Assembly (NCBI RefSeq): GCF_003369835.1
Contig: NZ_QPMJ01000002.1
Location: 558,001 to 622,000 of the forward strand
Source of the DNA: Halorussus rarus
Lineage (GTDB): Archaea; Halobacteriota; Halobacteria; Halobacteriales; Haladaptataceae
Length of the DNA stretch: 64,000 bases
Direction of reading: 5' to 3'
The notes below the pieces were generated by a model. It ran no database searches, was not told the DNA's origin, and was given only the letters and a program-made list of their open reading frames with translations. Every line of letters begins with the position of its first letter. Within the stretch, counting starts at the first letter, position 1. A program made the position numbers and the translations under genes. This document shows positions 1 to 64,000 of this stretch, piece by piece.

Positions 1-1313
1 ACCTCCACGTCTACTGGCTGCTCGCGCCGCCCGCGGTCGCGGACTACGACCCGGAGTACGTCCTGGCCGACCGCGACCGGGTCACCCTCGTCGAGGCCGA
101 ACCCTTCATGCACGGCCACGAGCACGAGGACGCCTTCTCCGAAACGGGGTACACCGAGGCCCAGTTCCGAGCCATAGAGGAGGCGGTCTACGAGAGGAAC
201 GGCTACGTCGACGTCGCGGTCGACCAGCGGGTGACCGGCCGGTACGACCTCGCGAAGTGGCTCGACCGCCTCGGCGGCGGGCGAGAAGCGAGCGTGGAGC
301 CGACTGACGTCGTCGGCTACATCCACGACCTGCGGCTCCCGTTCAAGCGCCACGGACGGGAACTCCCCGATGACAAGCCGATGAAGACCGAACTGTCGGC
401 CGCGACCGTCGCCGACGGACTCTGGTTCAAGGCCGGGGTCGACGCCGCGCGCATGCGCGAATACGGGAGCGAGGTGCTCGACGACGACTTCCTCGACGAA
501 CTGCTCGACGACGCGCTCGAGACGGGGAGTCCGCTCGACTTCGGCGAGTTCGAGGAGTCGTACGCGGACGAACCCGAGTGGCTCCACGTCGCGGGGTCGG
601 GGTGGGGCAAGAAGAACCTCGACGTCGTCATGGACGCGGCCGAGACCCTCTACGAGGAGTTCGGCGTCCGCACCCTGATGACGAACATGGACCCGATTCC
701 GGACGGGCTCGCGGACTACCCCTTCGTCGACGCCTATCCCGAGTGCTCCCGCGAGCGCTACGAGGCCGCGCTCCGCGAATGCGACCTCGCTGTCGTCGCC
801 TCGGACCACGAGACGATGCCCCGGACCCCGTTCGAGCAGGCCGCCAGCGGGCAGGTGCTCGTGGTCCGGGACGAGCCCTGGGCCTACGACTGCGTGCCCG
901 AGGACTACCGGCTCGCCGGCGGCCTCGGCGACCTCGAATCGCTGGCGGTCCGCGCGGTCGAGAACTGGGACGAGGCGGTCGCCGAGAACCGCCGGCTGGT
1001 CGACCGCGTGCGCGAGGTTCGAGGCCCCGAGCAGTGCGGTCGGCGGACCTACCGCGACCTCGCCGCGCGCGTCGAGCGCCGGATTTCGGCGTTCGAGGCG
1101 AGCAACAACGGCGACGTCCTGACCGCCGTGGAGTCGGCCGCCGCGGCGTTCGACGGGGAGGTCCCCCTGGACGACCTCCGAGAGCGCGTGAGCGACCGGG
1201 TCGACGACCCCACCGTCACGGACCTGGTGTACGCGCTGCGGTCGCTCGGCTACGCCGACGCCGGGAATCCCGGGACGCCGGCGTTCGTTCCGGGACGCGA
1301 CGGTACCGATTAG
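1..1313 (+). CDS. glycosyltransferase-like protein (5' end outside window)
   Basis: This is the C-terminal ~435 residues of a gene entering from the left edge; the frame is open from base 3 and stops at 1311-1313. It aligns along its whole length with the complete 474-residue protein at 4455. Shared segments include LAKWL, GLWFKAG/GMWFKAA and FEQAASGQV/FEQAGSGQV. The last segment lies where GT-B glycosyltransferases carry their nucleotide-sugar contact loop, so a GT4-like retaining glycosyltransferase is my inference; no single motif proves it. The C-terminus (LVYALRSLGYADAGNPGTP) looks like a small helical add-on shared by both paralogues. The first 119 bases are identical at DNA level to 4564-4682, after which the genes diverge strongly. 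It converges on the oxidase gene with a 6-base gap. Confidence 0.6.
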   Translation, partial: LHVYWLLAPPAVADYDPEYVLADRDRVTLVEAEPFMHGHEHEDAFSETGYTEAQFRAIEEAVYERNGYVDVAVDQRVTGRYDLAKWLDRLGGGREASVEPTDVVGYIHDLRLPFKRHGRELPDDKPMKTELSAATVADGLWFKAGVDAARMREYGSEVLDDDFLDELLDDALETGSPLDFGEFEESYADEPEWLHVAGSGWGKKNLDVVMDAAETLYEEFGVRTLMTNMDPIPDGLADYPFVDAYPECSRERYEAALRECDLAVVASDHETMPRTPFEQAASGQVLVVRDEPWAYDCVPEDYRLAGGLGDLESLAVRAVENWDEAVAENRRLVDRVREVRGPEQCGRRTYRDLAARVERRISAFEASNNGDVLTAVESAAAAFDGEVPLDDLRERVSDRVDDPTVTDLVYALRSLGYADAGNPGTPAFVPGRDGTD

Positions 1314-1319
1314 GGTACC

Positions 1320-2462
1320 TCACGGCGCGTCCTCGAACCGGTCGAGTCCGAACAGGTCGACGTCCCGCCCCGTCTCGCCGTCGACCGCCAGGTCGGCCAG
1401 CACCTCGCCGATCGCGCTCGCGAACTTGAACCCGTGGCCCGAGAACCCAGCGCCCACCGTGACCTGCGGGCGGTCCGGGAGGGTGTCGAGGATGAAGTGG
1501 CCGTCGGGCGTGTTCGTGAACATGCAGGTGGCGAGCCGCATCGTCGGCCCCGCGCCGTCCGGGAAGTAGCGCTCGGCGTACGCCCGGAGCAACCGCTCGT
1601 CCTCGGGGCGGGGCTCGCGGTCCATCCCGTCGGGGTCGGCAGTCTCCTCGAGGTGGTTGAACTTCCCGAACTTGAATCCGGGGACGTCGTACTTCGGGAA
1701 GCCGTAGTAGTGGCCGTCCTCGGTCGCGTGGACGAACACGGGGAAGTTCTCGGGGTCGAACCGCTCGGGGGCGGTGGGCTGGAGCCACGCCAGCACCTGG
1801 CGCTCGGGGACCGCGACATCGGCGAGTTCGGGCAGGAGCTTCCGGGCCCACGCGCCCGCCGTCACGACGAGCCGGCCGGCCTCGTAGGTGTCCTTCGCGG
1901 TGGTCACGCGCACCCCGCCGTCCGAGAGCGCGGTGAAGCCCGCGACGGGCTCGCGCGCCCGGACCTCGGCGCCCTCCTCCTGAGCGGCCTCGACGTGGGC
2001 GATGATGCACTGTTCCGGGACGAGAAAGCCGCCGTCGGGCTGGTACACCGCGCGGTGGCCCTCGGGCAGGTCGTAGCCGGGGAACCGGTCGTTCACCTCG
2101 GCCGCCGACAGCACCTCGTGGTCGATGTCGCGGGCCTCGCAGGACCGTCGCGACCCGGCGAACACCTCGCTGTCGGGCGGTCCGGCGTCGATTCCGCCGG
2201 TGACGCGCAGGAGGTCCCGGCCGGTCCGCTCCTCGAGGTCGCGCCACAGGTCGTAGGCCCGGCGGACGAGCGGGACGTACGCCGGGTCCTCGTACTGTGG
2301 CTTCCGGATGATCCGGGTGACGCCGTGCGAGGACCCCATGTCGTGGGGCACGTCGTAGCGCTCTAGCCCGAGGACGTCGAGGCCCCGCGACGCGAGGTGG
2401 TAGGTCGCCGCGCTTCCCATCCCGCCGACGCCGACGACGACGGCGTCGTACCGGTCGGTCAT
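1320..2462 (-). CDS. solA: FAD-dependent amine oxidase of the monomeric sarcosine oxidase / N-methyltryptophan oxidase family
   Basis: This 380-residue cytosolic flavoprotein has an N-terminal Rossmann dinucleotide fold (VVVGVGGMGSAATYHLA, residues ~8-24) followed by the family's SSHGVTRIIR segment. Near the C-terminus it has CMFTNTPDGHFILD; in monomeric sarcosine oxidase the Cys of this motif holds FAD covalently. It ends with GFSGHGFKFASAIGEVL, the usual FAD-contact segment. The length matches the family (~385). It should oxidise an N-methyl or secondary amine of an amino acid, giving imine and hydrogen peroxide; the exact substrate cannot be read from sequence. The start ATG at 2460-2462 is directly before the Rossmann strand. 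The next gene on this strand is the TIM-barrel isomerase upstream, but the 67-base gap leaves co-transcription open. Confidence 0.85.
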   Translation of the reverse strand: MTDRYDAVVVGVGGMGSAATYHLASRGLDVLGLERYDVPHDMGSSHGVTRIIRKPQYEDPAYVPLVRRAYDLWRDLEERTGRDLLRVTGGIDAGPPDSEVFAGSRRSCEARDIDHEVLSAAEVNDRFPGYDLPEGHRAVYQPDGGFLVPEQCIIAHVEAAQEEGAEVRAREPVAGFTALSDGGVRVTTAKDTYEAGRLVVTAGAWARKLLPELADVAVPERQVLAWLQPTAPERFDPENFPVFVHATEDGHYYGFPKYDVPGFKFGKFNHLEETADPDGMDREPRPEDERLLRAYAERYFPDGAGPTMRLATCMFTNTPDGHFILDTLPDRPQVTVGAGFSGHGFKFASAIGEVLADLAVDGETGRDVDLFGLDRFEDAP

Positions 2463-2529
2463 ACGTGACGCTTCAGAGCGCGAATCAAAATAGCTGCCGC
2501 CGCTCCGGCCGACCGGTCGAGCGAACCGA

Positions 2530-3252
2530 CTACTCGAGCAGGTCAGCCAGCGTCTCGGCGCCGTGGGCCAGCGACGCCTCGGGGTCGTCGGGCCGGTCGT
2601 GCTCGTAGATCAGCCACTCGGTTCCGGCGTCCTCGGCGGCTTCGACCGAGGCCTCGACGTCGAGGTCGCCCTCGCCGAGTTCGACCGGCGTGGTGTCCGC
2701 GACGTCCTTGAGGTGGACCAGCGGGACGCGGTCGCCGTATTCGGCGAGCAGGTCGGCCGGGTCGTGGCCGGCGGCGTCGGCCCACCCGAGGTCGAGTTCG
2801 AGGTCGAAGTCGGTCGCATCGGCTAGGTGCTCGTAGGCCGACTCGCCGCCGAGGTCGACGAACTCGTGGTCGTGGTTGTGGTAGCCGAGCGCGACGCCCC
2901 GGTCGTCGAGGCGGTCGGCGATGGCCGACAGTCGGTCGGCGGTGTCGCTCACCGCCGCCTCGCTCTCGAACGCCGACTCGTCGAGGTACGGAACGACGAT
3001 GCGGTCGCAGCCCAGGGCCTCGTAGATTTCGACGACTCCCGCCAGGTCGTCTTCGAGCGCCTCGATGCCGACGTGGGCGCCCGCGGCTTCGAGGCCGGCG
3101 TCGTCGAGCGCGTCCCGAATCTCCTCGGGGTCCGAGTCGCCGAGGCCGGCGAACTCGACGCCCTCGAACGCGGTCTCGCCGACGCGGGCCAGGAGGTCGG
3201 GCAGCGGCTCGTCGAGGTCGCGGAGCGTGTACAACTGTATCGCAGGTCGCAT
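2530..3252 (-). CDS. sugar phosphate isomerase/epimerase-like TIM-barrel protein
   Basis: This 240-residue protein starts with the family's opening strand (QLYTLRD). It has the metal-ligand landmarks of the AP-endonuclease-2/xylose-isomerase-like TIM barrel: GVEFAG (first Glu), YHNHDHEF around residue 125, DLGWAD near 155, VHLKDV near 178 and YEHDRP near the end. This superfamily includes IolE, hydroxypyruvate isomerase and sugar epimerases, all using one or two divalent metals. Which sugar or inositol derivative is used cannot be assigned. It is ~240 residues, a little shorter than many relatives (~260-290), but the eight strand motifs seem intact. It lies upstream of the solA-like oxidase and diverges from the hydroxyacid dehydrogenase at 3372. 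Confidence 0.75.
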   Translation of the reverse strand: MRPAIQLYTLRDLDEPLPDLLARVGETAFEGVEFAGLGDSDPEEIRDALDDAGLEAAGAHVGIEALEDDLAGVVEIYEALGCDRIVVPYLDESAFESEAAVSDTADRLSAIADRLDDRGVALGYHNHDHEFVDLGGESAYEHLADATDFDLELDLGWADAAGHDPADLLAEYGDRVPLVHLKDVADTTPVELGEGDLDVEASVEAAEDAGTEWLIYEHDRPDDPEASLAHGAETLADLLE

Positions 3253-3371
3253 AGCGGGGGTTCGGCCGGGCGTCGTAAATCGGTTGCTGTCGGGGAAGCG
3301 GTGGCGAATTGCCCGCTATCGGCGCGTGCGGGGGCGCCAGCTATTAGCCGCTCTCGGCCCATGCCCGAGCC

Positions 3372-4328
3372 ATGAGCGAGCGACCCGACGTGCTGATACC
3401 GCACTACGTCTCCCACTCCGCCCGCGAGGACCTCCACGAGGGCCTCGCCGACGTCCTGCCGGACCTCGACCTCTCGGTCGCCGCGACGCCGCCGGAGACC
3501 GACGACCTGCTGTCGCGCGCCGAGGTCGTGCTGACCGACCGGTTCCCGGCCGGGAAGCTCGACGAGGCCCCGGAGCTCCGGTGGGTCCAGTCGCTCAGCG
3601 CGGGCGTCGACCACTTCCCGCGCGAGGAGTTCTCGGACGAGGGGGTCGCGCTCACCAGCGCCTCGGGCGTCCACGCCGAGCCCATCGGCGAGCAGGTGCT
3701 GGCCTACCTGCTGGCGTTCGAGCGTAACGTCCAGAAGGGGATGACACAGAAGCACCGCGGCGTCTGGGAGAACTACGGCGGCCGGGAGCTCCGGGACGAG
3801 ACGGTCGGCGTCCTCGGACTGGGTGCCATCGGCGGTCGGGTCGCCGAACTCGCCTCGGCGTTCGGCTGCCGGGTCGTCGGCACCAAGCGCGACCCCCAGA
3901 CCGCCCCGGATGCGGTCGACGAGGCGTACGGCCCCGACGGCCTCTACGAGGTGCTCGCGCAGTCGGACTACGTGGTCGTGGCGGTCCCGCTGACCGACGA
4001 GACCCGCGGGCTAATCGGCGCCGACGAGCTCGGCACGATGCGGTCGTCGGCCGTCCTCGTGAATGTCGCCCGTGGCGAGGTCGTCGACGAGGCGGCCCTG
4101 ACCGAGGCGCTCCAGGAGGGCCACCTCCGCGGCGCCGCCCTCGACGTGTTCGAGGAGGAGCCGCTGCCGGCGGACTCGCCGCTCTGGGACCTCTCGAACG
4201 CCATCCTGACGCCCCACATGGCGGGGTCGACGCCCCACTACTACGACCGCTGCGCCGACCTGTTCGCCGAGAACTACGAGGCGTTCGTCGCGGGCGACCC
4301 CGACGCGATGGAGAACCGGATCGTCTGA
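3372..4328 (+). CDS. D-2-hydroxyacid dehydrogenase (NAD(P)-dependent)
   Basis: This 318-residue protein has the two-domain D-isomer hydroxyacid dehydrogenase architecture. The NAD-binding fold reads GVLGLGAIGGRVAELASAFG (residues ~143-162), then TKRDP in the place that sets cofactor preference. VPLTDETRGLIG and VNVARGEVVDEAAL carry the catalytic-Arg-containing signature. EEEPLP and HMAGSTPHYY hold the catalytic Glu and His. It should interconvert a 2-oxoacid and a D-2-hydroxyacid (glyoxylate, hydroxypyruvate or related). The ATG at 3372 has an A/T-rich box (ctatta) about 30 bases upstream, which suits a leaderless transcript. It diverges from the isomerase gene and precedes the glycosyltransferase-like gene by 126 bases. 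Confidence 0.85.
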   Translation: MSERPDVLIPHYVSHSAREDLHEGLADVLPDLDLSVAATPPETDDLLSRAEVVLTDRFPAGKLDEAPELRWVQSLSAGVDHFPREEFSDEGVALTSASGVHAEPIGEQVLAYLLAFERNVQKGMTQKHRGVWENYGGRELRDETVGVLGLGAIGGRVAELASAFGCRVVGTKRDPQTAPDAVDEAYGPDGLYEVLAQSDYVVVAVPLTDETRGLIGADELGTMRSSAVLVNVARGEVVDEAALTEALQEGHLRGAALDVFEEEPLPADSPLWDLSNAILTPHMAGSTPHYYDRCADLFAENYEAFVAGDPDAMENRIV

Positions 4329-4454
4329 TCTGCTGGCGTCCCTGTCGCCTGCGCGGTTGCACCGCAGCCTCCGGGAACGTGTCCCCCGTCCGGCCCTGTC
4401 GGCGCATGATTCAAGGTGGCGTCGGCCGTCTTCGGAGCTACTCGGGGGACCTAG

Positions 4455-5879
4455 ATGCGCGTACTCATCGTTCCTGAACTCTATCGACCGGACGACGCGA
4501 CGGCCAACGGCACGCTCAACGACGCGGTGGTGTGGGTCGAGGAGTGGCTGGACGTCGACCCGGACCTCCACGTCTACTGGCTGCTCGCGCCGCCCGCGGT
4601 CGCGGACTACGACCCGGAGTACGTCCTGGCCGACCGCGACCGGGTCACCCTCGTCGAGGCCGAACCCTTCATGCACGGCCACCGCCACCAGAACGCGTTC
4701 ACCGAGTCGGGCTACAGCGAGGCGCAACTGGAGGCGCTCGCCGAGGCGACCTACGACCGGCTGGGCTACGTCGACGTGGTGGTCGACCAGCTCCGGCGCG
4801 GGCGGGCGGACCTCGCCAAGTGGCTGTTCGCGCTCGACGGCCACCGGGTCGGCGAGCCCTGGCCCGTCGACATCGTCACCAACGTCCACGACCTCCAGCT
4901 CCCGTTCAAGTACGCCCACACGGGATGGCGCGACGAGTTCCAGCGTCGGACCGAGATCACCGACGCGGTGCTCTCCGACGGGATGTGGTTCAAGGCCGCG
5001 GTCGATCTGGAGGGAATGAGAGAGTTCGGCCACGAGTTCCTCCGGGAGTCGGTGGTCGACGCGGCGCTCGACGACGCGGTCCGGACCGGCAGCCCCATCG
5101 ACTTCTCGCGGTTCGAGGCCGAGTACGCCGACGAACCCCAGTACCTCCACGTCGCCGGCTCGATCTGGGACAAGAAGCAGGTCGGCACCGTGATGGGCAT
5201 CGCGGAGCTGCTCCACGAGCGGTTCGACATCGGGACCGTGATGACGAGCATGTCCAAGATTCCGGCGGAGTACGCCGACCTGCCGTGGGTCGAGGCGTAC
5301 CCGCAGGCCTCCCGCGAGGAGTTCGAGGCCGCCCTCCGGAAGGGCGACCTCTGCGTCTCGGCGACCGAGTACGAGACGCTGGCCCGGACGTGGTTCGAGC
5401 AGGCCGGCAGCGGGCAGGTGCTCATCGCCCGGAACCAGCCGTGGATATACGACGCCGTGCCGCGGGATTACGAGCTCGCCGCCACCATCGAGGAGCTGCC
5501 CGGCCTCGCGGTCTGGGCGGTCGAACACTGGGACGAGGCGGTCGCGGAGAGCAAACGAATGTTGGAGTACGTCAAGGAGATTCGGGACCCGGTGCGGTCG
5601 GGCCGGCACACCTACGACGACATGGCCGACCGCGTCGCAGCGAAGGTCGACGCCTACGAGCCCGACGAGAACGATGACATCGTCGGGAAGGCGCTGGAGG
5701 ACGTCGGCGACTCCGTCGCGCTCGACGATCTGAACCGCACCACCGCCGAGTACACCGACGACGGCCAGCCGATTCTCGACGGGAAGTGCGCGCTGAGCGA
5801 GGTGGTGTTCGCGCTCCGCCGCCGGGGGTACGCCGACACCGGAAACCCGGGGACGCCGGTCTTCGAGCGGCGCGGGTAG
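4455..5879 (+). CDS. glycosyltransferase-like protein (paralogue of the gene at position 1)
   Basis: This 474-residue cytosolic-type protein has no signal or membrane segment. The N-terminus MRVLIVPELYRPDDA looks like the first strand and loop of a GT-B fold. The middle (GSPIDFSRFE, YLHVAGSIWDKK, ASREEFEAALRKGDLCVSA) and the FEQAGSGQVLIARNQPW segment resemble the donor half of GT4-type glycosyltransferases. The C-terminal ~70 residues (ALSEVVFALRRRGYADTG) are a small helical extension also seen in the paralogue. I infer transfer of a sugar to a lipid, glycan or small molecule; neither donor nor acceptor can be read. The DNA from 4564 to 4682 is identical to bases 1-119 of the window. It converges with the AI-2E-type permease gene at a 6-base gap. 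Confidence 0.6.
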   Translation: MRVLIVPELYRPDDATANGTLNDAVVWVEEWLDVDPDLHVYWLLAPPAVADYDPEYVLADRDRVTLVEAEPFMHGHRHQNAFTESGYSEAQLEALAEATYDRLGYVDVVVDQLRRGRADLAKWLFALDGHRVGEPWPVDIVTNVHDLQLPFKYAHTGWRDEFQRRTEITDAVLSDGMWFKAAVDLEGMREFGHEFLRESVVDAALDDAVRTGSPIDFSRFEAEYADEPQYLHVAGSIWDKKQVGTVMGIAELLHERFDIGTVMTSMSKIPAEYADLPWVEAYPQASREEFEAALRKGDLCVSATEYETLARTWFEQAGSGQVLIARNQPWIYDAVPRDYELAATIEELPGLAVWAVEHWDEAVAESKRMLEYVKEIRDPVRSGRHTYDDMADRVAAKVDAYEPDENDDIVGKALEDVGDSVALDDLNRTTAEYTDDGQPILDGKCALSEVVFALRRRGYADTGNPGTPVFERRG

Positions 5880-5885
5880 CGACGG

Positions 5886-7199
5886 TCACTCTCTCGGCTC
5901 CCCGTCCGAGTCCTCGGCGTCGGCGCGGCGCTCCGGTTCCGGAGTCGCAGAGCCGCCGTGCGCGCCACCACCGTCCGGAGTGCGCTCGCGCAGCGAGAGC
6001 GCCGCGACGGGCGGGCGGACGTCGACCCGTCGGTAGGTCGCCGACTCGCGGAACGTTCCGGAGTCGGGCGTGTCGCGGTCGACGTCGAACTCGCCGCGCT
6101 CGACCAGCTCGGGCACGATGACCCGGACGAAGTGGACGACCAGCACGAGCAGCAGCGGGCCGAGGAACAGGCCGTACCAGCCGAACAGCACCGGCCCGAG
6201 GACGTACGCAAGCATCACGAGCCCGGTGTGGAGGTCCCGGCCCGAGACGTACGGTCGGAGGAGCAGTTCCGGAATCGTGTCGAACACGACGAACGCGACC
6301 AGCAGGAAGACGACCGGGAACCACAGCAGGCCGGGGTCGGTCGCGACCGCGACCGCGGCAAGCACGATGCCGAGCGGGACGTACACCAGCTTCATCCCGA
6401 CCACCGGAACGAGGCTACCGAGTCCGGTGAGCAGCCCCAGCAGCGTCGGCGAGGGAACCGAGACCGCGGCCGGGGCGATCAGGTCGAGCAGGTTGTAGCC
6501 GACCGCCGCGACGATGCCGATGACGAACGCGGTCAGGATGTTGCCGAAGTACACCGTCTCGAGGTCGCCGTCGACCGCCCGGGCGAACGCGACCGTGGGG
6601 CTGTTCTGGCCCGCGACTTCGTCGCGGAACCACGACGCGAGCCGGTGGTCGTCCCGGAGGAGGTAGAACGCGACCACCAGCACGATGACGATGCCGAGCG
6701 TGACGCTCGCCAGGACGCCGAGCACCGCCACGACCGACGCCAGGATCTCGCGGACCGCGTCGGCGCCGCGCTCGGCGGCGAACTGCTGGACCTGCTGTTG
6801 GAGGCGCTGAGGGGTCGTCTGCAGGAGCCCGGAGAGCTGCTGGAGGTCGAACAGCCGGGTCAGTTCGAGTTCGCTCCCGACCACGCCCTCGAGCTCGTCG
6901 GCGCCGACGCCCGCCAGCGAACCAAGCTCGCGGACGCTGACGGCCACGGTGTAGCCGAGCAGGACGAGACCCGGCAGCGCCAGCCCGAACAGCGCCGTCA
7001 CCGCGGTCAGCGTCGGCTGGCGGAGCCGGTCGAGCAGCCGCCGGTACATCGGCCGGGTCGCGTAGTAGACGAACAGCCCGAGCAGGAAGGTGCCGAGGAA
7101 CGACGCGACGACGTAGCCGACCGCGAGGACGAGCGCGACCGCGACCAGCCACCACGCGATGCGCTCGCGGTCGAACGAGAACTCACGTACCCACCCCAT
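5886..7199 (-). CDS. AI-2E family (PerM/YdiK-type) membrane permease
   Basis: This 437-residue integral membrane protein begins with MGWVREFSFDRERIAWWLVA and has two N-terminal helices. A large Leu/Gln-rich extracytoplasmic or central region follows (LFDLQQLSGLLQTTPQRLQQ), then six more hydrophobic segments. FLGPLLLVLVVHFVRV near residue 380 is the family's conserved closing segment. The last ~70 residues are a polar, disordered cytoplasmic tail. The family contains exporters and cation/proton exchangers; transport of autoinducer-2 is only one reported activity and should not be assumed here. The start ATG at 7197-7199 is the only one that includes the first helix intact. It is convergent with the glycosyltransferase gene. 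Confidence 0.8.
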   Translation of the reverse strand: MGWVREFSFDRERIAWWLVAVALVLAVGYVVASFLGTFLLGLFVYYATRPMYRRLLDRLRQPTLTAVTALFGLALPGLVLLGYTVAVSVRELGSLAGVGADELEGVVGSELELTRLFDLQQLSGLLQTTPQRLQQQVQQFAAERGADAVREILASVVAVLGVLASVTLGIVIVLVVAFYLLRDDHRLASWFRDEVAGQNSPTVAFARAVDGDLETVYFGNILTAFVIGIVAAVGYNLLDLIAPAAVSVPSPTLLGLLTGLGSLVPVVGMKLVYVPLGIVLAAVAVATDPGLLWFPVVFLLVAFVVFDTIPELLLRPYVSGRDLHTGLVMLAYVLGPVLFGWYGLFLGPLLLVLVVHFVRVIVPELVERGEFDVDRDTPDSGTFRESATYRRVDVRPPVAALSLRERTPDGGGAHGGSATPEPERRADAEDSDGEPRE

Positions 7200-7257
7200 G
7201 GTAGAACCTTCGGCTCGCGGACAATAAGTCGTCGGGCGGCTCGGCGGACCGAGCCGA

Positions 7258-7830
7258 CTACGCGGTGGTCGTCCCCGCCCAACACCGAAGCAGCGCGCCC
7301 GCCGCGGTCCGGGGGTCCGCGAACTCCCACTCGTCGGGGTCGACCCGCTTCAGGACGTCCTCGCCGACGAGGTAGCTCACCTTGCTCCCGTCGTCGGCGT
7401 GGAGCACGGTCGTCGTCCCGTCACTGCCACCGCCACCTTCCCCCCAGCCGAACTCGACGACGACGCGGACCACGAACCCCTCGTCAGTCTCCTCCGCGCC
7501 CGAGACGCCGACGTTGCCGACGTGGACGTAGGTCAGATTCCGTTCGCGGGCGAGTATCTCGTTGTGCTTGTAGGCCCGCTCGTAGGCCGTCACGAACTCG
7601 GTCGCCGTCGACCGCGAGAGTTCGGCCGGGAAGTCGGGGTACGGCTCCGGGTCGATTTCGTCGGTCCCCGCCGGGCTCGGCGGGGACTGCACTCCGTCGC
7701 AGTCGTACCCATCGAAGGTCGTGGTCGAGGGCTGTCCGTCGCCTCCCGAGGAAACGCAGCCCGCGAAGAGGCCGAGCGAGCCGAGCGCGCCGGTCCGGAG
7801 GACGGACCGGCGAGAGAGGGGGACGGTCAT
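7258..7830 (-). CDS. Tat-exported lipoprotein, function unknown
   Basis: I place the start at 7828-7830, giving MTVPLSRRSVLRTGALGSLG, a twin-arginine signal (RRSVLRTG), followed by a lipobox (LFAGC). Starting at the upstream ATG (7875) would add 15 residues before the signal. After the lipid-attached Cys there is a short Ser/Thr/Pro linker and a ~150-residue domain with EFVTAYERAYKHNEI, ATG-free β-rich segments and VVVEFGWGEGGGG. I do not recognise a catalytic motif. The tail ...CWAGTTTA is short and soluble. The protein should be anchored on the outer face of the membrane. It lies between the permease and MFS genes on the same strand, with gaps of 58 and 96 bases. Confidence 0.7.
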   Translation of the reverse strand: MTVPLSRRSVLRTGALGSLGLFAGCVSSGGDGQPSTTTFDGYDCDGVQSPPSPAGTDEIDPEPYPDFPAELSRSTATEFVTAYERAYKHNEILARERNLTYVHVGNVGVSGAEETDEGFVVRVVVEFGWGEGGGGSDGTTTVLHADDGSKVSYLVGEDVLKRVDPDEWEFADPRTAAGALLRCWAGTTTA

Positions 7831-7926
7831 GTCAGGGAGTATAGTACCGCCCGGGAAATCCTTTCCGGACGTCACGACATCGGTCGTCGACCGAGACGCG
7901 GTCCGACCGCGACGGGGCGAGCGACC

Positions 7927-9363
7927 TCAGAACAGCGGTTCGCCCTTCGTCTCGCGGCCGAACGCGAGGACGACCAGGCCGCCGAGGACGAAGGCGACCG
8001 CCAGCGGCGCGAGCGCCGCGAGGTAGCCGACGTCGACCAGCGCGCCCGCCAGGATGGGGCCGACGACCGCGCCGATCTTGCCGACGCCGCCCGCGAACCC
8101 GTTGCCGGTGCCCCTGACCTCGGTGGGGAACAGCTCGGGCGTGTAGGCGTAGATGGCGCCCCACGCGCCGAGGGTGAAGAAGCTGGCCGCGAGCAGGCCG
8201 CCGAAGAACGGCCAGAAGCCCGACAGCCCCGCCCCGAACAGCGAGACGTCGGGCATCGAGGCCGCGAAGACGAAGGTGAACAGCCCCGACAGGAGGAGGT
8301 AGCTCCCGAGCGTGGGCTTGCGGCCGACCTTCTCGACCAGGTAGGCCGCGCTGAAGTAGCCCGGGAACTGGACCAGCCCGATGAGCAGGAAGTAGACGTA
8401 CAGGCCCTCGACCGTCAGGCCTCCCAGCGAGAAGTCCCCGACCACGCCGGCAGCGCCGACCGTGTCCGGCAGCCAGATGAACACGCCGTAGTAGCCGAAG
8501 TTGACCGCGAACCACGCCGCCGCGATCATGGCCGTGCGCTTGCGGAGGTCGGACTCGAACAGCCGGCCGTAGCCCGCGGAGGAGCCGGTGTCGACCGACT
8601 CGGCCGAGATGGGCGTGAACTCCTCGCCGTTCTCCTCGGCGATGGCCCGGATGCGGTCGTTGGCGCCCTCGATGTCGCCCTTCTGCGCGAGGTAGTACGG
8701 GGTCTCCCGGAGCTGGCTCCGGATGACGAACACGAGCAGCGCCGGGAACGCCGCGCTGGCGAACAGGAGCCGCCAGCCCGCGACGTCGCCGAGGACGGGG
8801 ACCGCGACGGTGCCGGCGGGACCGGCGAGCGCCGAGAGGAACAGCCAGGCCAGCACGACCGCGAACACGTTGCCCAGCGGCCAGAACGCGTCGAGGTAGA
8901 CCAGGTAGCGCCCGCGCCGGTCGGTCGGCAGGTGCTCGGAGAGGTAGGAGGTGTCGACCGCGAGCGCGCCGCCCAGCCCCACGCCCGTCAGGAATCGGAG
9001 CGCGAACCCGGAGTAGAAGCCGGTGGCGAACGCGGTCAGGCCGGCGAACACCGAGTAGGTCAGCACGGTCCACTGGAAGGCGTCGATGCGGCCGCGCTCG
9101 TCGGCGTACCGGCCCCACGCCCAGTTGCCGATGATCATGCCCATCAGGCTCGCACTCCCCAGGAGGCCGGCGCTCAGCCCCGACAGGCCCCAGGCCGAGA
9201 TGAGGACCGGGAGGGTGAAGCTGATGATGATGACCTCCATCCCGTCGAACGCCCACGCGCTCCCGCAGATGGCGAGCAGGCGGCGGTGGAACCGACCGAC
9301 AGGAATCCGGTCCATCACCTGCGAGACGGTCACCCGCTCTTCTGTTCCGACTGCGTCTGCCAT
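7927..9363 (-). CDS. major facilitator superfamily transporter (sugar/aromatic-acid symporter type)
   Basis: This 478-residue protein has 12 predicted membrane helices. The loop 2-3 signature is GNWAWGRYADERGRIDAF, with the typical G...D.xGR spacing, and RFLTGVGLGGALAVDTSYLSE is the family's helix 4 motif. The central loop (~215-255) is polar. The repeat signature in the second half is LVEKVGRKPT, then ELFPTEVRGTGNGF, typical of the metabolite:H+ symporter, SV2-like and aromatic-acid branches. The substrate is unknown. A TATA-like box (ttataaat, minus strand) lies only ~10 bases before the ATG at 9363, so translation may start a little downstream (GTG at 9333 or ATG at 9315). It diverges from rps8e. 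Confidence 0.85.
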   Translation of the reverse strand: MADAVGTEERVTVSQVMDRIPVGRFHRRLLAICGSAWAFDGMEVIIISFTLPVLISAWGLSGLSAGLLGSASLMGMIIGNWAWGRYADERGRIDAFQWTVLTYSVFAGLTAFATGFYSGFALRFLTGVGLGGALAVDTSYLSEHLPTDRRGRYLVYLDAFWPLGNVFAVVLAWLFLSALAGPAGTVAVPVLGDVAGWRLLFASAAFPALLVFVIRSQLRETPYYLAQKGDIEGANDRIRAIAEENGEEFTPISAESVDTGSSAGYGRLFESDLRKRTAMIAAAWFAVNFGYYGVFIWLPDTVGAAGVVGDFSLGGLTVEGLYVYFLLIGLVQFPGYFSAAYLVEKVGRKPTLGSYLLLSGLFTFVFAASMPDVSLFGAGLSGFWPFFGGLLAASFFTLGAWGAIYAYTPELFPTEVRGTGNGFAGGVGKIGAVVGPILAGALVDVGYLAALAPLAVAFVLGGLVVLAFGRETKGEPLF

Positions 9364-9581
9364 GATTTATAACACCCGTCGGAGAATGTCCGTATCGAAC
9401 GTACTTAAGAGTGAGGAATTTAGGCAACAGTGACCGGTATTGGAGAATAATTTTCTTCAATTCCTGCGGTCGATATCCGTCGCCGTTCTCTCACCCGGTC
9501 TGTGTCCACGTCGCCGAACTGGGGTCGCCGACCGATTCCGGGGGCCAGCGACGACCCGTCTCCGGCGAGCGCGAAAGGCTG

Positions 9582-9589
9582 GATATAAG
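9582..9589 (+). promoter_or_regulatory. TATA box of rps8e
   Basis: The octamer gatataag is centred about 29 bases before the rps8e ATG at 9615. The sequence between box and start is short, so the transcript is probably leaderless or carries only a few bases. This is one of the clearest archaeal core promoters in the window. The rest of 9364-9581 holds an A/T-rich stretch near 9400-9460 but no gene that I can support. Confidence 0.65.
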
Positions 9590-9614
9590 TACGCCCGTAG
9601 CCGAATTCAGGGGT

Positions 9615-9992
9615 ATGAAGGACCAAGGCGGTTCCACGCGCAAGCGCACCGGCGGCCGACTCCGACCCTCCCACAAGAAGAAGAAGCACGAACTGGGCCG
9701 CGAGCCCACCGAGACCACGGTCGGCGAGACCCGACTCCGGACCACCGATGCCCGGGGCAACACCCAGAAGGTCCGCGCGCTCTCGACGAACGTGGCCAGC
9801 GTCGCCGTCGACGGCGAGACCGTCGAGGCCGAGATCGAGGACGTCGCCGAGAACGACGCCAACCCCAACTACGTCCGGCGGAACATCGTCACCAAGGGCG
9901 CCATCATCGAGACCAGCGAGGGTCGCGCCCGCGTCACCTCCCGCCCCGGCCAGACCGGCAACGTGAACGCGGTCCTCGTCGACGAGGAGTAG
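9615..9992 (+). CDS. rps8e: 30S ribosomal protein S8e
   Basis: This 125-residue protein begins MKDQGGSTRKRTGGRLRP and continues with KKKKHELGREPTET, then VRALSTNVASV, NPNYVRRNIVTKGAIIET and the closing RPGQTGNVNAVLVDEE. These are the recognised landmarks of archaeal S8e, and the length is normal. It is a primary small-subunit protein with a basic N-terminal tail unusual in this acidic proteome. The start at 9615 is chosen because longer in-frame versions add sequence unlike S8e and the TATA box sits 29 bases upstream. It is monocistronic here and converges with radB. Confidence 0.95.
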   Translation: MKDQGGSTRKRTGGRLRPSHKKKKHELGREPTETTVGETRLRTTDARGNTQKVRALSTNVASVAVDGETVEAEIEDVAENDANPNYVRRNIVTKGAIIETSEGRARVTSRPGQTGNVNAVLVDEE

Positions 9993-10035
9993 ACGTCCGG
10001 CTGTTTTCCGCGAAGGAGTACCCAGAACTGCCCGC

Positions 10036-10752
10036 TCAGGGCATCCCGTCGTCCGCGCCTTCGAGCCCCGAGTCCGTGATCCGGAACTGGACCTTCTCGC
10101 CCGCGGGCTTGGCGCGGTGCTTCTCGAGGGTCGCCCGGCGGTTGCCGCCGCGGAACCGGTCGACGCGGACCACCGTTCCGGTCCAGTGTTCGAGGGTGTG
10201 GCCCCCGAGCGGGCGGGCGCGGTCGCTGTCGGGGTCGGTGTACACCTGGTTCGTGAGCACGACCGCGAGGTCGTGCCTGCGCGCCAGCGACAGCAGGTGG
10301 GTGACCTGGCTGGCGACCTCCCGGAGCGCCTCGCCGCCCTCCTCGTCCTCGGCGCGCTCGAGCCGGTAGAAGCCGGTCGCGCTGTCGAGCACCACGAGGT
10401 CTGCCCGCTCGGCGAGCTCGGAACTGTCCCGGACCGCCTCCTCCTGCTCGTCGAAGTCGTAGGCCTCCTTGACGATGATGCGGGAGGTCAGGTCCTCGAC
10501 GTCGTCCGCGCCGCTCGCGGCGTCCGCGCGGGCCTCGGCGACCTGCTGGAACCGCGACAGCGACAGCCCCTCGGTGTCGATGTACACCGCGGTGCCGCCC
10601 CCGGCCGCGACCTCGACCGCCGCCCCGAGCGCGACGTTGGTCTTGCCGGCGGCCGGCGGGCCGTACACCTGCGTGACGGTCCCGGCCTCGAATCCGCCGC
10701 CCAGCAGGTCGTCGAGCGGCCCGCACCCGGTCGGAATGGCCTCTTCGTTCAC
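10036..10752 (-). CDS. radB: DNA repair and recombination protein RadB
   Basis: This 238-residue RecA/RadA-fold ATPase lacks the N-terminal helix-hairpin-helix domain of RadA, which is what separates RadB. It starts EEAIPTGCGPLDDLLGGGFE. Walker A is GPPAAGKTN (residues ~31-39), and Walker B is ADLVVLDSATGFY. The loop LAVVLTNQVYTDPDS and the C-terminal HTLEHWTGTVVRVDRFRGG are conserved. RadB is a RadA paralogue that helps RadA in homologous recombination. The length is typical (~220-240). It is transcribed away from the amino-acid-type binding protein gene at 10957. Confidence 0.93.
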   Translation of the reverse strand: MNEEAIPTGCGPLDDLLGGGFEAGTVTQVYGPPAAGKTNVALGAAVEVAAGGGTAVYIDTEGLSLSRFQQVAEARADAASGADDVEDLTSRIIVKEAYDFDEQEEAVRDSSELAERADLVVLDSATGFYRLERAEDEEGGEALREVASQVTHLLSLARRHDLAVVLTNQVYTDPDSDRARPLGGHTLEHWTGTVVRVDRFRGGNRRATLEKHRAKPAGEKVQFRITDSGLEGADDGMP

Positions 10753-10956
10753 GACCGCCGGTTGGAGCTACCCCGCCAAAAGCCTCCGGATTCGCGCCAG
10801 CGTCCCCGCGACCGGCGCGCGGTTCCGGCCGCGGGTCGGTCGGAGCGCGTCGCTGCGAGCCCGGTTTCCTCGGAATTGACGGGACGTAAAACTATTCGTT
10901 CGCGAGGTATTGATAACCGGTAACAATAACCATGGCGGCGGAGAGATTTGGTTCGC

Positions 10957-12261
10957 ATGTCGGGGGAAACCAGACGAACGCGGAGAACGTACTTGAAAAC
11001 GCTCGGCGTCGCGGGGGCCGCCGGGCTCGGGGGCCTGGCGAGCGCCGGGTCGGCCGTCGGTCGGCAGGGCGGCCCGATTCCGATGGGGTCGCTCGTGCCC
11101 GTGACCGGGTCGGCGAGCCCGTACGGCGAGGGGATGCAGCGGGCGGTCAACATCGCCGTCAGCGACGTGAACGACGCCGGCGGGCCGCTCGACCGACAGA
11201 TAAGCATGTCGAACCGGGACAGCGAGACCCAGCCGAGTCGCGCGGTCGTGAAGCTCCGGAGCCTCATCAGCGAGAGCGGCATCGTCGGGTTCGTCGGCGC
11301 GTTCTCGAGCGGGGTCTCGACCACGCTCGCGCCGGTCGCGGCCGACAGCAGGGTGATGGAGGTGAGCCACGGCAGCACCAGCCCGGTGCTCGCCGAGGCG
11401 GGCTACCGCGACGGGGTGAAGTACTTCGCGCGCACCTCGCCCAACGACGCCCAGCAGGGCATCGTGATGGCGCGCGCGATGGAGAACCAGGTCGGCGCGA
11501 GCACGGTGGCGTTCCTCCACGTCGACAACCCGTACGGCGCGGGTCTCGCCGAGAAGGCCAGCCAGGCGTTCGGCGGCGAGACGACCGCGATGGTCGGGTA
11601 CGGCCAGGACACGACCGACTTCACCTCGACGCTGGACAGCGTGTTCGCCGACGACCCGGACGCGGTCGGGTTCATCGGCTACCCGGGCAACGCCCGGACC
11701 ATCTTCCGGCAGTGGTCGAACGGCGGCTACGGCGGCCAGTGGGTGCTCAGCGAGGCCGTCAACTCTCCGGAGTTCATCAGCAGCATGAGCGACGTCCTGG
11801 AGGGGATGTACCTCGCGTCGCCGAGCCCGGAGTCGACCGAGGGCCGGTCGCGCTACCTGGAGAAGATCGGCGACGCCAACACCCTGTTCGCGCCCCACGC
11901 CTACGACGCGCTGTTCCTGCAGGCGCTCGCCATCGAGAAGGCGGGCGAGGCGTCCGGAACGGCCATCGCGCGGAACATCCGGTCGGTGTCGCGGCCGCCG
12001 GGGACGAACGTCACGGTCGGTGAGTTCCAGCGTGCGAAGGAGCTACTGGGGAACGGCGAGCAGATCAACTATCAGGGCGCGTCGAGCCCGGTCGACCTGA
12101 ACGAGCGGCTCGAACCCCTCAACCGGTTCGCGCTGCTCCGCATCTCGGGCGGGGAGACCGAGACGGTCGAGACCATCCCGCGGTCGTTCTTCGAGGGGAG
12201 GCTGTACGAGGACGGCGGGACGACGACCACCGCAGGGACGTCGACTACGACGAGTTCCTGA
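10957..12261 (+). CDS. Tat-exported ABC transporter substrate-binding protein (branched-chain amino acid / LivJ type)
   Basis: The start is taken at the ATG 10957 (MSGETRRTRRTYLKTLGVAG), which puts the twin-arginine motif RRTYLK near the N-terminus; a TTG three codons upstream is possible. The mature part is a type I periplasmic-binding fold: PIPMGSLVPVTGSASPYGEGMQRA, then DSETQPSRAVVKLRSLISE and IVGFVGAFSSGVS. These match the LivJ/leucine-binding group, which binds amino acids, amides or urea at the cell surface. The C-terminus is a Thr-rich tail. No liv permease or ATPase genes flank it: radB is upstream and a small zinc-site gene downstream. It is therefore an orphan binding protein or works with components elsewhere. 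Confidence 0.85.
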   Translation: MSGETRRTRRTYLKTLGVAGAAGLGGLASAGSAVGRQGGPIPMGSLVPVTGSASPYGEGMQRAVNIAVSDVNDAGGPLDRQISMSNRDSETQPSRAVVKLRSLISESGIVGFVGAFSSGVSTTLAPVAADSRVMEVSHGSTSPVLAEAGYRDGVKYFARTSPNDAQQGIVMARAMENQVGASTVAFLHVDNPYGAGLAEKASQAFGGETTAMVGYGQDTTDFTSTLDSVFADDPDAVGFIGYPGNARTIFRQWSNGGYGGQWVLSEAVNSPEFISSMSDVLEGMYLASPSPESTEGRSRYLEKIGDANTLFAPHAYDALFLQALAIEKAGEASGTAIARNIRSVSRPPGTNVTVGEFQRAKELLGNGEQINYQGASSPVDLNERLEPLNRFALLRISGGETETVETIPRSFFEGRLYEDGGTTTTAGTSTTTSS

Positions 12262-12512
12262 GCGACGGCCTCGCTTCGCGGGCGTCGAACGCGTCGAGTG
12301 CGTCGGGGACGTCGGTCGCGCAGGGCGACGACCGGACATCTCGCGAACGGACCGAGGCGGCGTCACTGGAGTCTGTCGCGGGTGACGACCGGATTTCAGC
12401 GTCCGGGCCGCTCGCCGGATCTCTCCGTTCGCTTTGGTGTCGCGATGCCGGTACTGCGGCCCCAGTCGGCGAGAATGGTAATCGAATCAACTACTATCGT
12501 ATTATTTTATAT

Positions 12513-12519
12513 TATATAA
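12513..12519 (+). promoter_or_regulatory. TATA box of the small zinc-site gene
   Basis: The heptamer tatataa lies in an A/T-rich island (12497-12520) that contrasts strongly with the surrounding GC-rich DNA. Its centre is 23 bases before the ATG at 12539, so the transcript should be leaderless. The remainder of 12262-12512 holds no gene that I can support. Confidence 0.65.
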
Positions 12520-12538
12520 CCTTGTTACTCTGTCTAGC

Positions 12539-12685
12539 ATGATAGTCGCGACCGTGCTCGAATGCCCCCAGTGTTCCGAGGAGCATCAGGCGGAGTTCAC
12601 GGGGCGGCTCGTCGACGGCGACGGGGTGTGGCGGATGCGGTGCTGCGGCGCGCTCGCCGACGGGCCGCACCCGGAAGCAGGGTGA
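12539..12685 (+). CDS. 48-residue Cys-rich protein, probable zinc-binding
   Basis: This short gene reads MIVATVLECPQCSEEHQAEF and ends at the TGA 12683-12685. It carries one CPQC knuckle (Cys9, Cys12) and a second cysteine pair (RCC, Cys35-Cys36) that could complete a four-ligand zinc site. Small CPxC-type zinc proteins are frequent in haloarchaea, and several are known regulators or stress factors; this one cannot be assigned further. A strong TATA island 23 bases before the ATG supports real expression. Codon use is haloarchaeal, with G/C in nearly every third position. It lies alone between the orphan binding protein and the RuvC-fold gene. Confidence 0.6.
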   Translation: MIVATVLECPQCSEEHQAEFTGRLVDGDGVWRMRCCGALADGPHPEAG

Positions 12686-12847
12686 CCGGCGCGACGTCGG
12701 CGAGTCGCAGGACGGGGGGCGGTCCACGCCCCGCCGGAACCGACGGACCGGCCGGAAGCGGTCAGTCGACGCGAGAACCCCGTTCGAGGCGGACGCCCGC
12801 GGGCCGAGGCAGATGCACTTTTCATCCCCGGCGGCCAAGCGCGAGCC

Positions 12848-13642
12848 GTGACAGTCGTCGTCGCCACAGCCGACTTCGAGGTGTACCACGGGGTGGTCAA
12901 CGAACTGCGCGAGCGGGGCGTGACCTTCACCACGGTCGAGCCCGGCGACCCCCTGCCGGACGGCGCGACGGTGCTGATTCGCGCCGAGAGCGACGAGGAC
13001 ACTCCGGAAACGGACCACGACGATGACACCTCCGAGATCGAGCGCGACGACGACGCCAACGCCGCCGACGTGGAGACGGTCGTCGCCGACCCCGACGACC
13101 CGCGCTTCGCGGTCGACGAGGCGCTGGCCCGCCTCCGGGGCGGCGAGGGCCGGACCGTCGTCGGCGTCGACCCCGGCACGCGACCCGGCATCGCGGTGCT
13201 CTCGGGCGACGTGGTGGTCGCGGCGTTCCACGTTCCGCTGGCCGACGTGGCCGAGACGGTCCGGCGGGAAGTGGCCGACGCAGTCGACCCCGTGGTCCGC
13301 ATCGGCGACGGCGCCCGGCTCCAGGGCGCCCAGCTGGTGCGGGAACTCGAGGACGTACCCGTCGAACTCGTCGACGAGACCGGGACAACCCCGTACCTCG
13401 GGACCGGAGCTCGGGGCATGGGCGACGTGCTGGCCGCGGTGAACATCGCCCGGCTGGAGGGCGAGCGGGTCGAGGGCCGGGACGTGGAACCGACCGCCGG
13501 CGAGCTGCAGGTCATCAAGAACCGGTCTCGCGAGCGGGCCGACGACAACCGCGAGATAGACGAGGAGCTGGCCCGGCGCGTGGCGGCCGGCGACCTGACG
13601 CTGGAGGAGGCGATGGACGAGCACCGGAACGGGGAGACGTGA
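12848..13642 (+). CDS. RuvC/RNase H-fold-like protein, function unknown
   Basis: This 264-residue protein starts at a GTG (VVVATADFEVYHGVV). An N-terminal ~55-residue α/β piece is followed by an acidic insert (residues ~52-75, almost all Asp/Glu/Thr). The central domain opens with RTVVGVDPGTRPGIAVLSGD, which is the first strand and Asp-containing loop of RuvC-like resolvase folds. Later DVVVAAFHVPLADV and VRIGDGARLQGAQLV give alternating strands, then a helical C-terminus (INIARLEGERVEGRDVEPT region). Whether it is a nuclease is open: I see the first Asp, but I cannot place all the other catalytic acidic residues. It is monocistronic and converges with larC. Confidence 0.65.
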   Translation: MTVVVATADFEVYHGVVNELRERGVTFTTVEPGDPLPDGATVLIRAESDEDTPETDHDDDTSEIERDDDANAADVETVVADPDDPRFAVDEALARLRGGEGRTVVGVDPGTRPGIAVLSGDVVVAAFHVPLADVAETVRREVADAVDPVVRIGDGARLQGAQLVRELEDVPVELVDETGTTPYLGTGARGMGDVLAAVNIARLEGERVEGRDVEPTAGELQVIKNRSRERADDNREIDEELARRVAAGDLTLEEAMDEHRNGET

Positions 13643-13692
13643 TCAGGCTGTCGCGACTGTGGTAGAGAGATAGTAGGTTTTCGTACTGGCGC

Positions 13693-15111
13693 CTACTCGT
13701 CTCTAGCCGCGCGCTCGGCCCGCCGCATGACCTCGCGGACCGGCACGCCCGCCTCCGACGCGACCGCGGCGCAGTCGTCGTACTCCGCGCTCACGTCGTA
13801 CACCTCGCCCGCGTCGTCGCTGGCGAGCTTCGCGTCGACCTCGTAGCGCCCGCCGTCGATGTCGACGACGACCGTCTCGATCGTTCTGTCGGCGATCCAG
13901 CGGTGGGTCGCGCCGGTCTGGCGGACCCCGAGCGTGCCGGTCTCCTCGGCGAGTCGGCGCGCGACCCGCCGGGCGTCGTCGGGCTTGCAGACGACCCTGA
14001 CGAGGTGGCCAGGCCGGGACTTCTTCATCGTGAGCGGGACGACCGAGACGTCCCGGGCGCCGACCGCCGCCAGCGAGTCGTGGAGGCCGCCGAGCAACTC
14101 CGGCGACGCGTCGTCGAGGTTGGTCTCGAGGACCGCCACGTCGTCGTGGACCAGGTCCCCGGACGGCCCGGTCGCGGTCGCCGTTTCGCCCTCCTCGTCG
14201 CCGGGCGCCTCGCTCTCGCCGACCATCGCCCGGAGGACGTTCGGGTGGTCGGGGAAGTCGTACCCGCCGGCGCCGTAGCCCGAGGCGTCGACCCGGAGCG
14301 CCGGCAGCGAGTCGACGCCATCGGCGAAGTGCGCGAGGATCGCCGCGCCGGTCGGGGTGAGCAGTTCGGCCTTCACGGGGCCGCCCCGGAGCGACCAGTC
14401 GGCGCGCTCGGCGATCTCGACCACCGCGGGCGTCGGGACCGGGTAGGTGCCGTGGCTCATCTCGACCGACCCGCCGCCGGTCGCGAGCGGCGTCGTGACG
14501 ACGCGCTCGGGGTCGAGGTCGTCGACGAGCAACGCGGCGCCCACCACGTCCGCGACGGCGTCGTCCGCGCCGACCTCGTGGAAGTGGGTCGATTCGAGGT
14601 CGGTGCCGTGGACGCCCGCCTCGGCCTCGCCCAGCACCTCGAAGACCGCCAGCGCGTCGGCCTCGACGGCGGCGGGGAGGGCCATCGACTCGACGAGGTC
14701 GACCACCTCGGGGTAGGTCCGGAGCGGTCCCGACCCCTCGGCGTGGGTGTGGTCGTGGTCCGAATCGTCGTGATGATGGCTGCCGTCGGCGTGGTCGTGA
14801 CCGTGTTCGTGGCCCTCGTGAGAGTGGTCGTGGGAGTGCTCGTGACTGGCGTCGTGGGAGCCCTCGTGCGAATGGTCGTCGTCGCGCGAACGGTCGGCTG
14901 TCTCCTCGCTTCCCTCGCTCTCGTCCGCCAGCAGCACCGAGACGGTCGTCGACGAGATGCCGTTCTTCAGGGTCTCGCCGACCTCGTAGCGCACCGGCAG
15001 GGTGTCCTCGACCGGGGTCAGCGCGTCGCGGTCGGCGCCGGCCGCGAGCAGGGCGGCGAGTAGCATGTCGCCGCTGGCGCCCATCCGACCGTCGAATGCG
15101 AGCGTCTTCAT
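13693..15111 (-). CDS. larC: nickel-pincer cofactor biosynthesis protein LarC
   Basis: I choose the ATG at 15109-15111 (MKTLAFDGRMGASGDM), which gives the canonical LarC N-terminus; a longer open frame upstream is not LarC-like. This 472-residue protein inserts nickel into the pincer cofactor of lactate racemase-type enzymes using CTP. Landmarks are the N-terminal GASGDMLLAALLAAGA, STHFHEVGADDAVADVVG, ATGGGSVEMSHGTYPVPTPA, LTPTGAAILA and, after a linker, ETNLDDASPELLGGL and TMKKSRPGHLV. In some bacteria larC is two frames joined by frameshifting; here it is one continuous frame. Residues 80-123 form an insert with 18 His, probably a nickel store or chelating loop. No larA, larB or larE lies in this window. 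Confidence 0.9.
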   Translation of the reverse strand: MKTLAFDGRMGASGDMLLAALLAAGADRDALTPVEDTLPVRYEVGETLKNGISSTTVSVLLADESEGSEETADRSRDDDHSHEGSHDASHEHSHDHSHEGHEHGHDHADGSHHHDDSDHDHTHAEGSGPLRTYPEVVDLVESMALPAAVEADALAVFEVLGEAEAGVHGTDLESTHFHEVGADDAVADVVGAALLVDDLDPERVVTTPLATGGGSVEMSHGTYPVPTPAVVEIAERADWSLRGGPVKAELLTPTGAAILAHFADGVDSLPALRVDASGYGAGGYDFPDHPNVLRAMVGESEAPGDEEGETATATGPSGDLVHDDVAVLETNLDDASPELLGGLHDSLAAVGARDVSVVPLTMKKSRPGHLVRVVCKPDDARRVARRLAEETGTLGVRQTGATHRWIADRTIETVVVDIDGGRYEVDAKLASDDAGEVYDVSAEYDDCAAVASEAGVPVREVMRRAERAARDE

Positions 15112-15457
15112 GGAGGGAAGTGGGTCGTACGCGGCGAAAAAGGCGGTGATTGTCGGCGTGGCCGGGCCGCCGGCGTTCGTGCCCGCGACTGCACTGGCGC
15201 GTCGGAGGCCGAACGCAGGCCGCCGGAAGACCCATGACCGTCCGGTCCCACCTGACGAGACGCATTCGGAACTCGACCGACGCGACCGGAAAGTACCCCC
15301 GAAGGCCAAACGGCTTTGTAGCGCGAACACGTATGCAAGGCCATAGCATGCGCCCCGCCGCGACGACTCCGTCGGCCGGTTCGCGACGTATCCCCGGTAG
15401 CAAAGGACTTATCCTTCGCGGGCGCGGACCGACAAACAATCCCCGTACTATCGAATC
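15112..15457. other. 346-base intergenic region between larC and cdc48
   Basis: No coding gene or RNA gene is supported here. The reading frames that cross it lack recognisable protein features and run out of the neighbouring genes. Near the right end are ggacttatcc (~15404) and gtactatcg (~15445), either of which could hold the cdc48 promoter. Because larC and cdc48 diverge, both promoters must lie inside this stretch. Confidence 0.5.
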
Positions 15458-17683
15458 ATGAATGAAGTTCAACTAGAGGTGGCAAAGGCGTACCCGAACG
15501 ATTCGGGTCGCGGAATCGCCCGTCTCGACCCGGACACGCTGTTGCATCTGAAGCTGAGCCCGGGCGACATCATCGAGATCGAAGGCGGCGACACGACCGC
15601 CGCGAAGGTGTGGCGGGCCGACCGGCAGGACTGGAACACCGACACGGTGCGCATCGACGGCTTCACGCGTCAGAACGCCGACGTCGGCATCGGCGAGCGC
15701 GTCGAGATCCGGAAGGCCGAGGCCGAGAAGGCCGACAAGCTGGTGCTCGCGCCCCCGGAGGAGGCGAGCGTCCAGTTCGGCTCCGACGCGGCCGGCATGG
15801 TCAAGCGCCAGATCCTCAAGCGCCCGGTGGTCGAGCGCGACATCGTCCCCGTGATGTCCTCGACCAACCACCCGTTCATGCGGTCGCCGGGCCAGGCGAT
15901 CCCGCTCATCGCGGTCGAGACCGACCCCGACGGCGTCTGTCTCATCACCGAGGACACCGAGGTCGAGCTCCGCGAGGAGCCCATCTCGGGCTTCGAGAAG
16001 ACCGGCGGCGGCATCACCTACGAGGACATCGGCGGGCTGGAGAACGAGATCCAGCGCGTCCGGGAGATGGTCGAGCTCCCGATGAAGCACCCCCAGATCT
16101 TCAAGAAGTTGGGCATCGAGCCGCCCCAGGGCGTGCTGCTCCACGGCCCGCCCGGCACGGGCAAGACGCTGCTCGCCAAGGCGGTCGCCAACGAGACCTC
16201 CGCTAGCTTCTTCTCTATCGCCGGACCCGAGATCATCTCGAAGTACTACGGGGAGTCCGAGCAACAGCTCCGGGAGATATTCGAGGACGCCACCGAGGAG
16301 TCGCCCTCCATCATCTTCATCGACGAACTCGACTCCATCGCGCCCAAGCGCGAGGACGTGACCGGCGAGGTCGAGCGCCGGGTCGTGGCCCAGCTGCTGA
16401 CGATGATGGACGGCCTCGAGTCGCGGGGCCAGGTCATCGTCATCGCGGCGACCAACCGGGTCGACTCGGTCGACCCCGCGCTCCGCCGGCCCGGCCGGTT
16501 CGACCGCGAGATCGAGATCGGCGTGCCCGACGAGACCGGCCGCGAGGAGATCCTCCAGATCCACACCCGGGGGATGCCGCTGTCCGACGACGTGGCGCTG
16601 GACTCGCTGGCCAACGACACCCACGGCTTCGTCGGCGCCGACATCGAGAGCCTGACGAAGGAGGCCGCGATGAAGGCGCTCCGGCGCTACCTCCCGGAGA
16701 TCGACCTCGACGAGGAGGACATCCCGCCGAGCCTCATCGACCGGATGATCGTCAAGCGCGAGGACTTCAACGGCGCGCTCAACGAGGTCGAACCCTCGGC
16801 GATGCGCGAAGTTCTAGTGGAACTGCCCAAGATCTCGTGGGACGACGTGGGCGGGCTCGAACAGGCCCAACAGGAGGTCGAGGAGAGCGTCGAGTGGCCC
16901 CTCTCCTCGCCCGAGAAGTTCCAGCGCCTGGGCATCAACCCGCCGAGCGGCGTCCTGCTCTACGGCCCGCCCGGCACGGGCAAGACGCTGATGGCGAAGG
17001 CGGTCGCCAACGAGACCAACGCCAACTTCATCTCGGTCCGCGGGCCGCAGCTGCTGTCGAAGTGGGTCGGTGAGTCCGAGAAGGCCATCCGCCAGACGTT
17101 CCGGAAGGCCCGGCAGGTCTCCCCGACCGTCATCTTCTTCGACGAGCTCGACAGCCTCGCGCCCTCGCGCAGCCAGGAGATGGGCTCTAACGTCTCCGAG
17201 CGCGTGGTCAACCAGCTGCTGACCGAGCTCGACGGGCTCGAGGAGAAGGGCGACGTGATGGTCATCGGCGCGACCAACCGCCCGGACATGATCGACCCGG
17301 CGCTCATCCGGTCGGGCCGGTTCGACCGGCTCGTCATGATCGGCCAGCCCGACGAGGAGGGCCGCGAGCAGATCCTGAAGATCCACACCGACGACACGCC
17401 GCTCTCGGCCGACGTGAGCCTGCGCGAGCTCGCGGAAATCACCGACGGTTACGTTGGCAGCGACCTCGAGTCCATCGCGCGGGAGGCCGCCATCGAGGCG
17501 CTGCGCGAGGACGACGACGCCACGGAGGTCGGCATGAGTCACTTCCGGCAGGCGATGGAGAACGTCCGGCCCACCATCACCGAGGACCTGCTCGACTACT
17601 ACGAGCAGATGGAAGACGAGTTCAAGGGCGGCTCGTCGAGCCCGACCCAGGGTCGGCGCGGCGGCCGCATCGGCTTCCAATGA
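15458..17683 (+). CDS. cdc48: CDC48/VCP-type AAA+ ATPase (archaeal Cdc48)
   Basis: This 741-residue protein has the full Cdc48 architecture. The N-terminal substrate/cofactor-binding double-psi barrel opens [20 protein letters not shown] (residues 4-23). The D1 ATPase has Walker [13 protein letters not shown] near residue 230, Walker [15 protein letters not shown] and arginine-finger region [11 protein letters not shown]. The D2 ATPase has Walker [13 protein letters not shown] near residue 503, Walker [15 protein letters not shown] and [10 protein letters not shown]. It forms hexamers that unfold ubiquitin-like/SAMP-tagged or other substrates and work with the proteasome. The stop codon TGA is formed by the first three bases of the structured repeat at 17681. 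Next to it on the right is the DUF4097-type lipoprotein gene. Confidence 0.95.
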
Positions 17684-17834
17684 AACTTTTCCAGCGGTCG
17701 GGCGCATGAACGCGCCCTTCCTTGGAAAACTTTCATGAAAAACACGGCGTCACCCCCTCAGTCACGCGCCTCCGGCGCGTGACTTCGAGGGTTCCTTGGT
17801 CCGCTCTCTCACGTTCGTTCGCTCGCGGTGGATT
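17680..17834 (+). repeat. structured intergenic repeat, copy 1 (directly after cdc48)
   Basis: This ~155-base element is matched by the reverse complement of 25757-25928. The first ~75 bases are almost identical between copies: outer arms TGAAACTTTTCCA (17681-17693) and TGGAAAACTTTCA (17723-17735), with an inner 6-bp hairpin GGGCGC/GCGCCC (17700-17705 and 17712-17717). The second half shares gtcacccc, tcgagggttccttgg and a gttcgctcgcgg tail. Between these lies a hairpin that differs in sequence in the two copies. The first TGA of the element is the cdc48 stop codon. It could be a REP/MITE-like sequence, a transcription terminator or an RNA-processing site; nothing codes for a protein. Confidence 0.75.
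17761..17783 (+). terminator. perfect 10-bp hairpin inside repeat copy 1
   Basis: GTCACGCGCC, loop TCC, then GGCGCGTGAC make a perfect 10-bp stem with a 3-base loop, 78 bases after the cdc48 stop. It lacks a run of T, so a bacterial-type intrinsic terminator is not implied. It may stabilise the 3' end of the cdc48 mRNA or act with the outer arms of the repeat. Confidence 0.4.
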
Positions 17835-17951
17835 GCAGTGAACTAATCGGATGGCGGGGATTCGTAATCGGCCTTAAATCTTCGGGACGACCGCTGGTCC
17901 TGCGAACCTGTTCCATTCTTTATGGTGGGTTGACCAGTACGTCCACACGTG

Positions 17952-18782
17952 ATGAACGTAGACACGCAGCGCCGACGCCTGCTCGGACTGAGCGCGGCCG
18001 CGGGGCTGACCGCCCTCTCGGGATGTAGCGGCGTGACGCCCTTCGTCGGGAAGCGACTGGAGAACGCGCAGTCGTTCGACGCCTCCTCGGTCGACGCAGT
18101 GAGCGTTGCCGGCCGCAACGGCAACGTTCGAGTCCGACCGCGGGACGACGAGCGGATCCGCGTCGAGACCGTCAAGAAGGCGGGGTCGGTGTTCGCCGAC
18201 CTCGACGACGTGCGCGTCGAGACGACCACCGAGAACGGCGAACTCCGCGTCGCAGCGCGGAAGGTCGGCGACGGGTCGTGGCTCGCCGGCGTCCCCTCGG
18301 TCGACGTCACCGTCGGTCTCCCGGCGAGCGTGGACCTCGGCGAGCTCCGGACCGAGAACGGTCGGGTCGACGTGCGGAACGTCGCGACCGACGCGACGCT
18401 CGGCTCCGAGAACGGGCAACTGGAGGCGCGAAACGTGGACGGGTTCGTCTCGGCCGAGACCGAGAACGGGCGCGTGGTCGCTCGCGACGTGACGGGCATC
18501 GACGGGGCGCGGTCCGAGAACGGGAGCGTCGAGATCGACGTGAAGTCGGTCCGGGGCGACACCGACGTGGCGACCGAGAACGGGCGAGTGACCGCGGCGG
18601 TGTCGCCCGACCTGAACGCCGAGGTAGTTGCGACCACCGGGAACGGGAGAGTCGAGTTCGACGTGGCGAGCGCCGAGGTGTCCACCCGGCGGTCCGGCCG
18701 GGTCGAGGCCACGCTGGGCGGGGGCGGGCCGGAGCTCCGGCTCTCCTGCGAGAACGGACGCGTCAGCGTCTCGCAGCTCTGA
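17952..18782 (+). CDS. Tat lipoprotein with DUF4097-type β-helix repeats
   Basis: This ~276-residue secreted lipoprotein starts MNVDTQRRRLLGLSAAAGLT (a GTG one codon upstream is also possible), with a twin-arginine motif and lipobox ALSGC. The rest is a series of short β repeats, each centred on a turn reading (T/S)ENG(R/Q/S)(V/L): at least seven occurrences (RTENGRV, SENGQL, TENGRV, SENGSV, TENGRV, GNGRV, CENGRV). This spacing builds a right-handed β-solenoid as in the putative-adhesin DUF4097 family. The biochemical role is unknown; in bacteria relatives sit near envelope-stress regulators. It is monocistronic between the repeat element and a minus-strand membrane-protein gene. Confidence 0.75.
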   Translation: MNVDTQRRRLLGLSAAAGLTALSGCSGVTPFVGKRLENAQSFDASSVDAVSVAGRNGNVRVRPRDDERIRVETVKKAGSVFADLDDVRVETTTENGELRVAARKVGDGSWLAGVPSVDVTVGLPASVDLGELRTENGRVDVRNVATDATLGSENGQLEARNVDGFVSAETENGRVVARDVTGIDGARSENGSVEIDVKSVRGDTDVATENGRVTAAVSPDLNAEVVATTGNGRVEFDVASAEVSTRRSGRVEATLGGGGPELRLSCENGRVSVSQL

Positions 18783-18796
18783 AGACTGTTTTCGAG

Positions 18797-19492
18797 TCAG
18801 TTCGCGGTCGATTCGCTTCGGGGAGCGTCGTCGGGGACGTCCAGCACCGCCTCGGTGACGACCGCGGCGATGCGAGCCAGGGCGTTCAGCAGGTGGAGCG
18901 AGACCAGCGCGACGACCAGTCCGACGAGCGCGACGCCGACTGCCTCGCCGAACGTGTCGACGACGAGCCGGCCGGACTCGAACGGTCCGAGCGAGAGGGC
19001 GCCGAAGCGAGGGCCGACGTAGAGGGCCGAAGAGTAGGTCAGTGGGGCGACCAGCAGCGACGCCGACAGCGACAGCAGGCTCGCCAGGGCGACGAACGCG
19101 ACCGTCCCGAAACCGAACTTGCCGGCGAGGTACGCCACGTCGAGCCAGGTCCCGGCGTCGGTCACGAGCCGCTTCGCGGCCGCGAGGACGCCGCCTGCGG
19201 TGTCGGGCGACCTGACGCGGACGTCGGTCCCCAGCAGGCGATTGGCCAGCCCGGCCTCGAAGCTCGCCAGCAGGGTCGCGCCGGCCAGCGTCGCCAGCAG
19301 GATGGGGATTCCGAACCACGTGACGGCGAGGCCGAGTCCGAGCGAGAACCCGACGGTGAGCGTCACGAAGTACAGCAGACCGAGCGGGAACGCCAGCGCC
19401 AGGTACAGCAGATTTCGGTACGTCTGTGCGCGTGCGGGGACGCCGACGAGCGTCGTCGCGGCGTCTCGGATCGTTGTCGTCACGGGAGTCAC
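18797..19492 (-). CDS. putative sensor-domain membrane protein (paralogue of 20776-21555)
   Basis: The start is likely GTG at 19492 (or GTG 19483): a taaa-type TATA box on the minus strand lies ~28 bases upstream. The longer open frame is not membrane-like. The protein opens with TTTIRDAATTLVGVPARAQT and then YRNLLYLALAFPLGLLYFV, nearly identical to the paralogue at 20776 (LQTYRNLLYLALAFPLGLLY). Four membrane helices in two pairs are separated by a polar region with LVTDAGTWLDVAYL. The end ASLLVAP...LHLLNALARIAAVV is also shared. This matches the 'putative sensor' domain found alone or fused to kinases. Here it stands alone with no kinase module, so the signal path is unknown. Confidence 0.7.
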   Translation of the reverse strand: MTPVTTTIRDAATTLVGVPARAQTYRNLLYLALAFPLGLLYFVTLTVGFSLGLGLAVTWFGIPILLATLAGATLLASFEAGLANRLLGTDVRVRSPDTAGGVLAAAKRLVTDAGTWLDVAYLAGKFGFGTVAFVALASLLSLSASLLVAPLTYSSALYVGPRFGALSLGPFESGRLVVDTFGEAVGVALVGLVVALVSLHLLNALARIAAVVTEAVLDVPDDAPRSESTAN

Positions 19493-19572
19493 CCGCTTCG
19501 AGGTAGCGCCGGACGCACCGTAAACCGGGTCGGCGAGTCGCCGGCCCGGCGAGTCGGAGAAAGACCTTTGTA

Positions 19573-19845
19573 TCAGTTTCCGCGGAGCGACCAGAGGATG
19601 GCCACCAGACCGACGTTGTACGCCGCGACGATGGCCAGCAGCGCGAGCGCGTCCGACCACGCCAGCGCGGGCGCGAGGACCGACGAGACCGCGAACGGGA
19701 CGGCGGTGAAGCACGCGATGCCGACCGCGAGCAGGGCCATGGTCGCGCTGCCGTGCCGGCGGTACCCGCGGTACGCCTGGTACGAGACGAACAGGCCGAG
19801 CGCGGCCGGGAGCGCCGCCGCGATGGTGACGATGTCAGGGATCAT
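19573..19845 (-). CDS. 90-residue membrane protein, third gene of HTH/membrane cassette
   Basis: MIPDIVTIAAALPAALGLFV begins a three-helix membrane protein with the motif YQAYRGYRRHGS between helices 1 and 2. The upstream neighbour has the related YELVEGYRRNGT at the same place, so the two are homologous small membrane proteins of the type often labelled DUF7521 (name from memory). Its start overlaps the end of that gene by 11 bases, so they are one operon with the HTH gene. The function is unknown; being encoded with an HTH protein suggests a membrane-linked regulatory pair. Confidence 0.7.
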   Translation of the reverse strand: MIPDIVTIAAALPAALGLFVSYQAYRGYRRHGSATMALLAVGIACFTAVPFAVSSVLAPALAWSDALALLAIVAAYNVGLVAILWSLRGN

Positions 19846-20206
19846 AGATGGCGTACAGGATGGCCGCGAGGCCGAGCAGTTCGGACGCGGTCGTGGCGAC
19901 CGACCGCGCCGCGGGCGAGACGTCGACGAGGCTGCCGAACGCGATCCGGAGGAAGATGGGCCCGGTCACGAGCAGCGCGAGCCCCGCGCCGAGCGCCAGC
20001 ATCGGCCGGGTGCCGTTCCGGCGGTAGCCCTCGACGAGTTCGTACACCACCGCCAGCGAGAGGACCGCCGCGAGCAGCAGTCCCCCGAGCGCGAGCAGCA
20101 CGACCGTCCGGGAACCGCCGACGGTCGTCTGGAGCGCGACGGTCTGGAGCGGCGGCGTCAGGGTCGGGAACGCGGCGGTCGCGGGCAGCGGGACGCCGGC
20201 GGTCAT
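19835..20206 (-). CDS. 123-residue membrane protein, second gene of HTH/membrane cassette
   Basis: The start ATG at 20204-20206 overlaps the HTH gene stop as ATGA, which fixes the reading. The protein begins MTAGVPLPATAAFPTLTPPL, probably a short extracytoplasmic or flexible leader. Three helices follow with the linker YELVEGYRRNGTRPMLALGA. The fold pattern matches the downstream 90-residue protein, so the cassette holds a tandem duplication of one family. No catalytic motif is visible. Its C-terminus is AAILYAIYDP. Confidence 0.7.
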   Translation of the reverse strand: MTAGVPLPATAAFPTLTPPLQTVALQTTVGGSRTVVLLALGGLLLAAVLSLAVVYELVEGYRRNGTRPMLALGAGLALLVTGPIFLRIAFGSLVDVSPAARSVATTASELLGLAAILYAIYDP

Positions 20207-20544
20207 TTGAACCCCTCGTAGAGCCTGGTGAACCGGTCGGCCGGGTCCTCGGCCCGGTCGACGTCGAGTTCGATGCCGTCCTCGGTCAGTTCCACGGTGA
20301 CGCGCTGCAGTCTGGCGGAGAACACCTCGTAGTGGTGGCCGTCCGGGTCGAGGCGCTGCTCGGCCTCGACCAGCCGCTGGTCCTGGAGTCGCTCGACCCG
20401 CCGGTAGATGGTCGACGGCGAGGCGTCGCACTCCTCGGCGAGCGCCTCGGCCGACAGGGGCTCCCGGTAGGTCGCGACGAGGATGGCGCGGGCGTACTCG
20501 TCGTCGAGCAGGTCGAACATCGCGGCGGCGTCCGCGTCGCTCAC
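20203..20544 (-). CDS. winged-helix transcriptional regulator (ArsR-like), first gene of cassette
   Basis: The start is GTG at 20544 (VSDADAAAMFDLLDDEYARA), with a second in-frame GTG at 20550. The 113-residue protein has an N-terminal winged helix: EYARAILVATYREPLSAEAL, then the recognition region ECDASPSTIYRRVERLQDQR, then a β-wing (DPDGHHYEVFSARLQRVTVE). The short acidic C-terminal segment ends RFTRLYEGFK. It is the first gene of a three-gene operon with two small membrane proteins and probably regulates its own operon or the flanking sensor-domain genes. The promoter must lie left of 20776 in the divergent region. Confidence 0.75.
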   Translation of the reverse strand: MSDADAAAMFDLLDDEYARAILVATYREPLSAEALAEECDASPSTIYRRVERLQDQRLVEAEQRLDPDGHHYEVFSARLQRVTVELTEDGIELDVDRAEDPADRFTRLYEGFK

Positions 20545-20775
20545 CGCCACGACCTCCCGTCGTCCCGGAACCGGCCGGGGCCGGCTCCGGTTCGGACACG
20601 GTGCGCTCCGGGCGGGGCGGCCGACCGCGGGCGTGCGTCCGATGAATCGGGCCACCGTCTCATCGCCGTCCAGAGGCCGGTTCGCACCGCCTCGTGTAAA
20701 GTACTGCGGACGCTCGCCGGTCGCGCGAACGTCCGAAACCTTATTGGTAACGGCGGAGAACATCGGCCTGTTCGG

Positions 20776-21555
20776 ATGTCGACCGACCAACACGCGAGGC
20801 GCCGGACCGGCCCGACCGGGGCGCTCCGCGCCGTGTTCGGCGTGCCGTTCCGGCTCCAGACCTACCGGAACCTGCTGTACCTGGCGCTGGCGTTCCCGCT
20901 CGGCCTGCTGTACTTCGTGTTCCTGTCGGTCGGCCTGTCGCTGGGGGTGGCGCTCGCCGTGGTCGTGGTCGGGATTCCCATCCTGCTCGCCGTGCTCGCG
21001 ATAGCGACCGGCATCGCCAGCGTCGAGCGCGAGCTGGCGACCCTGCTGCTCGGCGTCGACATCGAGACGCCGCCGGACGACGAGCCGTGGTCGGTCCCGA
21101 CGTCGGCCGGGTCGGTGCTCGAGCGCGCCAGGAGCCTCGTGACCGACCTCGAGACGTGGAAGGCGCTGGTCTACCTCGGGACGAAGCTGTTCCTCGGGAT
21201 CGCCTCGTTCGTGGTCGTGACGACCATGCTCGTGACGGCCGTGAGCCTGCTCGCCGTGCCGCTCGTGTACGACCAGCCGGGCGTCTACGTCGGCGTCGTG
21301 ACCGACGCGCCGCTCCGGCTCCACCCCTCGCTGTACGTGGTCTGGCACGACCTGCTGGTCGGCGTCGAGACGGTCGTCCACGTCGGGTCGTGGCAGGTGC
21401 GCACCCTCCCGGCCGCGCTCGCCGTGGCGGCGTTCGGCGCCGCGCTCGGGGTCGCCTCGCTCCACCTGCTCAACGGGCTGGCCCGATTCTCGGCGTGGTA
21501 CGCGAAGGCGATGCTCGGGACCGGCGTCGACCTGCCGACGCCGCGTCGGTGGTGA
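20776..21555 (+). CDS. putative sensor-domain membrane protein (paralogue of 18797-19492)
   Basis: The ATG at 20776 (MSTDQHARRRTGPTGALRAV) is preceded ~31 bases upstream by a ttattg box. This 259-residue protein has a basic N-terminus, helices 1-2 (LLYLALAFPLGLLYFVFLSV and the following ~25 residues), an acidic loop, helix pair 3-4 (ITLFLGIASFVVV region), and a final amphipathic/hydrophobic segment with LHLLNGLARFSAWYAKAML. It is the same fold as the gene at 18797, and both share the LQTYRNLLYLALAFP-type block. The two paralogues point in opposite directions around the HTH cassette, forming a symmetric locus. Confidence 0.7.
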   Translation: MSTDQHARRRTGPTGALRAVFGVPFRLQTYRNLLYLALAFPLGLLYFVFLSVGLSLGVALAVVVVGIPILLAVLAIATGIASVERELATLLLGVDIETPPDDEPWSVPTSAGSVLERARSLVTDLETWKALVYLGTKLFLGIASFVVVTTMLVTAVSLLAVPLVYDQPGVYVGVVTDAPLRLHPSLYVVWHDLLVGVETVVHVGSWQVRTLPAALAVAAFGAALGVASLHLLNGLARFSAWYAKAMLGTGVDLPTPRRW

Positions 21556-21695
21556 GCCGGCGCCCGTCCCCGTTACGTCTCGGTAGTCGTCAGTTGACGG
21601 TCCGATGTCCGCGATAACTGCATCCGCCTTTGTTAGCTAATCTCACGAGTGATAATCTCGAACAACGTTATGTATAGACGGAGATAGGTCCGGAT

Positions 21696-24113
21696 ATGAA
21701 ACTAGGCAACCTCGTCCCCGACTGGATCCGAAGCAGCTACCTCAGGAAGTTCGCGGCGGTCCTCCTGGTAACGCTCGTCGTCGTCGGCGGGTACGGGATG
21801 TGGACCCAGAACCAGGCGTCGGCGACCCTCGAGCGACAGACGCACAACGAACTGCGGACGTTCGCCTCCCTCCAGGCGAGTCAGCTCGACGAGTGGGTCG
21901 AGGAGCGCAAGCGACTGGTCGGAATCATCGCCGAGCAGAGCGAAATGCAGAGCGGGGACGCCACGACGATCAAGATCGAGTTCCACGAACAGTTACAGAA
22001 CGCTCCCGACGAGACGGAGGCCATCCACTACGTCGACAGCGACTCCATGGAGGTCCTATCGAGCACCGACTCGAACGTCAGGGGGAAGTCGCTCGACCGG
22101 ATCGGCATCGAGTGGATGAACGGTTCGTTCGACCTCCAGAACGAGCAGGACCGGGCGGTGTCCCAGACCTACTCGCGCGACGGCACGAAGCTGGTCGCGT
22201 TCGCCGCGCCCGTGTGGGGACAGGGCGCGGCGGTCGTCGTGACCGTCAACGCCTCCTCGCGCGCGGCCAGCTTCCGAAAGCCGGTAGCCGGAACCGCCAC
22301 GCGGGTCGTCAACGCGAACGGGACGGTCGTCCTCTCGGACAGCGAGGCGGACATCCTCGATACGTACGGGGACGGGAGTATGATGGCGGTCGAACGCGCC
22401 CTGAAGGGCAACACCGCGGTGATGGAGATGGGCAGTCCGATGGAGGGGGTCATCGATTCGAAGCACCTCATGGCGTACGCCCCAGTCGGCGGCACCGACT
22501 GGGTCGTCCTGATGCACGTCCCCCAGTCGAACGCCTACGCAGCGATGTCGGGAATCCAAGATAATCTCCTTATTCTGATCGGCCTCGTCGCGTTCGGGTT
22601 CGTCTTCGTGGGCGCGACGCTGGGACGGACGACCGCGAACGCGCTGGACGACCTCTCGGAGAAGGCAGGGGCTATCGCCAGCGGCGACCTCGACGTGGAA
22701 CTCGAGGAGAGCGACCGCATCGACGAGGTCGGCGAGGTCCAGGACGCGTTCGCCTCGATGAAGACGTACCTCAACACCGCCGCCGAGCAGGCCACGGCCA
22801 TCGCGAACCGGGAGTTCGACGCGCCCGTCATGGACGAGGAGGTGCCGGGCGAGTTCGGCGAGACCCTCGACACGATGGGCGCCGACCTCGAGGAACTCAT
22901 CGGCGATATCGAGCGGACGCGGAAAGAAGCCCAACAGGCCCGGGCGGAGGCCGAGGACCTCAACGCCGCGCTCGAACGGAAGGCCGCGGAGTTCGGCGAC
23001 GTCATGGCCGAGGCCGCGACCGGCGATCTCACCCGGCGGATGGACGCCGAGGGTCCGAGCGACGCGATGAGACAGATAGCAGAACAGTTCAACGAGATGA
23101 TGGACGACCTCGAACACGCGACCGCCCGCATCAAGGGGTTCTCGACCGAGGTCGCCGATGCGAGCGCGGAGGCCGGGACCGGCGTCCGGGAGGTCGAACG
23201 CACCAGCGAACGGGTCGCCGACTCGGTCGAGGAGATCTCCGCCGGCGCTGTCGAACAGGCCGAGAATCTCGACGAGGTGACGGGGGAGATGAGCACGCTC
23301 TCGGCCACCATCGAGGAGGTCGCTGCGTCCGCCGACCAGGTCGCCGCCCTCTCCACGAAGGCCGCCGAGGAGGGCAGGTCGGGCCGCGAGATAGCCGGCG
23401 AGGCCGTCGACGAGATGGACCGCATCGAGAAGACCACCGTCGAGACCGTCGACACGGTCGAACGGCTCGACGACGAGATGACGCAAATCGGCGACATCGT
23501 CGAACTCATCGACGGCATCGCCGAGCAGACCAACGTGCTGGCGCTCAACGCCTCCATCGAGGCCGCCCGCGCCGGGGAAGCCGGCGAGGGCTTCGCGGTG
23601 GTCGCGGGCGAGGTGAAGGACCTGGCCGAGGACACCCGCGACGCCACCCAGGAGATCGGCGACCTCATCGAGCGAGTGCAGGATTCGACGTCGGCGACGG
23701 TCGAGGAGATGCGGGAGATGCGCGAACGGGTCGAGGCGGGCATGGAGACCATCGACGAGGGGCTGGGTGCGCTCGACGAGGTGGTGGAGTACGTCGAGGA
23801 GGCCAACACGGGCATCCAAGAGATCCACGAGGCCACCGAGGACCAGGCCACGACCACGGAGGAGGTCGTCGCGATGACCAACGAGGTCGCCGATATCAGC
23901 GAGGAGACGTCCTCGGAGGCAGAAACGGTCTCGGTGGCGGCCGAAGAGCAGACCGCCTCGCTCGGTCAGGTCAGTACCGAAGTCGGCGCGCTCTCGGAGA
24001 AGTCCGACGAGCTCGACGAACTGCTCGACGAATTCGAGGTGTCCGACGAACCCGGCCGCGACGGCGCGACCGAGTCCGAGCGCGTCGTGGCGGACGGTCG
24101 GGGCGACGACTGA
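21696..24113 (+). CDS. methyl-accepting chemotaxis protein / haloarchaeal transducer (Htr type)
   Basis: This 805-residue receptor has helix TM1 at residues ~18-35 ([18 protein letters not shown]) and an extracellular Cache-like sensor to ~285 ([50 protein letters not shown]). TM2 lies around 288-308 ([20 protein letters not shown]). A HAMP domain follows ([20 protein letters not shown]), then a second HAMP-like/linker coiled coil, and the cytoplasmic signalling hairpin with the tip [20 protein letters not shown] near residue 610. The tail is acidic. It should bind a small extracellular ligand and control CheA. A TATA-like box (tatgtata) lies ~24 bases before the ATG. No che genes are adjacent. 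Confidence 0.9.
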
Positions 24114-24165
24114 CGGGCGTCGGGCGAGGCGGCGAGGAAGGGACTCGCGGCAAACGACCGGCGAC

Positions 24166-24843
24166 TCAGTAGATGAGTTCGTCGTCGTTCTCGACCATGT
24201 AGAGGGTCCGGGCCGCGATGTTGACCGCGTGGTCGCCCACCCGTTCGAGGTCCCGGACCGTCAGCAGCAGGCGCGAGACGTCCTGAAGGAGCTGTTCGAC
24301 CTCCTCCTCGGTGTTGTTCTCCAGTTCGGTCTCGATGAGGTCCCGGACCACGAGCTCGCTGGCGCGCTCGCACAGTCCGTCGAGGTCGTCGTCGCGCTCG
24401 GCGATGCCGTAGCAGCCGTCGGCGTCCTCGTCGGCGTAGGCCGCCATCGCGTCGTCTATCATGTCGAGGGTGATGGTGCCCAGTTCCTGGATGTCGACCT
24501 CCGGGAACACGTCGTGGTTGGCGTCGAGGGTGTAGTCGCCGAGGTTGGTGGCGAGGTCGCCGATGCGCTCGAGGTCGGTGATGATCTTGAACGACGCCGC
24601 GACGAACCGGAGGTCGCCCGCGACCGGCTGCTGGAGCGCGAGCAGGTCGATGCAGTCCCGTTCGAGGTCGAGGTAGAGCTGGTTGACCTCCTCGTCGCCG
24701 TCGATGACCTCCCACGCGAGGTCGTCGTCCTTCTGTTCGAGGGCGTCGAGTCCCATTCGGAGCCGCTCCATCACGACCTCGCTCATGTAGAGGACGTTCT
24801 CGCGGAGATCGATGAGCTTCTGCTGGTAGTCCTCTCGGGGCAT
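24166..24843 (-). CDS. phoU: phosphate signalling complex protein PhoU (copy 1)
   Basis: This 225-residue all-helical protein is made of two PhoU three-helix repeats. Landmarks are MGLDALEQKDDDLAWEVIDG in repeat one, LLALQQPVAGDLRFVAASF, then DLERIGDLATNL, and in repeat two VRDLERVGDHAVNIAARTLY. The conserved E.xxD acidic patches bind metal clusters in PhoU proteins. It should couple Pst transport to phosphate signalling, although haloarchaea lack the bacterial PhoR/PhoB pair as such. It lies 102 bases downstream of a second PhoU gene; both follow pstB on the same strand. Confidence 0.93.
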   Translation of the reverse strand: MPREDYQQKLIDLRENVLYMSEVVMERLRMGLDALEQKDDDLAWEVIDGDEEVNQLYLDLERDCIDLLALQQPVAGDLRFVAASFKIITDLERIGDLATNLGDYTLDANHDVFPEVDIQELGTITLDMIDDAMAAYADEDADGCYGIAERDDDLDGLCERASELVVRDLIETELENNTEEEVEQLLQDVSRLLLTVRDLERVGDHAVNIAARTLYMVENDDELIY

Positions 24844-24945
24844 ACCTACGCATGCGCGTGTCCTCCTGTTGTACCTTTCGCCCGCTCGACCGGACGCCGG
24901 CCCGCGGTACCGAACCCGGCCGAACTTCCGGGCCCGGTCGCGGGG

Positions 24946-25626
24946 TCACTCGATGAGCCGGTCGTCGCTCTCGACCATGTAGAGGGTCCGGGCCGCGACG
25001 TTGACCGCGTGGTCACCCACCCGTTCGAGGTCCCGGATCGTGAGCAGCACGCGCGAGACTTCCTGGAGGAGCAGTTCGACCTCCTCGGTGTCGGCGTCGT
25101 CGGGGAGTTCGGTCTCGATGAGGTCCCGGACCACGCGCTCGCTGGCGCGCTCGCACGCCGCGTCGAGGTCGGCGTCCCGGTCGGCCAGCGCCTCGCAGGC
25201 CGCGGGGTCGGCTGTCTCGTAGGCCGCCAGCGCGTCCTCGACCATGCCCGTGGCGTGACGACCGAGCGCCCGCAGGTCGACGTCCGCGAACACGTCCCGG
25301 TCTGCGTACAGCGCGTACTCGCCGAGGTTGGCGGCCAGATCCCCGATGCGCTCGAGGTCGGTGATGACCTTGAACGACGCCGCGACCAGCCGGAGGTCGC
25401 CCGCGACCGGCTGCTGGAGCGCGAGCAGGTCGATGCAGTCCCGTTCGAGATCGAGGTAGAGCCGGTTTATCTCGTCGTCGCCGTCGATGACCTCCCACGC
25501 GAGCTCGTGGTCCTGTCGGTCGAGGGCGTTGAGTCCCATGCGCAGCCGGAGGACGACCAGGTCGCCGAGCCGGACGACGTCCTCCCGCAGGGTTTCGAGC
25601 TGATCCTGAAAGCCGGTTCGAGGCAT
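24946..25626 (-). CDS. phoU: phosphate signalling complex protein PhoU (copy 2)
   Basis: The start at 25624-25626 (MPRTGFQDQLETLREDVVRL) aligns with copy 1; the longer open frame upstream is not PhoU-like. The 226-residue protein has the same two-repeat structure (LLALQQPVAGDLRLVAASFK, DLERIGDLAANLGEY, IRDLERVGDHAVNVAARTLY). It is clearly a tandem duplicate of copy 1 with substantial divergence in the middle (YALYADRDVFADVDLRALGR). Between it and pstB lies ~300 bases containing the structured repeat, which may separate transcription of pst from phoU. No gene is visible in 25627-25756. Confidence 0.92.
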   Translation of the reverse strand: MPRTGFQDQLETLREDVVRLGDLVVLRLRMGLNALDRQDHELAWEVIDGDDEINRLYLDLERDCIDLLALQQPVAGDLRLVAASFKVITDLERIGDLAANLGEYALYADRDVFADVDLRALGRHATGMVEDALAAYETADPAACEALADRDADLDAACERASERVVRDLIETELPDDADTEEVELLLQEVSRVLLTIRDLERVGDHAVNVAARTLYMVESDDRLIE

Positions 25627-25756
25627 GCGTTTACTCGCTAACTCCTTGACTCGCTGTCGTGATGGTCTGTCGTGCGTGGCGATTGGTCGGCGGTCGGCGC
25701 TGGCTGTCAGGTAAGCCTCGTCGTTTCTCGAACTTCGACTTCCACCCCACCTCCGA

Positions 25757-25928
25757 AATCCGCCGCGAGCGAACACAGTGAGCGAGCGGTCCAAGGAACC
25801 CTCGACGGAGTGACGGCAAGGCGGCAACGCCGTCTTGGCCGGAGCGACGGAGGGGTGACGCAGCGTTTTTCATGAAAGTTTTCCAAGGGCGGGCGCGTTC
25901 ATGCGCCCGACCGCTGGAAAAGTTTCAT
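25757..25928 (-). repeat. structured intergenic repeat, copy 2 (directly after pstB)
   Basis: On the minus strand this is the same element as 17680-17834. The outer arms lie at 25915-25927 and 25873-25885, and the inner GGGCGC/GCGCCC hairpin at 25891-25896 and 25903-25908. It shares the ccaaggaaccctcga block (+ strand, ~25791-25805) and the gcgagcgaac end. The variable middle hairpin reads aaggcggcaacgccgtctt here instead of the 10-bp stem in copy 1. The minus-strand TGA at its start (25925-25927) is the stop codon of pstB. Orientation relative to the upstream gene is the same in both copies. Confidence 0.75.
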
Positions 25929-26848
25929 CCGAACTTCCCGGTGATGTAGTCCTCGACGCGCTGGCTGTTGGGGTTCTCGAAGATCTGGTCGGTCTCGCCG
26001 TACTCCACGAGGTCGCCGCCCGTGAGGAAGACGGCGGTCTGGTCGGAGATGCGGGCGGCCTGCTGCATGTTGTGCGTGACGACGACCACCGTGTAGTCGT
26101 GGGAGAGCTCCTCGATGAGGTCCTCGATCTTGGCGGTGGCGATGGGGTCCAGGGCGGACGCCGGTTCGTCCATCAGGATGACCTCGGGGTCCACGGCGAG
26201 GCAGCGTCCGATGCAGAGCCGCTGCTGTTGGCCCCCGGAGAGGCCGAGCGCGTTGTCGTCGAGGCGGTCGCTGACCTCGTCCCAGAGCGCGGCCTGCCGG
26301 AGCGAGCGCTCGACCAGTTCGTCCTCCTTCTCGGAGTCGGCCCGGCCGAGGAGCTTGTCGAGCAGCCCGTCGTTGATGTCGCCGTGCTTGCGCGGGCCGT
26401 AGGCGATGTTGTCGCGAATCGACTTCGGGAACGGGTTGGGCGACTGGAACACCATGCCCACGCGCTTGCGGAGCTCGACCAGGTTCACGCCGTCCTGGTA
26501 GATCTCCTCGCCGTCGAGTTCGACCGACCCGTCGATGCTGGCCGAGCCGATGCGGTCGTTCATCCGGTTGAGGCATCGCAGGAACGTCGACTTCCCGCAC
26601 CCGGAGGGCCCGATCAGCGCCGTCACGCTCTTCTCGGGGATGTCCATCGACACCGACTTGATGGCGTGGTCGTCGCCGTAGTAGACGTCGAGGTCCTCGA
26701 CGGAGATCTTGGGCGCACCGTCGAACTCGTACTGGGTCCACTCCTCGCGGAGCTCCTCCTGGCTCTCGCCGCTGACGGTCGTCGACTGGGGCTGGCTGTC
26801 GGGCTGTTCGTCGGTCTGCTCGGTCTGCTTGAACTCTGCGTTGCTCAT
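25925..26848 (-). CDS. pstB: phosphate ABC transporter ATP-binding protein PstB
   Basis: This 307-residue ABC ATPase has a polar haloarchaeal N-terminal extension of ~45 residues (rich in Gln, Ser, Glu) before [20 protein letters not shown]. Walker A is GPSGCGKST. The Q-loop region reads [20 protein letters not shown], the signature [19 protein letters not shown], and Walker B with D-loop [13 protein letters not shown]. The H-loop is [16 protein letters not shown]. These are diagnostic for PstB. The C-terminus [10 protein letters not shown] is normal and its stop lies in the repeat element. Its ATG overlaps the pstA stop (ATGA), so it is the last gene of pstSCAB. Confidence 0.96.
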
Positions 26849-28467
26849 TGTTCGAGTTTCCTCCGGAAGTAGATCCGCGACGCGATGCCGACCGCGTAGA
26901 ACGACAGCACGACCACGAGCAGCACCAGCGCGGTCGCCCAGCCGAACGCGGGGTCGGAGCTGACGACGCCGGCCGTGATGGTCGCGTACAGCTTGTAGGG
27001 CAGCGCGGTGATGCTGTTCAGCAGCGCGGGGTTCGCCACGAACGGCGGGCTCGCCGTGAACTGGAACGACGACAGCACCTGCGGGCCCCCGCTGGCGCGC
27101 AGGTTCCCGGTGGCGACCAGCAGGATGGGCGCGGTCTCGCCCGCGATGCGACCGACGCCCAGGATGACGCCGGTGATGACGCCGGGCATCGCCGCGGGCA
27201 CGACCACGCTCTTGATTGTCTCCCACTGGCTGACCCCGAGCGCGGCGCTGGCGTCGCGGTACTCGTCGGGCACCGTCATGATGGCCTCGCGACTGGTGAT
27301 GAGCACCAGCGGGAGCAGCATGAATCCGAGCACGAGCTGGCCCGCCAGCAGCGAGGTGGTGTTGCCGAGCCGCGGCACGAGGAAGGCGTAGCCGAACAGC
27401 CCGTAGACGATGCTCGGCGTGCTCCAGAGTCCGTTGGTCGCGATCTCGACCACGCGGGTGAAGCCGCCCTGCTCGGCGTACTCGGTGAGGAAGACGGCGG
27501 CGCCGACGCCCAGCGGGACCGCGAACAGCACCGCGCCGACGACCAGCCAGACCGTGCCGACGATCGACGGCAGGACGCCGTTCATCACGTCCTGGGACAG
27601 CGAGTAGCCGTTCATCGTGAACGGCCAGTAGAACCAGACGCCGGGAATCTCGAAGATGACCCACTCGTCGAGGACGGGCGCGTGGAACCAGAAGGCGGGT
27701 TCGGTGAACAGCCCGAACTTGACGCCCTCGACCATCCGGGACCATCCCTTCCCGGCGACGAAGAGGATGAGCAGCAGCAGGACCCCGAGCATGGCGAAGG
27801 CGTTCATGCCGACGAGCAGGTACGCCCCGGCCTGGCGCCCGCGGGTGCCGAAGCCCTCGTAGGCCTTCGCGGCCGCCCACGCGCAGACGAGTCCCGCGAA
27901 GATGGTCAGCACCGGGCCGGTCACGGGGCCGGTGAAGGTGGCTGAGAAGCCCTGGGGCGCCCACTCCCACCCGGGCGTGATCACGTCGAGCAGGAGCAGT
28001 CCGCCGACGAGGACCGACAGCGCGCCCGCCGGTAGCGTCGACCCGACGTCCTCCCGGGGCACGACCGTCGCCGCGGCCACGCCCACGCCGACCAGCAGCG
28101 CCGCGGGCACCCAGCCGACCGCACCGAGCCCCAGCGTCTGGGAGGCGAACAGGCCGCCGGCGACGACACCGACGAGCCCGAACAGCCCGCCCGTGAGCAG
28201 GCCGGCGCTCCGGTCGGGGGTCGTGTCGAAGAGGTCGGCGCGCGAGGCCAACCCCAGCGCCACGACGCCGGCGCCGGCCAGCACCAGGCTCGCGCCGTAG
28301 AGGTCGAACAGCGTCACGCCGAGGAACTCGCTGCCGACCTCGGTCCACTGGAAGATGGCCGCGACGCCCAGGATCACCGACAGCACGTTCAGGCCGACGA
28401 CGCCGGAGGCGACCCGCTCGGCCAGCGTCGACTCGTCGGCGACGAGGGTGCCGGTCTCGTAGCTCAT
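26845..28467 (-). CDS. pstA: phosphate ABC transporter permease PstA with long N-terminal membrane extension
   Basis: The start ATG 28465-28467 overlaps the pstC stop. The protein has 540 residues, while bacterial PstA is ~280-300. The C-terminal half carries the permease core: [52 protein letters not shown] (the EAA-loop that contacts PstB) and [17 protein letters not shown]. The N-terminal ~240 residues add about six to eight extra hydrophobic segments of unknown role ([20 protein letters not shown] onward). Such extended PstA proteins occur in haloarchaea. It forms the channel with PstC and is energised by PstB. Confidence 0.94.
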
Positions 28468-29537
28468 CGGCTCCCACCCAGCTTGCGCTCCATGTGGGCC
28501 TCCACGAGCTGCGAGGCGATGCTGAGCCCGAGCACGGTCACGAACAGCACCACGCCGGCCGCGAACAGCGCCGACATCTGGTTGCCCGAGGCGATGCCGT
28601 ACTGGCCGGCGATGAGACTGGTGAGCGTCTCGGTCCCCTGGAACACGTCGTAGATGGGGTCGGGCAGCACCTGCTGGTGGGGCAACATGACGGTCACGGC
28701 CATGGTCTCGCCGACCGCCCGGCCGACCCCGAGCAGGACCGCGGCCGAGACGCCCGAGAACGACGCCGGGACGGTGACGCTCTTGACGGTCTGCCAGTCG
28801 GTCGCGCCGAGCGCCAGCGAGCCGCTCTTCATCGACTCGGGCACGCTCCCGATGGCGTCCTCGGCAATCGAGACGACCGTCGGCAGCGCCATCACGCCGA
28901 TGACCAGTGCGGCCGCGAACAGGCTCCCGAAGTTCGCGAGCTCGAACTCCTCCATCATGTACGTGTTGATGATGACGTAGCCGATGAAGCCGTAGACGAT
29001 GGAGGGGACCCCGGCCAGAATCTCGATGCCGGGCTTGATCACCTCGCGGGCCCACCGGGGCGCGATCTCGCTGATGAACAGCGCGCCCGCGACGCCGAGC
29101 GGGCCGGCGATGGCCATCGCGAGCACGGTCGTCACGAGCGTCCCCCACATCATCGGCACCAGCGAGTAGATCTCCTCGCTGGTGCTCCACAGGGGCTGCT
29201 CGGTCCGGAAGATCATGTCCAGCCCCATCGCCCGGAACACCGGAATCGACCGGAGCACCAGGTATATCGTGATGAGCCCGAGGATGACGACGGTCGAGGC
29301 CGTCATCAGGAACATCAGCAGCTTCGCGGTCTCGGCCTGGTGGGCCGCCCACCCGTAGGCGGCCGCGACCAGGAACGCCAGCACCGGGAACACCGTGTAC
29401 GCCGGCGCGACGAGGAACGCCACCAGCGCCGCGAACACCGAGACGACGGCCGCGGCGTCGACGAACTGCGCGCCGCGGTCCATCTCCGCCACCGACGTGC
29501 GGGCCGACCGGACGCGGGCGTCGATTCCCCCGATCAT
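28464..29537 (-). CDS. pstC: phosphate ABC transporter permease PstC
   Basis: This 357-residue permease has about seven to eight helices. Landmarks are [60 protein letters not shown] (EAA-loop) and [20 protein letters not shown]. It pairs with PstA. Its start overlaps the pstS stop (ATGA). Two additional N-terminal hydrophobic stretches (residues ~25-65) precede the usual first helix. It belongs to the high-affinity phosphate import operon pstSCAB. Confidence 0.95.
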
Positions 29538-30625
29538 TGGGCGTCGGGGAGTTTCTGGAGCTGGTTCTCCCGGCGTCGCTTCGTCAGTTTCGAGTAGCCC
29601 GACGTCTTGACGAAGTTCTCCTGACCGAACTCGTTGATGAGCATCCGGAGGTAGGCCGCCTCCTTGGGCGAGGTCCCGTCGTAGGTGTAGCAGTGGAGGT
29701 CTCGAGAGAGCGGGTACCCCTTCTCGGCCAGGTTCTTGCCGGGCTCGTACAGCTTGCCGTCGAACGAGAGCGCGACGGTCGGCGTCCCGCTGGTGACGAA
29801 CGCCAGCGCCATGTACGCGAGGGCGTTGGTCGACTGGGAGACGATGGTCTCGACCTGCTGGTTCTGGCCCTTCCGGACGTCGACGCCCGACATCGAGGCG
29901 TCAGGGTCGCCCAGCATGTTCGCCCGGAACGCGGTGTCGGTGCCCGACCCCTCGGCCCGACCGACAGCCTGGATCTGCTTGTCCTCGCCGTCGTACGACG
30001 GGATCTCCGACCAGTTTTCGATCTCGCCCTGGTAGATCTTCCGGACCTGCTCGGCGGTCAGCTTCTCGACGCCCGCCTCGTACACCTCCCGGCTGACGAC
30101 GATTGGCTGGGCGTCGACGCCGACCACGTGGTTCGTGTACTTGTCGAGTTCCTCCTGGCTCAGGTCGGGCAGTTCGGCGTCGACCGGCGCGCTCGCGTTG
30201 CCGATGTCGATGAGGCCGTTCTTGAGCTTCTCGAGGCCGGTACCGGAGTGACTCAGCCCCACCGTCACCTTGAACGGCGGGTTCGTGCCGTCGGCCTCGA
30301 ACTCCTCGTACATGCTGGCCCAGTAGTTGGCCAGCCGCTCGTCGGTGTCGATGCCGTAGTTGCTCGGTCCCCAGTACTCCTCGTCGCTCGCCGGCGGGTT
30401 CGAGTTCCACACCGACGCCGCCTTGCTCGTTATCGGGTACACCGTCGAGGACCCGCCCGCCTTCAACTGGTCGACGGACGACTCGCCGCCCCCGGACGTC
30501 GTCCCCGTCGCACCCCGGCCCCCCGGAGGCGTCGGACTCGTGCTGATGCACCCCGCCAGCGACGCGATGGCGCTACCCCCTCCGAGGAGAACGGCTCGAC
30601 GGTCGACTGAGGGTCTGTCCCGCAT
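29534..30625 (-). CDS. pstS: phosphate-binding lipoprotein PstS
   Basis: The start is 30623-30625 (MRDRPSVDRRAVLLGGGSAI), giving a twin-arginine signal and lipobox SLAGC. The longer frame adds eight residues and pushes the RR motif inward. The 363-residue protein is a type II phosphate-binding fold: KAGGSSTVYPITSKAASVWN (phosphate-contacting Ser/Thr loop), VGLSHSGTGLEKLKNGLIDI, GVDAQPIVVSREVYEAGVEK, IENWSEIPSYDG and GRAEGSGTDTAFRANM (the Ser-Gly-Thr phosphate clamp). It captures phosphate at the cell surface and delivers it to PstCA. A TATA box sits 28 bases upstream, on the minus strand at about 30649-30657. Confidence 0.95.
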   Translation of the reverse strand: MRDRPSVDRRAVLLGGGSAIASLAGCISTSPTPPGGRGATGTTSGGGESSVDQLKAGGSSTVYPITSKAASVWNSNPPASDEEYWGPSNYGIDTDERLANYWASMYEEFEADGTNPPFKVTVGLSHSGTGLEKLKNGLIDIGNASAPVDAELPDLSQEELDKYTNHVVGVDAQPIVVSREVYEAGVEKLTAEQVRKIYQGEIENWSEIPSYDGEDKQIQAVGRAEGSGTDTAFRANMLGDPDASMSGVDVRKGQNQQVETIVSQSTNALAYMALAFVTSGTPTVALSFDGKLYEPGKNLAEKGYPLSRDLHCYTYDGTSPKEAAYLRMLINEFGQENFVKTSGYSKLTKRRRENQLQKLPDAQ

Positions 30626-30894
30626 TACGCTTGAGTTGCCCGAGACCAAGTAAATACCCTACTATTATATCTATATAGTCGTACGTACCCACGCATATTC
30701 AGGTTCGCTGACGGTCGTCAGACGTCTCCAAGCTCCGCGATTTGGGGTTTCGGGCTACAACTCGGCAGTAGGGCGTAATTACTACTCAGGTCGTGATAGA
30801 ATCTTCTCAGGATTATTCGTCGGACACCGCCGAATTTCCAGCCCTGTATATAGATTTGAATAGATTTATTGTGCATCGTCACCCGGAGTCACAC
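30626..30894. promoter_or_regulatory. divergent promoter region of pstS and the AbrB-PhoU regulator gene
   Basis: The left promoter (minus strand) is a gtatttact box at 30649-30657, 28 bases before the pstS start. The right promoter is tttatt at 30865-30870, 28 bases before the ATG at 30895; both genes look leaderless. Between them the A/T-rich stretch actattatatctatatagtc (30661-30680), just upstream of the pstS TATA box, stands out in GC-rich surroundings. It lies where an archaeal activator would bind. A second A/T-rich stretch (tatatagattt, ~30847) precedes the right TATA box. No gene is supported in between. Confidence 0.6.
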
Positions 30895-31896
30895 ATGGAA
30901 ACCCGGAAGGTCCAGGTCACGGGCGGTTCCACGTTCACGGTCTCCATCCCCAAGGACTGGGCGACCGAGAGCGGCATCGAGGCGGGCGACCGGGTGGAGT
31001 TCCACCCGGAGGGCGACTCGCTGCTGCTCTCGCCGCGGTCGACCGAGGACACCGTCGAGGGCACGGTCGAGATAACCGACCTCGAGGGGCCGGAGCTGAT
31101 GCGGACCGTGTTCACGATGTACGTCAGCGGCTTCGACATCATCAACCTCGAGGCGACCAGGGTGACCCCCGACCAGCGCCGGACGGTCCGGGACGCGACC
31201 CAGGGACTCGTCGGCCTCGAGGTCATCGAGGAGACCAGCGACCGGGTGGTGCTCCAGGACCTGCTCGACTCATCGGAGCTGTCGATACTCAACGCCATCA
31301 CCCGGATGCGGCTGGTCTCGGCCACGATGCTCGAGGACGCGGTGACCGCGCTGGTCGAGGACGACGACGACCTCGCGACCGACGTCATCGAGCGCGACGA
31401 CGACGTCGACCGCCTCTGGTTCATGATCTCGCGGGTGTTCCGGTCGGCGCTGCGCAACCCCAGCACCGCAGCCGACATCGGCCTGCCCCGCGAAACGTGT
31501 TTCGACTACCACTCGAGCGCCCGCCAGCTCGAGCGCATCGCGGACCACGCCGCCAAGATCGGCAACCTCGCGCTCGAACTCGGAGAGATTCCCGAAGAGG
31601 TCGCCGAGGGGCTCGAGGCCCTCCACGCGGAGTCGGCCGACATCGTCGAGATGGCGATGGACGCGCTGCTCGAGGACGACGGCGACGAGGCGACTCGACT
31701 CGGCAACGACGCCCGCGAGCGCGTGCGCGGCGTCGACGAGCACACCCGCGCGGTCGACGACATCATCCGGGAGATGGACGCCCAGCGGGCCCAGCACCTG
31801 AGCCTCGTCGTCGACTCGCTGTCCCGGAGCGCCGACTACGGCGGTAACATCGCCGAGACCGCGCTCCAGAAGGCGGCGCCGCGGCCGGAGATCTAA
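30895..31896 (+). CDS. AbrB-type DNA-binding/PhoU fusion regulator (phosphate uptake regulator)
   Basis: The ATG at 30895 (METRKVQVTGGSTFTVSIPK) is 28 bases after a TATA box. A longer open frame upstream reads into the promoter and is rejected. Residues 1-45 form a SpoVT/AbrB swapped-hairpin domain (TVSIPKDWATESGIEAGDRV). Residues ~90-330 contain two PhoU-like helical repeats (LVSATMLEDAVTALVEDDDD, then ARQLERIADHAAKIGNLALE). The fusion lets a phosphate-signalling module sit directly on DNA, and it faces the pstSCAB operon across a shared promoter region. I infer that it controls pst transcription. Length is 333 residues. It converges with the CBS protein gene at a 39-base gap. Confidence 0.9.
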   Translation: METRKVQVTGGSTFTVSIPKDWATESGIEAGDRVEFHPEGDSLLLSPRSTEDTVEGTVEITDLEGPELMRTVFTMYVSGFDIINLEATRVTPDQRRTVRDATQGLVGLEVIEETSDRVVLQDLLDSSELSILNAITRMRLVSATMLEDAVTALVEDDDDLATDVIERDDDVDRLWFMISRVFRSALRNPSTAADIGLPRETCFDYHSSARQLERIADHAAKIGNLALELGEIPEEVAEGLEALHAESADIVEMAMDALLEDDGDEATRLGNDARERVRGVDEHTRAVDDIIREMDAQRAQHLSLVVDSLSRSADYGGNIAETALQKAAPRPEI

Positions 31897-31935
31897 GTCG
31901 AAATTCGCGAGAGAAGACGGAGAACCGACCCGGGT

Positions 31936-33078
31936 TCAGAGCTCGCCGAGCTTCCGGAGGAGCTGGCCCTGGTACTCCCGGTCGCTCTCGACGCCCTTCA
32001 GTTCGAGGACGTTGCGCTCCAGTTTGTCGCGCGCGACGCTGAACGCCTGCTCGGCGCCGTAGCCCTCGCCCGAACCGGCGACCTGTCCGCGGTTGGTGCG
32101 GAGCCGGATCTTGCACTGGATCAGCGGCGTCCCGCGGAGCTTCTCCTTGTGCTCGTGGAACCGGACGTGGGCGTGGCGGACCCGCATCTTGCCGTACTTC
32201 TCGGAGATCTCCTCGATGGACGACCGGATCGAGTCCCGGCTGAGCGTGTCGAGCAGGCTGACGTTGGTGATCTGGACGTCCATCACGTCCTCCTCGGTGT
32301 ACGACAGCGCCCGGAGCACGTCGGTCTTGGTGATGACGCCGCCGACGACCCGGTCGTCGTCCTCCGGAGTGACGACCAGCCCCGAGAAGTCGTGCTCGAA
32401 CATGCGCTCGACCGCCGCCCGGACGGTCTCGTCGAGGTCCGTGGTGGCGGCGGGACTGGACATCACGTCGTACACCGGCAGGTCGAGCAGCCGGTCGCCC
32501 TCGCCCGACCGATCGCCCCGGGTGGTCTTCTCGACGTTCCGCGTCGCGAACTCGACCACGTCGTGGGTGGTGACGACCCCCGTCAGGAATCCGTCCTCGT
32601 CGACGACCGGGAGCCGGGAGACGCCGTGCTCGCGCAGGCGGTTGATGGCCTGGCCGAGCGTGGCGTCCTCCGCGATGGTGATGACGTTCTCGGTGTAGAT
32701 CTGCTCGACGGTCAGCGTGTCGAGGTGTTCGAGGACCGCCTCGAGGATGAGGTCCTGGCTGATGACGCCCCACAGCGACCCCGACTCGAAGACGGGCGCG
32801 ACCTTGGTGCCGCCCTCGACGAGCGTGCGGGCGACGTCCCGGACGTCGTCGGTCCGGTCGACCTTCGGCGCGGACTTGGTCAGCGTCTCGATCTTGGTGT
32901 GGTCCTCGATGTGAGAGCGGAGCAGTTGCTTCTGGGTGATGACACCCTCGTACTTACCGGCCTTCGTCACGATGATACCCTTCGGATTCTCCTCTTCGAA
33001 GACGGACCGGGCCTTCCCGACGTTCGACTCGGCGTCCAGCTCGGTGTAGTCCGTCGTTGCAATTTCAGCGATGTCCAT
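31936..33078 (-). CDS. four-CBS-domain protein with C-terminal ribosome-hibernation-factor-like domain
   Basis: This 380-residue protein starts at 33076-33078 (MDIAEIATTDYTELDAESNV). Four CBS motifs occupy residues ~1-265 as two Bateman pairs (GVITQKQLL, GVISQDLIL, GVVTTHDVVEF, GGVITKTDVL endings). The C-terminal ~110 residues (VQITNVSLLDTLSRDSIRSS, EKYGKMRVRHAHVRFHEHKE, CKIRLRTNRGQVAGSGEGYG, AEQAFSVARDKLERNVLE) follow the β-α-β-β-β-α order of the HPF/YfiA (RaiA) family. These bind the decoding centre of the small ribosomal subunit. CBS pairs bind adenine nucleotides, so this could be a nucleotide-gated ribosome-inactivating factor. The location beside the phosphate locus fits a starvation role; that part is inference. 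Confidence 0.8.
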   Translation of the reverse strand: MDIAEIATTDYTELDAESNVGKARSVFEEENPKGIIVTKAGKYEGVITQKQLLRSHIEDHTKIETLTKSAPKVDRTDDVRDVARTLVEGGTKVAPVFESGSLWGVISQDLILEAVLEHLDTLTVEQIYTENVITIAEDATLGQAINRLREHGVSRLPVVDEDGFLTGVVTTHDVVEFATRNVEKTTRGDRSGEGDRLLDLPVYDVMSSPAATTDLDETVRAAVERMFEHDFSGLVVTPEDDDRVVGGVITKTDVLRALSYTEEDVMDVQITNVSLLDTLSRDSIRSSIEEISEKYGKMRVRHAHVRFHEHKEKLRGTPLIQCKIRLRTNRGQVAGSGEGYGAEQAFSVARDKLERNVLELKGVESDREYQGQLLRKLGEL

Positions 33079-33218
33079 CGTCAGGTGGAGATAGGCCGGC
33101 GGCGGTAATGAAACTTGGCAGAATTCCGGGATTGTGAGAACTGTGCGGCGGACCGAACGACGGGCCCCGGGCGAACGCCGGCAGGAGATTTTTGCGGCGT
33201 CCGCCCGTACTGGACCGA

Positions 33219-33563
33219 GTGATACCCGACATCGGCGCCGCATTCGGTCAGTACACGTACCTCGTAACCGAGGTCGTCTGGGGGGTCGTCGCGGTAGGGC
33301 TGCTCTATCGGGCCGACGCGCTGGCTCAGGCCGCTCGCACCGTCGTCGTACTCTACCCCATCGCGTACGCGTGGGACTGGTACACGCTGCATATCGGCGT
33401 GTTCGACATCCGCCTCCGAACCGGTATCGACTTTCTCGGCATCCCAATCGAGGAACATCTCTTCATGGTGGTAGTTCCGTGGCTCGTACTCGGAATCCAC
33501 GAGAATCTCCGCGATGAGGCCGAATCTGGCCTACCGGCTCAAACCCCCGAAAACGGGGGGTAA
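33219..33563 (+). CDS. single lycopene-cyclase-type (CarR/CrtYc-d) domain membrane protein
   Basis: The start is GTG at 33219 (VIPDIGAAFGQYTYLVTEVV), with an attttt TATA-like box ~28 bases upstream. The 114-residue protein has three helices. Its last helix carries the family signature GIPIEEHLFMVVVPWLVLGI (the P-x-E-E-x-x-F motif), preceded by WDWYTLHIGVFDIRLRTGID. Full haloarchaeal lycopene β-cyclases contain two such repeats in one ~240-residue protein; this one has a single repeat, so it may work as a homodimer, with a partner elsewhere, or on another isoprenoid. No other carotenoid genes are in the window. The stop codon lies at the end of a GC hairpin. Confidence 0.7.
   Translation: MIPDIGAAFGQYTYLVTEVVWGVVAVGLLYRADALAQAARTVVVLYPIAYAWDWYTLHIGVFDIRLRTGIDFLGIPIEEHLFMVVVPWLVLGIHENLRDEAESGLPAQTPENGG
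33544..33559 (+). terminator. GC hairpin at the 3' end of the lycopene-cyclase-like gene
   Basis: CCCCCG, loop AAAA, CGGGGG makes a 6-bp stem ending two bases before the TAA (33561-33563). It is too short and lacks a T-run to be a clear terminator, but it is the only structure between this gene and the next. The remaining sequence to 33713 has no supported gene. Confidence 0.3.
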
Positions 33564-33713
33564 GCGCCAATTACCGCGGGACGGGCGGGGGTTGGAACAG
33601 ACGTGCAACTGTTCGTAAGCAACGGTTTCTGGCGGGTAAATGGTGAATAACAAAGACTAATCCGAGCGATGTGTTCTATCCATGCTGGGTTACGAGCAAG
33701 GGGTGGCAGAGTA

Positions 33714-34379
33714 ATGAGCACCATTGGTGACTCTTCCGGAACCGAAAGCGCCGATCCGGAGGAGACTCCGGACCAGCAGGACTCGGCCGTCGCGGACTCG
33801 CAGGTCTCCGACATCGTCGACGACGACGAGGAGGAGGCCGAGGAGGATCTCTCGCGAGATCTCGTCTTCGACGTTCTCAAGAACCGGCGGCGACGGTACG
33901 CCCTCCACTACCTCCGACGCGCGGACGGGTCGGTCCAGCTCTCGGAGCTGGCCGAGCAGGTGGCCGCCTGGGAGAACGACATCACGGTCGACGCGATCTC
34001 GGCGGCCGAGCGCAAACGGGTGTACACCGCGCTCTACCAGTCCCACCTCCCCAAGTTAGACGACGCAGGCATCGTGGAGTACAACCAGAACCGCGGCATC
34101 GTGGAGCTGTCGACCGCCGCCGAGCAGCTCGACGTCTACCTGGACCTCGAATCCCAGCCGGACGTGCCCTGGGCCAACTGGTACCTCGGACTCGCGGTCG
34201 GCGGGCTCGGCCTCCTGTCGGGGGCGTGGCTCGGACTGCCGCCGCTCTCGGCGGTGGCGGACGTCCTGCTCGCGACCGTCATCGTCGCGGCCTTCGGGTC
34301 GGTGGCGCTGGCGCACACGTACTTCACGCGCCACGCGGGCGCCGCGAGCGAGACGCCGCCGGAGATCCAGGAGTCGTAG
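33714..34379 (+). CDS. acidic HTH-type protein with two C-terminal membrane helices
   Basis: The ATG at 33714 gives MSTIGDSSGTESADPEETPD; an earlier in-frame ATG adds a non-acidic tail and is less likely. Residues 1-45 are disordered and very acidic. Residues ~48-140 form a winged-helix-like domain (RDLVFDVLKNRRRRYALHYL, QLSELAEQVAAWENDIT, RKRVYTALYQSHLPKLDDAG, IVEYNQNRGIVELS) of the type often called DUF7344 in haloarchaea (name from memory). Two helices at ~160-200 (NWYLGLAVGGLGLLSGAWLG and VLLATVIVAAFGSVALAHTY) anchor it. It should act as a membrane-tethered regulator. The next gene starts 2 bases after its stop, so they are one operon. Confidence 0.75.
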   Translation: MSTIGDSSGTESADPEETPDQQDSAVADSQVSDIVDDDEEEAEEDLSRDLVFDVLKNRRRRYALHYLRRADGSVQLSELAEQVAAWENDITVDAISAAERKRVYTALYQSHLPKLDDAGIVEYNQNRGIVELSTAAEQLDVYLDLESQPDVPWANWYLGLAVGGLGLLSGAWLGLPPLSAVADVLLATVIVAAFGSVALAHTYFTRHAGAASETPPEIQES

Positions 34380-34381
34380 CC

Positions 34382-34933
34382 ATGGAGGAGGCGGTGCGGC
34401 CCGGAGCGCCCGCGGAAGGCCCGGGTGCGTTCGGCGAGGCCGGCACCCAGACGCTGGTCCGAACGCCGGCCGACGCCGACCCGGTCGCCGCCCTGCCCGA
34501 GCGCGCGTTCGAGAACCTCCTGGTGGTCTCGGCACGCGACCACCCGAACCGGCTCCAGACGCGAATCGAAGGCGCAGGACACGACCCGGCCGCGGTCGGC
34601 GCCGTGCCGGTGCTCCCGGCGGCCGAGGAGTACGACGGCGCCCTCTGGACGACCGACCCCGTCGATCCCGACGACCTGACGGGGCTCGCGATGCGGCTCT
34701 CCGACGCGATGCGCCACGTCGAGCCGGGCACCGGCTGGGTGCTGGCCGACGCGCTCGGCGTCCTCCTCGTGTACGCCGACGACTCGCGGGTGTGTCGCTT
34801 CTTCCAGACGCTCACGACCCGGGGTCGGGCGCGGGACGTCCGCGGCGTCTACTGCGTGAATCCCGACGCGGTCGCGGACGAGACGTACGAGCGACTCCGG
34901 GCGATGTGCGACGCGGAGTACTCGCTGGAGTAA
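34382..34933 (+). CDS. haloarchaeal conserved protein (DUF7504-like), partner of the HTH-membrane gene
   Basis: This 183-residue soluble acidic protein starts at ATG 34382. It has an α/β layout: FENLLVVSARDHPNRLQTRI (first strand and helix), GAVPVLPAAEEYDGALWTTD, DLTGLAMRLSDAMRHVEPGT, GWVLADALGVLLVYADDSRV and CRFFQTLTTRGRARDVRGVY. This resembles a KaiC/RecA-like core without a Walker A motif, and I recall the family as DUF7504, commonly next to HTH genes as here. I assign no enzyme activity. Only two bases separate it from the upstream gene, implying co-translation. Confidence 0.65.
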   Translation: MEEAVRPGAPAEGPGAFGEAGTQTLVRTPADADPVAALPERAFENLLVVSARDHPNRLQTRIEGAGHDPAAVGAVPVLPAAEEYDGALWTTDPVDPDDLTGLAMRLSDAMRHVEPGTGWVLADALGVLLVYADDSRVCRFFQTLTTRGRARDVRGVYCVNPDAVADETYERLRAMCDAEYSLE

Positions 34934-35160
34934 CGGTCCGCTCTTCTTCGGGTTCGCGGTGCCTACCGCAGTTCAGGTGCTCCCTACGGAGCGTCTCGGC
35001 CGTCCCGATCGAGTGTCGACCGTCCCCACGGGCGGCGAACGGTCGCTCAGAGGACCGACCACGGCCTCGAAGCGATTCGAAACTCGACTCATCGGTTCGA
35101 ACATCGACTCGATTACTGCAGAAACAGTCAACTACTACTGTATTTATATTTGAAACTTGG

Positions 35161-35220
35161 GGTGGTTCCGAAGTATTGAGAACCAATCATATTAAATACA
35201 TCACGTGAGGAGGAACCACC
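35161..35220. promoter_or_regulatory. inverted repeat flanking the Rieske gene promoter
   Basis: GGTGGTTCC (35161-35169) and GGAACCACC (35212-35220) are perfect 9-base inverted arms on both sides of the TATA box attaaata (35191-35198). The gene's ATG is at 35232, so transcription should begin near the right arm. The arrangement could be an operator for a dimeric regulator or a hairpin in a longer transcript. The A/T-rich stretch tatttatattt (~35141-35151) left of it may be a second promoter element. The rest of 34934-35160 holds no gene that I can support. Confidence 0.45.
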
Positions 35221-35231
35221 ACCTACCTCCC

Positions 35232-36086
35232 ATGGACGCAGACAAGTATCCGCCCGAGAACGGTCGGCGTCGATTCGTGAAAGGTGTCGTCGGGTCGGCG
35301 GGGCTGACCGGCGTCGGGACCGCCGCGGCCACTGCCCTGAACTCCGCCACCTCCGTCAGCGGCGGGACCGGCGGCCCGACCGATTACGTCGGCATCGAGA
35401 ACACGGACGGGCCGGCCCCTCGCGGCATGCCGCTCGTCCCGCTCACCATCGACGACGAAGGCTACCTGAAGGGAATCTGGCCAGAGATACAGGAACGAGA
35501 GCTGGAGAACGGCGACACCGTCACCATCACCGAGCAGGAGATCGGCGGCGTTACCTACACCGGGCGGTGGTTCCAGTACTGCGGAGTCCAGACCGCCCAG
35601 GGGCTGCGCCCCGACGCCGATCAGGACAACTACCTGCGCTCGAAGCCCGGCCTCTACGAGTGGCAGGCCGACCACGAGCCGGGCCAGAAGCTCCACGTGG
35701 ACGACTTCGACGACTACGAGGAGTGGACCAACGGCATCGGGTCGGCCGGCTCTGGCAAGCCGGCCCAGACGACCTGGCGCTCGCAGTCCGAGGGCGACCA
35801 GGACGTCCAGGAGCTTCCGATCCAGGTGCTGCGGTCGTCGAAGGTGTCGGAGCTGCCCGCCGAGAGCGACAACCCCGAGTTCCTGCGGGCGGCCACCGAG
35901 TCGGACTTCATCGCGTGGCTCGACAAGTGCACTCACTTCTGTTGCACGCCGGGGTTCAACTCCTCGACCGACGCCTCGAAGTTCGACGCGACCGACGCGG
36001 TGTACTGCCAGTGTCACCAGTCGGTGTACGACCCGTTCTCGCCGGTCGAACTGTCGTTCAACGCCTTCCCGCGGCCCGACTCGTAG
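35232..36086 (+). CDS. Rieske [2Fe-2S] iron-sulfur protein
   Basis: This 284-residue protein starts MDADKYPPENGRRRFVKGVV, with a twin-arginine motif (RRRFVK) and a hydrophobic stretch (GLTGVGTAAATALNSATS) serving as Tat signal/anchor. A GTG nine codons upstream is in frame but less likely. The cluster-binding sites are CTHFCC near residue 238 and CQCHQSVYDPFSP near the C-terminus, i.e. Cys-x-His followed by Cys-x-x-His as required for a Rieske centre. The closing SFNAFPRPDS is typical of haloarchaeal Rieske proteins. These normally work with cytochrome b as part of a bc-type complex, but no petB/petD genes are adjacent, so it may be an orphan or alternative Rieske protein. Confidence 0.88.
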   Translation: MDADKYPPENGRRRFVKGVVGSAGLTGVGTAAATALNSATSVSGGTGGPTDYVGIENTDGPAPRGMPLVPLTIDDEGYLKGIWPEIQERELENGDTVTITEQEIGGVTYTGRWFQYCGVQTAQGLRPDADQDNYLRSKPGLYEWQADHEPGQKLHVDDFDDYEEWTNGIGSAGSGKPAQTTWRSQSEGDQDVQELPIQVLRSSKVSELPAESDNPEFLRAATESDFIAWLDKCTHFCCTPGFNSSTDASKFDATDAVYCQCHQSVYDPFSPVELSFNAFPRPDS

Positions 36087-36088
36087 GA

Positions 36089-36223
36089 GACCGAGATGGC
36101 GAACCCGACCGGTACGAGGATGACCGTGAACGGGATGCGAACTCGCCTCGCCAGCGTACCAACGACCGCGGCGATGCCCAACACCAGCACGAGCTCGGCC
36201 AACAGAACGACGATTTTGCTCAC
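36089..36223 (-). pseudogene. 5' fragment of a CPA1-type Na+/H+ antiporter
   Basis: Read on the minus strand from 36223 this gives MSKIVVLLAELVLVLGIAAV and then LARRVRIPFTVILVPVGFAI, the first helix and loop of CPA1/NhaP-type antiporters. After about 45 residues the homology stops where the frame runs into the antisense of the Rieske gene (36014-36086). A working antiporter needs ~400 residues or more, so this is a truncated remnant. It marks the left edge of the decayed stretch. Confidence 0.5.
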
Positions 36224-36458
36224 GTTCTCGGGGGCGATCGCGGGCGGTCGACGGGACAGTTCGACGGAATCTCGTGACCGTTCGGCGAACGCTGTTCGGA
36301 GATACGGCCACGGGCGCGGATTACCGAGTCAGATCCTCGTTTCTGGCCCGCAGAGTACGGCCGTCGGAGGAGAGGGACGGTCGGCGAGACGACTGGATCC
36401 ATTGAACCGTCGTACGGCCTTGGGGCGGAAAGGCCTGTTAGCCGTCCCTCCCCGGTGA

Positions 36459-36678
36459 AAGATAGCCGCCTCGAAGAAGGACTTACAGTTCGGTGAAAAT
36501 AGAGTTGAAAATCTAAGTACCTTTGATGCCCGAGCAACCGCGAAGGACGACAACCTCGACGTCCTCATGCCGGTCCGCCAGAGCCTCGGCGCGGACATCT
36601 CCGGCGCGCTCAATGACTCCACCAAGAACGTCCTCGTCGAGGGCTACGGCAAGGCCGACGTCGAGCTCGAAAGAGAAA
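36459..36678 (+). pseudogene. fragment of an OLD-type AAA/TOPRIM nuclease gene, part 1
   Basis: An open stretch without a start (a TGA lies just before it) reads KIAASKKDLQFGENRVENLS, then DDNLDVLMPVRQSLGADISG and STKNVLVEGYGKADVE. In OLD-family ATP-dependent nucleases the linker between the ATPase and TOPRIM domains has this pattern ('LMPLR..LG.DIS..L...NVLVEG'), with VEG being the first acidic TOPRIM motif. The ATPase half is missing. Part 2 lies at 37013-37294, on the same strand. The aIF1A gene sits between them on the opposite strand. The assignment is from pattern memory. Confidence 0.45.
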
Positions 36679-36963
36679 TTAGTCGATGTGGCCTTCGGCG
36701 CGGAGCTGGTCGGCGTCCTGCTGGGTGTAGCGCCATTCGACGTTGGCCTTCTCGTCCTGCCAGTCCCACGGTTCGACGACGACGACGTCGCCCGTCTCGA
36801 TCCAGACGCGGTACTTCATCCGACCGGGGATGCGGCCCATGCGATTCTCGCCGTCCTCGCACTGGACGCGGACGTGGTTGCCGCCGTTGTGTTCGGTCAC
36901 GACGCCGAACAGTTCGTCGTCGTTCGGCATGCGGAGATTTCGACGACCCGAATTTTCACTCAT
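36679..36963 (-). CDS. eif1A: translation initiation factor aIF1A (eIF-1A)
   Basis: This 94-residue S1/OB-fold protein reads [20 protein letters not shown], then [20 protein letters not shown] and [20 protein letters not shown]. These are standard aIF1A landmarks, and the length is normal. It binds the A-site region of the 30S subunit during initiation. A TATA-like box (ttttacg, minus strand) lies ~25 bases before the start. Oddly, the gene lies inside decayed DNA, between two collinear pieces of an OLD-type gene. Haloarchaea often carry more than one aIF1A gene, so this may be an extra copy delivered with mobile DNA, but the frame is fully intact. Confidence 0.93.
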
Positions 36964-37012
36964 ACTTTATAGAGGAGCCCACCACGTAAAAGTAATCTGG
37001 AACATTTGGTGA

Positions 37013-37294
37013 CACGGACCTCGGACCGGGTACGAGGTTACCAACTTCGACTACCAGACCAGTCTCGTCGACGGCTCGAAGACCGAGTACCTGGTCCGGT
37101 ACCTCGACGCCGAGGGCTACGACTACGTCGTTCTCCTCACTGACGACGACGCCGAGGACGCAACCACCCGCAAAGAGCGACTCATCGACAAGGACGTCGA
37201 GGAGAATCGAATTGTCTCGGTGAGCGACGTCCTGGACGACGCCGACGACGATGCTGACGTCGAGATAGAGGGCCTGACGGCGTCGTCGCGCTAA
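37013..37294 (+). pseudogene. fragment of an OLD-type AAA/TOPRIM nuclease gene, part 2 (C-terminal)
   Basis: A 94-codon open stretch without a start codon (a TGA at 37010) ends at TAA 37292-37294. It reads GYEVTNFDYQTSLVDGSKTE, then YLDAEGYDYVVLLTDDDAED and KDVEENRIVSVSDVLDDADD. The VVLLTDDD run fits the DxD motif of a TOPRIM domain, and the 'RIVSVSDVL' ending fits OLD-type ATPases. It lacks any N-terminal half. With part 1 it represents one ancestral gene missing its ATPase domain and part of TOPRIM. Confidence 0.45.
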
Positions 37295-37340
37295 ACCTCC
37301 CGAAGAGAGACCCATGTTTTCGCTTCCCAGTCTTCGAGGT

Positions 37341-37833
37341 TTATCGGTCCACCTCCTGGCGGAGGTGAGCACAACTGACGCGTTCTCGCCGGTTCTCGGG
37401 ACACCAGGTCGTGTCGGTCTTCGTAATCCAGCCACCGTCGGTGGCGGGGTGAACTGGTCCTCGCTCGGGTGCTTCGGCTGGCACTCGAGACAGAGGTCCA
37501 AGTACTCGATCTCGCCGCGGTCGCGAATCAGAATCTTGTGAGTCGCGGGGTCGATCTGGCCGCCACAGTCGCCGCAGGCCAGAGAACCACCGTCAGCGAG
37601 GACCGCAGGCTCGGCGTCCGTGTCCTCTTCGTGGAGTTGGATAGCGGCGCGGACGTGCTCGGGGTCGGGGCCACTGTCTTGGAGCGCGCCGATCTCGGCG
37701 TAGAGGTGGCGGGCAGGACAGTGAGGGGTGGTCCGCTATGCCCTGCCGCGGCCGGAGCGAGGTGCCGCAGAGTCCGCAGGCGGTCGTGACGACGAGATGT
37801 CTCCCGTTGGGCTTCTTGCGGTACTCCAGCGTC
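37341..37833 (-). pseudogene. frameshifted Cys-rich zinc-finger-type gene (plasmid/virus-like)
   Basis: Read from GTG 37833 on the minus strand: VTLEYRKKPNGRHLVVTTAC, then GLCGTSLRP and IADHPSLSC. A shift near 37708-37715 is needed to continue with RHLYAEIGALQDSGPDPEHV, HEEDTDAEPAVLADGGSLAC, GDCGGQIDPATHKILIRDRG and DLCLECQPKHPSEDQF. A second shift near 37430 leads to WITKTDTTWCPENRRER and the natural stop at 37341. Each segment has haloarchaeal codon bias and conserved-looking Cys pairs (CGLCG, CGDCG, CLEC), so the frameshifts are real decay or sequence error. Relatives are typical of haloarchaeal mobile elements; the function is unknown. Confidence 0.55.
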
Positions 37834-38020
37834 ACGGCGAACACCTCCCGTCTTCGAGGGCCGGACAGCGTTTGCTCGGCTCGTCGATGTAGCCGCCGCG
37901 AAACCGAAGATTTCGAGATGTTCGTCAGCCTCGAGGGTAGCCCGGCGGTCCGAGCTCGCGCGGACCACCTCGTAGTCAGGAGTACGACAGTCGCGGCTGT
38001 TCCCGAGTAGCTGAAACTGG
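37830..38020 (-). pseudogene. C-terminal remnant of a gene upstream of the zinc-finger pseudogene
   Basis: On the minus strand the frame gives QLLGNSRDCRTPDYEVVRAS, then SDRRATLEADEHLEIFG. After a one-base shift it continues FRGGYIDEPSKRCPALEDGR and ends CSP at a TGA (37830-37832) that overlaps the GTG start of the next pseudogene (GTGA). The operon-style overlap shows that the two were once co-translated. Nothing upstream of ~38020 looks coding; the tRNA-Val 3' end is at 38051. Confidence 0.45.
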
Positions 38021-38050
38021 CAAAAACAGCCGGGCTGCTTTCATAAGAAG

Positions 38051-38125
38051 TGGGTTTGGGCAGATTTGAACTGCCGGCCTCCTCCATGTCAAGGAGGTGT
38101 CATAACCAACTAGACCACAAACCCA
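38051..38125 (-). tRNA. tRNA-Val (anticodon GAC)
   Basis: The 75-base minus-strand sequence folds as a normal tRNA. The acceptor stem is TGGGTTT with AAACCCA, the D arm contains GGTCTAGTTGGTTATGAC, and the anticodon stem is CCTCC/GGAGG around loop TTGACAT (anticodon GAC, valine). The T arm is GGCAG-TTCAAAT-CTGCC. There is no intron and no encoded CCA. A TATA-like box (actcgtaaat, minus strand, 38150-38159) lies ~28 bases upstream. The decayed mobile-type DNA begins directly at its 3' side, a position favoured by tyrosine-integrase elements. Confidence 0.93.
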
Positions 38126-38404
38126 TTTCGGTGCGGTCTTCGTCGGACGCATTTACGAGTTTGTCCGGGGGATAATTGAACCTTTCGGATTCCGGCGCAG
38201 TCCGGCGATTTTTCGCGAGACCGAGAGGCGGTGGACAGGCGGAGCACCCCGCTCGGTCGCCGTAGCGGAATCAGCGCCGTCGTTCGGCGGTTCGCAGGAT
38301 GGGCTATCAGGGGTCAGAGTCGAGAGCGACCGTGGCCCCGACAGCTTTAAGCCGATGTACGATTGTGTTCATTGTAAGACGAAGAAGTACATTGGTGATT
38401 CAGG

Positions 38405-39409
38405 ATGCAGGACTACATCGAACGCGTTACCGAGGGCGAGGACCTCGCGCAGGACGAGGCGCGCGAGGCCGCCGCGGCCGTCTTCGAGGACGCGACCGAG
38501 GCACAGATCGGCGCACTGCTCGCCGCCCTCCGCGCGAAGGGCGAGACCGAGAGCGAGATCGCGGGGTTCGCCCAGGGGATGCGCGACGCCGCCCGGACCA
38601 TCGACCCCGACCGGTCGCCGCTGGTCGACACCTGCGGCACCGGCGGCGACGACTACGACACGATCAACGTCTCGACGACCAGCGCCATCGTCGCCAGCGG
38701 CGCGGGCGTGCCGGTCGCCAAGCACGGCAACTACTCGGTCTCCTCCTCGTCGGGGAGCGCCGACGTCCTGGAGGAGGTCGGCGTCGAGGTCGACGCAGAA
38801 CCGCCGGCCGTCGAGCGCGCCATCGAGGACGACGGCATCGGCTTCATGCTCGCGACGGTCTTCCACCCGGCGATGAAGGCCGTCATCGGTCCCCGGCAGG
38901 AACTGGGCATGCGGACCGTGTTCAACGTGCTCGGTCCGCTGACCAACCCCGCGGGCGCCGACGCCCAGATCGTCGGCGTCTACGACCCCCACCTCGTCCC
39001 CGTGCTCGCCCGCTCGCTCGCCCGGATGGACGTCGAGCGCGCGCTGGTCGTCCACGGCTCGGGCATGGACGAGATCGGAATCCACGGCGAGACCACCGCG
39101 GCCGAGGTCCGAGGTAGCGACGTCGAGGAGTACACCCTCGCGCCGCCAGACCTGGGCCTCGACCGCCACGACGTGGCCGACGTCGCGGGCGGGACGCCCG
39201 AGGAGAACGCCGCCGACCTGCGGGGCATCGTGGAGGGCGACGTCACCGGCGCGAAGCGCGACATCATCCTCGCCAACGCCGGGGCGGCCCTCTACGTCGC
39301 CGGGGCGGCCGACTCGCTGGAGGACGGCGCGGAGCTCGCCGCCAAGGCCATCGACGACGGCGCGGCGGCCGACCGACTCGAACAGCTCAGGTCAGCCGTG
39401 AGAGCATGA
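38405..39409 (+). CDS. trpD: anthranilate phosphoribosyltransferase
   Basis: This 334-residue enzyme transfers the phosphoribosyl group of PRPP to anthranilate, the second step of the tryptophan branch. The PRPP-binding motif is DTCGTGGDDYDTINVSTTSA (residues ~76-95). VPVAKHGNYSVSSSSGSADV, FMLATVFHPAMKAVIGPRQE and RTVFNVLGPLTNPAGAD are all diagnostic. It is the first gene of trpDFEG; the trpF start overlaps its stop (ATGA). The upstream 38126-38404 stretch has cagctttaag and ttcattgtaag boxes and a weak ATGTAC/GTACAT inverted pair (38355-38360 and 38387-38392), but no gene. Confidence 0.95.
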   Translation: MQDYIERVTEGEDLAQDEAREAAAAVFEDATEAQIGALLAALRAKGETESEIAGFAQGMRDAARTIDPDRSPLVDTCGTGGDDYDTINVSTTSAIVASGAGVPVAKHGNYSVSSSSGSADVLEEVGVEVDAEPPAVERAIEDDGIGFMLATVFHPAMKAVIGPRQELGMRTVFNVLGPLTNPAGADAQIVGVYDPHLVPVLARSLARMDVERALVVHGSGMDEIGIHGETTAAEVRGSDVEEYTLAPPDLGLDRHDVADVAGGTPEENAADLRGIVEGDVTGAKRDIILANAGAALYVAGAADSLEDGAELAAKAIDDGAAADRLEQLRSAVRA

Positions 39410-40071
39410 CGCGGGTGAAGATCTGCGGGCTCACATGCCGCGCGGACCTCCGGGCGGCGGTCGAGGCCGGCGCGGACGCGGTCGGCCTGCTCGTCGACGT
39501 GCCGGTCGACTCCCCCCGCGAGATCGACCCCCAGCGCGCGGTCGAACTCGCCGACGCGGCGCCGCCGTTCGTCACCACGGTGCTGGTGACGATGCCCGGG
39601 ACGCCCGAGCGCGCGGTCGAACTCGTCGAGGCGGTCGAACCCGACGCGGTCCAGGTCCACGGCGACATCGGCGCCGGCGACCTGGCCTACTTGACGGCGT
39701 CCGTTAGCGCCCGAGTTCTCAAAGTCGTGGACGCGGCCGACCCCGAGACCGCCCGGCGCTACGACGACCTGGCCGACGGGCTGGTGGTCGACTCGGTCGA
39801 CGACAACGGGGCCGGCGGCACCGGCCGGACCCACGACTGGGAGCGCACCGCCGAAGTCGCCGCGACCCTCGACTCGCCGGTCGTCCTCGCCGGCGGGCTT
39901 ACCCCGGCGAACGTGGCCGACGCGGTGGACGCCGTCGACCCGTTCGCGGTCGATGTGGCGAGCGGAGTAGAGGCCGCCGACGCGGACGACGTCGACGGCC
40001 GGAAGGACCCGGACGCGGTCGCCGACCTCGTGGCGGCCGCGAAGCGCGCCCGCACGACGCCAACGCCATGA
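39406..40071 (+). CDS. trpF: phosphoribosylanthranilate isomerase
   Basis: This 221-residue TIM barrel starts MTRVKICGLTCRADLRAAVE, with the catalytic Cys in KICGLT, and continues GADAVGLLVDVPVDSPREID and EPDAVQVHGDIG. The closing phosphate-binding motifs are VLAGGLTPANVADAVDAVDP and DVASGVEAADADDVDGRKDP. It converts N-(5-phosphoribosyl)anthranilate into CdRP. It overlaps trpD and trpE by four bases each. The motif DSVDDNGAGGTGRTHDWERT carries the second active-site region. The enzyme is monofunctional, not fused to trpC as in some bacteria. Confidence 0.95.
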   Translation: MTRVKICGLTCRADLRAAVEAGADAVGLLVDVPVDSPREIDPQRAVELADAAPPFVTTVLVTMPGTPERAVELVEAVEPDAVQVHGDIGAGDLAYLTASVSARVLKVVDAADPETARRYDDLADGLVVDSVDDNGAGGTGRTHDWERTAEVAATLDSPVVLAGGLTPANVADAVDAVDPFAVDVASGVEAADADDVDGRKDPDAVADLVAAAKRARTTPTP

Positions 40072-41702
40072 AGCCGGACCGCGAGCAGTTCGTCGAGTTC
40101 GCCGGCGACGCCGACCCGGCCGTGATTCGGGTCGAGGTCGAACTCGACGCCGAGACGACGCCGCTGTCGGCCTACGCGGCGCTGACCGGGCGGTCGACCG
40201 CGACCACCCCTTCCGAGTACGCCTTCCTGCTCGAGAGCGCCGAGAAGACCGCCTCCAGCGACCCCGACGGGGCGTTCTCGCCGGGCGCGTCGGGTGACCG
40301 CCACGCCCGCTACTCCTACGTGGGCTACGACCCCGAGGCGGTCGTGACGGTCGACCCCGGGGAGGTCTCGGTCGAGTCCCTCGGCGGCCGGGCCGCGCGG
40401 TACGTCTCTGCCGACCGGGAGGGGGACACGCTCGACACCCTCCGGTCGGCCATGCCCGACGCCGCCCAGCGCGGCTTCCCCGATGGAGACCGCCAGCACT
40501 TCGAGGGCGGACTGGTCGGCTTCCTGGCCTACGACGCGGTGTACGACCTCTGGCTCGACGAGGTAGGGGTCGACCGACCCGACTCGCGGTTCCCCGACGC
40601 CCAGTTCGTGCTGAACACGAAGACCGTCGCCTTCGACCACCGAGAAGAGACGGTCTCGCTGGTGTTCACGCCGCTGGTCGGGCCGGACGACGACCCTGAG
40701 GCGGTGTACGACGACCTCCGGACCGAGGCCGACCGCGTGGCCGACTTACTCGATTCGGCCGCCGACCTCGAAACGGGCGGGTTCGTCCGCGAGTCGGCGA
40801 CCGCCGGGCCGCGCGACGAGTACGAGGCGGCGGTCCGGACCGCGAAGGAGCACGTCCTCGACGGCGACATCTATCAGGGCGTCATCTCCCGGAAGCGCGA
40901 GCTCCGGGGCGAGGTCGACCCGCTGGGGTTCTACGCGGCGCTCCGGGACGTGAACCCCTCGCCGTACATGTACCTGCTCGGCTACGACGACCTGACTGTC
41001 GTCGGCGCCAGCCCGGAGACGCTGGTCTCAGTGCGGGGCCGCGAGGTGATGGCCAACCCCATCGCGGGCACCTGCCCCCGGGGCTCGAGCCCCGTCGAGG
41101 ACCGCCGCCTCGCGGGCGAGATGCTCGCCGACGGCAAGGAGCGGGCCGAGCACACCATGCTCGTGGACCTCGCGCGCAACGACGTGCGCCGGGTCAGCGA
41201 GCCCGGCAGCGTCCAGGTCGAGGAGTTCATGAACGTCCTCAAGTACAGCCACGTCCAGCACATCGAGAGCACCGTGACGGGGCGACTGGCCGACGACGCG
41301 GACCCGTTCGACGCCACCCGGGCGTCGTTCCCCGCCGGGACGCTCTCGGGCGCGCCGAAGATCCGGGCGATGGAGATCATCGACGACCTCGAACTGACGG
41401 CCCGCGGCCTCTACGGCGGCGGCGTCGGCTACTACTCGTGGTCGGGCGACGCCGACTTCGCCATCGTCATCCGGACCGCGACGGTCGAGTCCGGGTCGGC
41501 GGTCGACGGCGACGCCTCGGACCGCATCACGGTGCAGGCGGGCGCTGGCATCGTCGCCGACAGTGACCCGGCCGCCGAGTACGAGGAGACCGAGCAGAAG
41601 ATGGACGGAGTGCTGACCGCGCTCGAACGGATCGATGAGTCGGACAAGTCGGCGGCCGCGGACACCCCCGAGGCTACCGACGCGCCGGAGGCGGGACGAT
41701 GA
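40068..41702 (+). CDS. trpE: anthranilate synthase component I
   Basis: This 544-residue chorismate-utilising enzyme starts MKPDREQFVEFAGDADPAVI. The catalytic domain has GDIYQGVISRKRELRGEVDP, SPYMYLLGYDDLTVVGASPE, NPIAGTCPRGSSPVEDRRLA, DLARNDVRRVSEPGSVQVEE and FPAGTLSGAPKIRAMEIIDD, the usual TrpE order. It uses ammonia or glutamine nitrogen delivered by TrpG to turn chorismate into anthranilate. The N-terminal half should carry the tryptophan feedback site (SYVGYDPEAVVTV region). The C-terminal ~25 residues are disordered. It overlaps trpF and trpG (ATGA on both sides). Confidence 0.95.
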   Translation: MKPDREQFVEFAGDADPAVIRVEVELDAETTPLSAYAALTGRSTATTPSEYAFLLESAEKTASSDPDGAFSPGASGDRHARYSYVGYDPEAVVTVDPGEVSVESLGGRAARYVSADREGDTLDTLRSAMPDAAQRGFPDGDRQHFEGGLVGFLAYDAVYDLWLDEVGVDRPDSRFPDAQFVLNTKTVAFDHREETVSLVFTPLVGPDDDPEAVYDDLRTEADRVADLLDSAADLETGGFVRESATAGPRDEYEAAVRTAKEHVLDGDIYQGVISRKRELRGEVDPLGFYAALRDVNPSPYMYLLGYDDLTVVGASPETLVSVRGREVMANPIAGTCPRGSSPVEDRRLAGEMLADGKERAEHTMLVDLARNDVRRVSEPGSVQVEEFMNVLKYSHVQHIESTVTGRLADDADPFDATRASFPAGTLSGAPKIRAMEIIDDLELTARGLYGGGVGYYSWSGDADFAIVIRTATVESGSAVDGDASDRITVQAGAGIVADSDPAAEYEETEQKMDGVLTALERIDESDKSAAADTPEATDAPEAGR

Positions 41703-42319
41703 CTGCGAGCGCCGGCGCGGGGGCGGCAACGACTGCCGACCTGCAGGTCCTGTTCGTGGACAACTTCGACTCGTTCACCTACAATCTGGTGGAGTACACC
41801 AGCGAGCACGCCGACACCGAGGTCGTGCGGAACACGGCCTCGCTCGGCGAGGTGCGGGCGGCCGACCCCGACGCCGTCGTCGTCTCGCCGGGGCCGGGCC
41901 ACCCGGAGAACGAGCGGGACGTCGGCGTCACGCTCGACGTGCTCCGGGAGGTGAGCCCGGACGTCCCGACGCTCGGGGTCTGTCTCGGGTTGGAAGCGGC
42001 GGTGTACGCCTACGGCGGGTCGGTCGGCCGCGCGCCCGAACCGATACACGGCAAGGCGTTCCCGGTCTCCCACGACGGCGAGGGCGTGTACGCGGGGCTC
42101 GACCAGGGGTTCCGCGCCGGGCGCTACCACTCGCTGGTGGCGACCGAGGTGCCCGACTGCTTCGAGGTGACGGCGACCACCGACCACGGGGAGGAGGAAC
42201 TGGTGATGGGCGTGCGCCACCGCGAGCACCCCATCGAGTGCGTCCAGTTCCACCCCGAGAGCGTGCTGACCGCGGTCGGCCACGACGTCATCCGGAACTT
42301 CCTCGCCGACGTCGACTGA
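41699..42319 (+). CDS. trpG: anthranilate synthase component II (glutamine amidotransferase)
   Basis: This 206-residue class I glutamine amidotransferase has a short disordered N-terminus, then LFVDNFDSFTYNLVEYTSEH, VVVSPGPGHPENERDVGVTL, the nucleophile Cys in LGVCLGLEAAVYAYGGSVGR, and the His/Glu pair in ECVQFHPESVLTAVGHDVIR. It provides ammonia to TrpE. The nucleophile elbow reads GVCLGLEA instead of the usual GVCLGHQ, a minor change outside the catalytic triad. The start at 41699 overlaps the trpE stop. It ends the trpDFEG operon; the other trp genes (trpC, trpB, trpA) are not in this window. Confidence 0.94.
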   Translation: MTASAGAGAATTADLQVLFVDNFDSFTYNLVEYTSEHADTEVVRNTASLGEVRAADPDAVVVSPGPGHPENERDVGVTLDVLREVSPDVPTLGVCLGLEAAVYAYGGSVGRAPEPIHGKAFPVSHDGEGVYAGLDQGFRAGRYHSLVATEVPDCFEVTATTDHGEEELVMGVRHREHPIECVQFHPESVLTAVGHDVIRNFLADVD

Positions 42320-42472
42320 CGGGGTTCCGTGGCGGAGCGACGGCTGTTCACTTGGCTCAGTCCTCTCGGAGTAGTCGGACTGGCGGTCCCGCAGCGCGCG
42401 CACACCATGACTGCCCTCGTTCGGAACCGCGCGAGGCGTCCGGTCGGGGTTCGTTCCGCCTTCGCACTTGAA

Positions 42473-42649
42473 TCACAGGAGGACGCCGGCCGTGTAGACG
42501 CCGCCCACGACGACGATGGCGACGAGCAGCAGCTTCCACGCGAGGTTCAGCAGGATCCGACCGACGAGCACCACCGCGGCCAGCGCGACGAGTCCGACGA
42601 GGAGCTGTCCGAGCGGGGTGGCCAGCAGGCCGGCGAGGGCGATATTCAT
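42473..42649 (-). CDS. 58-residue membrane protein
   Basis: The minus-strand ATG at 42647-42649 opens MNIALAGLLATPLGQLLVGL and continues with two hydrophobic segments (VGLVALAAVVLVGRILLNLA and KLLLVAIVVVGGVYTAGVLL). It stops at 42473-42475. A TATA-like box (gtttacga on the minus strand, ~42673-42680) lies ~27 bases before the start, giving independent support for a gene this short. The function is unknown; such two-helix miniproteins are common in haloarchaea. The interval 42320-42472 before it has no supported gene. Confidence 0.6.
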   Translation of the reverse strand: MNIALAGLLATPLGQLLVGLVALAAVVLVGRILLNLAWKLLLVAIVVVGGVYTAGVLL

Positions 42650-42823
42650 AGTAAAATCAACTGGTCTCCGGCCTCGTAAACGTATCGGCTAGTGGACACC
42701 GAAGTGGCCGAGGAAAACCGCATGCAGAGGCGGAGTTACGTCGTTCCTACTAAAATACCCGTCCGGTTACCTGACTACTTTCGCTCCGGTCTGCATACTC
42801 TTATTAGGGACCGGATACTACCT

Positions 42824-42925
42824 ATGAGCGACTACGAACAGCCCCGAATCCGGCCCGTGGGAGTCCGGGGTACGGCAAGACTCATTTCCGACAGAGGCAT
42901 CGCAATGCAAATTGATTTGAAGTAG
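42824..42925 (+). CDS. 33-residue leader ORF upstream of nrdJ (candidate)
   Basis: ATG at 42824 opens MSDYEQPRIRPVGVRGTARL and ends at TAG 42923-42925. An A/T-rich promoter-like stretch (gcatactcttatta, 42793-42806) is 20-30 bases upstream, so a leaderless transcript could begin here and run into nrdJ. The peptide is basic and Arg-rich (PRIRPVGVRGTARLISDRG), unusual for this acidic proteome. It may be only a transcript leader. The strongest argument for it is its position before the SD-preceded second short ORF. Confidence 0.4.
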   Translation: MSDYEQPRIRPVGVRGTARLISDRGIAMQIDLK

Positions 42926-42956
42926 TGAAAGAAATGCTTATTTAGGAGGCTTCAGA

Positions 42957-43043
42957 ATGCAATCGCCGTCACGAATGAATCAGACGACGCCACCAGTAGG
43001 AGCGGAAATCGACGGACAGACCGCCGAGGTGACCCGACCATGA
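42957..43043 (+). CDS. 28-residue upstream ORF overlapping the nrdJ start
   Basis: ATG at 42957 is preceded seven bases upstream by a Shine-Dalgarno sequence, AGGAGG (42944-42949), rare in this window where most genes look leaderless. The ORF reads MQSPSRMNQTTPPVGAEIDG and ends in a TGA (43041-43043) that overlaps the nrdJ ATG as ATGA. nrdJ itself has no ribosome-binding site and no alternative in-frame start. Ribosomes translating this ORF would therefore terminate on the nrdJ start codon and could restart there. A control role over nrdJ is inference. Confidence 0.55.
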   Translation: MQSPSRMNQTTPPVGAEIDGQTAEVTRP

Positions 43044-46000
43044 GCGGTGCGGGCGAACTCACGGCCGACGAGATCACGCTGCCGATCAAGCGAACCGAAG
43101 GGGAGACGCTCGAGGAGCGACTCACCGGCAACGCCTACCACAACATCCTGCCGGCGCGCTACCTCCGGAAGAACGCCGACGGCAATCTCATCGAGGAGCA
43201 GGAGGACCTCTTCCCCCGCGTCGCCGAGAACATCGCGCTGGCCGAGGCCGTCTACGAGGCCGAGAAGCGCGACGAGGAGGTCGCGGTCACGCCCGGCCAG
43301 CTCAAGCCCGACCACCCCCGGCGCGACGAGCTCGCCGAGGAGGTGTTCGGCGCCGGCACCGCCGCCGACGACGACGCCGAGACGACACTCTCGGTCTACA
43401 ACGTCAACAAGTTCGCGTACGAGACGGTCGTGCCGGAGCTCCCCGACGACATCCGCGAGCACGTCGAGGAGGTGCGCGAGGAGTTCCAGACGCTGATGGA
43501 GGACCTCTCGTTCATGCCGAACTCACCCACGCTGATGAACGCGGGCGACGAGCTCCAGCAGCTGTCGGCCTGCTTCGTCGACTCCCCCGACGACGACATC
43601 GACGACATCCACCAGACCGCCAAGGAGGCCGCCCAGGTCTTCCAGAGCGGCGGCGGGATGGGCTACGCCTTCTGGCGGCTCCGCCCCTACGGCGACGCCG
43701 TCGGGAGCACGGGCGGCATCGCTTCGGGCCCCATCACGTTCATGCGGACGTACGACCAGATGTGCGAGACCATCGCGCAGGGCGGCGCGCGCCGAGGCGC
43801 CCAGATGGGCGTGATGCGGGTCTCCCACCCGGACGTCATCCAGTTCATCCACGCCAAGAACAAGGACGTGAGCCTCGCGCGGACCCTCCGGCTCAACGAC
43901 CCCGACGACTACACCCACAACTCCTTCGTCGAGGCCTTGGAGGAGGCCCGCGAGCTCATCGACGAGGACGGCCGGGTGCCCAAGCACCTCCGGAACGCCG
44001 CCGAGGGCCACCTCTCGAACTTCAACATCTCGGTCGGCGTCACCGACGACTTCATGGAGGCGGTCAAGAACGGCGAGGAGTTCACCTTCACGAACCCGCG
44101 GACCGGCGAGCCCCACGTCGCCACCGAACACACGAAGGAGCTCTACGAGATGTTCGGCCTCGGCGAGCACGTCGAGGTCGGCGAGGAGCTGTCGGTCCCG
44201 GCCGAACTCGTCTGGGACCGCATCGTCGACGGCGCCCACGAGAACGGCGAACCCGGCGTCATCTACCTCGAGCGAGTCAACAAGGAGCACTCGTTCGACG
44301 TCGAGGAGCATCCCGACCACCGCATCCTCGCGACCAACCCGTGCGGCGAGCAGCCCCTCGAGGAGTACGAGGCCTGCAACCTCGGCCACATCAACCTCTC
44401 GACGCTGGCCGACACCGAGACCCCCGACTGGCGGGTCTGGTACGACGAGCACGGCGACGAGTACGACGACTTCGAGGAGGCGGTCGACGCCTTCCTCTCC
44501 GACGCGATGGCGTGGGACGAGTTCGACCACCGCATCGAGTACGGCACCCGGTTCCTCGAGAACGTCGTCACGATGTCGGACTTCCCGGTCGACAAGATCG
44601 AGCAGAAGGTCCGGGAGATGCGCAAGATCGGGCTCGGCGTCATGGGGCTGGCCCAGCTCTACGTCCAGCTCGGCGTCGAGTACGGCAGCGAGGCCGGCAA
44701 CGAGATCGCCCGCCAGCTGATGCGGTACATCAACCACGAGAGCAAGTGGACCTCCCACGAGCTCGCCGAGGAGCGCGACTCGTTCGCCGAGTGGGACAAC
44801 TCGAAGTACGCGAACCCCACCGAGTACCGCGAGTGGTTCGAGAAGCAGACCGGCCTCGACGCCGACGAGTGGGCCGACGGCTTCCCGATCCGCAACCACA
44901 ACACCACCACCATCGCGCCGACCGGCACCACCTCGATGGTCGGCAACACCACGGGCGGCTGCGAGCCCATCTACAACGTCGCCTACTACAAGAACGTCTC
45001 CGACGACGTCCAGGGCGACGAGATGCTCGTGGAGTTCGACGACTACTTCCTCCGCGTGCTGGAGGACAACGACATCGACGTCGAGGCGGTCAAGCAGGAG
45101 GCCCAGGAGCAGATGGCCAACAACGAGTTCGACGGCGTCGAGGGACTCGACACCGTCCCGGACGCCATCGGCGAGCTGTTCGTCGTCACCGCCGACCTCA
45201 CGGGCAAGGAGCACGCCGCGGTCCAGTGCGCCTGCCAGGAGGGCGTCGACTCGGCCATCTCGAAGACCTGCAACTTCCCGAACGACGCCAGCAAGGAGGA
45301 CATGCGCGAGGTCTACGAGTACATCTACGACAACGGCGGCAAGGGCGTGACCGTCTACCGCGACGGCACCCGCAGCAAGCAGGTGCTCACCACCCGCGCC
45401 GAGAACAAGGAGTTCGCCGACGAGTCCGAGGCCGCGGCCGCGCTGGTCGAGCAGATCGAGGAGGTCTTCGGCGGCATCGAGGGCTTCCTCGACAACGAGG
45501 ACGTGCGGGCCGCGCTCGACCGCGAGGTCGAGTCGCTGCTCGGGTCGGTCGACGCCGCGTCCGGTGAGGGCGGCGGCACGGGCGGGGCGTACGCCCGCGA
45601 GCGCCCCCGTCCCGACGTGCTCCACGGCGTGACCCAGCGCATCGACACCGGCTACGGCAAGATGTACGTCAACATCAACGAGGACGAGGACGGCGAGCCG
45701 TTCGAGCTGTTCATCACCATCGGCAACTCCGGCGGCTTCACCAACTCCTTCACCGACGCGCTGGCGAAGGTCATCAGCTACGCGCTGCGGTCGGGCGTCG
45801 ACCCGCGCGAGATCGCCGAGGACCTCCAGGGCATCCGGAGCCCGAAGGTCGCCTGGGACAAGGGCGAGCAGATAAACTCCATCCCGGACGCCGTCGGCGT
45901 GGCGATGCGGCGCTACCTCGACGACGAGATCGACAAGCCCTACCCCGAGCAGAAGAACCTCACCGAGGTCGAGGAGGAGATCGAGGACGACCCGAACCGC

Positions 46001-46252
46001 GAGACCGACGGCGGCGCACGAGCCGACAGTTCGCAGGCGCCGGCCGACTCGGCGGGAACGCCGGCCGACTCGGCGGGAACGCCGGCCGACGCCGGACCCG
46101 ACATGAGCGGGACCGCGGACAGCAGAGCGGCCGACCAGCAGGACATCATCGAGTCGGGCGAGAGCCCCGAGTGTCCCAGCTGCGGGTCGCTGTCGTTGTA
46201 CTACTCCGAGGGCTGCAAGACCTGCGAGTCCTGCGGCTGGTCGGAGTGCTGA
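43040..46252 (+). CDS. nrdJ: adenosylcobalamin-dependent (class II) ribonucleoside-diphosphate reductase
   Basis: This 1,070-residue enzyme makes all four deoxynucleotides using vitamin B12 coenzyme. Landmarks are FMPNSPTLMNAGDELQQLSA, QSGGGMGYAFWRLRPYGDAV, the active site NPCGEQPLEEYEACNLGHIN (Cys435, Glu437 region), NTTTIAPTGTTSMVGNTTGG and SKTCNFPNDASKEDMREVYE. A Ser/Ala/Gly-rich linker with a repeated PADSAGT segment (~990-1020) leads to a C-terminal zinc-ribbon/redox tail, CPSCGSLSLYYSEGCKTCES, ending CGWSEC; the last cysteines re-reduce the active site. Length is normal for archaeal NrdJ with the zinc tail. It is monocistronic apart from the short leader ORFs. Confidence 0.95.
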   Translation: MSGAGELTADEITLPIKRTEGETLEERLTGNAYHNILPARYLRKNADGNLIEEQEDLFPRVAENIALAEAVYEAEKRDEEVAVTPGQLKPDHPRRDELAEEVFGAGTAADDDAETTLSVYNVNKFAYETVVPELPDDIREHVEEVREEFQTLMEDLSFMPNSPTLMNAGDELQQLSACFVDSPDDDIDDIHQTAKEAAQVFQSGGGMGYAFWRLRPYGDAVGSTGGIASGPITFMRTYDQMCETIAQGGARRGAQMGVMRVSHPDVIQFIHAKNKDVSLARTLRLNDPDDYTHNSFVEALEEARELIDEDGRVPKHLRNAAEGHLSNFNISVGVTDDFMEAVKNGEEFTFTNPRTGEPHVATEHTKELYEMFGLGEHVEVGEELSVPAELVWDRIVDGAHENGEPGVIYLERVNKEHSFDVEEHPDHRILATNPCGEQPLEEYEACNLGHINLSTLADTETPDWRVWYDEHGDEYDDFEEAVDAFLSDAMAWDEFDHRIEYGTRFLENVVTMSDFPVDKIEQKVREMRKIGLGVMGLAQLYVQLGVEYGSEAGNEIARQLMRYINHESKWTSHELAEERDSFAEWDNSKYANPTEYREWFEKQTGLDADEWADGFPIRNHNTTTIAPTGTTSMVGNTTGGCEPIYNVAYYKNVSDDVQGDEMLVEFDDYFLRVLEDNDIDVEAVKQEAQEQMANNEFDGVEGLDTVPDAIGELFVVTADLTGKEHAAVQCACQEGVDSAISKTCNFPNDASKEDMREVYEYIYDNGGKGVTVYRDGTRSKQVLTTRAENKEFADESEAAAALVEQIEEVFGGIEGFLDNEDVRAALDREVESLLGSVDAASGEGGGTGGAYARERPRPDVLHGVTQRIDTGYGKMYVNINEDEDGEPFELFITIGNSGGFTNSFTDALAKVISYALRSGVDPREIAEDLQGIRSPKVAWDKGEQINSIPDAVGVAMRRYLDDEIDKPYPEQKNLTEVEEEIEDDPNRETDGGARADSSQAPADSAGTPADSAGTPADAGPDMSGTADSRAADQQDIIESGESPECPSCGSLSLYYSEGCKTCESCGWSEC

Positions 46253-46331
46253 ACCGGGCGTAAGGTCGGTCTAACGCCGTCTCTTTCTGCAGCTTTTCGT
46301 TCGACGGCCGGAGGGATTACGTGAACCGATG

Positions 46332-46352
46332 CCATAGCCTCTCCGGCTATGG
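46332..46352. terminator. 8-bp perfect hairpin after nrdJ
   Basis: CCATAGCC, loop TCTCC, GGCTATGG lies 80 bases after the nrdJ stop and 80 bases before the next start. No poly-T follows. It may mark the 3' end of the nrdJ transcript or be an operator for the following gene. No coding gene is visible in 46253-46431. Confidence 0.35.
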
Positions 46353-46431
46353 GTCCGAATGGAGGGGCCGGGACGTTCGAGGGGACCGTCCGGCGGGTGA
46401 CGACCGAATCACCGGCAGGGGAGCCGCGCCG

Positions 46432-47688
46432 ATGCGGGGGCTGAGGAGCCCCGGCGTCCGGGGCGTCGCGTTCGTGGCGGCCGGGCTGGTCGTCCTTGTC
46501 GCGGCGTTCGGCGCGAGCTGGGCGTTCGCGCCCGACACCGACACCGTCTCGGACGCCGTCGACCCGGAGGACGCGCTGCTGGTCGGGGTCCAGGGGCCGG
46601 GTCCGAACGGCAACGTGACCGCGCTCGGGGGCCACGGAGACCTGCGGTGGGCAATCGGCAACATCATCAGCTACCAGAGCGTCCAGCGGCTCGACAACGG
46701 GTCGGTGCTGGCGTCGTTCGCCGCGGGCGACTACCGGAACTGCGGCCCCTACGAGCCGCCCTGCAAGCGGACCGGCGTCCGCATCATCGAGCACGACCCG
46801 TTCGTCCACGTCGCCTGGGAGTGGAGCTACCCGGTCCGGACCCGCGAGGACAGCGAGGTCCACGACGCCGAGATGCTGCCGTCGGGCAACGTCCTGATCG
46901 CCGACATGGAGTACGAGAGCATCTTCGTGCTGGACCCCGAGACCCGCGAGCGCGTCTGGACGTGGAACGCCAGCGACTACTACGAGGGCCCGGCCGACCC
47001 CACGACCGCCGACTGGCTCCACCTCAACGACGTCGACCGCATCGGGGAGGGCCGCTACCTCGTCTCCATCCGGAACAGGAACCAGCTCCTCGTCGTCGAG
47101 CGCGGAGCGGGCGTCGTCGAGGTGGTCAACGAGGACGGCGACCCGTCCGTGCTGAACAGGCAGCACAACCCCCACTGGCTCGGCGACGGCGCGGTCCTGG
47201 TCGCCGACTCCGAGAACCACCGCGCGGTCGAGCTCCACCGCGACGACGCCACCGGCGAGTGGGCGGTGGCGTGGTCGATCGGCGAGGTCGGGGGGATTCC
47301 GCTCGACTGGCCGCGGGACGCCGACCGGCTGCCCAACGGCAACACCCTCATCACGGACAGCCGGAACAACCGGGTGGTCGAGGTGGACCGGAACGGGAGC
47401 CTGATTGCGAGCTACACCGTCCCGTCGCTGCCCTACGAGGCCGACCGCGAGCCCTACGGCGAACCGTCGGCCGGGTCGGTGTCGGCCTACGGGAACGGGA
47501 GCCTGGCCGAGGTCGGTGCGTCCGACGAGGAGGTTCCGGTGCTCTCGACGCTGCTCGCGGGCGCCCGGCACGTCGTCGCGCTCCCGTACTGGGTGTCGGA
47601 GCTCCACCTCGTGGTGGTGGTCGTCGCCGCCGCGCTCTGGCTCCGGGGCGGCTACCTGCTGGCCCGCGCCGGATTAGGGAAACAGTGA
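46432..47688 (+). CDS. membrane-anchored arylsulfotransferase (ASST)-like β-propeller protein
   Basis: The start ATG 46432 gives MRGLRSPGVRGVAFVAAGLV, an N-terminal helix; upstream in-frame codons add unlikely sequence. The 418-residue protein has a propeller of repeated blades on the outer side: VHDAEMLPSGNVLIADMEYE, DWLHLNDVDRIGEGRYLVSI, NRQHNPHWLGDGAVLVADSE, NHRAVELH and DADRLPNGNTLITDSRNNRV. These N-x-L/T-I-D blade motifs occur in ASST-type and NHL/SMP-30-like proteins. A second helix near residue 385 (LHLVVVVVAAALWLRGGYLL) closes it. A catalytic His of ASST cannot be fixed, so enzymatic activity is unproven. Its stop overlaps the next start (TGATG). Confidence 0.7.
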   Translation: MRGLRSPGVRGVAFVAAGLVVLVAAFGASWAFAPDTDTVSDAVDPEDALLVGVQGPGPNGNVTALGGHGDLRWAIGNIISYQSVQRLDNGSVLASFAAGDYRNCGPYEPPCKRTGVRIIEHDPFVHVAWEWSYPVRTREDSEVHDAEMLPSGNVLIADMEYESIFVLDPETRERVWTWNASDYYEGPADPTTADWLHLNDVDRIGEGRYLVSIRNRNQLLVVERGAGVVEVVNEDGDPSVLNRQHNPHWLGDGAVLVADSENHRAVELHRDDATGEWAVAWSIGEVGGIPLDWPRDADRLPNGNTLITDSRNNRVVEVDRNGSLIASYTVPSLPYEADREPYGEPSAGSVSAYGNGSLAEVGASDEEVPVLSTLLAGARHVVALPYWVSELHLVVVVVAAALWLRGGYLLARAGLGKQ

Positions 47689-47870
47689 TGGCCTTCGCCG
47701 AGCGACTGTGCCCCATGAGCGAGGACGCGCGGTCCGACGTCCGACCGGACGAGACCGAGCCGGGCGGCCGCCCGTGTCCGATGTGCGAGGAGCCGATGTA
47801 CCACCGCCACTGCAAGTACGTCTGTCCGAACCACGGCGTGATCATGGACTGCGCCGACACCTTCTACTGA
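47688..47870 (+). CDS. 60-residue zinc-knuckle protein
   Basis: The ATG 47688 overlaps the stop of the propeller gene (TGATG); an internal ATG at 47715 is also possible. The protein carries CPMCEEPMYHRHCKYVCPNH and then GVIMDCADTFY, i.e. a CPxC knuckle and a CPNH/C group that together can bind one zinc. This resembles a short rubredoxin-like or transcription-factor-type ribbon. Co-translation suggests that it serves with the upstream propeller protein, although one is exported and this one has no signal. It converges with the membrane gene at 47871 with no gap. Confidence 0.65.
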   Translation: MAFAERLCPMSEDARSDVRPDETEPGGRPCPMCEEPMYHRHCKYVCPNHGVIMDCADTFY

Positions 47871-48158
47871 CTACTTCATCGTGACCCAGGTCAGGAACCC
47901 GACCGCGACCAGCTGGAGCGTCCGGAGCACGAGCACGGCCTGCTGGACGGTCGGATCGCCCGAGTAGAGCATCTTCATGCTGAAGAAGAAGTAGAGCGCG
48001 ACCACGTTCTCGACGAGCATGACGCCGCCGAAGGCGACGAGGCCGAGCAGCAGCGACGAGCGGAACTTCCGGTAGTTGCGGACCCACACGGTCGTGAGCA
48101 GACCGAGCAGGAGGATGTTCACGACCGCGATTCCGCTTGCGAGTTGTATCGTGCTCAT
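47871..48158 (-). CDS. 95-residue three-helix membrane protein paired with an HTH gene
   Basis: MSTIQLASGIAVVNILLLGL opens helix 1, followed by VWVRNYRKFRSSLLLGLVAF and two more helices (MLVENVVALYFFF and VLRTLQLVAVGFLTWVTM). The basic linker NYRKFRS corresponds to the YRRNG/YRRHG linker of the small membrane proteins at 19573-20206. The start is 12 bases after the HTH gene stop, so they form a two-gene operon. The function is unknown; it is the second HTH/small-membrane-protein module in the window. Confidence 0.7.
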   Translation of the reverse strand: MSTIQLASGIAVVNILLLGLLTTVWVRNYRKFRSSLLLGLVAFGGVMLVENVVALYFFFSMKMLYSGDPTVQQAVLVLRTLQLVAVGFLTWVTMK

Positions 48159-48170
48159 GCTATGTCCCTC

Positions 48171-48446
48171 TCATTCGATGTGCTCCGTGATCTCCTCGAA
48201 CGCCTCGCGGTGCTGCTCGAATCGGTCGGTGAGGAAGTAGAGCTTCCCGTACTCGTTGTCGCCGGGCTCGACCACGCCGTGGTCCTCCAGCACGTCGAGG
48301 TGGTGGCGGACCGTCTTGTACCGGACGTCGAGCTCGTCGGCGAGCTGGTTGGCGTTGCGTGGGCGCTCGGAAAGCGCGCGGATGAGCCGCGCGCGGTTCT
48401 CCCCGCCGCGGGTCGCCGTGAGCAGGTACCAGAGCGCCTTGTCCAT
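48171..48446 (-). CDS. ArsR-type winged-helix regulator
   Basis: This 91-residue protein is a single winged helix: ENRARLIRALSERPRNANQL (helices 1-2), ADELDVRYKTVRHHLDVLED (recognition helix) and HGVVEPGDNEYGKLYFLTDR (wing). It lacks visible metal or thiol sensor residues. A TATA-like box (ctataagg, minus strand, ~48475-48482) lies ~33 bases before the ATG at 48446. It is co-transcribed with the 95-residue membrane protein. The neighbouring molybdoenzyme operon ends 38 bases upstream on the same strand, so read-through is possible. Confidence 0.8.
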   Translation of the reverse strand: MDKALWYLLTATRGGENRARLIRALSERPRNANQLADELDVRYKTVRHHLDVLEDHGVVEPGDNEYGKLYFLTDRFEQHREAFEEITEHIE

Positions 48447-48483
48447 CGCGCTGCCCCTCGATTCTCAACCACGGACCTTATAG

Positions 48484-50064
48484 CTACGGCTCGATTCGCC
48501 GCGATACCCAGCCGGTCGGCCCGCTCGGGAAGGCGTCGCGCTGTTTCTTGGGCTGGAGGTTCCCCTCGCCGTCGGTCGCCCGGACGACGACCTGATGGGG
48601 GTCGGAAGCTTCGTAGGTGTACTCCCACTGGCGCCACGCGTCCTCGGCGGACTGCAGTCGGGGACCGGACTCGGTCCCTGACGCGCCGCCTGCCGAGTCC
48701 TTCCGTCCGGCGCCGGCCGGGAGCGGGTCCGAGAGGGTCGCCTCGTCCCACGAGTCGCCGCCGTCGGTCGAAATCTCGACTGTCCGTATCCCTCGGGTGC
48801 CGGCGTAGGCGTGGCCGCCCACCTGTATCGACCCGTCGTCGCGGTGGTTGACGGCGTGGAGCTTCGCGACGGTGTTGACCGGGCCGATGCCGTGCCAGCC
48901 GCGCCGTTCCCAGTAGCCATCCATCTCCTCCTCGAGCACCTCGATCTCGGTGAGCCACTTGACGTTGATCTCGCCCCAGTGGCCCGGAATCAGCGCGCGC
49001 ACCGGGTAGCCGTGACCGCGGGGGAGTGGCCGGCCGTTCATCTCGAAGGCCAGGAAGCCGTTCCGGAGGGCCGACAGCGGGAACTCCTCGAAGTAGTCGT
49101 CCGCGGCCCGCAGCATCACGCAGCAGTTGCCAGAGGCGTCGATACCAGCCGACTCGAGCAGGTCCATCACGGGCACGCCGGTCCAGAGCGCAGTGTCCAT
49201 CTTCTTGCCGTTCAGCCCCTCGCCGACGCACCGGAGGGTGACGAACCGGTGCTCGACCGAGTCGGACATACCGGCGATCTGCTCGAAGTCGAACTCGGTC
49301 TCCTCCTCGACCGCGCCGGTCACGCCGAGCGTCCACTCCTCGCGGTCGACCGTCGGGTCGACGCTGTTGATGTCGACCTGGTAGAACTGCTCGCTCACGA
49401 GCGGTTCGATGCCCTCGACGTCGAGCGAGCGCGACGCCGCCTCGCCGAGCAGCGAGTCGACGTCGGCCGCGACCTCGCCGTCGTCGGCCGGGGCGGGCAC
49501 CTCGCCTCCCTTGCCGGAGCCGAGGACCGCGCCGACGCCGCCGACCGCGAACGCGCCCGCCATCGCCCGGAGGACGCGCCGCCGGGCGACGGTCGGTGCG
49601 GCGGCGTCACCGCGGCTCGGGCCGAGGCCGACCGAGGCGATGCCGACGACGAGCCCCGCGCCCGCGCCGGCCGCGAGCGCGGAGGTCGCTGCCCCGACCA
49701 GCGCCACCGCAGCGGCGACGCAGCCGACGCCGGCGACCGGCCACGCCGGGACCGCGAACCGGTCTGCCAGCGCGGCCCCGGCCGCGGCCGTCGCCGCGAA
49801 CAGCCCGACCGCGAGCGCGAGCGCCAGCAGGAAGCCGAGCTGGTGGCCGAGGTCGCCGAGCGTCTGTATCGACCACGTGATTACCGCGTCGGGGGTCGAC
49901 GCGACGACGAGGTCGGCGACCGGTGCGGCGACGAACGCCGGCGTCCGACCCACCGCCGCGTACGACCCGCCGACCGCCGCGACGCCGGCCGCGACCGCGA
50001 CGACGCCGGACGAGAGCAGGCTCCGCACGCGGGACGCGTCGCCCGAACCAGGGTCGCCGGTCAC
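48484..50064 (-). CDS. membrane-anchored sulfite-oxidase-fold molybdoenzyme (MsrP/YedY-like)
   Basis: This 526-residue protein starts at GTG 50064, overlapping the upstream stop (GTGA). The N-terminal ~150 residues hold four hydrophobic segments (ALALAVGLFAATAAAGAALA and others) and end with an RRR motif (ARRRVLRAMAGAFAVGGVGA, residues 160-179) resembling an internal Tat-like signal. The enzyme domain follows: DREEWTLGVTGAVEEETEFD, then VTLRCVGEGLNGKKMDTALW with the molybdenum-ligand Cys279, and LPRGHGYPVRALIPGHWGEI, the cofactor-contacting stretch. The C-terminal Ig-like dimer domain has RTVEISTDGGDSWDEATLSD. It may be a methionine sulfoxide reductase, sulfite oxidase or related enzyme. Confidence 0.85.
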   Translation of the reverse strand: MTGDPGSGDASRVRSLLSSGVVAVAAGVAAVGGSYAAVGRTPAFVAAPVADLVVASTPDAVITWSIQTLGDLGHQLGFLLALALAVGLFAATAAAGAALADRFAVPAWPVAGVGCVAAAVALVGAATSALAAGAGAGLVVGIASVGLGPSRGDAAAPTVARRRVLRAMAGAFAVGGVGAVLGSGKGGEVPAPADDGEVAADVDSLLGEAASRSLDVEGIEPLVSEQFYQVDINSVDPTVDREEWTLGVTGAVEEETEFDFEQIAGMSDSVEHRFVTLRCVGEGLNGKKMDTALWTGVPVMDLLESAGIDASGNCCVMLRAADDYFEEFPLSALRNGFLAFEMNGRPLPRGHGYPVRALIPGHWGEINVKWLTEIEVLEEEMDGYWERRGWHGIGPVNTVAKLHAVNHRDDGSIQVGGHAYAGTRGIRTVEISTDGGDSWDEATLSDPLPAGAGRKDSAGGASGTESGPRLQSAEDAWRQWEYTYEASDPHQVVVRATDGEGNLQPKKQRDAFPSGPTGWVSRRIEP

Positions 50065-50717
50065 GGTCGCCTCCGCGCGACGAACAGCGCCGCCGCGAGC
50101 GCGACGACCGCCGCGCCGACGCCGAACCCGGGCACGAACGCGCTCGACCCGTCGTCGGGCGTGGCCGTGCCGTCGTTCATCGAGTCGTCCATGCCCTGCT
50201 CGGTCGTCTCGTCCATCGAGCCGTCGCCCATCTCGCTTGTGGTGTCGTTCATCGAGTCACCGCTCATCGACCCGTCGGCCATCGACCCGGACGCGCAGGT
50301 GGTCGTCTCGGAGGCCATCGAGTCGGTCGTCCCGTTCATCGATTCGTCGCCCATCATCTCGGTGGTCTCCGCCATCGAGTCGTTCCCCATGGATTCGTTC
50401 TCCATCGACTCGGTCGTTTCGCTCATCGACTCGTTGCCCATCATCTCGCCCGACTCGTTGTTCATCGAGTCGTCCGCCATGGACTCGGTAGTCTCGTTCG
50501 CCATCTCGCCCATCGACTCGTTCCCCGTGGACTCGTTGGCCATCGAGTCGTCGCCCATCATCTGGGTCGTCTCGTTCATCATCTGCGCGGTCGTCTCGTC
50601 GCCCATCGTTCCGTCACTGGTCGTCGTGGCGCACTCGGTCGTCGTCTGGGCCGCCACCGGAGCGACGCCGGCCGTCAGCACGACCAGCGCCACCGCGATC
50701 GGAGTTGCGAAACGCAT
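50061..50717 (-). CDS. methionine-rich surface protein with PGF-CTERM-type anchor
   Basis: The start is ATG 50717, with a TATA box (ccttttaggg, minus strand, 50738-50747) ~26 bases upstream. The 218-residue protein begins with a Sec-type signal (MRFATPIAVALVVLTAGVAP, VAAQ). About 170 residues of low-complexity sequence follow, built from short Met-containing units such as MMGDESM, NESMGEM and ETTESM; I count 27 Met in this mature part. It also has two Cys. It closes FVPGFGVGAAVVALAAALFV with ARRRP, a PGF-CTERM-type signal for archaeosortase. Similar Met-rich proteins bind copper or act as oxidation sinks. It is the first gene of the operon with the molybdoenzyme, whose start overlaps its stop. 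Confidence 0.8.
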   Translation of the reverse strand: MRFATPIAVALVVLTAGVAPVAAQTTTECATTTSDGTMGDETTAQMMNETTQMMGDDSMANESTGNESMGEMANETTESMADDSMNNESGEMMGNESMSETTESMENESMGNDSMAETTEMMGDESMNGTTDSMASETTTCASGSMADGSMSGDSMNDTTSEMGDGSMDETTEQGMDDSMNDGTATPDDGSSAFVPGFGVGAAVVALAAALFVARRRP

Positions 50718-50865
50718 GGTTCTACCGGCGACAGCCACCCTAAAAGGAATTTTTCGGACTCTCGCCCACTTCGTGAGGAGTCGGGTGAGACTCTCTTCCA
50801 ATTTCGTTCCGAGTGCGACCGCCGCGGGCGGTCGGCGTCGTATCGGTGCGGCACTCACCGCGTCG

Positions 50866-51513
50866 CTACCGCCGGGCGGACGCGGCCCGGTAGGCCGGCC
50901 CGGCGAGTAGCGCCACCGCCACCGCGCCCGCCGCGGCGATGAGTTCCCACCCGACGGCGCTCAGGCCCGCGGTCGAGAGCCGGTCGAGCGACCCGCCGGC
51001 CAGGACGGCCGCAACGGTCCACGGCACCTCGCCGACCGCGGTCCCGGCGACGAACGCGCCGGTCGAGACGCCAGAGAGGCCAGCCGCGGCCGAGACGGGG
51101 TCGGAGGGCGCGGGCGCCAGTCGGGAGGCAACCATCCCGCGGAGGTCGCCGGTTGCGGCGAAGAACCGCTCGCCGGAGTCACCGAGGCGCCCGACCAGCC
51201 CCGACCCCGCACCGACGTAGCGCGCGGCGAGGAAGGGGAGGAGCGCGCTCCCGGTCGTCCCCGCGAGCGCGACGGGAAAGCCGACGACCGGGCCGTAAGC
51301 GTACCCCGCCAGGATGGCGACCAGCGTGGTGGGCCACGCGAACAGCGGGCGGACGAGATAGACGCCGAACAGGAGCGCGCCGAAGGCGACCGGCCGGTCT
51401 GCGAGCCCCCGGGCGGTCCCGAGGAGGTACTCCGGCCCGGCGAGGAGGCTCGCGGCCGCGACGGCGGCGAGGAGGGCGAGGCCGACGGCCTGCCGGCGGA
51501 CGAACGCGGTCAT
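50866..51513 (-). CDS. TVP38/TMEM64 (VTT/DedA-like) membrane protein
   Basis: This 215-residue protein starts at ATG 51513 (MTAFVRRQAVGLALLAAVAA). A box cagttacctg lies ~28 bases upstream on this strand. Six helices are visible. The central VTT region reads RPLFAWPTTLVAILAGYAYG and GTTGSALLPFLAARYVGAGS, followed by VASRLAPAPSDPVSAAAGLS and AVGEVPWTVAAVL. This family includes phospholipid scramblase-type and small-solute transporters in bacteria and eukaryotes. It lies 148 bases upstream of the Met-rich gene and seems to have its own promoter. Confidence 0.75.
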   Translation of the reverse strand: MTAFVRRQAVGLALLAAVAAASLLAGPEYLLGTARGLADRPVAFGALLFGVYLVRPLFAWPTTLVAILAGYAYGPVVGFPVALAGTTGSALLPFLAARYVGAGSGLVGRLGDSGERFFAATGDLRGMVASRLAPAPSDPVSAAAGLSGVSTGAFVAGTAVGEVPWTVAAVLAGGSLDRLSTAGLSAVGWELIAAAGAVAVALLAGPAYRAASARR

Positions 51514-51616
51514 CGCCGGGGGTTTCGGTCCGGCAGGTAACTGCTTTTTGGGTCGCGACGGCGGTCCGGGCCGCTTCGCGCAAGGTTTAATCCGGCTCGC
51601 GGGCGAATCGGGAGTG

Positions 51617-52078
51617 ATGGCCGACGACGAGGACCCGGCGAACGGGGGTCGCGCCGGCGACTCCGGAGGTGGGCGCTCCGCTGCCAGGGCGGGGGGCGAC
51701 CGCGAGGGGGCCGACACCGGCTCGGACCCCGACCCCGTCGAGCTGGGCGTCGAACTCCTCTCGAAGCTCGAACACCCGGAGCTGTCGGTCGCCGAGGCGG
51801 TCGACCGGATCGAGACCGTCACCACCCATCCCGCGACCACCCGGAAGATCCTCGACGAGGCCGAGAAGCGCGGCGTCATCGAGCGCGAGGACGGCATCGT
51901 GAAGACGACCGGCGGGGGCTACGTCAGCTTTCAGAGCGAGGTCGTCACGAAGGAGGGCGAGTTCTCGTGTCGGCGCTGCGGCGCGAGCATCTCGACGGGC
52001 TACTTCATAAAACTCGACGCCGGCGAACACGGCGCGTTCGGTCCCGAGTGCATCCGGAAGGTCACGGGGCGGGACTGA
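51617..52078 (+). CDS. winged-helix protein with zinc-binding tail (DUF5830-like)
   Basis: The start ATG 51617 (MADDEDPANGGRAGDSGGGR) follows a gtttaat box ~30 bases upstream. The 153-residue protein begins with ~40 disordered residues. Then comes a helical/HTH part (ELGVELLSKLEHPELSVAEA, TVTTHPATTRKILDEAEKRG, VIEREDGIVKTT) and a zinc site formed by CRRCGASISTGYFI and FGPECIRKV. I recall this domain pair as a haloarchaea-specific family (DUF5830). A transcription-associated role is plausible but unproven. It is monocistronic and diverges from the TVP38 gene. Confidence 0.7.
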   Translation: MADDEDPANGGRAGDSGGGRSAARAGGDREGADTGSDPDPVELGVELLSKLEHPELSVAEAVDRIETVTTHPATTRKILDEAEKRGVIEREDGIVKTTGGGYVSFQSEVVTKEGEFSCRRCGASISTGYFIKLDAGEHGAFGPECIRKVTGRD

Positions 52079-52134
52079 CTGAGAGAACAGAAAGCGAACG
52101 TCCGGGGTGTGCCCGCCGGCGACCGGACGGGAGT

Positions 52135-53463
52135 TCAGCGACCGCGGCTCAGTTCCTCGATGAGCTGTTCGAGCGTGCGCTGCTGCTCGGCCAGCAGCTC
52201 GTTCTGGCGCTCGACCGCCTCGGTCAGCGCGGCGAGCTGCTCGTCGGTGTCGTCGGTCTCGACCGACGAGCTCGCGGGCTCGAAGCCCGAGTCGGCGAAG
52301 CCGCTCGACGAGGCCGACTTGTCGGTCGCGCTCCCAGCGTCCTCTCCGGCGTCGACGGACCCGGCGTCTCCGGCGGTCAGGGGCGCCTCGTCCGCGTCGG
52401 CGGACCGCTCGGCGTCGTCGCCCGCCGACGTGTCGGCGGGTTCGTCATCGGTCGCCGCAGCATCGGCCGACGCGTCGTCAGTCGCAGCGGCGTCGCTCGC
52501 GCCGGCTTCGGTCGTCGCGACGCTCGTCGAGTTCGTCCCGTCGTTCGCGGTCTCCTCGGTCGCACCCGCGGTCGCGGCGGCGGCCTGCGCCGTCGCATCG
52601 CCCGACTCGGCGGCGGCCGACTGTTCGCCGGCGGTCGAGCGCTCGGCGTCGCCGCGCTCGCCGGTGGTCACGCTGGTCTCCTCCTCGATGATGGCGCCGT
52701 CCTCGTCGAGCTCCGGCGGGTTGGCGTCGATGGGGTCGACGCCGCCGCCGGCCAGCGGGTCGTTCTCGTTGGCGGGCTCGGTCGCCTCGTCGGGGTCGCG
52801 CTCGGCCTCGGCGTGGTCCTCGGGGTCGGCGTGCTGGCGGGCGAACTCCTCGTAGGAACTCAGGCCGTGGTGGTCGAGCAGCGCGCGCTCGATGCGTTCG
52901 CGGACCTCGCGGGTCTGGTCGCTCGGGGTCTTGATGCGCTGTGGCCGGCCGTCGCTCTCGATGATGATCTGGGAGGAGACGCTCCCCTCCTCGACGTCGA
53001 GGGCGGTCACGTCGTCGAAGTGGAACTCCTCGTAGTCCTCGTCCCAGACCGCGGCGCCGACGTGCTTGACGACGCGGTCGCTGGTGATGACCAGCGTGAG
53101 CTCGCTGAACTGGTAGGTCTGCTTGACCGTCTCGTCGGGGCCGGTCACGCCGGCGGCGTTGAGCACGCCCGCCAGCACGGGGTGGAGCGCCTCGTACAGC
53201 CGGTTGCTCGGTACCTTGAACTTCGCCTCGCCGTCGATGCCGTAGTCGAGCTCGACCGCCGACTTGCGGCGCCCCTCCGAGATCTCGATGCGTTCGGCCT
53301 CGTGGGGGTACTCCTCGACCGACTCGTCGCTCAGCAGCCCGTCGGCGTGGTAGATGAGCGTCCGGGTCCGGGTGACGTAGAGGCCGTCCTCGCTGCCGAG
53401 CGAGACGTGGGCCGCGACCTGTTCGCCGTCGAGCTGGGACTGCACGATTCCGGGAACGTCCAT
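52135..53463 (-). CDS. haloarchaeal protein with PH-like N-terminal part, long acidic linker and C-terminal coiled coil
   Basis: This 442-residue protein starts MDVPGIVQSQLDGEQVAAHV. Residues 1-190 are two β-rich modules, each with a 'what if this is a bacterial PH' pattern (YVTRTRTLIYHADGLLSDES, then LVITSDRVVKHVGAAVWDED and FDDVTALDVEEGSVSSQIII). Residues ~215-395 are disordered, rich in Ala, Asp, Thr and Ser. The last ~35 residues form a coiled coil (LAALTEAVERQNELLAEQQR, TLEQLIEELSR). The composition of the linker is extreme, with long Ala/Asp/Thr/Glu runs. I do not recognise an enzyme; a scaffold role is likely. It is monocistronic between the DUF5830-like gene and tRNA-Met. Confidence 0.65.
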   Translation of the reverse strand: MDVPGIVQSQLDGEQVAAHVSLGSEDGLYVTRTRTLIYHADGLLSDESVEEYPHEAERIEISEGRRKSAVELDYGIDGEAKFKVPSNRLYEALHPVLAGVLNAAGVTGPDETVKQTYQFSELTLVITSDRVVKHVGAAVWDEDYEEFHFDDVTALDVEEGSVSSQIIIESDGRPQRIKTPSDQTREVRERIERALLDHHGLSSYEEFARQHADPEDHAEAERDPDEATEPANENDPLAGGGVDPIDANPPELDEDGAIIEEETSVTTGERGDAERSTAGEQSAAAESGDATAQAAAATAGATEETANDGTNSTSVATTEAGASDAAATDDASADAAATDDEPADTSAGDDAERSADADEAPLTAGDAGSVDAGEDAGSATDKSASSSGFADSGFEPASSSVETDDTDEQLAALTEAVERQNELLAEQQRTLEQLIEELSRGR

Positions 53464-53627
53464 GCAGACGTATGATTAGCCCCCCGGCTTAAATCCGCCG
53501 GGTGAGTACCGGGGCGGTTTCGTCTCCGCGAGATGGACCGATTACGGCCCCTCAGCGGTCGAATCCGCCGGGTCGATCGGCGCGGAAATCGCCGTGCGCC
53601 GGAGTCCCGAACCGGCGGGAGATGAGA

Positions 53628-53637
53628 ACTTTAAAGA
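53628..53637 (+). promoter_or_regulatory. TATA box of tRNA-Met
   Basis: actttaaaga lies about 30 bases before the mature 5' end of the tRNA (53663). The interval 53464-53627 holds no supported gene. Confidence 0.6.
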
Positions 53638-53662
53638 GCAGCACCCGCCTACCCAAGACTGA

Positions 53663-53812
53663 GCCCGGGTGGCTTAGCTGGACATAGCGCCGCACTCATA
53701 GGGTTACTGAGATTCGGTGCTCAGGCCTTGGAAGCCTCCCATGCCCGTGAGGCCCGCCGAGCCTCGTACCTGGGTCATGCGGAGATCGAGGGTTCGGAGC
53801 CCTCCCCGGGCA
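53663..53812 (+). tRNA. tRNA-Met (anticodon CAT) with 76-base intron
   Basis: Exon 1 is 53663-53700 and exon 2 is 53777-53812. The acceptor stem is GCCCGGG with CCCGGGC plus discriminator A. The anticodon stem is CCGCA/TGCGG around CTCATA+A with anticodon CAT, and the T arm is GAGGG-TTCGGAG-CCCTC. The intron (53701-53776) interrupts one base 3' of the anticodon, the canonical archaeal site cut at a bulge-helix-bulge motif. An intron in the elongator tRNA-Met is common in haloarchaea. The intron carries further pairing (GGCC, CCTTGG and similar) but no clear box C/D pair that I can place. Confidence 0.93.
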
Positions 53813-53949
53813 TCCGTCCGTTTCTGTCGCGGTCATTCCGACGTCGAATCCCCGCCGAGTATCGACGACGGCGTGTCGGAACGCGCGAAGAGGTCACCGT
53901 CGGAGATGCCTATTTTTATGCTGTCTCACTCTTCACGCTACGCTACGAC

Positions 53950-55101
53950 ATGAGGAATTCTGGAGCAGTGCTCGCCGTTCTTCTGGTCGCATTGGCGGGG
54001 TGTTCTGGGATGGTCCAAGAGCGACCCGGGACGACTACCGCCGAACCGACGACCACGTCGCCTCCCGCACCGGCGACGTCGACATCGACGGCGGACGCCG
54101 AGACGACGGTCCCGGCGACGACCGGCGGAACACCGACCGTGACGACGACCACCCGTCCACCGTCGACCCCACCGGGGACTCCCTCGTCGGGCAATCCCTG
54201 GGGGAAGAGGACGGTCACCGTCGCGGTCTACAACTACGCGAACGAGTCGCGGCACGTCGCGCCGCTCGTCGAACGAACCCTGGAGTACTGGAACGAGAAC
54301 GCCGCCCGGTACGGCGACTACGCGGTGCGGTTCGAGCTCACCGAGGGTGCTGACGCCGACATCCACCTGGAGTACGTCCACCGGATCGCCGAGTGCGGTC
54401 ACGAGCGGAGCAACCGTTCCGTCGGATGCGCGCCCGTGCTGGAGTCGGGAACGACCGCTGACCCGTTCGAGACCGTCCGGATCGTCGCGAGCTACTCGAA
54501 CGAATCGACCCTCCAGATCATGAGACACGAGTTCGGCCACGTCCTCGGCATCGAACACGGCGAGGAGCCGATGCCGACGATGCGGGCGCTCAGCCGGTAC
54601 CGGCACCTCGCCCGGCCGAACGCGACCGAGCGACCGGTCCCGTGGGCCGACCCGACGCTGTCGGTCCACGTCGACGCGAGCAACGTCTCGTCGGGTTCGC
54701 GCGACGAGGTGGACGCCCAGATCGGACACGCGCTGCGCTACTTCGAGACCGGCGCCGAGGGCAGCGTCCCGGAGAACGTCACGTTCGTCCGGACCGAGAA
54801 CCGGACGAACGCGGACATCCGAATCGCGTTCCACGACGACGCCTTCGACTGCTACGGCGAGGAGACTGACGAGGGGTCCTGCGGGACGTCGTGGGGGTAC
54901 AACACCGACGCGGACGCCGCCTTCGAGTACTACTCGGACTGGACGATTCGGCTCCGGGGCGTCGACGACGACGCGGTCGGCTGGCACGTCGGATACTGGC
55001 TGACCGAGGCGCTGGGGCTCACCGAGGACGAGCGTCCGTCGCCGTTTCGAGACGCGACCTACCGCGACCGCCGCGACGACTGGTGGGAGAGCGACGGATA
55101 G
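53950..55101 (+). CDS. matrixin-type zinc metalloprotease lipoprotein with degenerate second domain
   Basis: This 383-residue lipoprotein starts MRNSGAVLAVLLVALAGCSG (Sec-type signal with lipobox LAGC), then a Thr/Pro-rich linker to residue ~75. Domain 1 (~78-215) is an M10/M57-like peptidase with the full zinc motif HEFGHVLGIEH and a Met-turn-like EEPMPTMRALSR. Domain 2 (~240-380) repeats the same plan: LSVHVDASNVSSGSRDEVDA mirrors VTVAVYNYANESRHVAPLVE, and GWHVGYWLTEALGLTEDERP sits where the zinc motif should be but has lost the ligands. It should be a surface protease with a pseudo-enzyme half. The start is set by the ATG at 53950; a tatttttatg box lies ~35 bases upstream. Confidence 0.8.
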   Translation: MRNSGAVLAVLLVALAGCSGMVQERPGTTTAEPTTTSPPAPATSTSTADAETTVPATTGGTPTVTTTTRPPSTPPGTPSSGNPWGKRTVTVAVYNYANESRHVAPLVERTLEYWNENAARYGDYAVRFELTEGADADIHLEYVHRIAECGHERSNRSVGCAPVLESGTTADPFETVRIVASYSNESTLQIMRHEFGHVLGIEHGEEPMPTMRALSRYRHLARPNATERPVPWADPTLSVHVDASNVSSGSRDEVDAQIGHALRYFETGAEGSVPENVTFVRTENRTNADIRIAFHDDAFDCYGEETDEGSCGTSWGYNTDADAAFEYYSDWTIRLRGVDDDAVGWHVGYWLTEALGLTEDERPSPFRDATYRDRRDDWWESDG

Positions 55102-55418
55102 CCCGGCTCGGCACCCGGTGGTCGACCGCTGACACGTCCGGTCAGGCGGTCCCTTCGACGCCGCCCGACGTCGCCTAGACAACGCCTGATTACCATCGGT
55201 CCGGTCCCGAGTATCGTCCCATTTCTGAGCGAAAATACGAATCGAGAAAAACGCACAGAGACGGTTCTAAATTTTATGCGGGCGTCAGAGACGTTTTTGA
55301 AACGTACCGTTCTCACTCGTTTTTGCGCGTTCGCGGGTGAACTGTGATGAAATCGCGCTAACACTCTCGGCGTTATATGACCCTCCCGGTGGAATGATAC
55401 GTCGAGGTCGAACCGCCC
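55102..55418. other. 317-base intergenic region between protease and small membrane-protein gene
   Basis: No gene is supported. An ACGTTT-TTG-AAACGT inverted pair lies at about 55290-55304 in an A/T-rich patch (aaaaacgcacagagacggttctaaattttatg region, 55245-55320). A gttatatga box at ~55372 could be a core promoter for the gene at 55419, although it is about 45 bases from the start and implies a short leader. The patch is A/T-rich compared with all neighbours. Confidence 0.35.
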
Positions 55419-55715
55419 ATGCCCGAATCCACCCTCCAGAACGAGAACAACTCCGCCATCGGCTCCCCCGCGGACGCCGGCGAGGCGACCGGCGGGAGGC
55501 AGCGACTCGCCGCGCTGTACGACCGCTACCGGAAGCACGCACTCACGACCCCGCTCGAGGTGGTCGGCTTCTGGTCGGCGATCGCCCTCCCGTTCCTCTA
55601 CCTGCCGCTCCTGCTGTCCGGCATCTCGACCCAGGGCGAACTGCTGACGTTCGTCGGCCTCATCGTCCTGAACCTCGCGGCCTTCCTCGCCGGCCACGGT
55701 CACAAGCAGGAGTAG
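55419..55715 (+). CDS. 98-residue two-helix membrane protein
   Basis: MPESTLQNENNSAIGSPADA starts a polar N-terminus. The segment LAALYDRYRKHALTTPLEVV leads into helix 1 (GFWSAIALPFLYLPLLLSG) and helix 2 (LLTFVGLIVLNLAAFLAGHG), with a short cytoplasmic tail HGHKQE. The family is common in haloarchaea but has no known role. It is monocistronic. The 246 bases after it (55716-55961) contain no supported gene; the sequence there is CTC/CCT-rich and biased. Confidence 0.6.
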   Translation: MPESTLQNENNSAIGSPADAGEATGGRQRLAALYDRYRKHALTTPLEVVGFWSAIALPFLYLPLLLSGISTQGELLTFVGLIVLNLAAFLAGHGHKQE

Positions 55716-55961
55716 CACCGCTTCGGCCCTCCCACTCGCTGTCCTCGCCCCTGGGTCCCCGCCGCCGGTCCCCGCGAACCTCACCGCTGCTCTCTCGTCC
55801 GGCTCCTCCCCTGTCCAACGCTTCTCCTCTCTCGACTACCGTTCCACAGATCGTCTAACTACTCGACCGTCATCCTCGGTCCACTCGTTCGACCCCTTCG
55901 CACTCCGCCCTCGGGGAATCCCTGGAACAGTGGTGGTTCGCCGCAGTGGAGCGGTCCGTCG

Positions 55962-56165
55962 CTACCGCTCTTTGAGGTACAGCGGCACCAGCAGGCCCAG
56001 CGCGAGCACCGAGACGGTCGGGTGGGACACCGACTCGACGCCGAAGAAGTAGAGCGCGCTGTTGGCGACAACCGCGACCAGTCCGACGACGAACAGCGCG
56101 GTGGCGGCCCGCGACCGCTCGGGTCCGGACGCGACCTCGGCGTACTGTGTCCCCCGTTCGGTCAT
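55962..56165 (-). CDS. 67-residue two-helix membrane protein
   Basis: MTERGTQYAEVASGPERSRA is a short polar N-terminus, followed by helix 1 (AATALFVVGLVAVVANSALY) and helix 2 (VSHPTVSVLALGLLVPLYLK), ending ER. The composition and size fit a real haloarchaeal mini-membrane protein, but no function can be given. It is on the same strand as the EamA transporter, which lies 115 bases further upstream in transcription order. Confidence 0.5.
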   Translation of the reverse strand: MTERGTQYAEVASGPERSRAATALFVVGLVAVVANSALYFFGVESVSHPTVSVLALGLLVPLYLKER

Positions 56166-56279
56166 TGCTCGGTCCCATTCGGCGGGGTGTTAAAGTCCTT
56201 GTGGAGCGCAGCCGCCCCGGGTTCGCGTCATCGACCGGACCGCCGCGTCGTCACCGAGGCAGAGGACGAGGGTCGCCGA

Positions 56280-57212
56280 TCACTGCCGGGTCACGGCGGC
56301 CCTGAGCTTCGGGAGCTCCCGGGCCAGCGCGTCGCGCTTCAGGAGGCAGAACCCGGCGAAGATGACGAGGAAGCCAGCGACGGTCGTCAGGTCGATGCCC
56401 TCGCCGAGGAACCACCAGCCCGAGACCGCCGCGAACACCGGCGCGACGTACGAGACGAGGTTGATCTCGATGGGGCCGAGCCGGTCGAGCAGGTCGAAGT
56501 AGACCAGGAACCCGAGCGCGCTCGCCGCGATGGAGAGGTACGCCAGCGCCCAGAGGGCCTCGGGCGTCCACCGGACCATGGCCAGCGACTCGCTCGGCCG
56601 GGCGACGCTGGCGACGTGCATCAGGACCGCGCCCAGCACCATCGACCACGCCTCCATCGTCTCGATGGGGAGCTCGGCGTCGATGCGTCGGGTCAGGACG
56701 CTGCCGAGCGCGAACGACGCCGCGGCGGCGAACACCAGCCCCTTGCCGACCATGCTCGAGGTGACGAGGTTGTTCGGGTCCGGGTTGCTGAGGACTACGA
56801 CCCCGACCAGCCCGAGCAGGAGCCCCGCGACGCCCGCCGGCGTCAGGCGCTCGCTCGGCAGCAGGGCGCGGGCGAACCCGGTCGTCAGGACGGGACTGAG
56901 GCTGACGACGACCGCGGCGACCGCGCTCGTGACGCCGTCGTACCCCTCGCCGACGAACAGGAAGGCGTGGTAGCCCGCGATCAGCAGGGTCGCGCCGACG
57001 AGGACGAGCTGCCACTCGCCGCGGGTCCGGGGCCGCCAGCGGTCGGTCGCGTACGCGGCGTAGCCCAGCATCAGCACGCCCGCGATGTCGTACCGGATGG
57101 CGGCGAACAGGACCGGCGGGAAGTACTCGAGCCCGACCTTGATGGCCATGAACGCCGACCCCCAGACGGCGGCCAGGGCGACGAACAGCGCGACGTTCCG
57201 GTATCTGCTCAC
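56280..57212 (-). CDS. EamA (DMT superfamily) transporter
   Basis: This 310-residue protein has ten helices in two EamA repeats. Repeat one starts VALFVALAAVWGSAFMAIKV with GYAAYATDRWRPRTRGEWQL in the middle. Repeat two runs GLVFAAAASFALGSVLTRRI and SALGFLVYFDLLDRLGPIEI, then NLVSYVAPVFAAVSGWWFLG and GFLVIFAGFCLL. Conserved Pro/Gly-Glu (PVFAAVSGWWFLGEGI) positions fit the metabolite-exporter branch. Substrate unknown. The start at 57210-57212 keeps helix 1 whole. Confidence 0.85.
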   Translation of the reverse strand: MSRYRNVALFVALAAVWGSAFMAIKVGLEYFPPVLFAAIRYDIAGVLMLGYAAYATDRWRPRTRGEWQLVLVGATLLIAGYHAFLFVGEGYDGVTSAVAAVVVSLSPVLTTGFARALLPSERLTPAGVAGLLLGLVGVVVLSNPDPNNLVTSSMVGKGLVFAAAASFALGSVLTRRIDAELPIETMEAWSMVLGAVLMHVASVARPSESLAMVRWTPEALWALAYLSIAASALGFLVYFDLLDRLGPIEINLVSYVAPVFAAVSGWWFLGEGIDLTTVAGFLVIFAGFCLLKRDALARELPKLRAAVTRQ

Positions 57213-57303
57213 GACCGAACTGGTCGCCGCCGGAGAGTCAACGTTTCGAATGGTGACGGGGATTGCCGGTTCGAGGAGCCGTCGGGTCGAGGGGCCACCG
57301 GCG

Positions 57304-57816
57304 CTACGAGACCTGCTCGTCCCGGGTCCGACGCTCGTCGCGGACGGCCCGGAGCACGTCCTGGCGGGCGACGATGCCGACGAGTCGCCCCTCGTCGTCC
57401 ACGACCGGCAGCCGATTGATGTCGCGCTCGTCGTCGGCCAGCAGGTCGAGGATGGCGTCGAAGCCCGTATCCGGTTCGACCGTCACCACGTCGTCGGTCA
57501 TCACGGTGCGCACCGGCTTACCGGCGTGCTTGAGCATGTCGAGTTCCGTGTCGAGGTCGTCCCACGAGAGGTCGATGGCGTACTCCAGCGTCTCGAGGAA
57601 CGGCGGGAAGCCGACCGGGATCCAGAGCGTCCGGTCGCTGGGCTGGAAGATGTGGACCAGGTCGTGCTGGGTCACGATGCCGACCACTCGCTCGTCGTCG
57701 TCCACCACGGGGAACCCGTTGAAGTCCGCGCGCGCGAGGCGCGTCAGCACCTCGCTGATCTCGTCGTCGGGGTGGACCGTCTCCACGTCGGTCGTCATCA
57801 GGTCGCGGGCGTTCAT
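57304..57816 (-). CDS. CBS-pair (Bateman) protein
   Basis: The start is ATG 57816 (MNARDLMTTDVETVHPDDEI), aligning with the first CBS motif. The 170-residue protein has CBS1 (VLTRLARADFNGFPVVDDDE, RVVGIVTQHDLVHIF), a linker helix with GFPPFLETLEYAIDLSWDDL, and CBS2 (VMTDDVVTVEPDTGFDAILD, NRLPVVDDEGRLVGIVARQD). It probably binds an adenine nucleotide and controls a partner that is not encoded next to it. The gap to the diverging mini zinc-finger gene is 92 bases. Confidence 0.85.
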   Translation of the reverse strand: MNARDLMTTDVETVHPDDEISEVLTRLARADFNGFPVVDDDERVVGIVTQHDLVHIFQPSDRTLWIPVGFPPFLETLEYAIDLSWDDLDTELDMLKHAGKPVRTVMTDDVVTVEPDTGFDAILDLLADDERDINRLPVVDDEGRLVGIVARQDVLRAVRDERRTRDEQVS

Positions 57817-57908
57817 GTTCGAAGCCGAGGCGGCGGCGCGCCGTATCGTTTCCGGTCGCGCGACAGGTTCGGGCAACGCTTACCCGGCAGCCGACCGTTC
57901 CTCCCGCC

Positions 57909-58028
57909 ATGGGGAACCGAGAGGATCCGGGAGAGCGTGGGCGGTACGTCTGCGAGGCGTGCGGGGAGTCGTTCGCTTCGGAGACCGAACTCCGCGACCA
58001 CCTGAACGCCGTGGGGCTGGTGGAGTAG
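57909..58028 (+). CDS. 39-residue C2H2-like mini zinc-finger protein
   Basis: The ATG at 57909 gives MGNREDPGERGRYVCEACGE, then SFASETELRDHLNAVGLVE and TAG at 58026-58028. CEAC-(12)-H follows the start of a classic C2H2 finger (C-x2-C...F...L..H), but the final His is missing, so a fourth ligand must come from elsewhere. Similar one-finger proteins occur in haloarchaea. The frame is clean and third positions are G/C-rich. Confidence 0.5.
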   Translation: MGNREDPGERGRYVCEACGESFASETELRDHLNAVGLVE

Positions 58029-58099
58029 GTCGCGCGGCCCGCCGGTATCGACGGCGCCCGCGACCGAGCGGCGCGATTCGACCGGACGCTGGCCCGGGG

Positions 58100-58750
58100 T
58101 CAGTCGCTGGCCCGGGAGTCGCTCGCCCGGCGGTCGGCCCGGGACGGCGGCGGAATCTGGGCCTCGCTCGACGCCGGGCGCTCGGGCAGGAGACACCGGT
58201 CGGTCTCGCGGTTGACGTGGGCGTACTCCTCGGGGTCGTTCGCCAGCGCGTGGGCGGGATTCTGTCCGCTGTCGAGGACGGCGGCCCGGAGTTCGCCGAA
58301 CCGACAGATTCGGGCCCGGATGCCCCGCCAGTGGTTCCTGCCGGCGGTCGGCACCGTCAGCTCCCGCGGGGGCGTGTGGTCGGTCCGACGCGTCGCCAGC
58401 GCCGCGCTGTTGACGTTCGCGGCGAGGTCGTCGTGGTCGACCAGGACCCCGACGCGACACCCCGACGGCGCGCGGGCCGCCAGGACGTCGAGACCGAGGT
58501 GGAGCGCGCGGTACTCCGCGATGTTGTTGTCGGCGACGGTCTCGTCGGGAATCGAGAGGCGGGCGACCCGCTCGCCGTCGCGCGTTTCGATGATGGCGCC
58601 CAGTCCGCCGTCGCCGCTCCGGAGGTCGTAGGAACCGTCGGTGGCGACGTAGAAATCGCGGTGGTGCGTCCGCGGCGGGTGGGCGATGTGGGGCGTGGGC
58701 GATTCGTCGAACAGTGCCCGAAGTGGGGAGGAACGGCCGTGAACGGCCAT
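58100..58750 (-). CDS. rnhA: ribonuclease HI (archaeal-type)
   Basis: The start is taken at ATG 58750, ~30 bases after a ctttaag box on this strand (58776-58783); an in-frame ATG at 58771 lies too close to that box. The 216-residue protein has the RNase H core: YVATDGSYDLRSGDGGLGAI (first Asp), NNIAEYRALHLGLDVLAARA (catalytic Glu), VGVLVDHDDLAANVNSAALA (second Asp) and HVNRETDRCLL (last Asp). It cleaves RNA in RNA-DNA hybrids. The C-terminal ~30 residues (Ser/Arg/Asp-rich) are a disordered tail. It diverges from the dipeptide-transporter operon. Confidence 0.85.
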   Translation of the reverse strand: MAVHGRSSPLRALFDESPTPHIAHPPRTHHRDFYVATDGSYDLRSGDGGLGAIIETRDGERVARLSIPDETVADNNIAEYRALHLGLDVLAARAPSGCRVGVLVDHDDLAANVNSAALATRRTDHTPPRELTVPTAGRNHWRGIRARICRFGELRAAVLDSGQNPAHALANDPEEYAHVNRETDRCLLPERPASSEAQIPPPSRADRRASDSRASD

Positions 58751-58883
58751 ACCACACTTTCGGTTTGGCATGTCTTAAAGCTACGGCTCGTAACGGTCGG
58801 TTCGGAAAATGGAGCCATTATCGCGTTAGTCGGCGGCAACTTACCCCTACGCTTAATGGGGATAATGTCGTGGCTACCCTCTC

Positions 58884-60497
58884 ATGGGGGAGAACAACGA
58901 CGCGACCAGGCGGTCAGTTCTGAAAGCAGTGGGCGGTGCGGCGGCGGCCGCCGCCGCGACGGGTGCAGCGAGCGGACAGGAGACCACGACGTCGGGGAGC
59001 GGCGGGCAGGAAACCACGACGTCGGGCGGCGACCTGCCCGACGACTTCCCGGTCACCATCACGCAGGGCCAGATGCCGACGACGCTCGACCCGCAGAACC
59101 ACCGGTCGACGCCGACCGATAACGTGGTCCTGCACGCTTACGAAGGGCTGCTCGGTCGCGACCAACAGGGCAAGATCGTCCAGAAGCTGGCGACCGGGTA
59201 CGAGCGCCAGGAGCCGGGGCGGGTGCGGTTCCAGATCCGGGAGGGCGTCACGTTCCACGAGGGCGGCCAGCTCACGCCCGAGGACGTGGCGTTCAGCATC
59301 AACCGCGTCGTCCAGCAGGACGTGAGCATCGCGAGCCCGCAGGCCGACCAGCTCGCGGGGGTCACGGGCGCCCAGGTGGTCGACGGCCAGCGCGCGGTGG
59401 ACGTGATGTCCGACGGCATCAACCCCATCGTATTCTCGCTGTTCGCCACCTACTGCGACATCATGCAGAAGTCGTGGGTCCAGGAGCGCTCGAGCTCCGA
59501 GGTCGCCCAGCAGATGAACGGCACCGGGCCCTTCGTGCTCGAACAGTACCAGTCCGACGTCCTGGTCCGGTTCTCGCGCAACGAGGACTACTGGCGCCGG
59601 CCGCCAGCGGTCACTCAGCTGACGTTCCGGGCGGCCACGGAGTCGAGCACCCGAGTCAACCAGCTTCTGGAGGGTGAGAGCGACGTCATCGTCAACGTCC
59701 CGCCCCAGGCGATCGGCCGGGTCAGGAACGCGAACAGCGCACGGGTGAGCGCCGCGCCGAGCACGCGCATCATCTACAACGCGATGAAGTACAACGTCGA
59801 GCCGTTCTCCAGCGTGGAGTTCCGGCGGGCGATGAACTACGCGGTGAACCTCCAGAGCATCATCGAGAACGTGCTGTCGGGCTTCGCGGACCCGACCGGC
59901 CAGCCCACCCTCGAGGGGTTCTTCGGGTACAACCCCGACACGAGCCTCTACCCGCACGACCCGGCGCAGGCCGAACAGCTCGTCGAGGAGAGCGGCCACG
60001 CCGGCGCGTCGATCACGCTCCACACGCCGGTCGGCCGCTACCTCAAGGACGTCGAGATCGCCCAGGCGGTCGCCAACCAGATCGACCAGCTCTCGAACGT
60101 CTCGTGTTCGGTCCGTCAGCGGGACTTCGCGACCCTCGCGGGCGAGCTCACCGACGGGAACATCGAGACCGGGCCGGACTTCTACCTCATCGGCTGGGGG
60201 AACGCGACGTTCGACGCGAGCCAGACCATCATCCCGCTGCTGACCTGCGACGGGGCGCTCACGTCCTACTGCAACGAGCAGGTCGACCAGCAGATGGACC
60301 AGGCCCAGAGCCAGGCCAACCAGGACCAGCGAGACCAGACGCTCCAGCAGGTCAACCAGACGCTCCACGACCAGGCGCCCTGGATCTACCTCAACCGTCA
60401 GTACAGCGTCTACGGCGTGCGCAACCGGATCCAGTGGCAGGCCCGGCGCGACGAGCGCATCGACGCCTACGCCATGGAGCCGGCGGACGGCCAGTAA
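58884..60497 (+). CDS. Tat-exported peptide/dipeptide ABC transporter substrate-binding protein (DppA/OppA type)
   Basis: The start ATG 58884 (MGENNDATRRSVLKAVGGAA) gives a twin-arginine signal, followed by an Ala-rich segment and a Thr/Ser linker (ETTTSGSGGQETTTSG). The mature protein is a cluster C binding fold: MPTTLDPQNHRSTPTDNVVL, HAYEGLLGRDQQGKIVQKLA, FQIREGVTFHEGGQLTPEDV, TGPFVLEQYQSDVLVRFSRN and SSVEFRRAMNYAVNLQSIIE. It binds peptides or other solutes outside the cell and feeds the permeases encoded next. It is the first gene of the dpp-like operon; the gap to the permease is 40 bases. Confidence 0.9.
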   Translation: MGENNDATRRSVLKAVGGAAAAAAATGAASGQETTTSGSGGQETTTSGGDLPDDFPVTITQGQMPTTLDPQNHRSTPTDNVVLHAYEGLLGRDQQGKIVQKLATGYERQEPGRVRFQIREGVTFHEGGQLTPEDVAFSINRVVQQDVSIASPQADQLAGVTGAQVVDGQRAVDVMSDGINPIVFSLFATYCDIMQKSWVQERSSSEVAQQMNGTGPFVLEQYQSDVLVRFSRNEDYWRRPPAVTQLTFRAATESSTRVNQLLEGESDVIVNVPPQAIGRVRNANSARVSAAPSTRIIYNAMKYNVEPFSSVEFRRAMNYAVNLQSIIENVLSGFADPTGQPTLEGFFGYNPDTSLYPHDPAQAEQLVEESGHAGASITLHTPVGRYLKDVEIAQAVANQIDQLSNVSCSVRQRDFATLAGELTDGNIETGPDFYLIGWGNATFDASQTIIPLLTCDGALTSYCNEQVDQQMDQAQSQANQDQRDQTLQQVNQTLHDQAPWIYLNRQYSVYGVRNRIQWQARRDERIDAYAMEPADGQ

Positions 60498-60537
60498 CAT
60501 CCCGATCGATGCTCCCGCCTCGACGGAGTGATGGCTG

Positions 60538-61524
60538 ATGGCGATTGGACGGTTCCTGCTGAAACGCAGCGCGCAGGGCGTGTTCGTCGTCTGGGGCGTC
60601 GTGACCGTGGTGTTCGGCCTGCGGTACGTAACGCCGGGCAACCCGATCACGTTCGTCGCACCGCTTGACGCCAGCCAGCAGCTACGCCAGCAGATCGCCC
60701 GGGAACTCGGGCTGACCAGGCCGTTCTACGTCCAGTACTTCGACTACATCGCGGGGCTGGTCCAGGGCGACATGGGCTACTCGTACATCCGGGGGGTCGA
60801 GGCGAGCGGCCTCATCTTCGCCCGGCTCCCGGCCACGGTCGAACTGGCCGTGGCCGCGAGCATCGTCGCGGTCGCGCTCTCGATTCCGCTCGGGGTCGTC
60901 TCGGCGACCCGGCGACACGAGCCGGCCGACTACGCCGCGACCGGCTTCTCGCTGGTCGGCATCTCGACGCCGAACTTCTGGCTGGGCATCATGCTGGTGC
61001 TGGTACTGGCGGTCCAGTTCGGGCTGTTCCCGACCAGCCGGCGCGGCATCGGCTTCCTGCCGGCGGTGGCGATGCTGTTCACCGAGTTCCGGATCTCCGG
61101 GCTGGTGAACTGGCTCGCCCACATCACGCTCCCGGCCATCACGCTGGGCACCTACTTCACCGCGCTCATCACCCGACTCACCCGCAGCGGGATGCTCGAC
61201 GAGCTCGGCAAGCCCTACGTTAGGGCCTCGCGGGCGAAGGGGCTGCCCGAGACGCTGGTCCGGTACAAGCACGCGCTCCGGAACACGCTGATTCCGGTCA
61301 TCACGGTGCTGGGACTCCAGCTCGGGACGCTCATCGGCGGCGCGGTCATCACCGAGGCCGTCTTCGCGTGGCCCGGGCTCGGTACCCTCCTCATCGGCGC
61401 CATCAACGCGCGCGACTGGCCGCTGATTCAGGGGTCGCTCATCGTCATCGGCGTCGGGTTCGTCCTCATCAACATCCTGGTGGACTCGCTGTACGCCTAC
61501 ATCAACCCGCAGGTGGTCCACTGA
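60538..61524 (+). CDS. peptide ABC transporter permease (DppB type)
   Basis: This 328-residue permease starts MAIGRFLLKRSAQGVFVVWG, with the usual N-terminal helix of DppB/OppB. It has about six helices. Landmarks are REL(G)LTRPFYVQYFDYIAGLV, GMMLVLVLAVQFGLF-type helix 4 region (NFWLGIMLVLVLAVQFGLF), and the EAA-loop PYVRASRAKGLPETLVRYKH followed by NTLIPVITVLGLQLGTLIGG. The end TEAVFAWPGLGTLLIGAINA is diagnostic. Its stop overlaps the next start (TGATG), so DppB and DppC are co-translated. Confidence 0.92.
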   Translation: MAIGRFLLKRSAQGVFVVWGVVTVVFGLRYVTPGNPITFVAPLDASQQLRQQIARELGLTRPFYVQYFDYIAGLVQGDMGYSYIRGVEASGLIFARLPATVELAVAASIVAVALSIPLGVVSATRRHEPADYAATGFSLVGISTPNFWLGIMLVLVLAVQFGLFPTSRRGIGFLPAVAMLFTEFRISGLVNWLAHITLPAITLGTYFTALITRLTRSGMLDELGKPYVRASRAKGLPETLVRYKHALRNTLIPVITVLGLQLGTLIGGAVITEAVFAWPGLGTLLIGAINARDWPLIQGSLIVIGVGFVLINILVDSLYAYINPQVVH

Positions 61525-62597
61525 TGCTCGACGACCTCCTCGCGCGGCTCGGCAGCGTCTTCTGGAACGGCCTTCGGAAGGGGGTCTCGCCCCGGACGGT
61601 CCGAAACCTTCGGAAGGAGCTCCGCAGCAGCGCGCTGGCGAAGCTGGGCATCGTCGTCGTGGTCGCCATCGTTCTGGTGGCGCTGTTCGCGCCGCTGCTG
61701 GCGCCCCACAACCCCACGAACCAGCACCTCGACCAGTCGCAGCTGCCGCCGCTCGGGTTCTCCAAGACCACGACCCAGACCAGTTCGGAAATGGTCAACG
61801 GCTCGATCGAGGTCGTCAACGAGACGGTCACGGTCTCGGCCACGCCGAAGTACCCGCTCGGGACCGACGCGCTCGGCAGGGGGATGCTCTCGCGGGTCAT
61901 CTACGGCGCGCGGACCTCGCTGCTGGTGGGGCTGTTCGGCACGGTCATCGCGGGGACGGTCGGCGTGACCGTTGGGCTGGTCGCGGGCTACTACGGCGGG
62001 AAGATCGACGACGCGCTGATGCGGAGCGCCGACGTCATGCTCGCGTTCCCGTCGCTGGTGCTGGCGGTCGCGCTGGTCGGGCTGTTCGGACGGGCGGTGG
62101 TCCAGCTTCCCGATCCGCTCGTGGTGGCCGGCGTCGCGCCGAACATGCCCGAGACGTTCGCGTTACCGGGGACGGTCATCATCGTCGTGGGGCTGGTCAA
62201 CTGGGTGTGGTTCGCCCGGGTGGCCCGCGGCGAGGCGCTGTCGGTCGAGGGCCAGGAGTACGTCAAGGCCGCCCGGTCGGTGGGTGCCGACGACGGGTTC
62301 ATCATCCGCAAGCACATCCTGCCCAACAGCGTCACGCCCATCCTGGTGCTGGCGACCATCCAGATCGCGGCCATCATCCTGCTCGAATCGGCGCTCTCGT
62401 TCCTCGGATTCTCGGGGACGAGCCTCTCGTGGGGCTTCGACATCGCGCAGGGCCGGGACTATCTGGCCTCCTCGTGGTGGATATCGACGGTACCGGGCAT
62501 GGCCATCGTGCTGACGGTCATCGGCATCAACCTGGTCGGCGACTGGCTCCGGGACGCGCTCGACCCCGGCATCGAGGGCGAGGGAGGTGGCGTCTGA
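61524..62597 (+). CDS. peptide ABC transporter permease (DppC type)
   Basis: The start ATG 61524 overlaps the dppB stop; the 357-residue protein ends at 62597. The N-terminus MLDDLLARLGSVFWNGLRKG is polar. The first helix (LGIVVVVAIVLVALFAPLLA) is followed by an extracytoplasmic loop with YPLGTDALGRGMLSRVIYGA, the family hallmark. The EAA-loop is EYVKAARSVGADDGFIIRKH, then NSVTPILVLATIQIAAIILL and ESALSFLGFSG. The loop between helix 1 and the hallmark has an insert rich in Asn/Thr (SSEMVNGSIEVVNETVTVSA). The DppD start overlaps its stop. Confidence 0.93.
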   Translation: MLDDLLARLGSVFWNGLRKGVSPRTVRNLRKELRSSALAKLGIVVVVAIVLVALFAPLLAPHNPTNQHLDQSQLPPLGFSKTTTQTSSEMVNGSIEVVNETVTVSATPKYPLGTDALGRGMLSRVIYGARTSLLVGLFGTVIAGTVGVTVGLVAGYYGGKIDDALMRSADVMLAFPSLVLAVALVGLFGRAVVQLPDPLVVAGVAPNMPETFALPGTVIIVVGLVNWVWFARVARGEALSVEGQEYVKAARSVGADDGFIIRKHILPNSVTPILVLATIQIAAIILLESALSFLGFSGTSLSWGFDIAQGRDYLASSWWISTVPGMAIVLTVIGINLVGDWLRDALDPGIEGEGGGV

Positions 62598-63853
62598 TGG
62601 CCGAAGATCTGCTGCGGGTCAGGGATCTCTCGACCCGCTTTTTCACCGAGGACGGCCAGATCAACGCGGTCGAGTCGGTCGACTTCGACGTGCGCGACGG
62701 CGAGGTGTTCGGCATCGTGGGCGAGTCGGGGTCGGGCAAGAGCGTGACAGCGCTGTCGGTCATCGACCTCGTGGAGTCGCCCGGCCGCATCACCAGCGGC
62801 GAGGTCTGGTACCGCAACCCCGACCTCGCCGACGAGGTCCGCGACGACGACCCCGAGGCCGTGGACGGCGACTTCGTGGACGTGCGCCGGGTGCCCGAGA
62901 ACGTCCGGCGGGCGCTCCGCGGGCCGTCGTTCGCCACCATCTTCCAGGACCCGATGAGCAGCCTCAACCCCTCGCTGACCGTCGGCGAGCAGATCGCCGA
63001 GGCGGTCGAGGTCCAGCGCCGGGCGCGAGCGAACCCGCGGTCGACCCGGTCGCGCACGCAGGGGTACGGGCTGGCCGACCTGCTCACGAGCACCGTGCTT
63101 CCCTCGCGGAGCTACGTCAACGAGGAGAGCCGCGCCGAGGCGATCGACCTGCTCGAGCAGGTCGGCATCCCCGACCCGGCCGAGCGGGCCGAGGAGTACC
63201 CCCACGAGTTCTCGGGCGGGATGCTCCAGCGCGCGATGATCGCCCAGGCGCTCGCCGGCGAACCCGACCTACTGGTCGCAGACGAGCCGACCACCGCGCT
63301 CGACGTCACCATCCAGGCCCAGATTCTCGACCTCCTCCGGGACCTCCAGGAGGAGACCGGGATGAGCATCGTGATGATCACCCACAACCTCGGGGTCATC
63401 GCCCGGATGTGCGACCGGGTCGGCGTGATGTACGCCGGCGAGATCGTCGAGCGCGGCACGCTGGCCGACGTGTTCGACGATCCGGTCCACCCCTACACGC
63501 GGGGGCTGCTCGGGTCGATTCCCGACCTCGACGACCCCGCGCCCCGGCTCCAGCCCATCGAGGGCAACGTGCCGGACCTCTACGACGAGGAGATGGGCGA
63601 CCGGTGCTACTTCGCCGACCGGTGCCCGAAGGCGATGGAGGAGTGCCAGGACCACCCGCCGGAGTTTGACACCGAAACCGGCGAACCGCGGGACGTGAAG
63701 ACGCCGGCCGGCGAGCACGGCGTCCGGTGCGTCCTCGCACAGCACGAGTACGACCCCTCGCGGGCGCTGCCCGACGACTACTTCGAGCGGGAGGCCGACG
63801 CCGAATCGGGCCGGGCGTCCGACCGCGAAGAGGAGGTGAGCGCGGATGACTGA
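62597..63853 (+). CDS. peptide ABC transporter ATP-binding protein (DppD type)
   Basis: This 418-residue ATPase starts at ATG 62597 (TGATG overlap). It has DLSTRFFTEDGQINAVESVD, Walker A VGESGSGKSVTALS, Q-loop FQDPMSSLNPSLTVGEQIAE, signature FSGGMLQRAMIAQALAGEPD, Walker B LLVADEPTTALDVT and H-loop IVMITHNLGVIARMCDRVGV. The C-terminal oligopeptide-transporter tail carries RCYFADRCPKAMEECQDHPP and GVRCVLAQHEYDP, a Cys pattern that can bind an iron-sulfur cluster in this subfamily. Extra Asp/Arg residues after the first Walker region (LADEVRDDDPEAVDGDFVDV) are haloarchaeal additions. Confidence 0.94.
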   Translation: MAEDLLRVRDLSTRFFTEDGQINAVESVDFDVRDGEVFGIVGESGSGKSVTALSVIDLVESPGRITSGEVWYRNPDLADEVRDDDPEAVDGDFVDVRRVPENVRRALRGPSFATIFQDPMSSLNPSLTVGEQIAEAVEVQRRARANPRSTRSRTQGYGLADLLTSTVLPSRSYVNEESRAEAIDLLEQVGIPDPAERAEEYPHEFSGGMLQRAMIAQALAGEPDLLVADEPTTALDVTIQAQILDLLRDLQEETGMSIVMITHNLGVIARMCDRVGVMYAGEIVERGTLADVFDDPVHPYTRGLLGSIPDLDDPAPRLQPIEGNVPDLYDEEMGDRCYFADRCPKAMEECQDHPPEFDTETGEPRDVKTPAGEHGVRCVLAQHEYDPSRALPDDYFEREADAESGRASDREEEVSADD

Positions 63854-64000
63854 CGACCCGCTGATCCGCGTCGAGAACCTGGAGAAGTACTACTACGAGC
63901 GCGACAGTCTCACCGACCGGCTGCTCGGCCGGGAACCCGAGAGCGTCAAGGCGGTCGACGGCGTGAGCTTCGAGGTCCGCGAGGGCGAGACGCTCGGGCT
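63846..64000 (+). CDS. peptide ABC transporter ATP-binding protein (DppF type), 3' end outside window
   Basis: ATG 63846 lies inside the last eight bases of the previous gene. The visible 51 residues read MTDDPLIRVENLEKYYYERD, then SLTDRLLGREPESVKAVDGV and SFEVREGETLG, the start of the second ATPase of a Dpp/Opp transporter, before its Walker A. The insert between strand 1 and 2 (YYERDSLTDRLLGREPESVK) is typical of DppF-like subunits. It continues beyond the window edge. Confidence 0.88.
   Translation, partial: MTDDPLIRVENLEKYYYERDSLTDRLLGREPESVKAVDGVSFEVREGETLG

Follow-up and report, generated by a model that had tools for sequence, protein, structure and literature searches.

The operon considered here raises the question of whether haloarchaea, like certain bacteria, protect the outside of the cell with methionines that trap oxidants and are then restored by a molybdoenzyme. 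In the window (the whole 64-kb stretch of Halorussus rarus DNA analyzed), the gene for a methionine-rich secreted protein overlaps that for a membrane-bound molybdoenzyme (Table 1), and the original prediction, made from the sequence alone, likened the pair to MrpX and YedY. The MrpX-YedYZ system of perchlorate reducers has been described as a methionine cycle in the periplasm directed against hypochlorite (PMC4623255). In Brucella, the hypochlorite sink BcrX, which belongs to the MXKDX proteins, shares its transcript with a homologue of MsrQP; this bcrXQP operon is induced by HOCl and adds to HOCl resistance (PMC8315932).

Table 1. Features of the Operon and Its Promoter, in Window Coordinates
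Feature	Position	Strand	Basis
Promoter element of 24 nt, conserved (consensus CGGAGTTYGAAAAAYCCCTTTTA; window sequence GAGAGTCCGAAAAATTCCTTTTAG), with TATA-like TTTTA at its 3′ end	50740..50763	-	
Secreted Met-rich protein of PGF-CTERM type, 218 aa; candidate methionine sink	50061..50717	-	sequence, composition, profile matches
N-terminal signal peptide, Sec-type, residues 1–23	50649..50717	-	sequence; boundary inferred
Met-rich repeat region, residues 38–180, 27 Met, commonest spacing 5	50178..50606	-	
PGF-CTERM sorting/anchoring motif, residues 192–217	50067..50144	-	TIGR04126 and PF18204, both over cut-off
SUOX-fold molybdoenzyme with membrane anchor, 526 aa; its GTG start overlaps the Met-rich gene stop	48484..50064	-	profiles, predicted structure, fold matches
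N-terminal helical membrane bundle, residues 8–144, no conserved haem-ligand His	49633..50043	-	
Twin-arginine motif RR161-162 and fifth, presumably Tat-dependent helix, residues 156–185	49510..49599	-	topology as in PMC5449189
Oxidoreductase molybdopterin-binding domain PF00174, residues 237–385, Mo ligand C279 in invariant RCV	48910..49356	-	
Mo-co dimerization domain PF03404, residues 403–507	48544..48858	-	
ArsR-like winged-helix protein, 91 aa, encoded ~38 nt after the enzyme gene; probably part of the operon, candidate regulator	48171..48446	-	
Hydrophobic membrane protein, 95 aa, no known family; probable last operon gene	47871..48158	-	

The Met-Rich Protein and Its Period-Five Repeat

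A Sec-type signal, 27 Met among the 171 mature residues (24–194, with 19 Asp, 22 Glu, and 54 Ser plus Thr), and a C-terminus that passes both the TIGR04126 (28.9 bits, cut-off 24.5) and the PF18204 (19.7 bits, cut-off 18.8) profiles bear out the description of the first gene product as a secreted PGF-CTERM protein with 27 Met in about 170 mature residues. The protein also has ten N-x-S/T sequons. No second acidic Met-rich frame of this kind was found in the window, where the only comparable Met counts (7 in 45 residues) occur in an 811-residue frame and in one basic frame. The predicted overlap with the enzyme gene is real: the TGA stop shares four nucleotides with the GTG start (GTGA, 50064–50061), and most Halorussus relatives have the identical overlap.

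The methionines had been described as forming MGDESM-like units; they do lie in short units, but the true unit is a pentapeptide, M-x-D/N-D/E-S/T. Among 37 partners of the enzyme pooled, whose units include MDDGS, MGNET, and MTDDS, Met-Met gaps of exactly five residues make up 43% of the total versus 8% in shuffled sequences, while a spacing of two is nearly absent (0.2%) and a spacing of three is depleted (2.7%); five is also the commonest spacing in the window's protein. Against the MXKDX model TIGR02953 (cut-off 41 bits), one relative (L138) scored above the cut-off at 47.7 bits and a second (L113) below it at 39.0 bits; the remaining relatives tested gave 18.3 bits, 14.9 bits, or no match, and the window's protein gave none. 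Because these sequences are of low complexity, a match to this model is taken to reflect likeness of the repeat and not descent. The window's protein shares with MXKDX/MrpX-type proteins that it is exported, Met-rich, and built of period-five repeats, and the haloarchaeal repeat may represent the MXKDX period with lysine exchanged for acidic residues, as would be expected in halophiles.

Recurrent Pairing with the Enzyme across Haloarchaea

The enzyme clade is spread widely through the Halobacteriales. Inspection of the upstream gene at ~190 loci, reduced to 156 haloarchaeal enzymes after removal of duplicates, identified a recognized partner immediately upstream and in the same orientation for 42 enzymes, a count that is slightly low since at least one more partner (L207) was missed by the filter, and no recognized adjoining partner for the other 114. 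The pairing, whose conservation in haloarchaeal genomes had been proposed as a check, is far more frequent than expected by chance, and its recurrence, including in Halorussus relatives, rules out a peculiarity of this genome. Of the 42 partners, 26 are surface proteins that end in a helix, mostly of the PGF-CTERM type. The others are lipoproteins, of which 5 are short, 5 contain a Spondin_N-like domain (a match just under the cut-off, 23.3 versus 24), and 6 contain DUF7482. Altogether the partners represent four or five mutually unrelated architectures. In those spondin and DUF7482 partners examined at full length, a Met-containing linker joins the lipobox to the domain. No other short Met-rich genes were flagged elsewhere in the fetched flanks.

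Mapped onto the enzyme tree, the presence of a partner requires at least 21 changes, of which 16 follow necessarily from well-supported branches, and a five-state label requires 23, with gains and losses being indistinguishable in these counts. Within Halorussus, every protein related to the Met-rich one at E < 1e-12 is encoded next to the enzyme, four species have the enzyme without the Met-rich protein, and the two genomes that lack the enzyme also lack the Met-rich protein. The four-nucleotide overlap is present in many partner operons, and the repeats differ freely in length and sequence between species. These observations support the Met-rich protein and the molybdoenzyme as a conserved functional unit. 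From the proposed MrpX-YedY-like logic, what stands is this unit and the likeness in repeat period, export, and gene linkage; the assignment of the enzyme to MsrP does not.

The Enzyme Is Distinct from MsrP and from Sulfite Oxidase

The enzyme scores 42 bits as a whole protein, and 46 bits for its core, against the MsrP model PRK05363 (cut-off 207 bits), compared with 95, 90, and 76 bits against the sulfite-oxidase-type models SorA, SoxC, and SorT, for which the cut-offs are 600, 420, and 570 bits. The AlphaFold model (mean pLDDT 88.8) has its best PDB matches among sulfite oxidases (Z 28–29 over about 290–300 residues) and superimposes less well on Escherichia coli MsrP (Z 16–18 over 196–199 residues); nitrate reductases are also among the enzymes of this fold. 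When MsrP, sulfite-oxidase-like, and actinobacterial proteins are included in the tree, the haloarchaeal enzymes form a clade of their own (support 96/95), with MsrP set off from it by a branch of 3.05; a grouping of the haloarchaeal with the actinobacterial enzymes was neither recovered nor rejected (AU p 0.36). The sulfite-oxidase-type dimerization domain PF03404 (41.4 bits, cut-off 22.7) had escaped the original prediction.

The molybdenum ligand was correctly placed in the RCV motif: R278-C279-V280 is invariant in 192 sequences, and RCV is also found in E. coli MsrP. The substrate-binding residues of sulfite oxidase are established. In columns matched solely by aligning the sequences to E. 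coli MsrP and to canonical sulfite-oxidase-like proteins of haloarchaea, the arginine of the sulfite oxidase RNH motif is replaced by Asp231 in 185 of the 192 sequences, the CSGNGR loop is shortened with loss of its arginine, and the catalytic tyrosine is replaced by the invariant Trp390. Separate enzymes with the canonical sulfite-oxidase motif are present in the genus (L031–L033). In these computations the predicted active site is not a sulfite-oxidase site.

Taken as membership, the label MsrP/YedY-like fails on the score, the extra dimerization domain, the position outside the MsrP clade, the closer fold match to sulfite oxidases, and the missing MsrQ partner; RCV is the one MsrP feature found. 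Clustering with sulfite oxidases had been named in advance as evidence against the proposal; fold and HMM scores do lie nearer to sulfite oxidases, whereas the replaced arginine and tyrosine and scores far below the curated cut-offs argue against assignment to them. The enzyme is thereby predicted to be neither an MsrP nor a sulfite oxidase.

The N-terminal bundle consists of four Sec helices, followed by the twin-arginine motif (RR161-162, invariant in 192 sequences), the fifth helix, and the MoCo domain. This topology is already known as that of the Sco3746-type polytopic MoCo proteins (Tooke et al., 2017; PMC5449189), for which a dual Sec/Tat architecture is described; the authors list a Haloprofundus homologue and predict that the helices bear haem ligands. 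The haloarchaeal clade matches the type in the order of its segments but lacks the conserved transmembrane histidines for two b haems, and it has Met-rich partners, of which the passages of that paper considered here make no mention. No histidine is conserved in the membrane helices: 97 of 193 enzymes have none there, and the sole position at which histidine is frequent has His in 32% and Gln in 39%. The original prediction of four extra N-terminal helices was right, with the Tat helix in addition, and so was its failure to see MsrQ nearby, since no MsrQ-type domain (PF01794) is present anywhere in the genome. Its suggestion that the helices replace MsrQ was not borne out, because the topology is of the Sco3746 type without haem histidines; an MsrQ-type haem in these helices is ruled out. 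Among the conserved neighbors, no haem protein, MsrQ, or other electron carrier was recognized.

A Dedicated Promoter Element and Two Downstream Genes

The Met-rich gene was predicted to have its own promoter with a TATA box 26 bases upstream. The TATA-like TTTTA indeed lies 24–28 nt upstream of the ATG, and it forms the 3′ end of a larger element conserved across lineages, which mostly precedes the first start codon by 46–51 nt. With a threshold of 14 bits, the element occurs in 36 of 42 partner operons and before 49 of 113 partnerless enzymes, compared with 7 occurrences per 1.77 million strand-bases of flanking sequence; the flanks and a genome search served as background. A model trained only on partnerless enzymes recovered 36 of the 42 held-out partner promoters and none of 806 random windows at 10 bits, and with the full model none of 278 control genes reached 12 bits. 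At ≥12 bits, these random windows and control genes exclude a merely generic promoter. The 24-mer core occurs once in this genome with up to three mismatches allowed. A loose core (one mismatch) also matches elsewhere, for example at an apparent eIF2-beta gene, implying an overlap between its GAAAA...TTTTA portion and the basal BRE/TATA signal. The core of the element reads AGTTYGAAAAAY. Two of the flank matches precede separately located spondin-like genes, in Haloprofundus and Halomarina, which indicates a regulon; the proteins encoded by these two genes have no Met repeats.

The genes following the enzyme, typically separated by gaps of 38–50 nt, encode the winged-helix protein and then a member of a short membrane protein family (median 98 residues). 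The winged-helix gene is a neighbor in 20 of 22 Met-rich operons versus 23 of 57 others (Fisher p = 4e-5, a value inflated, as are all neighbor p-values here, by shared ancestry), and the membrane-protein gene in 21 of 22 versus 24 of 57. The winged-helix protein gives weak matches to metalloregulator models and has no cysteine.

Proposed Function

The best reading is that the pair operates on the MrpX-YedY principle but with an enzyme of another subfamily, as a haloarchaeal extracytoplasmic oxidant-defense module in which a methionine sink would be recharged by the co-encoded molybdoenzyme; we place its probability at roughly 55%. The Met-rich protein, exported by Sec and anchored at the surface (by PGF-CTERM here, by a lipid anchor or C-terminal helix in relatives), would sacrifice its period-five methionines to hypohalous or other two-electron oxidants, yielding Met sulfoxides that the co-translated, Tat-exported, membrane-anchored enzyme would reduce back with electrons from a donor other than an MsrQ-type haem protein. 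Expression would proceed from the dedicated promoter, perhaps via the downstream winged-helix and membrane proteins. We favor the methionine sink because the pairing recurs with distinct architectures, the two genes are present and absent together in Halorussus, the methionines have period five with likeness to MXKDX, the promoter element is shared, an MsrP-like RCV is combined with replaced sulfite-oxidase residues, and comparable fasciclin/ECF loci exist in bacteria. Counted against it are the 114 partnerless enzymes of 156, the element-bearing spondin proteins without Met repeats, the fold and HMM scores nearer to sulfite oxidases, the lack of a recognized electron carrier among conserved neighbors, and Streptomyces fasciclin linkers with 0–2 Met. 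A literature search found no expression or biochemical data on haloarchaeal members, and the gene was not identifiable in the data reported for haloarchaeal transcriptomes (Ag, denitrification, H2O2).

Like MrpX with YedYZ in Azospira suillum and BcrXQP in Brucella, the haloarchaeal pair combines an exported Met pentapeptide-repeat protein with an adjacent SUOX-fold molybdoenzyme, a Met period of five, and dedicated regulation. In contrast to those systems, its enzyme belongs to another SUOX subfamily with a dimerization domain, a five-helix anchor, and no MsrQ; its repeat has acidic residues in place of lysine; its partner is surface- or lipid-anchored; and an archaeal promoter element takes the place of an ECF sigma factor. 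No annotated MXKDX neighbor was present at the plasmid-borne MsrP loci of Azospirillum and Azotobacter.

Alternatively, the enzyme might reduce or oxidize some different substrate outside the cytoplasm, such as an S- or N-oxide, or might repair many envelope proteins, with the Met-rich protein as a co-regulated passive shield or oxidation sensor. The absence of a Met-rich neighbor from most enzymes, the promoter element at spondin proteins without Met repeats, and the occurrence of both sulfite oxidases and nitrate reductases within the same fold are consistent with such a role. However, Met repeats on different protein families are repeatedly tied to this one enzyme clade, and many of the operons have the four-nucleotide overlap, so that we regard it as unlikely.

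Met-rich extracytoplasmic proteins in other systems bind copper, and the usual Cu(I) motifs are MXM and MXXM. The acidic Met-rich protein could in the same manner bind Cu(I) or Ag(I) at the surface, with the molybdoenzyme linked to it via shared metal or redox stress; the weak metalloregulator matches of the downstream ArsR-like protein point in this direction, as do a Mycobacteroides relative of the enzyme encoded near a Met-rich cupredoxin and a Rhodococcus relative near a metal P-type ATPase. The dominance of spacing five over the rare spacings of two and three is unlike MXM and MXXM, the winged-helix protein has no cysteine, and no copper transporter or chaperone was recognized among the conserved haloarchaeal neighbors, which together make a metal-binding role rather improbable.

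It is very improbable that the enzyme is a membrane-bound sulfite dehydrogenase and the acidic Met-rich protein a functionally unrelated spacer or surface glycoprotein. The enzyme does share the fold (Z about 28) and PF03404 with sulfite oxidase, SorA, and SorT, and it scores higher against SorA, SoxC, and SorT than against MsrP. Unlike those enzymes it has a membrane anchor and lacks the sulfite-binding arginine, the arginine loop, and the catalytic tyrosine; every score is far under its cut-off, and other, separate enzymes of the genus carry the canonical motif. Low-complexity drift of an unconstrained acidic surface protein that lies upstream by chance, to which the free variation in repeat length and sequence might point, is already disfavored and scarcely credible given the multiple occurrences with unrelated anchors, the period-five methionines, the conserved overlap and promoter, and the co-presence and co-absence with the enzyme in Halorussus.

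Returning to the methionine sink, its confirmation would tell what a widespread and functionally uncharacterized family of membrane molybdoenzymes does, and would extend the principle of a Met sink served by a Met-sulfoxide reductase to archaea, with a different enzyme and electron supply. For genetic work, the system would offer a handle in its single promoter element, its operon of four genes, and the natural relatives that have or lack the Met repeats. A broader and more tentative proposal is that haloarchaea and actinobacteria, the latter with fasciclin partners, may possess a molybdenum Met-sulfoxide reductase class in its own right, one that differs from MsrP in subfamily, needs no MsrQ, and works with Met-repeat surface proteins that can replace one another, expressed from a dedicated promoter, which would amount to a convergent, cross-domain rechargeable oxidant shield. 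Plasmid-borne relatives of the enzyme in Arthrobacter, Rhodococcus, and Streptomyces adjoin fasciclin lipoproteins, several of them together with ECF sigma/anti-sigma genes, and methionines are present in the fasciclin linkers of Arthrobacter and Rhodococcus. These loci resemble the haloarchaeal operons in the four-helix anchor, the SUOX domain, the secreted partner, and, in some cases, the linker methionines, and differ from them in having fasciclin in place of spondin, DUF7482, or pure repeats, and in forming a separate clade of the tree.

Genes Flanking the Met-Rich/Enzyme Operon

The gene on the 3′ side that is convergent with the Met-rich/enzyme operon encodes an arylsulfotransferase-like (ASST) membrane protein, beyond which lies a ribonucleotide reductase-like ORF. 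Relatives of the latter adjoin the enzyme gene at the equivalent position in 31 of the 79 named loci, implying that the block is syntenic across haloarchaea. Upstream of the pair, the TVP38/VTT-like ORF also precedes the enzyme gene in 34 of the 79 named loci, often without an intervening Met-rich gene, and relatives of the 442-residue protein lie upstream in about 32 of the 79.

Features neighboring the operon or located elsewhere
Feature	Position	Strand	Remarks
Adenosylcobalamin-type ribonucleotide reductase-like ORF, 1070 aa	43040–46252	+	Identity assigned by eye
ASST-like membrane protein	46321–47688	+	Domain match to PF14269
TVP38/VTT-type membrane protein-like ORF	50866–51897	−	Resemblance judged by eye
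442-aa protein	52135–53463	−	Conserved N-terminal domain, long low-complexity tail
SUOX-fold protein, 198 aa	L001, 1399–1995		CVTGWS motif; same genome as window
Spondin-like gene under promoter element, L157	about +2407 from enzyme start	−	
Spondin-like gene under promoter element, L185	about +3039 from enzyme start	−	

At eleven other enzyme loci (L050, L053, L056, L060, L064–L066, L083, L092, L101, and L122) a divergent gene, judged by eye to be phytoene/squalene synthase-like, is present, hinting at a photo-oxidative context for the enzyme.

Related Proteins and Further Genes under the Promoter Element

In six actinobacterial loci (L218, L219, L225–L227, and L229), the enzyme relatives are adjoined by fasciclin lipoproteins, with ECF sigma/anti-sigma genes also present at several of them; this is a recurrent module. 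The second SUOX-fold protein, encoded at locus L001, has no evident export signal, and its nearest HMM is MsrP (59.5 bits, below the cut-off).

The conserved promoter element also occurs apart from the enzyme operon, preceding genes for spondin-like Tat-exported proteins in the haloarchaeal loci L157 and L185. A close version, AGTTTGGAAAACCGATTT, is found at position 1500 of L268, from another Halorussus genome, at the gene for a Tat-exported halocyanin-like protein, which may be an electron carrier.
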